A stretch of DNA of 31,250 nucleotides from Aerococcus sp. UBA6277 (GTDB lineage Bacteria; Bacillota; Bacilli; Lactobacillales; Aerococcaceae), in the NCBI RefSeq assembly GCF_002440555.1, contig NZ_DJUR01000040.1:1-31250 (forward strand), read 5' to 3'. Numbering within the stretch: position 1 is the stretch's first letter; every line of letters begins with the position of its first letter. Positions 1 through 31,250 of the stretch are shown here, piece after piece. The notes beneath the pieces were generated by a model. That model was not told where the DNA came from. It did no database searches and was given only the letters and a program-made list of their open reading frames with translations. A program made the translations under genes and the position numbers.

Positions 1-45
1 CTAACTTTTGGGGGCCTCTACACTCCAGGCGATTTTTTCTATTTC

Positions 46-1218
46 CTATACTTTTTGATTGGCAAATTCTGTTCGAATATCGGTCAGTAACTCTGGTTTG
101 CTGATAACATCAACACCTGTACGCGCCAGCGTTTCAACAACTCTCATCATCATGTCATAAGCAAACGGTGTTTGGGTGCAGTCTCTAAATTCAGGTGTAT
201 GTCCGATAACACGTTTACCGTCTGTGATTGAATAGTAGGAATGGATTGAAGGAACAACATGGCTAACATCCCCCATGTCAATTGATCCATTTTCCCCTAA
301 TTTTTCTGGGACCATTTCAATGCCTAAGTCGCCTGCATTTTCGTTGTAGACAGCAGACAATGTCTCATTCGTAATCATATCCTTGTAAATATTTTCAAAG
401 TTTGTGTGCTTCATGGTACAACCACTGGCAAGTGCTGCGGCCTTAGCACAGTTGATGATTTTTTCCGATAAAACTTCCATATAAGGCGTATCCAAGGCGC
501 GGACATAGAACTCAGCGCGTGTGTATTCAGGGATCACATTGGCTGCGTCTCCACCATGGGTGATAATCCCATGTACACGGGCAGATGACCGCATTTCTTG
601 GCGTAAGCTATTGATATTGTTAAATAGGTTTAACATAGCATCTAAGGCGTTAATCCCCTCTTCTGGCGCTTCTGCAGCATGAGCTGGTTTACCGAAAAAT
701 TCAAAAGCAATTGGGTGGATAGCCATTGAAGTCCCAGACATCGTATTTTCATCTGAAGGATGGGTACACATAGCCACATCTACGTCGTCAAAAACGCCTA
801 TATTAGTCATATCTACCTTAGTTCCAGTTGTTTCTTCTGCAGGCGTTCCTAAAACAACCACTCGGCCGCCAGTCTGGTTGATCACCTTAGATAAGGCGAT
901 ACCTGCACCAGTGTCTACAGTCCCAAGCATATTGTGGCCACAACCATGTCCGATTGAAGGTAAGGCGTCGTATTCAGACAAGTAAGCAATTGTTGGGCCA
1001 GGTTGACCTGAATCAAAAGTCGCTCTAAAGGCTGTATCAAAGCCAGCATATGGTGCTTCAACAGTGAAACCATGTTTCTCAAGCAATGCAATATGAGCCT
1101 TTGACGATTTAAATTCTTGATGGCCTAGTTCTGGATTGGCAAAAATATAATCGCTCAATTCTCTTAAGTCAGTTTCTAGGGCGCTAACTTCTTGATGTAA
1201 TATTTCTTTTACAGTCAT
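46..1218 (-). CDS. M20 family amidohydrolase, ACY1L2/PM20D2-like
   Basis: This 390-residue metallo-amidohydrolase probably cleaves an N-acyl or dipeptide-like amide in the cytoplasm. The metal-binding motif GHGCGHN is at residues 90-96 and the catalytic acid segment GTPAEE at 124-129. The pattern IAYLSEYDALP just before the histidine motif, and VFDDVDVAMCTHP after it, are typical of the ACY1L2/AbgB-like branch of M20, whose mammalian member PM20D2 cleaves dipeptides ending in Lys, Orn or Arg. No signal peptide is seen. The start has a GGAAG ribosome site. The gene lies 18 bases after the YfcC-type permease and shares its lysine riboswitch, so a lysine-releasing role is inferred from context. 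The exact substrate cannot be read from the sequence; p-aminobenzoyl-glutamate or another acyl amino acid is possible. Confidence 0.88.
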   Translation of the reverse strand: MTVKEILHQEVSALETDLRELSDYIFANPELGHQEFKSSKAHIALLEKHGFTVEAPYAGFDTAFRATFDSGQPGPTIAYLSEYDALPSIGHGCGHNMLGTVDTGAGIALSKVINQTGGRVVVLGTPAEETTGTKVDMTNIGVFDDVDVAMCTHPSDENTMSGTSMAIHPIAFEFFGKPAHAAEAPEEGINALDAMLNLFNNINSLRQEMRSSARVHGIITHGGDAANVIPEYTRAEFYVRALDTPYMEVLSEKIINCAKAAALASGCTMKHTNFENIYKDMITNETLSAVYNENAGDLGIEMVPEKLGENGSIDMGDVSHVVPSIHSYYSITDGKRVIGHTPEFRDCTQTPFAYDMMMRVVETLARTGVDVISKPELLTDIRTEFANQKV

Positions 1219-1236
1219 AAAATTTACTCTTCCTTT

Positions 1237-2652
1237 CTAGAATGGGCCATAGCTTACAAAATGGGCAAAGATTAAGAAAGCCAATCCGATTAAGATGTAT
1301 ACGGCAAGTAACGGCATGAACCATTTAAACCACTTGTTATATGGAATTTTAGCCAGTGACAATTCAGCCATTAGGACACCGGATGTTGGAATAATGGCAT
1401 CCATGAAACCTGACCCTAATTGAAAAGCAAGTACAGCTGTTTGCCTTGTGATATCTAGTGAGTCAGCGATTGGTAACATGATTGGCATAGTCGCCGCGGC
1501 TTGACCTGAACCAGATGGGATAAAGAAGTTAATCAATATTTGAATCACGTACATACCAACTGATCCTAAGATAGTTGGGAAAATGTTTACCACTTGTACA
1601 AGATTGTAAATAATTGTATCTAAGATCATTCCATTTTCCATGACTACTAAAATACCGCGGGCGAAAACAATGGCAAGTACTGAGAACATCATCTCAGCAG
1701 CACCAGAAACGAAGGTGTCGGCTATTTTACCAGTTGAAAGACCCCCGATTAAGGCTGAAACAACTGCCATGGTAAAGAACATTGCACCTAGTTCGTCAAT
1801 AAACCAACCAATCTGGAATACACCGTATACCATCATGGCAAAACCGAATAGTAAAGCCACAGAAATCCACTTGTGGCGTGCTGAAAAGGCTGGTAGTTCC
1901 TGTTCATTTAAATCGATATAGTCAGCTTGCGCTTTATCCGCAGCTTCTAAATCAGCTACGTCGCTTTTGCTTGGATCAGCTTTGACTTTTTTCGCATAAC
2001 GCATAATAAAAATCGTCGTTACAGCCCAAAGAACAATGAATAAGGCGATACGTAGGCCAACACCTGAGAACAATGGTAATTCAGCTAAGGCTTGGGCAAC
2101 ACCTACTGAGAATGGGTTCATAAAACCGGCGTTAAAGCCGACTGCAGCCCCAAGAATTAAAACGGCAATCCCAGTCATGGCATCGTAGCCTAAAGCTCTA
2201 GCTAGTGCGATACCGATTGGGATGAAGAGGATAATTTCCTCTGATAAACCTAAAGTGGCACCACCTAAACCAGTCACAAAAACAAGAATAGGAATGAAGA
2301 CTTGCTCGCGTCCTTTTAAGGTACGGACTAAACGACCCATTAAGGCTTCAAGAATGCCTGTTTCGTTAATTAATTTAAATGATCCACCTGTGATAAAGAG
2401 GAAGAATACGATAGATCCTACCTCAATAAAAGCTTGCGGTAAGGCCAGAATCAACTTGAAGGGATTTTGTGGGCTAGAATCAATAAAATGGAAAGAATCT
2501 GGTACTAAAACAGTTCGATCATCGACCAGCATTCGTTCAAACTCCCCTGCTGGAATAAACCAGGTTAAGACCATCATGATGACCATGATTGAAAATAAAA
2601 GCACTAATGCATTCGGCATGTGTAACTTTTTTGGAAAAAGTTTTGACTTCAT
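1237..2652 (-). CDS. YfcC family membrane transporter, candidate lysine or lysyl-peptide permease
   Basis: This 471-residue polytopic protein belongs to the YfcC/DcuC-like superfamily of secondary carriers, which includes annotated arginine/ornithine antiporter relatives. It opens with a short basic tail and a first membrane helix ending in the WFIPAGEFER element common in the family. About ten to twelve hydrophobic segments follow. A soluble acidic loop lies near residues 225-260, and the PSGSGQAAATMPIM segment lies near 380-395. The gene is first in a two-gene operon behind a lysine riboswitch and its terminator, so expression should fall when lysine is abundant. That predicts uptake of lysine or a lysine-containing compound; the M20 enzyme next door favours the second. 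The substrate is inferred, not seen. Ribosome site AAAGGAG precedes the ATG. Confidence 0.85.
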   Translation of the reverse strand: MKSKLFPKKLHMPNALVLLFSIMVIMMVLTWFIPAGEFERMLVDDRTVLVPDSFHFIDSSPQNPFKLILALPQAFIEVGSIVFFLFITGGSFKLINETGILEALMGRLVRTLKGREQVFIPILVFVTGLGGATLGLSEEIILFIPIGIALARALGYDAMTGIAVLILGAAVGFNAGFMNPFSVGVAQALAELPLFSGVGLRIALFIVLWAVTTIFIMRYAKKVKADPSKSDVADLEAADKAQADYIDLNEQELPAFSARHKWISVALLFGFAMMVYGVFQIGWFIDELGAMFFTMAVVSALIGGLSTGKIADTFVSGAAEMMFSVLAIVFARGILVVMENGMILDTIIYNLVQVVNIFPTILGSVGMYVIQILINFFIPSGSGQAAATMPIMLPIADSLDITRQTAVLAFQLGSGFMDAIIPTSGVLMAELSLAKIPYNKWFKWFMPLLAVYILIGLAFLIFAHFVSYGPF

Positions 2653-2679
2653 AAAAAAGCTCCTTTAATAAAATTCAAT

Positions 2680-2717
2680 AAAAAAATACCAAGGCAAGCA
2701 AAAGCTCGACTTGGTAT
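2680..2717 (-). terminator. Intrinsic terminator of the lysine riboswitch
   Basis: On the minus strand an 8-bp stem ATACCAAG/CTTGGTAT closes a loop and is followed by a run of seven T. It sits between the aptamer and the yfcC start, about 30 bases before the ATG. The loop carries CTTTTGC, which is complementary to GCAAAAG at about 2738-2744, just after the aptamer. Pairing of these two would open the terminator, so the layout fits a transcriptional off-switch. Confidence 0.88.
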
Positions 2718-2750
2718 CGGTTGAATACAGAAATCACTTTTGCCCGCAAA

Positions 2751-2898
2751 GTAGAAAGCGCTCCTGGAAGGAATTGGGCATTCCTTTTTGGCAGTGATGC
2801 ATTTTTTTAATACACCCCCAACAGTAAATCATACTGTTTCGGCTAATAACCCTTTCTCCAAATGGATACTGATGTGATTAGCGGCCTCTTTCTATTCC
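2751..2898 (-). promoter_or_regulatory. Lysine riboswitch (L-box) aptamer
   Basis: Read on the minus strand, the segment carries the landmark blocks of the lysine riboswitch in the right order: AGAGGCCGC, AGTATCCATTTGGAGAAAGG, AGCCGAAACAGT, a GGGGGTGTATTA/TGCATCACTGCC region, and a closing helix that pairs GAAAG at the 5' end with CTTTC at the 3' end. The length, about 148 nt, is normal for the class. The known class binds L-lysine and usually lowers expression of lysine synthesis or transport genes. Here it controls the YfcC-type permease and the M20 amidohydrolase. Confidence 0.93.
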
Positions 2899-2919
2899 GC
2901 ATTTATTCATTTAAGTCTA

Positions 2920-2948
2920 ATCTTATGAAATAAAAGGTACAATATCAA
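2920..2948 (-). promoter_or_regulatory. Promoter of the lysine-riboswitch operon
   Basis: TTGATA, a 17-base spacer and TAAGAT on the minus strand resemble a sigma-A promoter. It would start transcription near 2913, about 15 bases before the aptamer, which is the expected spacing. Confidence 0.7.
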
Positions 2949-3017
2949 GAAATTTTACAATCGATGTTATATGCTATTGTACATTCATGACAAAAATTCG
3001 TTAAACTAAGCCAAAAA

Positions 3018-3695
3018 CTATAAATCATATATTTCATTTAAGTGCGCAATATCATAGGTTGGCATTACTGGATCTTTTACTTCTTTCCTTTTTGGGTTAT
3101 ACCAAATGGTGTCGATTCCAGCATTAATACCTCCTTGAATATCTGACGTAAGCGAATCTCCAATAATGGCTGTTTCTTCTTTATTAAAATATGGGATTCT
3201 TGAGAATACTGTATTAAAGAAATTTATACTAGGCTTTTGAGCATTCAGTTCCTCAGATATGAACACATCTTTAAAGTACGGCATCAAACCAGATTTTTGT
3301 AAACGATAAGATTGCGTCTCAGCAATTCCATTGGTAACGATAAATAAATTTGCCTGTTTAGAAAGTGAATTCACTAGTTCCAAACTATTTTCAACAGGTT
3401 TTATACCTTCTTTTAGATACTGCCGATAATTTCTTTCCATTTCAACACTATCCACTTCAATTCCTAGTTGATTGAAGAAAATACCAAATCTACCATTTAC
3501 AACTTGTTCTGAGGTTAAAATCCCTTGTTCGAATTGGCGCCAGCGACTTTGATTCATGGTATTATACATTTTCTCAGTTTCCTCATTATAAGGAATATCC
3601 ATAGACTCAAATAAAAATTTCAATGCAACCTTTTGCGCATCTTGAAAATCTAATAAGGTATCATCTACATCAAATAATAAGTTTTTATACTTCAT
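3018..3695 (-). CDS. YjjG-like HAD-family nucleotidase
   Basis: This 225-residue soluble HAD phosphatase has its catalytic motif DVDDT at residues 9-13, where D9 is the nucleophile and D11 the acid/base. Motif II is in the FIVTNGIAET stretch near residue 120, and motif III/IV is GDSLTSDIQGG near 180-190. The helical C1 cap between motifs I and II and the whole length match the YjjG/YfnB group. Those enzymes dephosphorylate pyrimidine nucleoside monophosphates, including noncanonical ones, and are treated as house-cleaning enzymes. An AGAGG ribosome site lies before the ATG. The gene is alone between the lysine operon leader and the alpha/beta hydrolase, both on the same strand. The specific substrate cannot be told from sequence. 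Confidence 0.85.
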   Translation of the reverse strand: MKYKNLLFDVDDTLLDFQDAQKVALKFLFESMDIPYNEETEKMYNTMNQSRWRQFEQGILTSEQVVNGRFGIFFNQLGIEVDSVEMERNYRQYLKEGIKPVENSLELVNSLSKQANLFIVTNGIAETQSYRLQKSGLMPYFKDVFISEELNAQKPSINFFNTVFSRIPYFNKEETAIIGDSLTSDIQGGINAGIDTIWYNPKRKEVKDPVMPTYDIAHLNEIYDL

Positions 3696-3742
3696 ATTTA
3701 CCTCTTTTTATTATCCTAAACCCATAGTATCATCCTAAGCGC

Positions 3743-4672
3743 TCAGGAATAAACGCCTTTTAAGATGATTTCTTTCAACCAATTTTCAGCTAGCGGTAGC
3801 CATTGCGCGGCAGTTTTATTCACTTGATTGGGCATGGTTGCAGAAAGCTCGTTAGCCACTGAAAGGCCGTGTGGTCCTTCTTGGAAAATATGCATTTCAA
3901 ACGGAATTTGATTTTCTTCTAATGCTAAGGCTAGTGATAAGGAATCACGTACATTAACAACATCATCTTCACGTGTCGCCCAAATAAAAGTTGGTGCAGT
4001 ATGTTCATTCACAGTAGCTGGGACAGAATAACGTTCAATTTCTGCTTCACTAGGTAGTGGTTTTCCAAAGCAAACTAAAGATATAGCTGTTGCATAGGCC
4101 TTGATATTTGGGTCAGGATTGGCAATGTTTTGGTGATAATAATAGGCAATATCAGTTAGGGCGTAGGCAGAAATATTAAATGCTGGTTTCAAGGCTTTGC
4201 CCTTCAAATTTGTTGCATTTTGAATCACATCTTCATGCCATACATTACTGTACATCCCGGTATTGTGACCACCAGCAGAAAATCCTGCTAGGCCAATCTT
4301 ATCAGTATCAATGCGCCACTCAGTCGCATATTGATGCAAAATTTCAAATGCCTTAGCAGTTTCTTGTAGCGCATGGGGGAAAATAACATCAGATTTAACC
4401 GGAAATTGCCCTTCTGCAATGATTTCTGCAGTTGTTTTCCCTTGCCCATAGACCGAATATCGCAAGACAAATGCGTGAAAGCCCATAGCATTAAATGCCA
4501 ATGCCACTGGTTCAGCTTCTCTATCTGAACAGTACATATATGAACCACCGGGACAGATAATCACGGCCGGTCGTTCAATGTTCACATTACTTGTGCGGAT
4601 TGGATCAATCACGTAGCTAGTTAAGGTCACATCATCACGATCATTATATAGCTTTATTACTTCTTTTTGCAT
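3743..4672 (-). CDS. Alpha/beta hydrolase, esterase/acetylxylan-esterase-like
   Basis: This is a 309-residue cytoplasmic alpha/beta hydrolase. The oxyanion strand-loop PAVIICPGGSYMYCSDRE is near residues 35-52, the nucleophile elbow GFSAGGH centres on S132, an acidic residue lies in the TREDDVVNVRDS segment near 235-245, and the catalytic histidine is in EGPHGLS near 265. The layout matches the BD-FAE/Axe-type small esterases that remove acyl groups from sugars or other small substrates. No signal peptide is seen, so the substrate must be intracellular. It lies just after the galT terminator on the same strand, in a region otherwise devoted to sugar genes; this hints at, but does not prove, a role in deacetylating imported sugars. 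Start chosen at an ATG with GGAGA upstream. Confidence 0.8.
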   Translation of the reverse strand: MQKEVIKLYNDRDDVTLTSYVIDPIRTSNVNIERPAVIICPGGSYMYCSDREAEPVALAFNAMGFHAFVLRYSVYGQGKTTAEIIAEGQFPVKSDVIFPHALQETAKAFEILHQYATEWRIDTDKIGLAGFSAGGHNTGMYSNVWHEDVIQNATNLKGKALKPAFNISAYALTDIAYYYHQNIANPDPNIKAYATAISLVCFGKPLPSEAEIERYSVPATVNEHTAPTFIWATREDDVVNVRDSLSLALALEENQIPFEMHIFQEGPHGLSVANELSATMPNQVNKTAAQWLPLAENWLKEIILKGVYS

Positions 4673-4732
4673 CAGACGTTCTCTCCTCTAAATTTCATTA
4701 ATGCCATTATAGCATTTGATTTTCATTAGAGA

Positions 4733-4776
4733 AAAAGAAAACCCCCGTCTCCAAATAGCAAGAAACGGGGGCATGA
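4733..4776 (-). terminator. Terminator after galT
   Basis: On the minus strand GCCCCCGTTTC and GAGACGGGGG form a GC-rich stem followed by TTTTCTTTTT. It lies directly after the stop of the galT reading frame. Confidence 0.85.
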
Positions 4777-4781
4777 AAAAT

Positions 4782-6262
4782 TTAAGAAACGATACCTACC
4801 GATTGAATAAATCGATTAAAGCCATCTTTTCCTGCTGGTGTATCTTTATACACACCAGCATCTTCTAAGACGCGTACAAAAACATTTGCAATTTCATCTT
4901 TTAAAATAGTATGCACTGTATCTGGAGTAAACGTATGGTGATAATTTTGCTTTAATTCTTGTGCCCATGTTAAATGGTAAGCTGCAATATTATTTTCTTT
5001 ATCTAATAGATAGTCAGCAACCGCCGAGATTTCATCTTTTAAGCGTGGTGGTAATATAGCTAAGCCCATTACTTCAATTAAACCGATATTTTCCTGTTTA
5101 ATATGTTGCACATCTTGATGTGGATGATAAACGCCATCTGGATATTGTGATGAAGTATGATTATCACGTAAAACCAAATCTAGTTCGAATTTGTCCCCAT
5201 TTTTGCGGGCGATAGGTGTAATTGTATGATGAGCTTCGTCCCCTGTATATGCAATTACATCTAGATTTGGATCTTCATATGTTTGCCAAGCCAGTCGGAT
5301 TTTATCGGCCAAGGTCACCAAATCTCCGCGCTCTTTTCCTTGTAGACGTATCACAGACATGGGCCATTTGACAATCCCAGCTTGGATGTTTGGGTAACCT
5401 TCAAACGTGAATTGACTTTCAAAGGGCGCCTTAGCCATAGGGAAATCATGACGTCCCGTTTGATAATGATTATGCGTTAGAATTGAACCTCCTACAATCG
5501 GCAAATCGGCATTAGATCCAGCAAAATATCCAGGAAAAATAGCTACAATGTCTAATAATTGTTCAAATGTTTGTTTTGAAATGACCATGGGGACATGCTG
5601 TGTGTTTAATACAATACTATGCTCATTGAAATAGGCATATGGTGAATATTGGAACCCCCACTTCTCATCCCTAATTGAAGACGAATAATTCTGTGGTTAG
5701 CGCGCGCCGGATGGTTGATTCTGCCTTGATATCCTTCATTTTCCATGCATAGCTGGCAAAGAGGATAACTAGAAGATTGCGCTTTTTTGGCGGCAGCGAT
5801 TGCCTTGGGATCTTTTTCAGGTTTTGATAGGTTAATGGTAATTTCCACTGGTCCATAGGCCGTTTGACTTGTATACGCAATGTTCTTAGCAATGGCCCCT
5901 ACTTTAATATAGTCATTACGTTGACTCAGCGCATAAAATTCCTGGATTGCCTCTTCTGGAGAAATTTGATAGGTATCCCAAAAGTGTTGATTTAAAACAC
6001 TAGGGGCTGGAGTGATAAAATCCATTAATGCAGCGCCTAAAGTATCTCGCTCTTCTGTTAAATCCCCTACTTTTCCGTTGTCAACAGCAACATCTACTAA
6101 GGCATCACTTAAGGAAATAAGGGTGGTTCTAGCTGTTTCTTGATTGGCACCTGCTTCACCAGTTAATGCTAAGATTCGATCGCGTAAATAAAAATGATCG
6201 TCTATTGTATAATCACTATTTTCAATAACCTGTGTAACAAAGGCATCAATTAGTTTTGCCAT
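4782..6262 (-). pseudogene. galT: galT, class II galactose-1-phosphate uridylyltransferase, frameshifted
   Basis: Two adjoining minus-strand frames together encode a full class II GalT of the Leloir pathway. The upstream part (to about 5670) has the N-terminal region ending in a CQLCMENEGYQGR motif and [15 protein letters not shown]. The downstream part resumes with [18 protein letters not shown] and contains [19 protein letters not shown] with the active-site histidines. The frame breaks at the three-C run at 5669-5671 (GGG on the coding strand); adding one G restores one frame through both parts. The span is 1481 bases, one short of 494 codons, so a single-base deletion explains everything. 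The enzyme would be cut after about 200 residues. The start, with AAGGAG, lies four bases from the galK stop, as in a coupled galKT operon. A sequencing error in a homopolymer is the alternative. Confidence 0.9.
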
Positions 6263-6266
6263 GTCA

Positions 6267-6625
6267 TCATCTCCTTGTTAGTACACGCGCGCCACTTGAG
6301 ATTTCTGCGATATAAAATTGTGGTGGATAGCCGATTGTTTCAGTATATACACATCCTACTTGCTCTTTAAAAGCATCCACCTTGTCTTTTGCGACGATGG
6401 CAATGCCACATCCTCCAAAGCCTGCGCCCGTCATACGCGCGCCTAATACACCCTCCTGTGCCCATGCTGTATGGACCAAGGTATCTAGCTCGATTCCGGT
6501 AACTTCATAATCGTGTTCTAATGATACATGGGAGGCATTCATTAAGCGACCAAATGCTAATAGATCCCCAGTTTGCAATGCTTGTCGTGCAAGTGACGTT
6601 CGTTGGTTTTCCCAAACATCAAAAG
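6267..6625 (-). pseudogene. galK: galK, C-terminal fragment of galactokinase
   Basis: About 118 residues match the end of galactokinase, a GHMP kinase that phosphorylates galactose at C1. The stretch begins with VWENQRT, continues through [20 protein letters not shown], and contains the GHMP motif 3 region [12 protein letters not shown]. The usual protein is about 390 residues, so some 270 N-terminal residues, with the galactose-binding signature and the ATP-binding GHMP motif, are missing. Upstream of about 6625 the sequence is not galactokinase but the opposite-strand galR remnant. A deletion has therefore joined the two divergent genes and removed the promoter between them. No functional kinase can be made, and galT downstream has lost its promoter. 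Confidence 0.88.
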
Positions 6626-7468
6626 ACGACGAATATACCAAAACAGCGACAAAAAATTGCTGTTGTCCAATGGTATAGTGAGCAAGAAGAATTAAATGAT
6701 TTATATTATTACGCTATTCGGATTGGGATAGAAAAACGTGCCGAAGATTTAACCTATGATATTGTCCGTTATTTCAATAATCAAATTATTCAAATTGCTG
6801 ATGATATTGCTGGAATTATTGCCATCGGTAAATTTTCTAATCAACAAATTAAACGGTTAGAGTCCTATAATCGCAAATTGGTTTTTGTGGATTCAGATAC
6901 CTTAAATGCTGGTCATCCCTGTGTGACAACTGATTTTGATAATGCCGTGATTCAAGTATTAGATTATTTTATGCAGCATGGGTTAACATCAATAGGTATG
7001 ATTGCCGGTGAAGAGAAAACGACAGATGGTAAGGAACAGTTAATTGATCAACGGTTCAGAACTTTCCGAAACTATGCATCTGAACTTGGTGTTTACCATG
7101 CAAAATATACGTATATTGGTGATTTTTCAGCACAAGCTGGGTATGATTTGATGAAACAGGCCATCACTGAACATGGAGAAGCCCTTCCACAAGCTTTCTT
7201 TGTGGCCAATGATACATTAGCTATTGGTGCTTTACGTGCCCTTCAGGAGGCGCGTATTGCTGTCCCTGAACGGGTGAGCCTTATTTCATTTAATGATACC
7301 CCGTTGACGAAACAGATTTTCCCCGCCCTATCCAGTGTGACCGTTTTTACCGAGGAAATGGGTCGAATTGCTGTGGATACCCTGAATCGTCAATTGATAA
7401 ACCCGGAAGTAGTACCTACTATGACTAGACTTGCCACTCGGTTAACAATACGTGATTCTAGTGTATAA
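6620..7468 (+). pseudogene. galR-like LacI-family regulator lacking its DNA-binding domain
   Basis: From about residue [18 protein letters not shown] to the end there are roughly 270 residues of a LacI/GalR effector-binding domain. Landmarks are VFVDSDTLNAGHPCVTTDFD, SIGMIAGEE, FFVANDTLAIGALRALQEA and VSLISFNDTPLTKQIFPALSSV. The N-terminal helix-turn-helix and hinge, about 55-60 residues, are absent. The open frame extends left to 6521 only because it runs through antisense galK. The domain resembles GalR regulators of lactic acid bacteria, and the divergent arrangement with galK-galT supports that identity. Without the DNA-binding domain, start codon and promoter it should be inactive. The right end is intact and runs into a bidirectional terminator. 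Confidence 0.87.
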
Positions 7469-7470
7469 AT

Positions 7471-7518
7471 ATCAAAAAAAGGTAACCACAAACGATTGCG
7501 GTTACCCTTTTTGATATT
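7471..7518. terminator. Bidirectional terminator between galR and dexB
   Basis: GGTAACC and GGTTACC form a stem, extended by CAA/TTG across one mismatch. A-rich sequence lies to the left and TTTTT to the right. It can end the plus-strand galR remnant and the minus-strand dexB. Confidence 0.85.
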
Positions 7519-7524
7519 ATTTTT

Positions 7525-9150
<1,626 letters not shown>

Positions 9151-9190
9151 TTATGATGTTTTATGTTGTTAAGTCCATTCTACCAGTTTG

Positions 9191-9204
9191 TGCAAGCGCT
9201 TGCA
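9191..9204. promoter_or_regulatory. cre / LacI-type operator upstream of dexB
   Basis: TGCAAGCGCTTGCA is a perfect 14-bp palindrome matching the CcpA cre pattern TGNNANCGNTNNCA. It lies about 53 bases before the dexB start and overlaps TTGCAC, a possible -35 with a weak TTAACA -10 after 17 bases. CcpA repression is the simplest reading; a sugar-specific LacI-family repressor could also bind such a palindrome. Confidence 0.75.
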
Positions 9205-9215
9205 CCAATAATATC

Positions 9216-9248
9216 AAAAATAGCTGGGAAGTTTTGTCCCCAGCTAAG
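9216..9248 (-). terminator. Terminator after the msmK remnant
   Basis: On the minus strand AGCTGGG and CCCAGCT form a stem around a ten-base loop, followed by ATTTTT. It separates the msm remnants from dexB. Confidence 0.82.
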
Positions 9249-9262
9249 ATATGCTTCGCATA

Positions 9263-9609
9263 TTAACGAATTGCTTGTTCTGTTGCCAAGTCGAAGAAAT
9301 GTCCCTTCGTAATGTTAAAGGTTAGGGCAACTTTGTCACCCGCTTCAAATGTGTCACGAGTAGATACGCGTGCAACGTATTCAGTTTCACCTAATTTTAG
9401 GTATAACATGGTTTCAGAACCAAGTAATTCAGAAACGACTATCTCACCTGTCACGGTATCCTCTGGGTAGGCTTCAATAGCAATGTTAGTATCCAAAATA
9501 TCTTCTGGACGAATACCGAAAATGACTTCTTTACCCAGGTAACCACGGTCGCGTAAGATTTTAGCTTGCCCTTCTGGTATAGCAATGTCCAAACCATCTT
9601 GAAGTGATA
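9263..9609 (-). pseudogene. msmK/ugpC-type sugar ABC ATPase, C-terminal fragment
   Basis: About 115 residues from LQDGLDIAIPEGQ to the stop match the C-terminal TOBE/regulatory domain of MsmK-type ATPases, with VIFGIRPEDI, GEIVVSELLGSETMLYLKLG and GHFFDLATEQAI. The Walker A, signature and Walker B parts, about 260 residues, are absent. Immediately upstream, around 9605-9612, the sequence switches into another frame that encodes part of an MsmF-type permease. A deletion has therefore removed the end of msmF, everything between (in the known operon msmG and gtfA) and most of msmK. The fragment cannot act as an ATPase. Confidence 0.86.
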
Positions 9610-9895
9610 ATTGGCATAGCCACACCTTGCCATAAAAGGACAAAGATAGCTGCAAATACGGCGCCACTAGTTGAACCTAGTAGAGACTCTTGTAACCAGC
9701 CAATATTCAATGCTTGACCAATAGCCGGTAAACCATAGTTAAATACCTGTTTACAAATTAACGATACGGTCAATCCGGAGAGCACTGCTGAAAAGAAATA
9801 CTAGGCTCTAAAAAAGGTGCATCCCTTGATTTTTGAATTTAACAACCGGGCAATTAAAAAGGCCCAACCCCAATATTTATTAATTATTTTTTTCA
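9606..9895 (-). pseudogene. msmF-type sugar ABC permease, internally deleted
   Basis: An ATG at 9895, with GGGGG upstream, starts MKKIINKYWGWAFLIARLL, the usual first cytoplasmic and membrane segment of a CUT1 permease. The frame soon reaches a TAG near 9801. Beyond it the same frame carries YFFSAVLSGLTVSLI and then NYGLPAIGQALNIGW and FAAIFVLLWQGVAMP, which are internal parts of MsmF-type permeases. Long pieces are missing, including probably the segment between the first helix and the TAG, the segment around CKQVFNYG, and everything after AMP, where the frame joins the msmK remnant. The gene is dead. The order msmE-msmF-msmK-dexB matches the known msm operon. Confidence 0.82.
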
Positions 9896-9909
9896 TGTGA
9901 TTTTTCCCC

Positions 9910-10083
9910 CTAGTCTAGGTCTGCTTTCATTGGATTGAAGAAGGCATTCAGTTCATCCGCTAAAGCTTCTATATCTTGCCTCATTAAGTAGTTGGCTGTT
10001 GCGGTGAAGAAATCATCTTCACTCGTCCAATGTTGCGCCATCCATACATAATGTTTGTCAGTGAAGGCTAGTTCATTTAAGGC
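9910..10083 (-). pseudogene. Sugar ABC binding protein (msmE-type), C-terminal fragment
   Basis: About 55 residues from ALNELAFTDKHYVWMAQHW to NAFFNPMKADLD look like the C-terminus of an extracellular sugar-binding protein: an aromatic-rich segment, a stretch resembling DFFTATANYLM, and a final helix with FFNPMK. The stop lies 14 bases before the msmF start, as expected for msmE. The open frame runs further upstream into a terminator hairpin, which is not part of the gene. The rest, about 350 residues with the lipoprotein signal, is missing. Identity is moderately sure because the fragment is short; gene order is the main support. Confidence 0.62.
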
Positions 10084-10095
10084 TTTTAAATGAAC
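10071..10095. repeat. Perfect 10-bp inverted repeat at the msmE breakpoint
   Basis: GTTCATTTAA and TTAAATGAAC flank a five-base loop. It lies at the point where homology to the binding protein stops and directly beside the nitroreductase terminator. Confidence 0.8.
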
Positions 10096-10096
10096 A

Positions 10097-10138
10097 CAAA
10101 AAGGATCACTTACCATGAGGTAAATGATCCTTTTTGTT
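10097..10138. terminator. Terminator after the nitroreductase gene
   Basis: GGATCA..TTACC and GGTAA.TGATCC form a stem flanked by A-runs on one side and T-runs on the other. On the minus strand it follows the nitroreductase stop by about 20 bases. Confidence 0.87.
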
Positions 10139-10157
10139 AACGTCTAATATGACGTGA

Positions 10158-10754
10158 TTATTTTAAGATAACTTGTTCTTCAGCAGCAATAACTTCTTTT
10201 TCTGCAGCTGGTGCTTCAATAGAACCAAATGGCATTTCAGCAACTAATTCCCAAGCTTCAGGTAAATCTAACAATTCACGGATAGCACGGTCAAATCCTT
10301 GCTCGTAGCCAATGTTGAAATGTTGTAAGTTTGCACCTAAACCTAATTCAGTTAATGCTAACCAAGCTGTTAATTGCGCATTTGCTGATTCGTGGTTTTT
10401 ATAAACTGAACGACGTTCTGGGTTACCAGGGATACCTGCTTCAACAGCATCACGGTCTTCGAAGAATAAGATTGTTCCAACTGCTTCACGCGCACCGTCC
10501 ATGATTGGTGTCATGTAGTTTAAGGTACCTTCGTCTAATACTTGTGTTTGTACACCTTTGATTAAGTCCCAAAGTTTTTGGTTATTTTCACCAGAAACGA
10601 CAACAACACGAACACCTTGTGAGTTGAAGGCACTTGGTACAGTTGAGATCACTTCTTTTAAAGCGGCAGCTACATCTGAAGCAGTCACATCAGTGTTAGC
10701 ACCGATAGCGTAGTGAGAACGACGTTTAGTTAATAATTCTTTAAATTGTGACAT
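10158..10754 (-). CDS. Nitroreductase family protein, HBN1/Frm2-like
   Basis: This 198-residue flavin-dependent oxidoreductase of the nitroreductase fold starts with FKELLTKRRSHYAIG, where the RRS element contacts FMN phosphate, and has VPSAFNSQGVRVVV near 40-53 and LGLGANLQHFN near 137-147. The length and the Asn-Gln-His pattern fit the small HBN1/Frm2-like branch found in lactic acid bacteria, including the copper-induced CinD of Lactococcus, rather than the longer NfsA or NfsB types. Likely role: reduction of quinones or nitro compounds with NAD(P)H, perhaps in stress defence. The start has AAAGGAG. It is a single-gene unit with its own terminator and an inverted repeat in its 5' region that may bind a regulator. 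The true substrate is unknown. Confidence 0.85.
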   Translation of the reverse strand: MSQFKELLTKRRSHYAIGANTDVTASDVAAALKEVISTVPSAFNSQGVRVVVVSGENNQKLWDLIKGVQTQVLDEGTLNYMTPIMDGAREAVGTILFFEDRDAVEAGIPGNPERRSVYKNHESANAQLTAWLALTELGLGANLQHFNIGYEQGFDRAIRELLDLPEAWELVAEMPFGSIEAPAAEKEVIAAEEQVILK

Positions 10755-10793
10755 AAATTAAATACTCCTTTAAATTTCAATTTTTTAAATGAC

Positions 10794-10811
10794 TAGTTCC
10801 ATTTAGAACTA
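10794..10811. promoter_or_regulatory. Inverted repeat, possible operator of the nitroreductase gene
   Basis: TAGTTC, a six-base spacer and GAACTA form a perfect dyad about 40 bases before the start and next to a TATAAA-like -10. No regulator gene is adjacent. It does not match the cop box TACANNTGTA. Confidence 0.45.
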
Positions 10812-10941
10812 TTTATAGTCTACATGCTTACTTTTTAAAAGTCAATTATCAAGTTCATCAATGTACAATCTTCTACTTTTAAGTTATCAAAAGACTTTAT
10901 TTAGTACGATTTTGGTACCATATCAGGACAATTTAGATAAC

Positions 10942-11521
10942 CTACTCATTGGCCCCAATATATTCTTTTAGGAATTGCTTGGTTCTCTCTTCTTTTGGAT
11001 TAGTGAAGATTTCATCCGGCCGTCCAGATTCAACGACCACCCCATCATTCATAAAGACAACCCGGTCTGCCACTTTGCGGGCAAAATTCATTTCGTGCGT
11101 CACGATAACAAGTGTTGTGTGTCCTTTTGTCAATTGTTCGATAGTTTCTAGTACCTCATTCACTAATTATGGGTCTAAGGCAGACGTTGGCTCATCTAGT
11201 AAAATTGCTTTGGGTTGTACGGCAAGAGCCCGGGCAATACTTACCCGTTGTTGTTGTCCACCTGATAAAGTCACTGGGTACTGGTCTTTTTGTTTCGACA
11301 AGCCCACTTGATTCAATAATTTTTCGCCAAATTCAGCAGCTTCATCTTTTTTCATGACATTATTTGAAATTAAAGATAAAGTTACGTTCTCTAATACTGT
11401 CTTATTTCTGAACAAGTTATAGTGTTGGAATACCATGGCAGTTTGCTGTCTTAAGGCAAAGGCATCTTGCTTTTTAATATCCGGTGCTGTAACTTTAACC
11501 CCGTTAATTTCAAGTGTTATC
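10942..11521 (-). pseudogene. Polar amino-acid ABC ATPase, truncated and with a nonsense codon
   Basis: The frame resembles ATPases of cystine or other polar amino-acid importers (TcyC/TcyN/GlnQ type). It shows [10 protein letters not shown], the Q-loop region [20 protein letters not shown], the signature [15 protein letters not shown] and Walker [19 protein letters not shown] at 11164-11166 then replaces the usual Glu codon of ALDPELV, probably from GAA. The same frame resumes with VNEVLETIEQL, the H-loop VIVTHEMNFARKVADRV and a normal C-terminus. The first 60 or so residues, including Walker A, are missing. At about 11521 the sequence switches to a piece of substrate-binding protein. It is therefore inactive for two independent reasons. 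Confidence 0.88.
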
Positions 11522-11593
11522 ACCAAATTTTTTCCCATCCAAGTCTTCAATCGCTTGGATGTCAGAATCAGCTAGCACACCTAAGGTTGTAAT
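11522..11593 (-). pseudogene. Fragment of an amino-acid ABC substrate-binding protein
   Basis: Twenty-four codons, beginning [18 protein letters not shown] and ending DGKKFG, match the motif near the start of the second lobe of family-3 solute-binding proteins (usually xxSLEDLKGKxVG). A stop precedes it and it joins the ATPase remnant in another frame. It marks the left end of a deletion that removed the rest of the binding protein, the permease and the ATPase N-terminus. Identification rests on this short motif and the neighbouring ATPase. Confidence 0.55.
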
Positions 11594-11676
11594 TTATTTG
11601 CTCAAGAGTATTGCAATTCATTATGCCATCATCTTTTTGTTATAATTAAAGTAGTAGATAGAAGGAGGTTGCCAAG

Positions 11677-12438
11677 ATGACCAGTCATTATTCTGAAGAA
11701 TTTATCAGGGATAAAACCTATTCAGTAACAGTCGCTTTTATCAGCCACTTTAACGCATTACACCAAACCATGAAGAGATTATTAGCGGATGATGATGCTA
11801 CTTTCTTCCAATGTGTAGAAGAATTGGCCAAAACAAACAAAGTAATCAAACGTAACCATCAATTTTTAGACCAGATTCGCCAGTTACGCAACTTGTTGAC
11901 CCACCACAAGACTGAGGTTGAAGTAAACCTGGCTTATCCTTCTGAAGAAACCAATCAACAACTTTTTGAAATCAACCAATTACTGACACAAATTCCTTCA
12001 ACCAGAAAATTTATCAAACCAGTTTTTGCCATTAATATGGATGATAGTCTAGAAAAAGCCTTGACTGATTTACACCACCATCAAGTATCCCAATTACCCG
12101 TCTTCAATAAGGAACGCTTGGTTTCAGTTATTTCTGCAGAACTCATCACCAAATTTATTGCGGATGAAATTACCAAAAATGCTTGGTTCTATATGGACTT
12201 CTCCAAATATCAAGTAAGGCAAATCATCAATCATAGCCATCATAAGAAAATTACCAGTAAACAAATCATCTCACCCGATACCCCAATTTTTGAATTAGAT
12301 GATTTAATGGTCGACTTGATGCGCAACAACCAAAATGAAGTCTTATTGATTTCGGAAGAAGACGATGTCCGTAAACCTGAAGACATTATTGGAATTGTCA
12401 CTCAACGGGATATTACGACGATTCTGAACTATTTATAA
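11677..12438 (+). CDS. HEPN-like helical domain fused to a CBS pair
   Basis: This 253-residue soluble protein has two parts. Residues 1-105 are all helical and contain LDQIRQLRNLLTHHK; R71-N-L-L-T-H76 is the R-N-x3-H (R-x4-H) signature of HEPN domains, many of which are RNases or nucleotidyltransferase partners. Residues 110-253 are two CBS motifs: VFAINMDDSLEKALTDLHHHQVSQLPVF and SPDTPIFELDDLMVDLMRNNQNEVLLIS, the second followed by IIGIVTQRDITTIL. CBS pairs commonly sense AMP, ATP or similar nucleotides. The start has AAGGAGG, with a TATAAT at 11641. It is a lone gene with its own terminator. HEPN assignment is by motif only; the domain could be a non-catalytic helical bundle. Known CBS-only proteins offer no specific function. 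Confidence 0.75.
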   Translation: MTSHYSEEFIRDKTYSVTVAFISHFNALHQTMKRLLADDDATFFQCVEELAKTNKVIKRNHQFLDQIRQLRNLLTHHKTEVEVNLAYPSEETNQQLFEINQLLTQIPSTRKFIKPVFAINMDDSLEKALTDLHHHQVSQLPVFNKERLVSVISAELITKFIADEITKNAWFYMDFSKYQVRQIINHSHHKKITSKQIISPDTPIFELDDLMVDLMRNNQNEVLLISEEDDVRKPEDIIGIVTQRDITTILNYL

Positions 12439-12451
12439 GATGAGGGTAGAC

Positions 12452-12486
12452 AAAAAAGCTAGCGAAAATTGCCGCTAGCTTTTTGA
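12452..12486. terminator. Terminator between the CBS gene and the ABC exporter
   Basis: GCTAGCG and CGCTAGC form a stem with A-run before and TTTTT after. It can serve the plus-strand CBS gene and the converging minus-strand exporter genes. Confidence 0.87.
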
Positions 12487-12509
12487 TGTGCGCCTTCTTC
12501 AACAAGGAC

Positions 12510-14249
12510 TTATTCAGCTTGGTGATCAAATTGCGATTGGTATAGATTGAAGTACTTACCCTCTTTTTCTAATAAACTTTGATGGCTGCCTTGTTCTAAG
12601 ACATGGCCGTTTTCCATATATAAGATTTGGTCGGCATTTTCAATCGTTGATAAACGGTGGGCTACGATAAAGGTTGTATGGTTGACCATCATTGCATCAA
12701 AGGTTTCTTGAATCGCCTTCTCCGTCATCGTATCAATTGAAGATGTCGCCTCATCCAATATCAACATGTCTGGGTCAGTCAGCATAATGCGCGCAATACA
12801 AATTAATTGTTGTTGCCCTTTAGAAATGTTGGCCCCGTTCTCACTTAATTTAAACTGGTAATCTTGGTCCATTTGCATGATCATGTCATGGATCTGGGCT
12901 TTTTTAGCCACAGCAACTATGTCTTCCATGGTTGCGCCCGACTTACCGTATGCAATATTATCGAAAATAGTTCCTTCAAATATCCAAGAGTCCTGTAAAA
13001 CCATCCCAAATTTTTGTCGTAGATAGCTACGTTGCATATCTAAGGTGTTGACACCGTCAATATGAATACCGCCGGCTACTGGGTCATAAAACCGCATCAG
13101 AAGATTGATAAGTGTCGTTTTCCCAGCCCCAGTAGGACCTACAATGGCTACCGTATCTCCAGCCTTGACACGGACGTTTAAGTCTTCGATTAAAGGTCGC
13201 TGGCTATCATAGTAGAAGGTTAGGTCTTTAAAATCAACAGCCCCTTCAACCGTTGCAAGTTCTGCTTGGTCGCGTGAAGGCGTTTCTTCCTCAGCCACCA
13301 TCAGTTCATGGACACGAGCAGCAGCAGCTAAAGATGTTTGCATCTCATTAATAATAGAAGAAATATCATTAAATGGCTTATTGTATTGGTTGGCGTAAGT
13401 TAAGAATGAAGAGAAAATCCCCACACTCAATTGGCCAGATAATACAGTAAAGGCACCGACTACGCCCACAACAGCATAAACAATGGAGTTTAAAACACGC
13501 GACGTTGGGTTAATTAAAGCGCCATAAAATTGTGACCACAGACCTGACTCATGCACTTTTTGGTTAATACTTGTAAATTGTTCAATGGCGTCATCTTCAA
13601 AGGTAAAGGCACGGACAATCATTTGCCCTTGGGCCATTTCATCTACGTATCCACCGAGTTCGCCACGTAAATTGACTTGTTCAGTAAAGCGGTGGTAGGT
13701 TCTACTGGCAATAATATATGATACAACCACAGAAATGGGTGTCAAAATAATGACGATCAGTCCGATTTTAACGTCTAGGGATAACATCATCACGATAACC
13801 CCGACAATTAAAATCACTCCAGAGAATAAGCTATTGAAACTCTGTAATAAACCATTACCAACTAAATCGACATCATTAATGACACGAGAAACAAGGTCTC
13901 CTAAAGAATGATTATCCACGTATGATAAAGGGAGTTTTTGGATTTTATTAAAGGCGTCTTTATGTAAGTCCGCAATAATATGGTAGGTTAATCGGTTAGA
14001 CATCTGGTTTTGTATATACTGAGCTAAAGCTGCAATTAAAGAGAACACACTCAACCAGATAATGGCATGCCACAGAGCTTTATAATCCACTTGGTCCAGG
14101 CCAACGATTTCATTCACTGCCTGTCCGATTTGAATGGGTATTAAAACTTGAAAAAGGACGGTAATCGTCGAAAACAGGAATAAGCCGATTGTTGTCCAAC
14201 GGTAACATTTAATATAATCCATCAGCCATGAGAATGTTGTTTTATCCAT
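12510..14249 (-). CDS. ABC exporter half-transporter, catalytic subunit
   Basis: This 579-residue exporter subunit has a six-helix membrane domain (residues 1-310) followed by an ATPase domain. Walker A is GPTGAGKT (371-378), Walker B ends in LILDE with the catalytic E500, and the switch histidine is H531 in AHRLST. The signature reads SKGQQ (476-480) instead of LSGGQ. Its partner, encoded three bases upstream, has the complementary defects, so the pair forms one normal and one degenerate ATP site, as in LmrCD, BmrCD and TM287/288. Substrates of such pairs are usually drugs, lipids or peptides; none can be named here. The ribosome site AAGGAGG overlaps the end of the upstream gene, implying coupled translation. 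Confidence 0.9.
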   Translation of the reverse strand: MDKTTFSWLMDYIKCYRWTTIGLFLFSTITVLFQVLIPIQIGQAVNEIVGLDQVDYKALWHAIIWLSVFSLIAALAQYIQNQMSNRLTYHIIADLHKDAFNKIQKLPLSYVDNHSLGDLVSRVINDVDLVGNGLLQSFNSLFSGVILIVGVIVMMLSLDVKIGLIVIILTPISVVVSYIIASRTYHRFTEQVNLRGELGGYVDEMAQGQMIVRAFTFEDDAIEQFTSINQKVHESGLWSQFYGALINPTSRVLNSIVYAVVGVVGAFTVLSGQLSVGIFSSFLTYANQYNKPFNDISSIINEMQTSLAAAARVHELMVAEEETPSRDQAELATVEGAVDFKDLTFYYDSQRPLIEDLNVRVKAGDTVAIVGPTGAGKTTLINLLMRFYDPVAGGIHIDGVNTLDMQRSYLRQKFGMVLQDSWIFEGTIFDNIAYGKSGATMEDIVAVAKKAQIHDMIMQMDQDYQFKLSENGANISKGQQQLICIARIMLTDPDMLILDEATSSIDTMTEKAIQETFDAMMVNHTTFIVAHRLSTIENADQILYMENGHVLEQGSHQSLLEKEGKYFNLYQSQFDHQAE

Positions 14250-14252
14250 CTG

Positions 14253-15962
14253 CTAATCCTCCTTTTCTTCTTGCATTTGCGAAGCAACAATCGCTTGATA
14301 TATATCACTGGATGCTAGTAAGTCATCGTGACTACCAACACCAGCACTGCGTCCATTATTCATGACTAAAATTTGATCAGCCTGTTGTACTGAAGATACA
14401 CGCTGTGAAATCATGATAATAGTGGTATTTAATTTGCTTAATGCTTGGCGTAATTTCGATTCAGTGGCGAAGTCTAAGGCACTTGACGAATCATCTAGTA
14501 TTAAAACTTGCGGTTGGCCAACTAAGGCACGGGCAATCGTTAGCCTTTGCTTTTGTCCACCTGAAAAGTTTTTACCACCTTGTCGAACGGGCATTTCTAA
14601 GCCCTGGTCGTTTTGAGCGACAAAATCCTTGGCTTGTGCAATTTCTAAGGCTTGCCACAAGTCTTGGTCACTGATACCCTTTTTGCCCATCAATAGATTA
14701 TCTCTAAGGGTCCCCGTAAATAGGGATGCGGATTGAGGGACTAGACCGATTTTTTTGCGGTAAGCATTCAGGTCTAAGTTTTGAATCAAGTTATCATTAA
14801 TGATAATTTGCCCCTGGTTGACATCGTCATTACGTAACAACAAGTTAATTAAGGTCGATTTACCGGATGCCGTCCCCCCTATAATCCCAAAGAAAGAACC
14901 AGGTTTGATATCAGCTGTGATATTTTCAATGGTATTACGCTCTCCATATCCAAATGTTACATCATCAAATTGGATGGCCAAGGGTTCATCTCCAGAAAGT
15001 TTGGCCTGACCACTTAAAATTTCTGGTTGAATGGATAAAACCTCATCAATTCGGTTAATCCCAGCAATCCCGCGACTAAATACAAGTAAGATATTCACCA
15101 GTACATTTAAAGCCAGGAGGATATTATTCATATATTGAACTAAGGCAACCACATCCCCTTGCATAAACTGGCCATTATTTACCAGTCTACCTCCGAAGAA
15201 CAAGATAGAAGCAATGGCTAGGTTGACTAAGAAAAGACTTGACGGATTAGCCAGCGCTTGGAAGGCGCCCATTGTTAACTGCTCGCCTTTTAAAGTTAGG
15301 TTTTGTTTTTCGAATCGGTCGACCTCATGTTTTTCGTTGGCGAAAGCACGAATGTCTCGGATACCTGAAAAGTTTTCACGCACGATACGTGATAATTGAT
15401 CCATACGACGTTGGATTTGGCCATTTTGTTTATTGGTAAAAATATTAATGTATATCAAAATAGCACCGATGACCAATCCTCCAATGATAAATATAGGCGC
15501 CAAGGTTGGACTCACATAAAAGGCCATCACAATTGAACCAATTAATAAAACTGGTACACGAGAACCCAAACGAATCATTAAGGCAATGGCCAATTGTAAG
15601 TTTTGTGTATCGTTTTCGATTCTTAAAACCACTGACGAAGCTGTAATAGTATCCAATTGCTTTCTATCCATGCGGTTTAATGTTTTAAACATTTCTAGCC
15701 GCACTTCAGTCCCAATATCCTGGGCAACTTTAGAAGCCAAATATTGACAAACCAAGGCCGTTAAATAACCTAGTAAAGGCAATACTGCTAACAAGATCCC
15801 TTGTCTAATGATGACAGATGGATTGTCTTGATTAATCCCCATGTTAATCAATGTAGCCATCACGATAGGTACTAATAACTCTAAAATGGCTTCTGCTACT
15901 TTAGCCATAAATGCCAAAAAGGCTTGGCCTTTGTTTTTAAGTAATATATCTTTAACCCGCAT
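14253..15962 (-). CDS. ABC exporter half-transporter, degenerate-site subunit
   Basis: This 569-residue exporter subunit has membrane helices in residues 1-305 and an ATPase domain after that. Walker A is GGTASGKST (362-370) and the signature is the normal FSGGQ (466-470). Walker B is LILDD, so the catalytic Glu is Asp491, and the switch histidine is Gln520 in ISQRVSS. These two changes are the classic marks of the non-hydrolysing site in heterodimeric exporters. Paired with the next gene it should make one full transporter in the cytoplasmic membrane. The start ATG has GGAGA upstream. The operon's promoter must lie between 15963 and 16135, but I see only weak candidates, and no regulator gene is adjacent. 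Confidence 0.9.
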   Translation of the reverse strand: MRVKDILLKNKGQAFLAFMAKVAEAILELLVPIVMATLINMGINQDNPSVIIRQGILLAVLPLLGYLTALVCQYLASKVAQDIGTEVRLEMFKTLNRMDRKQLDTITASSVVLRIENDTQNLQLAIALMIRLGSRVPVLLIGSIVMAFYVSPTLAPIFIIGGLVIGAILIYINIFTNKQNGQIQRRMDQLSRIVRENFSGIRDIRAFANEKHEVDRFEKQNLTLKGEQLTMGAFQALANPSSLFLVNLAIASILFFGGRLVNNGQFMQGDVVALVQYMNNILLALNVLVNILLVFSRGIAGINRIDEVLSIQPEILSGQAKLSGDEPLAIQFDDVTFGYGERNTIENITADIKPGSFFGIIGGTASGKSTLINLLLRNDDVNQGQIIINDNLIQNLDLNAYRKKIGLVPQSASLFTGTLRDNLLMGKKGISDQDLWQALEIAQAKDFVAQNDQGLEMPVRQGGKNFSGGQKQRLTIARALVGQPQVLILDDSSSALDFATESKLRQALSKLNTTIIMISQRVSSVQQADQILVMNNGRSAGVGSHDDLLASSDIYQAIVASQMQEEKED

Positions 15963-16137
15963 ACATTCTCTCCTAGCACGATTATTTTCATTCTAAAATA
16001 TCATACCATTAATTTTTTGATTAGTTGGCATTATTAAGCCTCTATCAACTATATTAAACAATTCTTTACTAGCTTATTTTTCAAAAAATACAAAAACAAG
16101 ACAATCATCAGGCCCAATATACAAGATATTAATAATA

Positions 16138-16182
16138 AAAAAGCACGAAATTAACCTTTTGGTAATTTCGTGCTTTTTTGTA
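16138..16182. terminator. Terminator after fruA
   Basis: GCACGAAATTA and TAATTTCGTGC form an 11-bp perfect stem with an A-run on the left and TTTTTT on the right. It ends the minus-strand fructose operon. Confidence 0.9.
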
Positions 16183-16200
16183 TTGTTATTATCCAAATGA

Positions 16201-18114
16201 TTATCTGTCTTCTTCAGCTACTGGTTTTTTCCAGAAACCTAAAACTAAGGCTGAGATAATTGAACCGATAATTACCGCTAAGATTAGTAGTAATGGTTGG
16301 TTACCTAACGCCACCATAGTGATGATACCACCATGTGGTGCAGGTACATTAGTTGCCCAGAATTGTGTTAAACCACCAGCAACAGCAGCACCTAGTACAC
16401 TAGAAGTAATCACACGTAATGGATCAGCAGCTGCAAATGGGATAGCACCCTCAGTAATGAATGTTAGACCCATAATGAAGTTTGTTAAACCTGATTGTTT
16501 TTCTGTCTTAGTAAATTTATTTTTGAATAAAACTGACGCCAAAGCGATTGCTAATGGTGGCACCATACCACCGGCCATAACTGCCGCCATAAATTGACCA
16601 TCACCTGTATCTGTAAAGATACCAATAGAAAAGGCATATGCTGCTTTATTGAAAGGACCACCCATGTCGATCGCCATCATACCACCAAGTAAGGCACCAA
16701 GTAATACTAAGTTAGCAGTACCTAGACTTTCAAGGAAGTTCAACATACCTGTATTGATACCGGCGAAAATTGGCCCTAATACAAAGTACATGATAACACC
16801 AGTAATTAATAAGGTAAGTACTGGGTAGAATAAGATTGTTCTAGTACCTGCAAGTGATTTTGGTAATCCTTTAAGCATTTCAATGACTAAGATTGTCACA
16901 TAACCAGCAAGGAAACCACCAACTAAACCACCTAGGAATCCGGCACCAGCAGTATTTGCTAAGGCACCAGCAGAGAATCCGGCTACTAAGGCTGGTTGAC
17001 CACCGATAGATTTAGCTATATTACCTGCTAATACTGGAATTAAGAATGCAAAGGCGGCAGAACCGATGCCGTTGAACCCTAAGAATAATTCAGATTCGCT
17101 ACCGGTGAATCGTTCAATTAAGAATGAAATGGCGATAATTATACCACCAGCGATAACGAATGGTAACATTGCTGAAATACCGTTCATTAGGTCTTTGTAT
17201 AATGACTTGAAGTTGAAGCGACCTGAACCTGCACCGTCTTCACTTGAAGCATCTTCTTCATCTTGACGGTTAGTCGTGTAAACTGGTGCGTCGCCAGATA
17301 AAGCTAAATTAATCAATTCTTCAGTTTTGTTGATACCGTCAGCAACTGGACGTTCAACCACTTTTTTACCGTTGAAACGACCCATTGGCACATTTTTACT
17401 TACCGCAACAATGATTCCGTCTGCTTTGTCGATGTCTTCTTTAGTTAAACCATGTTTAACGCCTTCAGATCCACGTGTTTCAACTTTAATTTGTACGCCC
17501 AGTTCTTTTGCTTTTTTCTTCAAAGCATCTTCAGCCATATAAGTGTGGGCAATACCAGTTGGACAAGCAGTCACCGCAATGATATAAGGTTGCTTTTCGT
17601 CAACATCAGCTGCAGAAACATCAGTAGAAGATTCTTCTTCTTTGTTTTCTGCGTCTAATTGTGCTTGTGCTAAGTTTAAAATACCTGTAATAGCTGCAGT
17701 ATCTTGGGCACCTTTTAAAGCAGCAATGAAGTCTTCATTCATTAATAATTTAGAAAGTTCAGCAAGTACTTGTAAATGCGTGTCCGCAGATCCACCTTCA
17801 GCAGCGATCATAAAGAATAATTCAGCTGGTTGGCCGTCTAAAGATTCGAAGTCTAAACCGCCTGGTTTTTTAGCAAATACAACTGAAGTTTTGGTAACTG
17901 CCTCATTTTTCGCGTGAGGCATCGCGATACCATTACCTAAACCAGTACTCATAGTATCTTCACGTTTTTGGATGTCTGAACGGAAACTATCAAAGTCGCT
18001 CACTGCTCCAGTATCTACTAATTTTTGCACCATTTCGTCTAAAATAGCAGCTTTGTTATCTGCCTTCACGTCAAGAATCATTAATTCTTCACGTAAAATA
18101 TCCGTAATTTTCAT
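16201..18114 (-). CDS. fruA: PTS fructose transporter, EIIABC
   Basis: This protein imports fructose and phosphorylates it to fructose 1-phosphate. It combines three PTS domains: EIIA in residues 1-145 with the phosphorylated His67 in GIAMPHAK; EIIB from about 175 with Cys184 in VTACPTGIAHTYMAEDAL; and a membrane EIIC domain from about 300 to the end with nine or so helices. An acidic linker rich in E and S joins EIIA to EIIB. The chosen ATG at 18114 has GAAGGAG at the right distance; an ATG five codons earlier overlaps that ribosome site and is less likely. The 637-residue product is normal for the family. It is the last gene of fruR-fruK-fruA. Confidence 0.93.
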   Translation of the reverse strand: MKITDILREELMILDVKADNKAAILDEMVQKLVDTGAVSDFDSFRSDIQKREDTMSTGLGNGIAMPHAKNEAVTKTSVVFAKKPGGLDFESLDGQPAELFFMIAAEGGSADTHLQVLAELSKLLMNEDFIAALKGAQDTAAITGILNLAQAQLDAENKEEESSTDVSAADVDEKQPYIIAVTACPTGIAHTYMAEDALKKKAKELGVQIKVETRGSEGVKHGLTKEDIDKADGIIVAVSKNVPMGRFNGKKVVERPVADGINKTEELINLALSGDAPVYTTNRQDEEDASSEDGAGSGRFNFKSLYKDLMNGISAMLPFVIAGGIIIAISFLIERFTGSESELFLGFNGIGSAAFAFLIPVLAGNIAKSIGGQPALVAGFSAGALANTAGAGFLGGLVGGFLAGYVTILVIEMLKGLPKSLAGTRTILFYPVLTLLITGVIMYFVLGPIFAGINTGMLNFLESLGTANLVLLGALLGGMMAIDMGGPFNKAAYAFSIGIFTDTGDGQFMAAVMAGGMVPPLAIALASVLFKNKFTKTEKQSGLTNFIMGLTFITEGAIPFAAADPLRVITSSVLGAAVAGGLTQFWATNVPAPHGGIITMVALGNQPLLLILAVIIGSIISALVLGFWKKPVAEEDR

Positions 18115-18144
18115 ACCTATCTCCTTCATTTACGACTGTAAACT

Positions 18145-19062
18145 TTATTTATGTAAAAATGATAGACCGACTGCCCCGTTTAAGGCATCAATGTCTTGCT
18201 TCTCTGCCAAGTCTTCCTTAAATGCTGTGGCACTCCCACTTTGTACCGCTAGTACGAAGGCTTGAGAAGCTGGTAAACCTTGCTGTAATCCAGCAACAAA
18301 TCCGGCAATCATTGAGTCACCAGATCCAACTGTATTGATAACTGTACCTTGAGGTGCATCAGCCTTAACAATACGGTCTTTGTCAATAAATAAGGCACCG
18401 TCACCACCTAGTGATACAACGACATTTTCTGCACCTAATTCTTGTAACTTCTTACCGTATAAAACAACGTCATCTAGTGAATTAATTTCAACACCAAATA
18501 AGTCACCTAACTCATCCTGGTTTGGTTTGACTAAAAGTGGTGCCATTGGTAAGGCTTCGATTAATTCTTGGCTTGCTGTATCGAAGATGAATGGAATACC
18601 TCGTTCTTTCAATAAGCTAATCAAGCTTAAGTAGAAATCTTCCGGTAATCCTTGTGCTTTACTACCCGATAGGACTATCAAGTCTTCTGAAGTCATCATT
18701 TGAATTTGTTGGCGCAATTGGTTAATCGCCTCTTCATCGATGACAGGGCCTGCTCCGTTAATTTCTGTTTCACTTGTTCCTTTAGTCTTCACATTTATAC
18801 GTGTTGGACTAGAAATTTCGATAAATTGAGTGGATGACCCTTCTTTTTCCAACCATTCGCGGATAAATTCCCCTGAGAAACCACCTACAAACCCTAAGGC
18901 AATATTGGGTACTTCAAATTGGTTTAGGATTCGGGATACATTAATCCCTTTCCCACCTGGTAACATCTGTTCACGCGTTGATCTATTCGTCTTCCCTGTT
19001 TGGATCTCATCAATGTACATTAAGTAATCGATTGATGGATTTAACGTTAGTGTATAAATCAA
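18145..19062 (-). CDS. fruK: 1-phosphofructokinase
   Basis: This 305-residue PfkB-family kinase converts fructose 1-phosphate to fructose 1,6-bisphosphate. It begins with the family's IYTLTLNPSIDYL, has the PGGKGINVSRIL motif near residues 36-47, VKPNQDELGDLFG near 178-190, and the catalytic end motif VINTVGSGDSMIAGF near 240-254 with the base D249. The start codon is TTG: TTG overlaps the TGA stop of fruR as TTGA, with AAAGGAGG eight bases before, indicating translational coupling. Its substrate is the product of FruA downstream. The family also holds tagatose-6-phosphate kinase, but the fructose PTS neighbour settles the identity. Confidence 0.94.
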   Translation of the reverse strand: MIYTLTLNPSIDYLMYIDEIQTGKTNRSTREQMLPGGKGINVSRILNQFEVPNIALGFVGGFSGEFIREWLEKEGSSTQFIEISSPTRINVKTKGTSETEINGAGPVIDEEAINQLRQQIQMMTSEDLIVLSGSKAQGLPEDFYLSLISLLKERGIPFIFDTASQELIEALPMAPLLVKPNQDELGDLFGVEINSLDDVVLYGKKLQELGAENVVVSLGGDGALFIDKDRIVKADAPQGTVINTVGSGDSMIAGFVAGLQQGLPASQAFVLAVQSGSATAFKEDLAEKQDIDALNGAVGLSFLHK

Positions 19063-19829
19063 TTGTTGACCTCCTTTATTTTATATACTTGAGTAAAATC
19101 TTCTTTTGCATGTCGATCTTTAAAAATATTTGTAACAACTTGGAATTCACAATCTAAGGTAACCGTGATTGGATAAGTCTTCTCAAACTTACTTTGGTCA
19201 ACCACGACATGAACGTCTATACTTTGACTGGATGCCTGCTCTTTCAAAAAGGCTTCTGCTTCGTCAGTTGTCGTCAGTCCATCATTTAAATCGATACCAT
19301 TCATCCCTAAAAATACATGGTGAAAATGGTATTTCTTTAATTGTTTATGAGCGCTTTGGCCAACAATTGCTTGGGTATTAGCCCGTAAGGTGCCCCCTAA
19401 CAATTGGATATTCAAACCTTTACCAGCTGCGACAATCGCTTGATCAACACCATTCGTAACGATATTTAATTGCATGTCTGGTGTGATAAAATCAAGCATT
19501 AGTAAGGATGTTGTACCGGCATCTAGATAAATAGTTTCGCCTTTTTCTATCAGACTCACTGCATATTGAGCAATGATTCGCTTCTCATTCGCATTATTGA
19601 GTACCTTATCACTAAATCGGGGTTCTTCTCCAATTACATGATTAGCCCCCTTTTTCAATTTGGCACCACCATGAACGCGAATTAAGAGTCCTTCATCTTC
19701 CATACTATCTAAATCACGACGCAAGGTTGATTCGCTGGCACTAGTCATAGTGACTAAGGTCTGCAAATCGACCATATGATGCTGATTTAGGTAATCTAAA
19801 ATGATGGTTTTTCGTTCTTCTAATAACAC
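19059..19829 (-). CDS. fruR: DeoR-family regulator of the fructose operon
   Basis: This 256-residue protein has an N-terminal DeoR-type winged helix (residues 1-57, with ESTLRRDLDSMEDEGLLIRVHGGA) and a C-terminal sugar-phosphate sensing domain of the ribose-5-phosphate isomerase-like fold, with IYLDAGTT, NIVTNG and LGGTLR landmarks. It probably represses the fru operon until fructose 1-phosphate accumulates, as known for FruR of lactic acid bacteria. The likely start is a GTG at 19829 with AAAGGAT about ten bases upstream. It is the first gene of its own operon, downstream of a sigma-A promoter and a cre site, so both autoregulation and catabolite control are likely. Confidence 0.92.
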   Translation of the reverse strand: MLLEERKTIILDYLNQHHMVDLQTLVTMTSASESTLRRDLDSMEDEGLLIRVHGGAKLKKGANHVIGEEPRFSDKVLNNANEKRIIAQYAVSLIEKGETIYLDAGTTSLLMLDFITPDMQLNIVTNGVDQAIVAAGKGLNIQLLGGTLRANTQAIVGQSAHKQLKKYHFHHVFLGMNGIDLNDGLTTTDEAEAFLKEQASSQSIDVHVVVDQSKFEKTYPITVTLDCEFQVVTNIFKDRHAKEDFTQVYKIKEVNN

Positions 19830-19869
19830 TTTTTTGAAATCCTTTCACATAAATATTTTGTAAAGGGAA

Positions 19870-19883
19870 TGCAAACGCTTACT
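19870..19883. promoter_or_regulatory. cre site of the fru operon
   Basis: TGCAAACGCTTACT matches the CcpA consensus TGWAARCGYTWWCW at 13 of 14 positions. It lies just downstream of the fruR promoter, where bound CcpA would block elongation or initiation. Confidence 0.78.
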
Positions 19884-19896
19884 CAATACCACAACC

Positions 19897-19925
19897 ATTA
19901 TACACGCAAAAACATCCAGAATCAA
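19897..19925 (-). promoter_or_regulatory. Promoter of fruR-fruK-fruA
   Basis: TTGATT, a 17-base spacer and TATAAT on the minus strand. Transcription would begin near 19890, a few bases before the cre site. Confidence 0.75.
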
Positions 19926-20002
19926 TCATTTTCTTTCAAATAAAAAAGAGAACAACAAAATTCATATCCTCTTCCATATAAAATACTTATCATTATGGCC
20001 TC

Positions 20003-20473
20003 TTATGCAAATCCTTCTTCTGAATAAAATGGTGGTTGCCCCAAATGTTGAATGGCTTCATAGCGATTTTTGACGATTGCCTCCGCCATAGCTTGTAAAT
20101 CAGTCAGGTTCACCCATTTTAAATCATCATGTTTATCGGTTTCCATTATTTGGGGTGTACCCATAAATCGGTCTGTCGTCAGATATATATTATAGTAAGT
20201 TGTTTCATCATCTAAACGCAGGTGGGTTAAACCTACAAATGTTAGATCATCTACCTGAATTTGAATGCCCAATTCTTCATAAGCTTCTCGAACCATGGCT
20301 TGGCGTACTGTTTCCTGCGCTTCAACGTGCCCAGATATACAATCCCACTTATTCGCTAACATTTCCGTTTGCCCTCTGTGTTGGAGTAGGACTTGCTTTT
20401 GCCCATCCAATTTCCGGGTCAAAATTAATATGCCCGCTGAAGGGTTGGTATATCGCAATTTCTTACTTGTCAT
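20003..20473 (-). CDS. Nudix hydrolase
   Basis: This 156-residue protein has a complete Nudix box, GX5EX7REUXEEXGU, from G48 to I70 with the metal-binding residues R62-E63 and E66-E67. The strand before it (AGILILTRK...VLLQHRG) is the usual first sheet, and WDCISGHVE resembles NUDIX members of the isopentenyl-diphosphate isomerase-like group. It should hydrolyse a nucleoside diphosphate linked to some group; the substrate is not evident. It follows nnrD by 25 bases on the same strand and is probably co-transcribed with it, which suggests a shared metabolite-repair or nucleotide-cleaning role. Confidence 0.82.
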   Translation of the reverse strand: MTSKKLRYTNPSAGILILTRKLDGQKQVLLQHRGQTEMLANKWDCISGHVEAQETVRQAMVREAYEELGIQIQVDDLTFVGLTHLRLDDETTYYNIYLTTDRFMGTPQIMETDKHDDLKWVNLTDLQAMAEAIVKNRYEAIQHLGQPPFYSEEGFA

Positions 20474-20498
20474 TTCATCCCACTTTCTAATTTTATAT

Positions 20499-21395
20499 CT
20501 AAAGTTCTTTTTTTGAGATTTCTTTCATTGTATAAGGAATTCGTTTGCTAATTTGACTCGGTAGGACAACGTAGTGGTCTTCATACAGCTGGTCACCAAT
20601 GTAGGAATGCAAGAAAACGCCTAGCTTAACTGCATCCACCGTTTTGTTTAATTGACCTGCTAAACCAGCAACCATCCCCGCTAGCGTGTCCCCCATACCG
20701 CCAGTCGCCATGCCAGGATTCCCCCCAGTATTTCGGTAACTGACCCGCTCATTTGGCACATAAATTTCCGTTGATGACCCTTTCAGTACTAGGATAGTAC
20801 CCTCTAGGTCTACCCAATTTTGAATGCTCGCTTGGTCATCGGCCGGGATTTTTCCTGCAGTCAGTCTACGCCATTCTCCTTGATGCGGTGTCAAAATGAT
20901 TTCATGTTGATTGTCCGGGGTAAGTAATTCTTGGATTGTCTTCTCTTCATCTTCTGCCAAATCTGCCGCCAGTAAATTTAAAGCATCTGCGTCCAAGATA
21001 ATCTTCAACGAGCGTTTTGCAGATGCAATTATGTTTTTGATTAGCTGCCATAAGTCCAGGTTATTCATTCCGAATCCAGGTCCAACCAATAGTACATCCA
21101 CTTTACCAATCATTTGCTTGATAGCTGACACATCCGCCCAATCGATGATCATAGCTTCCGGCAAAACAGTATGAATAGCAGGCAAGTTAGCTGAATCAGT
21201 TGCAATCGTGGTTAAACCTGCGCCTGAATTGACTGTAGCCATAGTCGCCATTTGAGCTGCACCACCCATGGCACGGTTCCCTGCAATAATCAGGACATGA
21301 CCAAACAGATTCTTATAGGCATCCACGTCACGAACTGGTATGAGATTTTTTATAGCTGTTAAATTCAAATCAACCTTTGATAATGTCACAACCAT
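20499..21395 (-). CDS. nnrD: ADP-dependent NAD(P)HX dehydratase
   Basis: The enzyme repairs hydrated NADH and NADPH, using ADP. The ribokinase-like fold is marked by GHVLIIAGNRAMGGAAQMA near residue 32, VLLVGPGFG near 102, LDADALNLL near 135, ILTPHQGEWRRL near 168 and NPGMATGGMGDTLAGM near 226 with the catalytic Asp. The fused epimerase domain found in the Escherichia coli protein is absent, as is usual in Gram-positive bacteria. The start is uncertain: a GTG at 21398, this ATG, and a GTG at 21389 all lie within a few bases of AGGGG, and the last has the best spacing. It leads a two-gene unit with the Nudix gene. Confidence 0.87.
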   Translation of the reverse strand: MVVTLSKVDLNLTAIKNLIPVRDVDAYKNLFGHVLIIAGNRAMGGAAQMATMATVNSGAGLTTIATDSANLPAIHTVLPEAMIIDWADVSAIKQMIGKVDVLLVGPGFGMNNLDLWQLIKNIIASAKRSLKIILDADALNLLAADLAEDEEKTIQELLTPDNQHEIILTPHQGEWRRLTAGKIPADDQASIQNWVDLEGTILVLKGSSTEIYVPNERVSYRNTGGNPGMATGGMGDTLAGMVAGLAGQLNKTVDAVKLGVFLHSYIGDQLYEDHYVVLPSQISKRIPYTMKEISKKEL

Positions 21396-21449
21396 CACCC
21401 CTTTTCTTTCATTCTAGCACTAGTAAAAGCATATGCCTAACCCTTTATA

Positions 21450-21484
21450 CGCAAAAAGGTTGGCCATATTAGCCAACCTCTTGC
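21450..21484 (-). terminator. Terminator after gdhA
   Basis: On the minus strand GAGGTTGGC and GCCAACC form a stem with a seven-base loop, followed by TTTTT. It lies 30 bases after the gdhA stop. Confidence 0.87.
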
Positions 21485-21511
21485 TTACAAATCATGTGTT
21501 ATATATTTGAA

Positions 21512-22906
<1,395 letters not shown>

Positions 22907-23018
22907 TTATTATATACAAAATCATTAAAGAAGAAAAGTTTTTTGTGACAAAATGATAAACATTTTTACAAGGAATATTGAAAGCATAGTCTTTTACGTT
23001 AGATAATCTGTCATTAGC

Positions 23019-23591
23019 CTACTCCGCTGTTTGAATATCGGCCCATCTATAGTTGATATAAGATTGACCTGGTCGGTTAATATCTGATACATGTGGATTT
23101 TCTAGAATAGATTGGTAAGACTGGTAAACTGGAATCTGAACAGCATAATCATCTAAGCCAGCTTTTTAAAGCATAATCAGCGTTTCCCATCTACCACTAG
23201 GATCAAGGGCCTGCGCACGACTTTGAGCCACCAATTCATCCAATTCATCATATTGATAATTTCCGCGGGTAATAGTGGAATCAAAACGTTCTAAATAGTT
23301 GATTGGGCCCCCGAAATCAGCTTGCCAGAAAGTAACACCTAAGTCATAGTCACCATCAGATAAGGCTGCAAATCGAGCAGATGACGGCATAGTCTTTATG
23401 GTAACTTCAATACCCTGCAGATTTTCTGTTAATTGCGATTGAATATACTCAGCAAAAATTTGGCTTTCTTCATCATCAGCCGCAACCATCTCCAACGATA
23501 AAGAATCTATACCAGCCTCCGTTAAACCATTTTCCCAATTTTTTTGAGCAGTTTCTAAATCGTAATCTGTAATTCTCTCCCTGATTTCAAA
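23019..23591 (-). pseudogene. Oligopeptide ABC binding protein (oppA-type), C-terminal remnant
   Basis: One reading frame, open from about 23591, encodes the last third (about 190 residues) of a family-5 solute-binding protein. It runs from RERITDYDLETAQKNWENGL through GDYDLGVTFWQADFGGPINYLERF to a stop at 23163-23165, then continues in the same frame with KAGLDDYAVQIPVYQSYQ and ends RWADIQTAE. The family's usual AVQIPVYQ element confirms identity. It lacks its first 350 residues, including the signal peptide, and has the in-frame TAA, so it is a double-broken pseudogene. No oppBCDF genes are near. The left boundary of the surviving homology is sharp, suggesting a deletion. Confidence 0.85.
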
Positions 23592-23776
23592 TTACAAGTG
23601 ACAAGGGCTTTTATTTTTGATAGAATTGTACCTTGGTCGTATCGATATTTATATTGAATGAGGTACCAAATTTGCACTTATAAATCTTCATGAATTTTTT
23701 TAAGTTTTGAAAATTCCCATACATCAACCTTTTGGAACAGCTACATTTTTTGCAAAAATAATTTAAGCTAAACAAC

Positions 23777-23809
23777 TTGACTCAGGACTAAAAACCCTAT
23801 ATATTGTGT
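23777..23809 (+). promoter_or_regulatory. nrdH promoter with overlapping NrdR box
   Basis: TTGACT, a 17-base spacer and TATATT form the promoter. ACCCTATATATTGTGT at 23794-23809 matches the NrdR box ACACTATATATTGTGT at 15 of 16 positions and covers the -10, so NrdR would repress by blocking RNA polymerase. Only one box is seen; NrdR usually binds a pair. Confidence 0.78.
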
Positions 23810-23856
23810 TCATAAGATAAATCACAACTACATGTGGCATATTTAGGGGGATAATC

Positions 23857-24078
23857 ATGGTAACTGTATATACAAAACCAAATTGCATGCAATGCAATTT
23901 CACAAAAAAATTTTTAACTGAAAAAGAAATCGAATTTCAAACAATCGATGTTACAGAATCAGAAGAAGCGTTAGCTGAAGTTAAAGGCATGGGTTTCCAA
24001 GCTGTACCTGTAATCGTTGCAGAAAATGAAGAAGCTTTCTACGGTTTCCAACCAGACCGTTTAGCAAAATTAGTTTAA
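23857..24078 (+). CDS. nrdH: NrdH redoxin
   Basis: This is a 73-residue glutaredoxin-like protein that donates electrons to class Ib ribonucleotide reductase. The redox motif C10-M-Q-C13 follows the first strand, and the VPVIV and GFQPDRL segments match NrdH proteins. It starts with an ATG behind AGGGGG. An NrdR box overlies its promoter, tying it to deoxynucleotide supply. Unusually, no nrdI, nrdE or nrdF lies downstream: a terminator comes 15 bases after the stop. The reductase genes must be elsewhere, or the redoxin serves another partner. Confidence 0.9.
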   Translation: MVTVYTKPNCMQCNFTKKFLTEKEIEFQTIDVTESEEALAEVKGMGFQAVPVIVAENEEAFYGFQPDRLAKLV

Positions 24079-24090
24079 TCAAATTAAATG

Positions 24091-24124
24091 AAACGACTGA
24101 AGGTCAAACTTCAGTCGTTTTATA
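24091..24124 (+). terminator. Terminator after nrdH
   Basis: ACGACTGAAG and CTTCAGTCGT form a 10-bp stem with a six-base loop followed by TTT. It ends the nrdH transcript. Confidence 0.85.
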
Positions 24125-24125
24125 T

Positions 24126-24186
24126 AAAAAGCGTCACGCCCTCTTCCTCATCAACATGATTTAGGATTTGGACTGTGACGCTTTTC
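24126..24186. terminator. Long-loop terminator after trpXYZ
   Basis: GCGTCAC and GTGACGC form a 7-bp stem around a 37-base loop, with an A-run on the left and TTTT on the right. On the minus strand it follows trpZ. The large loop makes it a weaker call than the others. Confidence 0.6.
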
Positions 24187-24191
24187 TTTGT

Positions 24192-24992
24192 TTAAATAGA
24201 ACTATCTTGTTCTTGATAGTCTGATTCAGCCAAGTCGGCCATGATTTGGTATAAATCACCTGCTGTTAACTGGTCTTTTTCTTCTTTACTAAAATCTTTA
24301 ATGATTTTACCGTGGTGTAAAAGGATCATCCGATTACCATATAATAAGGCATCTTGCAGATTATGAGTAATCATTAATGCTGTTAGATTATGGTCTTTTA
24401 CTTGGTCAGATGAAATTTCCAAAATGCGTTTAGATGTCTTTGCGTCTAATGCTGCTGTATGTTCATCTAATAGTAAAATTTCTGGTTTAGTGATAGTTGC
24501 CATCAATAAAGCAATCGCTTGTCTTTGCCCTCCGGATAATAAGCCGATTTCAGCATCCAATCGATTTTCTAATCCTAAATGCAATTGGCTTAAAGCCTCT
24601 TGGAATTGTTTCCGATTGTCATCTTTAATAGCTAACCCTAAACCTCGTTTTTGTCCTCGTTTTAAAGCTAATGATAAGTTTTCTTCAACGGTCATACGTG
24701 GTGCTGTCCCCATTGACGGATTTTGAAATACGCGGGAAACAAATTTAGCCCGGTCCTCCTCAGCAAGACGACTAATGTCTTTATCGTTTAATGTGATGGC
24801 ACCTGAGTCTAACAGGAAGGTACCTGCAATGGCGTTCAATAGGGTTGATTTCCCTGCCCCGTTACCCCCGACAATGGTAATGAAGTCGCCTTTTTCCACT
24901 GTTAATGATAAGTTATCTAAAGCTGCAAAGGTATCCGGTGTTCGTTTGTTAAATACTTTTCTCGCTTGGTTAATTTCTAATAAGGTCGTCAT
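24192..24992 (-). CDS. trpZ: TrpXYZ-type ABC importer, ATPase
   Basis: This 266-residue ATPase has Walker A GGNGAGKS near residues 42-49, the signature LSGGQRQ near 154-160, Walker B ILLLDEHTAALD near 175-186 and the H-loop MITHN near 214. It drives the importer whose permease and binding protein are encoded just upstream; the start overlaps the permease stop by one base (TAATG), which implies translational coupling. The ATPase of this three-gene family is called TrpZ in streptococci, where the system is linked to tryptophan; the substrate here is inferred by family and could be another aromatic or small compound. Confidence 0.88.
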   Translation of the reverse strand: MTTLLEINQARKVFNKRTPDTFAALDNLSLTVEKGDFITIVGGNGAGKSTLLNAIAGTFLLDSGAITLNDKDISRLAEEDRAKFVSRVFQNPSMGTAPRMTVEENLSLALKRGQKRGLGLAIKDDNRKQFQEALSQLHLGLENRLDAEIGLLSGGQRQAIALLMATITKPEILLLDEHTAALDAKTSKRILEISSDQVKDHNLTALMITHNLQDALLYGNRMILLHHGKIIKDFSKEEKDQLTAGDLYQIMADLAESDYQEQDSSI

Positions 24993-25882
24993 TATTTAGC
25001 CACCTTTCTATATTCACGGTAGTCAGCCACTTTATTCTGAATGGTTGGAATAGCCAGACATAAAGCAACGATAATTGCTGAGAATAGACGGAAGTCATTC
25101 GCTTCAAAGTTCATCATTAAGACAATCGTTAATAGTAAACGGTAAATAATTGAGCCCACTACGATCGTGATAAAACGAACGCCTAATTTTACATTACGGA
25201 ATAGTACTTCCCCGATAATAATGGAAGCTAAACCAATTACTACAGTACCAACACCCATTTGAATATCAGCATAGCCATTATCAGTAGAAACAATATAACC
25301 TGACACAGCGATTAATCCATTGGCTAGCATGTAACCAAGCATAGTCATCTCTGACGTTTCAATCCCTAGTGATTTAGCCATTTGCATATTATCACCTGTT
25401 GCAATCAAAGCTTGCCCCATTTCGGTTTTAAAGAAATAAGTTAACAGGAAAATAATTGCTGCTACAATAATTAAACCAATCACAATGGTATCTACATTAC
25501 GTGGTAAGGATAAACCAGCAATCGCAGTTTTTAAAGTCGTCACCGTTGATAAAGACATGTTAGCCTTACCCATGATTTTCAAGTTGATTGAGTAAATCCC
25601 TGTCATGGTAATAATCCCTGCTAATAACGGATTAATTTTCAAGCGGGTTACTAAAAAACCTGTAACAGCTCCTGCAGCCATACCTGCTAACAATGAAATC
25701 AACAATGACGTGAAAGGATCTATATTAAAGTAAAGCATCTGGGCGCCAATGGCACCACCTAGTACAAACGACCCTTCAGTTGTCATATCCGGTGCATTTA
25801 AAATTCTAAAAGTGATATAAATGCCGAGACCCATTACAGCCCAGATTGTCCCTTGAGAAAAAGCACTAATTATCATGTCCAT
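24992..25882 (-). CDS. trpY: TrpXYZ-type ABC importer, permease
   Basis: This 296-residue membrane protein has eight or nine hydrophobic segments. It resembles the branched-chain amino-acid-like permease family (BPD_transp_2), as in the opening FRILNAPDMTTEGSFVLGGAIGAQ and the EMTMLGYMLANGLIAVSGYI stretch. It provides the translocation path for the ligand bound by the neighbouring TrpX. The ribosome site AAGGAGGAG precedes the ATG; a second ATG two codons later is possible. It sits 12 bases after trpX and overlaps trpZ by one base. Family usage in streptococci gives the name; no substrate-specific residue can be read from the sequence. Confidence 0.88.
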   Translation of the reverse strand: MDMIISAFSQGTIWAVMGLGIYITFRILNAPDMTTEGSFVLGGAIGAQMLYFNIDPFTSLLISLLAGMAAGAVTGFLVTRLKINPLLAGIITMTGIYSINLKIMGKANMSLSTVTTLKTAIAGLSLPRNVDTIVIGLIIVAAIIFLLTYFFKTEMGQALIATGDNMQMAKSLGIETSEMTMLGYMLANGLIAVSGYIVSTDNGYADIQMGVGTVVIGLASIIIGEVLFRNVKLGVRFITIVVGSIIYRLLLTIVLMMNFEANDFRLFSAIIVALCLAIPTIQNKVADYREYRKVAK

Positions 25883-25894
25883 ATGGTCTCCTCC

Positions 25895-26962
25895 TTATTC
25901 TCCAACCAATTCAGCGTATTCGTCACTGTTAACATCAATGGCCGCATCAATCAATTCTTGTGGTAGTTGAATGCCTAATTCTTCAGCTTTAGCCGTATTG
26001 ATGTAGGTATCTGTTTTGTCATTATAGATAATTGGATAAGTTGCCGTATCTGCGCCCTCAATGACATCGGCCACTACTGTCGCTGTATCTAAACCGAATT
26101 GATATTGGTTGATACCAACTGTCGCTAACCCACCATCAGCAACCATAGCGTCTACCACTGGAATAACTGGTATCCCGTTTGCATCTGTTACTTGAATTAA
26201 GGTATCCATAGCACTAGCAATTGTATTGTCGTTCGGTACCCAGATAACATCCACTTGGCCAGCTAATTGTTCAGCGACTGACGCTAGATCATTTGTTGAA
26301 GTAATGGTAGATTCTACTACGTTCAACCCTCTTGATTCGGCTTCACCCTTGGCTTCACTAACCGTTTTCGTTACATTCGATTCTGAAGAGTTATAAATGA
26401 TGCCCACATTTTCCATGTCTGGTAAAATGTCTTGCATTAAATCAAATTGTTCTGCCACTGGTGCCATATCTGTAACCCCTGTTACGTTAGCCCCTGGTTG
26501 TTCATCAGAAGCGATAAAACCGTTGTTAGCGGGGTCTGATACCGCAGATAAGATCACCGGGCGATCGCCGTTAGCGGCATTGGCTAAAGCTTGCGCAGCT
26601 GGCGTTGCGATACCGACTAAAATATCAGCATTTTCAGCAAGAAAAGCATTCGCAATCATGGCTAAGTCAGATTGGTTTCCTTGGCCATTTTGATAGTCAA
26701 TTGTGATGTTTTCACCATCTACATAGCCACGTTCAGCCATACCATCATAGAAACCATCTCTAATTTGGTCTAATGAAGGATGTTGGATAAATTGTAATAA
26801 ACCAATAATGATGTCTTCTTCTGTTTCCACTAATTGAGATTCATCTACCTCTTGACTTGCGGCCTCTAGTCCCTCTCGTTTTGCAATAAGGGTTGGCATT
26901 ACAAGATATAATGCAAAAAGGGCAATCACTAATACCGCGCCCATACTTGAAATTTTCTTCAT
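25895..26962 (-). CDS. trpX: TrpX-type substrate-binding protein
   Basis: This 355-residue protein is a periplasmic-fold binding protein of the ABC_sub_bind family. Landmarks are GLLQFIQHPSLDQIRDGFYDG, DILVGIATPAAQALANA, NVGIIYNSSESNV and DVIWVPNDNTIASAM. The N-terminus is basic with one hydrophobic segment (residues 4-25), but there is no lipobox cysteine, so the protein is probably anchored by an uncleaved helix. Relatives in streptococci are called TrpX and linked to tryptophan import; other family members bind aromatic or peptide-like ligands. It is the first gene of the operon, behind a structured leader with a terminator. Confidence 0.87.
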   Translation of the reverse strand: MKKISSMGAVLVIALFALYLVMPTLIAKREGLEAASQEVDESQLVETEEDIIIGLLQFIQHPSLDQIRDGFYDGMAERGYVDGENITIDYQNGQGNQSDLAMIANAFLAENADILVGIATPAAQALANAANGDRPVILSAVSDPANNGFIASDEQPGANVTGVTDMAPVAEQFDLMQDILPDMENVGIIYNSSESNVTKTVSEAKGEAESRGLNVVESTITSTNDLASVAEQLAGQVDVIWVPNDNTIASAMDTLIQVTDANGIPVIPVVDAMVADGGLATVGINQYQFGLDTATVVADVIEGADTATYPIIYNDKTDTYINTAKAEELGIQLPQELIDAAIDVNSDEYAELVGE

Positions 26963-27238
26963 GTCTTTCCTCCTAATTTTGACAATAAAAAACGCCCTAC
27001 TCTAAACTGTAGGACGCTAGGTCCCACATAGTTGATTGGTAAATCATTACTATCATGTCTATGTGGGGGTTATTTTGAAAGGCTCAAATTTTTCTCCACA
27101 TAAATACAGTCCAGAAAACTGAAGTTGTATCTATGCGCACTCGTGCAGATACAACTAATTCATGTGGCTTTGCCAATATTTCATTGTTTGCACAGTAGTT
27201 AACATTTGAGTGGCTCCCTTCGTCTTTGATATCTCGTT
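26963..27238 (-). promoter_or_regulatory. Structured trpX leader with an attenuator; class unassigned
   Basis: On the minus strand the leader folds into a long closing helix, GAAGGG/CCTTTC plus CTCAAAT/ATTTGAG (27221-27204 with 27089-27077). It encloses CCACAT/ATGTGG and a 10-bp stem AGTTGTATCT/AGATACAACT. Downstream, three hairpins overlap and exclude one another: CCCACATAG/CTATGTGGG (27067-27023), GTGGGAC/GTCCTAC (27027-27009) and the terminator CGTCCTAC/GTAGGGCG with a T-run (27016-26986). The middle one would be an antiterminator. GUGGGACC resembles the T-box UGGNACC element, but stem I features of a T-box are not seen. Confidence 0.72.
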
Positions 27239-27244
27239 AAACAA

Positions 27245-27273
27245 ATATTAACAAATCATGAGAAAAATGACAA
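27245..27273 (-). promoter_or_regulatory. Promoter of the trpXYZ operon
   Basis: TTGTCA, a 17-base spacer and TAATAT on the minus strand. It would start a leader of about 275 nt. Confidence 0.72.
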
Positions 27274-27338
27274 GCATTATATCTGGGAAATAACGATTTT
27301 TGCCTAGAAAAAATCTTGTCAGCAAAAAAACGCATCTT

Positions 27339-27367
27339 TTGCCAAAATCGCCAATAACCCTTATAAT
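27339..27367 (+). promoter_or_regulatory. Promoter of rqcH
   Basis: TTGCCA, a 17-base spacer and TATAAT, about 25 bases before the start of rqcH. It is divergent from the trpXYZ promoter; the 65 bases between them hold no other feature I recognise. Confidence 0.72.
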
Positions 27368-27392
27368 GAAATGCTAGGAAGGTGGTGCTTAC

Positions 27393-29057
27393 ATGTCATT
27401 TGACGGTATGTTTACCCATGCACTGATTAAAGAATTAAATACAACATTTGCAGGCGGACGCATTCATAAAATCCAACAGCCATACGAGATGGAATTGGTT
27501 TTAACAATTCGCGCTAATCGCAAAAACCACAAATTATTGATCTCAGCCCATCCAAGTTTTGGGCGTATCCAAGTTACAGAACAAGCTTATAATAACCCAG
27601 AAACCCCACCAAACTTTACTATGGTATTGCGTAAGTACGTTGAAGGGAACATTATTGATAGCATTGAACAGTACGACAATGACCGAATTATCCTCTTCAA
27701 TTTAACTAGACGAGATGAATTAGGCGATGCTAGTCAGCAACAATTGATTGTTGAAATTATGGGTCGTCATTCAAATATCTTCTTATTAGATAATGATAAA
27801 CAGATTATCGATGCCATCAAACATGTGCCTATGTACCAAAATACCTATAGAACGATCCTACCTGGTGCGACGTACCAACTGCCCCCAAACCAAAACCAGG
27901 TTAATCCCTTTAAGGTTGGCGAAAACTTTGAAAGCGACAAGTCGTTAATGACGGCCAAGTTCCTACAGAGTCAACTCATGGGGCTAGGTCGTGATTCAGC
28001 AATTGAATTAGCAAGTTTAATTGAAAAAGATAGTCGTAAACCTTATCAAGTGATTCAAGACTTCTGTGCGGGCTTTGAAAATCCGAATCCAACCTTAGTG
28101 GTCCAAGATGATAAGCAACACTTCTTGGTCTTCCCTTACACGACAATTTCAGGGGAAGAAAGTCATTATGACGATTTGAGTGCCTTATTAACAGCTTATT
28201 ATGCAGAGAAAAGTAAGCAAGATTATGTCCGTCAAGTGGGTAATGCCATTATTCAAGTCGTTGAGAAGAATTTGAGTCATCAACATAAACGTTTGGCCAA
28301 TTTAAACCAAGACTTGGAGAAATCAGCTAAGGCCGATACTTTCCAGTTAAAAGGTGAATTATTGACAACTTTCCTTTATCAAATTGAAAAAGGCCAAACT
28401 GAGGTGACACTAGCCAACTACTACGACAATGATCAACCCATTACCATTAGTTTAGACCCTGCCTTGACACCGTCACAGAATGCGCAGAAATACTACCATA
28501 AGTATAATAAACTACGGAATGCTATTAATCATATTGAAAAACAAAAAGTCGTTGCTGAAGCTGAAATCCAGTATTTGGAATCTATTCAAACCCAATTGAA
28601 CTTCGCTGAACCAAACGAATTAGCGGATATTCGGGATGAATTAATTGACCAAGGCTATCTTAAAAAGCAAAAGCAAGATAAGAAAAAACGGTCAAATAAT
28701 GCCTCAGCTAAACCGCGTGAATATGAAACTGCGGAAGGTAACCGGATTTTAGTAGGTCGAAACAACAAACAAAACGACCAATTAACCATGCGTCAGGCCA
28801 ATAAAAACCACTTTTGGTTCCATGCCAAGGATATTCCTGGTTCACACGTTATTTTAGAAACCAGTGACCCTAGTGAAGCTGAAATCACCCAAGCAGCTGA
28901 ATTAGCCGCAGCCTTCTCAAAATATAGCCAATCCAATAATGTGCCCGTTGATTACACGCAAGTAAAACACGTGAAAAAACCAAATGGAAGTAAACCTGGA
29001 TTCGTGAATTACTTTCAACAAAAAACCGTCTTTGTCACACCAACAAAAATCGTTTAA
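27393..29057 (+). CDS. rqcH: Ribosome quality-control factor RqcH (NFACT family)
   Basis: RqcH binds stalled 50S subunits and recruits tRNA-Ala to add C-terminal alanine tails that mark nascent chains for degradation. The 554-residue protein has the NFACT-N domain (about 1-230), a long charged coiled coil (about 280-420) and the NFACT-R domain near the end with HFWFHAKDIPGSHVIL. The D97-R98 pair, needed for tRNA binding in Bacillus subtilis, is present. The start, MSFDGMFTHALIKEL, has AGGAAGG upstream. Older annotations name such proteins fibronectin-binding proteins (FbpA). It is a single-gene unit with a convergent terminator. Confidence 0.94.
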   Translation: MSFDGMFTHALIKELNTTFAGGRIHKIQQPYEMELVLTIRANRKNHKLLISAHPSFGRIQVTEQAYNNPETPPNFTMVLRKYVEGNIIDSIEQYDNDRIILFNLTRRDELGDASQQQLIVEIMGRHSNIFLLDNDKQIIDAIKHVPMYQNTYRTILPGATYQLPPNQNQVNPFKVGENFESDKSLMTAKFLQSQLMGLGRDSAIELASLIEKDSRKPYQVIQDFCAGFENPNPTLVVQDDKQHFLVFPYTTISGEESHYDDLSALLTAYYAEKSKQDYVRQVGNAIIQVVEKNLSHQHKRLANLNQDLEKSAKADTFQLKGELLTTFLYQIEKGQTEVTLANYYDNDQPITISLDPALTPSQNAQKYYHKYNKLRNAINHIEKQKVVAEAEIQYLESIQTQLNFAEPNELADIRDELIDQGYLKKQKQDKKKRSNNASAKPREYETAEGNRILVGRNNKQNDQLTMRQANKNHFWFHAKDIPGSHVILETSDPSEAEITQAAELAAAFSKYSQSNNVPVDYTQVKHVKKPNGSKPGFVNYFQQKTVFVTPTKIV

Positions 29058-29090
29058 GCGTCAATATTAAAAACGCATCAATTGAATATG

Positions 29091-29167
29091 CAAAAAGATC
29101 GATTGGCAGATTGCTCAACCCCCTAGCTCGCTAGCAAGGTTAGTCATCAAACCAATCGGTCTTTTTT
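29091..29167. terminator. Bidirectional terminator between rqcH and the lipid kinase
   Basis: GA(T)CGATTGG and CCAATCGGTC form a stem closing about 45 bases that contain further pairing (AACC/GGTT and CTAGC/GCTAG). A-runs and TTTTTT flank it, so it can work in both directions. Confidence 0.78.
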
Positions 29168-29181
29168 ACTATATATATTTT

Positions 29182-30105
29182 CTAAATAATCCGTTTATAA
29201 GCATGTTTCTTCACCTGACAGGTAAATGTTGGTAATTGATAAATTTCACCATCACAGTTCAAAATCATCGGGCTACCATCCTTACTGGTATAAACAACTT
29301 CATCACATAGTAAACTCTGTAGTTCTTTCAAATCTTCATGTTTTCCAGAAAAAAACTTGTATAATATAGCCCATATTTTATTCATTGACATTGTCTGTAC
29401 ATAAACCAGTTCTAGAAGGCCGTCACTCACTTGACCATCAGGGTTGATCTTAAAACCACCACCATACATAACCCCGTTACATAATGCGGCCAGAATATAT
29501 GGTCCATCCATTAGCTTCAACTCTACTCCATCTTTTTTTGCTGTTAGGTCAATATCGAATGCCGTACCTGCTTGTAAGGCCCTTGGAATCGAAGCTATAT
29601 AGGCATATTTTTGTAAGAATTTATTGTTTTCTTTAAAATCATTGGCTTGGAAAACAACATTCGCATCAGCGCCAACACTCAAAATATTCATAGTATACAA
29701 GTCTAATTCAGGAATATAAATGGCATCCGTTTCGCTTGTTTTACCCTTAAAAATATGGTCAATCTGGTCTTTAACCGAACGCTTACCGTATAAGCCCATA
29801 TATAAGTCATTCCCGGTACCTAAGGGTAAGATGGCAAAAGTAAGCTCGGTATCTATCATCAAATTCCCGATTGAATGGACAGTGCCATCCCCACCACAGG
29901 CAACAACTACCCCATCTCGATATTTTTCGGAAAAACGGTCAATCAAAAATTGGCTTGAGGTCTTCGATGTCGAATATACTAAAAATATATCGTCTTTATT
30001 CAATCCTGCTTTTGAAGCTCGATCCAATACCAATGCATTCGTATCGGCCTTCTTCTTTTTCCCAGCTGCTTGGTTAAAAATAAATAAGAAACCCTTATTT
30101 CCCAT
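29182..30105 (-). CDS. Diacylglycerol kinase family lipid kinase
   Basis: This soluble enzyme phosphorylates a lipid such as diacylglycerol. The kinase signature VVACGGDGTVHSIGN lies near residue 66-80, PLGTGND near 94-100, and the family C-terminal NCDGE lies near 285. The fold and motifs match the DagK/YegS/DgkB group of Gram-positive bacteria, in which DgkB recycles diacylglycerol from lipoteichoic acid synthesis. The ATG at 30105 has AGAGGTG seven bases before it; a GTG three codons earlier overlaps that ribosome site, so I start here, giving 307 residues. It is transcribed away from lexA. Lipid specificity cannot be read from the sequence. Confidence 0.87.
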   Translation of the reverse strand: MGNKGFLFIFNQAAGKKKKADTNALVLDRASKAGLNKDDIFLVYSTSKTSSQFLIDRFSEKYRDGVVVACGGDGTVHSIGNLMIDTELTFAILPLGTGNDLYMGLYGKRSVKDQIDHIFKGKTSETDAIYIPELDLYTMNILSVGADANVVFQANDFKENNKFLQKYAYIASIPRALQAGTAFDIDLTAKKDGVELKLMDGPYILAALCNGVMYGGGFKINPDGQVSDGLLELVYVQTMSMNKIWAILYKFFSGKHEDLKELQSLLCDEVVYTSKDGSPMILNCDGEIYQLPTFTCQVKKHAYKRII

Positions 30106-30204
30106 GTCTGACACCTCTTTTATCTTATCACGTGTATGAATATGTCCCTTATTATACCAAACACCAGGCTACTAGACGAATGTTGGTCAGAATGTCATAT
30201 TCAT

Positions 30205-30244
30205 CGAATGTACGTTTGTATTGACCGAACATATGTGCTATACT
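30205..30244 (+). promoter_or_regulatory. lexA promoter with two LexA boxes
   Basis: CGAATGTACGTTTG (30205-30218) matches the Gram-positive SOS box CGAACN4GTTCG/GTTTG with one mismatch, and CGAACATATGTGCT (30226-30239) is a weaker second copy. They overlap a promoter TTGTAT, 17-base spacer, TATACT (30216-30244). This fits LexA autoregulation. Confidence 0.8.
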
Positions 30245-30303
30245 GAACATAAATAAAACGTGAATAGTTAGAACTCATAACCCACAAAAAAGGAGTACAG
30301 CTA

Positions 30304-30915
30304 ATGAAAGAGCGTCATCTACAAATTCTAAAATGCGTCTATTCAAACATTCAAAGTCAAGGGTTCCCTCCAACAGTTAGGGAAATCTGTGAAGCCGTGA
30401 ACCTATCTTCAACTTCTACAGTCCATGGCCACCTTTCTCAATTAGAAAAGCAAGGTTATCTACTTCGGAACGCGACTAAACCGCGTGCTATGGAAATCAC
30501 AGATAAAGGCTTAGAATTACTAGGTGTATCTAGTCAAGGTATTCCAATGATTGGTACGGTAACGGCCGGTCAACCAATTACTGCTGTTGAAGAAATTGAA
30601 GATTATTTCCCAATTCCACCTACTTTGAAGAACCAATCAGAATCCCTATTTATGTTAAAAATCCGAGGTGATTCAATGATTGAAGCTGGTATCTTAGACG
30701 GAGACTTCGTGATTGTTCGTCAAGAAGTCTCTGCCAACAATGGTGATATTGTAATCGCCATGACAGACGAAGGCGAAGCCACTTGTAAACGATTCTTTAA
30801 GGAAGATGGGTATATCCGATTGCAACCAGAAAATCATAGTTTAGAGCCTATTATCTTACCAGACGTGCAAATTTTAGGTCGTGTAATTAGTTTATTCAGA
30901 GAACATACATATTAA
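30304..30915 (+). CDS. lexA: SOS repressor LexA
   Basis: LexA represses the SOS regulon and cuts itself when RecA is activated. The 203-residue protein has an N-terminal winged helix (residues 1-70; [22 protein letters not shown]) and a C-terminal protease domain. The cleavage site is A88-G89 in TVTAGQP, and the Ser-Lys dyad is S124 in RGDSMIEAG and K162 in ATCKRF. These spacings match Bacillus subtilis LexA. The start ATG has AAAGGAG. Two LexA boxes in its promoter support autoregulation. Confidence 0.96.
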
Positions 30916-30924
30916 TCCCTTACA

Positions 30925-30970
30925 CCATGATAAGCATCTTTTGAATGAGATGACTATCATGGTTTTTTTT
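30925..30970 (+). terminator. Terminator after lexA
   Basis: CATGATAAGCATC and GATGACTATCATG form an imperfect long stem followed by nine T. It lies ten bases after the lexA stop. Confidence 0.87.
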
Positions 30971-31023
30971 TGGCCGCTAATAAAGCCGGTCGATGGTTAA
31001 ATACAAATCGCTTATTTATATTT

Positions 31024-31062
31024 TTGAAATATCCGCTAGACCTATATCAACAGATATTTCAA
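31024..31062. repeat. Perfect 10-bp inverted repeat upstream of a small ORF
   Basis: TTGAAATATC and GATATTTCAA flank a 19-base spacer. The right arm ends five bases before a GGAGG ribosome site. It could be an operator or a leader hairpin; it has no T-run and is not a terminator. Confidence 0.7.
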
Positions 31063-31080
31063 TTTGGAGGCTCAAAACAG

Positions 31081-31190
31081 ATGAAGCAATATATAGTCGT
31101 TGAATTTGATGTTCTGTTATTGAAGACTTGGTCACGTTAGCCGAGGCTGCCGTCTTATACGCCCTATCTGAATTGAATATTCCAGGCTAA
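31081..31190 (+). pseudogene. Small ORF, possibly frameshifted; unknown function
   Basis: An ATG with a strong GGAGG ribosome site begins MKQYIVVEFD and stops after 18 codons in its own frame. A neighbouring frame carries VIEDLVTLAEAAVLYALSELNIPG to a TAA at 31188-31190. Together the span is 110 bases, one short of 37 codons, so one deleted base would unite them in a 36-residue protein. I do not recognise it. It may instead be a genuine 18-residue peptide or a remnant of a longer gene. Confidence 0.35.
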
Positions 31191-31250
31191 ATTCTATCCC
31201 TACACCAGTTTTTTTTACTAAAAAAAACGGTTCTTTTACAAATAGTGTTG

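Follow-up and report, generated by a model that had tools for sequence, protein, structure and literature searches.

What purpose would a lysine riboswitch serve in front of genes for a YfcC-type carrier and an M20D metallohydrolase, and does lysine turn these genes off or on? We addressed this question in a 31,250-nt stretch of DNA from Aerococcus sp. UBA6277 (contig NZ_DJUR01000040.1), referred to here as the window, where we observed an aptamer, a terminator, complementary antiterminator arms, the order of the genes, and, among relatives, a conserved link between this leader and yfcC. The L-box aptamer is followed by the terminator with its complementary antiterminator, then by yfcC, and, after an intergenic gap of 18 bases, by the M20D gene, and the two genes are likely cotranscribed as one operon (Table 1). 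With a probability of roughly 0.6, we read the locus as a transcription-attenuating OFF lysine riboswitch preceding a two-gene lysine acquisition operon.

Table 1. Features of the riboswitch leader and the genes downstream of it (positions in the window)
Feature	Position	Strand	Remark
Putative promoter TTGATA-17-TAAGAT	2920..2948	-	22 bases before aptamer
Lysine riboswitch aptamer (L-box, RF00168)	2748..2898	-	covariance-model match, full length
Aptamer P1 helix	5' strand 2894-2888, 3' strand 2758-2752	-	fold
Antiterminator 5' arm GCGGGCAAAAG	2737..2747	-	immediately 3' of aptamer
Antiterminator 3' arm CUUUUGCUUGC	2694..2704	-	loop and 3' side of terminator inner stem
Intrinsic terminator	2680..2718	-	hairpin 2718-2685, then U run
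YfcC-type carrier, 471 aa	1237..2652	-	PF03606 DcuC; putative lysine/basic amino acid transporter
M20D metallohydrolase, 390 aa	46..1218	-	HmrA/PM20D2 branch

An Infernal scan confirmed the original prediction of a lysine riboswitch in the leader. RF00168 matched over model positions 1-182 with 77.6 bits (cut-off 30; E 7.4e-19), and this was the sole match above the gathering score in the entire window. Within the family, an L-box was present at 12 of 17 close yfcC relatives versus none of 58 distant paralogs (p 2.4e-10, uncorrected for kinship); these 12 lie on the same strand as yfcC, and 95-208 bases separate their 3' ends from the matched coding region downstream. On the covariance score and this conservation contrast, we rejected an L-box by chance. 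Across the order, where a comparison of the leaders of yfcC-M20 pairs had been proposed, the L-box stands just 5' of yfcC in 15 of 21 close relatives, as anticipated, and a phylum-wide draw added only 2 among 27 further yfcC relatives. The promoter claimed for this leader came out less firmly: the hexamer pair is present and a similar element lies 21-27 bases 5' of the aptamer in 8 of the 15 yfcC leaders, but promoter-like sites in positions 1-3100 were no more frequent than chance (10 observed, 7.9 expected from shuffles).

The terminator and matching antiterminator described in the original prediction were also found. The terminator hairpin has a predicted folding energy of -18.0 kcal/mol, although a simple terminator scan caught its inner stem alone (1 site versus 2.9 expected), and GCGGGCAAAAG is complementary to CUUUUGCUUGC. 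All 15 L-box yfcC leaders of the order carry a terminator 3' of the aptamer and the motif (A/G)GGCARAAG in the antiterminator 5' arm, and thus have one expression platform in common. In one of them (L041), the site picked by the terminator scan was the antiterminator hairpin, and by eye the actual terminator is as in L039. The two phylum-level L-boxes (L104 and L106) had no terminator directly 3' of the aptamer. In the mechanism we propose, when lysine is scarce the 5' arm, just 3' of P1, would pair with the 3' arm within the terminator, preventing terminator formation and allowing yfcC and the M20D gene to be transcribed; when lysine is bound, an extended P1 helix would retain the first bases of the antiterminator arm, letting the terminator fold.

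Such competition would require the antiterminator to share bases with P1, and in 13 of 15 leaders the best antiterminator duplex extends at least 3 bases into the P1 3' strand. The overlap is 0-1 base in L049 and L085, in the Aerococcus leader its extent beyond GC depends on a 4-pair outer helix, and in L088 only 3 P1 pairs are predicted. We modeled switching by equilibrium folding of the 15 leaders, once unmodified and once with a bonus of 9 kcal/mol for P1, and none gave a clear switch, with small shifts in both directions. The full-length terminator stood at 0.91-1.00 in 14 of the 15 with or without the bonus; the bonus shifted L046 and L087 by 0.02 and L088, at one intermediate length, by 0.16 in the expected direction, and it shifted the Aerococcus leader by 0.16 against the OFF expectation (terminator from 0.68 to 0.52). 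The direction of the switch therefore rests on anatomy and comparison, from which we infer that lysine lowers expression. Part of the comparison came from another genus of the same family (g19). A YfcC search gave no match in this genus, and in the 12 of its 13 genomes that were retrieved this platform lies upstream of an amino-acid ABC importer; this placement favors a switch by which lysine shuts off uptake, and it means that a single riboswitch platform is common to unrelated transporter genes. The Aerococcus host itself has two other L-boxes, one before a solute-binding/permease protein and one before dapA.

As originally proposed, the first gene of the operon encodes a carrier of the DcuC/YfcC family, which matched PF03606 with 320 bits (cut-off 23.1) over profile positions 1-460 of 461. 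Its 323 bits against the YfcC equivalog NF008611 fall below the curated cut-off of 500, making it a relative of YfcC and not that equivalog, and a PDB sequence search gave no match up to E 1. We take ArcE to be kin of this carrier, with PF03606 in common. ArcE (TC 2.A.118, IT superfamily) is the arginine/ornithine exchanger of Streptococcus pneumoniae; its uptake of arginine and ornithine operates near 1 micromolar, and its affinity for lysine is high (PMC5300872). By analogy, the Aerococcus carrier most likely imports free lysine, perhaps along with arginine or ornithine and perhaps by exchange. If so, one branch of this widespread family of carriers, in which ArcE is the only characterized member we met, would have lysine as a substrate.

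The second gene product contains PF07687/PF01546 domains and scored 199.4 bits against TIGR01891, above the curated cut-off of 153.75, which places it among the M20D amidohydrolases. Its nearest PDB sequences were HmrA (3ram; E 2.2e-87), followed by 7yh4 (1.1e-75) and 8xzc (3.5e-75), whose chains are named 'Xaa-Arg dipeptidase' in the PDB and which we take to be PM20D2. These alignments cover residues 18-386 or more and preserve the same H-x-C-G-H-N, PAEE, and His motifs; His91, Cys93, His95, Glu128, Glu129, His153, and His180 are invariant across 18 aligned sequences, and UniRef names some relatives 'Peptidase M20 domain-containing protein 2'. Sequence thus settles the M20 fold and upholds the earlier assignment to the ACY1L2/PM20D2 branch, with HmrA closer than PM20D2. 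PM20D2 is reportedly a beta-alanyl-lysine dipeptidase, going by the title of a 2014 paper by Veiga-da-Cunha. The Aerococcus enzyme is most likely a cytoplasmic dipeptidase that would free lysine or another basic residue from dipeptides; should lysine be among its products, the enzyme would count as a peptidase under lysine control. We know of no lysine-regulated operon that includes HmrA or PM20D2, unlike the Aerococcus gene.

The original prediction had combined these elements into a scavenging pathway in which a lysyl dipeptide or N-acyl-lysine enters through the carrier and is then hydrolyzed to free lysine by the M20D enzyme. Its riboswitch, carrier, M20 enzyme, and likely operon all stand. 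A dedicated pathway would also suit the reported activity of PM20D2 and the finding that, within the order, the M20 homologues nearest in sequence (10 genes, at least 62% identity) all adjoin yfcC. The pair is old, since an M20 gene neighbors 7 of the 27 phylum-level yfcC relatives; in two phylum relatives (L145 and L146) the pair adjoins an amidohydrolase gene whose best model, PRK09061, scored below its cut-off. The import step is the part that weakened. ArcE moves free arginine, ornithine, and lysine, and of the 15 yfcC genes that follow an L-box in the order, 7 lack an adjacent M20D gene, which makes free lysine a likelier substrate for import than a lysyl dipeptide; moreover, among the order's 25 close M20 relatives, 15 are solitary, with no yfcC beside them, and an L-box was found at none of these 15 loci. 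We consider dedicated dipeptide import unlikely and prefer a carrier for free lysine whose M20D partner would supply more of it from dipeptides in the cytoplasm.

Even with a carrier for free amino acids, lysine could act in the opposite sense, turning the operon on to exchange, expel, or catabolize basic amino acids. ArcE is an exchanger, and ON lysine riboswitches are mentioned in the literature (PMC2258182), including for catabolic genes (PMC5584792). The folding model lends this reading something as well: the antiterminator core and P1 coexist, the small shift of the Aerococcus leader goes toward the antiterminator, and in that leader an open P1 leaves its 3' strand able to form 11 pairs with the region of the antiterminator arm. 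Against it stand the P1/antiterminator overlap, the ABC importer behind the same platform in g19, and the size of the antiterminator-blocking helix, just 4-5 pairs in the three leaders inspected by eye (L043, L046, and L087), and we regard ON control as very unlikely. Highly improbable, in our judgment, is a carrier mainly for arginine, ornithine, or citrulline that gained its L-box because it also transports lysine. Two close yfcC relatives without an L-box do lie by arginine-type genes, arcA and OTC in L074 and carbamate kinase in L153, but the order has six such relatives (of 21), the others lying beside trehalose genes (L079 and L080) or unrelated genes (L067 and L073), and the L-box is the majority state. 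At permissive thresholds, the six gave only an opposite-strand TPP riboswitch, a tRNA, and sub-cut-off matches in place of a leader, and the lysine riboswitch was the sole amino-acid riboswitch or T-box found at the yfcC loci searched. An OFF switch on lysine acquisition thus remains our preferred reading.

The original prediction had supposed this gene pair undescribed as a lysine system, which is incorrect. A 2024 review lists C. difficile CD3100-3099, a yfcC and an M20D amidohydrolase gene, under a lysine riboswitch and calls their function uncharacterized (PMC11477304). The riboswitch class, both gene families, the gene order, and the apparent operon are alike; C. difficile is a clostridium and not a lactobacillale, and we compared it by its published description and not by sequence. 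The L-box–yfcC–M20D pairing is therefore not new, and the Aerococcus/Lactobacillales arrangement is real and common to relatives. Our preferred reading, if true, would give a regulatory reason for the pair in Lactobacillales, other Firmicutes, and, by the review, C. difficile.

Other transporter genes behind lysine riboswitches include lysP/gabP, lysW (NhaC), yvsH, and lysX-lysY (PMC5584792), and the g19 ABC importer behind the yfcC-leader platform is of the lysX-lysY type. The Aerococcus carrier differs in belonging to DcuC/YfcC, a family absent from the transporter table in the part of that paper available to us. ArcE is likewise a basic amino acid carrier, although it belongs to an arginine deiminase cluster (PMC5300872). 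L074 has an ArcE-like arrangement, an arcA-OTC-YfcC paralog-PepV-like M20 cluster, in which the YfcC paralog is 31% identical to the Aerococcus carrier and has no L-box. The arcT gene neighboring ArcE is presumably of M20 type too. More speculatively, and rather unlikely as a whole, this YfcC clade may be an unrecognized lysine-carrier family of Lactobacillales whose mark is a portable L-box cassette, present also before an ABC lysine importer in a second genus of the same taxonomic family; together with its M20D partner the carrier may constitute a lysine-repressed route for obtaining lysine from basic dipeptides, for example the beta-alanyl-lysine found in animal hosts. In two genomes (G463 and G419), a second L-box follows the L-box-yfcC-M20 unit, and in G463 it fronts an NhaC-type (PF03553) gene.

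The lysine riboswitch (L-box) predicted in the window was borne out by a match to the full RF00168 model (77.6 bits, E 7.4e-19), and the remaining leader elements of the original prediction were also present: a promoter-like element, a terminator hairpin with a U run, and two complementary arms, GCGGGCAAAAG and CUUUUGCUUGC, whose pairing would form the antiterminator. The aptamer is short (151 bases), as is the dapA L-box of the same genome (149 bases). Lysine riboswitches contain a loop-loop contact between P2 and P3, which may be absent from the window aptamer because its outer P2 stretch has 2 bases for 28 model positions and its outer P3 stretch 5 bases for 17.

yfcC and the M20D gene are separated by 18 bases. 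The window takes in all of contig C32 of genome G000, which ends 45 bases past the M20 gene, so that any genes further downstream would fall outside it. The carrier is a full-length PF03606 match (320 bits), and protein relatives point to an Aerococcus: the carrier has 83% identity with that of Aerococcus sp. 1KP-2016. The M20 enzyme is 96% identical to a UniRef cluster named from Aerococcus sp. 150760007-1 and exceeds the TIGR01891 cut-off (199.4 versus 153.75 bits); among solved structures, HmrA (E 2.2e-87) comes nearest, followed by two chains named 'Xaa-Arg dipeptidase', 7yh4 and 8xzc, which we take to be PM20D2, and some relatives bear the UniRef name 'Peptidase M20 domain-containing protein 2'. 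His91, Cys93, His95, Glu128, Glu129, His153 and His180 are unchanged across 18 aligned M20 sequences, with the same motifs visible in alignments with HmrA and 7yh4; these would be the family's metal or catalytic residues. Elsewhere in the window, galT and galK are broken (4782-6641, minus strand), by either decay or sequencing error, and both are unbroken in a relative (L066).

Coordinates of the features discussed
Feature	Sequence	Coordinates	Strand	Details
yfcC	window	2652-1237	minus	471 aa
M20D hydrolase gene	window	1218-46	minus	390 aa
Promoter-like element	window	2948-2920	minus	putative; 5' of aptamer
Lysine riboswitch aptamer	window	2898-2748	minus	RF00168
Antiterminator segment 1, GCGGGCAAAAG	window	2747-2737	minus	predicted; complementary to segment 2
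Terminator hairpin with U run	window	2718-2680	minus	3' of aptamer
Antiterminator segment 2, CUUUUGCUUGC	window	2704-2694	minus	predicted; complementary to segment 1
galT ORF	window	5588-4782	minus	C-terminal domain
galT ORF	window	6262-5606	minus	N-terminal domain
galK ORF	window	6641-6267	minus	only 124 aa; C-terminal domain
galK	L066	421-1599		unbroken
galT	L066	1604-3085		unbroken
Second L-box	L143	7071-7262	minus	behind L-box–yfcC–M20 unit
Second L-box	L144	8875-9066	plus	behind L-box–yfcC–M20 unit

Among 76 genomes of the family, 12 of the 17 close yfcC homologues (at least 438 bits) had a same-strand L-box ending 95-208 bases before the matched stretch, versus 0/58 more distant yfcC paralogs (p 2.4e-10; with the comparison restricted to the 38 paralogs from L-box-bearing genomes, 1.4e-8; both uncorrected for relatedness). 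Of four further close homologues from the order sample (395 genomes), three had an L-box, which brings the total to 15/21 order-level loci. In the phylum sample (398 genomes), an L-box was found at 2 of 27 further homologues (374-503 bits); one more relative, from a named MAG (L005), was without one. A rapidly built protein tree with 61 rows, in which several long branches were flagged, grouped the 20 order-level rows in one clade (SH-aLRT 99) containing 14 L-box rows, and both phylum-level L-box rows fell outside it, a pattern that could reflect either two recruitments of the L-box or one old recruitment with many losses. The tree omits L046, the L-box yfcC of genome G053 (also L075), which is split by an in-frame TGA, yet its L-box still matches the model at 79.7 bits.

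The association of yfcC with the M20 gene is looser than that with the L-box. At the 21 order-level loci, both L-box and M20 gene were present at eight, only the L-box at seven, only the M20 gene at two and neither at four; no M20D gene was found in wider stretches around the seven L-box-only loci either, and 7/27 phylum-level yfcC loci had an M20 neighbour. Conversely, 25 close M20 homologues were found in the order (24 from the search plus that of genome G009). Ten adjoin yfcC; the 15 that stand alone had no L-box, and no yfcC lay within 1.5 kb of them. The L-box thus goes with the carrier, and the enzyme shares it when inside the operon.

In all 15 order-level yfcC leaders, the aptamer is immediately followed by (A/G)GGCARAAG, and the terminator region contains a CUUUUG stretch complementary to it. 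In 13/15 leaders, at least 3 bases from the 3' strand of the extended P1, the aptamer's closing helix, also take part in the best antiterminator duplex (L085, 1 base; L049, none), the layout that an OFF switch, repressed by lysine, would have. Equilibrium folding of the 15 leaders with and without a P1 bonus revealed no switch: under both conditions, 14 of the full-length leaders had the terminator at 0.91-1.00. The bonus shifted L046 and L087 by 0.02, and L088 by 0.16 at one intermediate length, in the expected direction, and lowered the terminator of the window leader from 0.68 to 0.52, opposite to the OFF expectation. The OFF direction is therefore a proposal, based on leader anatomy and on comparison.

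That comparison covered 29 other family L-box loci, namely the best-scoring ones plus two of the window's own genome. The yfcC-type platform recurred at 12 (L016-L022, L024-L026, L028 and L029), which represent 12 of the 13 genomes of another genus, g19 (G064 left out). The next gene encodes a solute-binding protein at all 12, followed by a permease gene in the three read further; no YfcC match was found in the 13 g19 genomes. In a quick tree of the short aptamer sequences, the 12 fall within the group of yfcC leaders, with support of 83-94 on the relevant forks. One riboswitch cassette is common to unrelated transporter genes, yfcC and an amino-acid ABC importer, and this sharing favours uptake repressed by lysine.

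Of the genome's two further L-boxes, one precedes a gene for a fused solute-binding/permease protein, with an ABC ATPase behind it by eye, and the other precedes dapA (TIGR00674, 326.7 bits). Lysine synthesis is likely, short of proof since the lysA-like gene scores 278.4 bits, slightly below the 297.9 cut-off. Genomes G463 and G419 carry a second L-box behind the L-box–yfcC–M20 unit; in G463 (L143) it is followed by an NhaC-type antiporter gene (PF03553), and the accessible text of PMC5584792 gives NhaC/lysW as a known L-box target.

The pair had been thought undescribed as a lysine system, which did not hold: the available part of PMC11477304 (2024) already lists C. difficile CD3100-3099 under a lysine riboswitch, as a 'basic amino acid antiporter' YfcC and a putative M20D amidohydrolase of uncharacterised function in an apparent operon, as in the window. 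The window unit is therefore a further case of an arrangement noted in print, to which we add a wider distribution and the platform common with an ABC importer. The transporter table of the lysine riboswitch survey PMC5584792, as far as accessible, does not name the YfcC family, nor does the word yfcC appear there; YfcC does not occur in the RNA-regulon survey PMC3766115. We found no paper on lysine riboswitches in Aerococcus, a weak absence as coverage of subscription journals was thin, and for the YfcC family together with lysine a single paper, on S. epidermidis, came up.

As to the cargo, two close relatives without an L-box adjoin arginine genes: in L074 (1-7399, minus strand) the next genes are arcA, OTC, a YfcC paralog and a PepV-like M20 gene, with yfcC immediately ahead of them, and L153 adjoins a carbamate kinase gene. 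These neighbours put the clade with the basic-amino-acid carriers. The other four of the six (L079 and L080 by trehalose genes, L067 and L073 by a nucleoside transporter or thiamin-type kinase gene) say nothing on substrate. ArcE of S. pneumoniae presumably shares its Pfam family with the window carrier. The accessible text of PMC5300872 assigns ArcE to TC 2.A.118 of the IT superfamily, with a Km of 0.6 micromolar for arginine and about 1 micromolar for ornithine, high affinity for lysine (data marked not shown) and no high affinity for histidine. Our best explanation has free lysine as the cargo (probability about 0.6). Import of a lysyl peptide, as originally proposed, seems unlikely, with some room for N-acyl or peptide substrates left by two phylum relatives (L145 and L146) in which an amidohydrolase lies beside the yfcC–M20 pair; its best model is PRK09061 (274.6 and 220.3 bits, below the cut-off of 340). 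Both loci are from distant Firmicutes, their amidohydrolases are of the PF07969/PF01979 type, and in L145 an LD-carboxypeptidase gene lies two genes further on.
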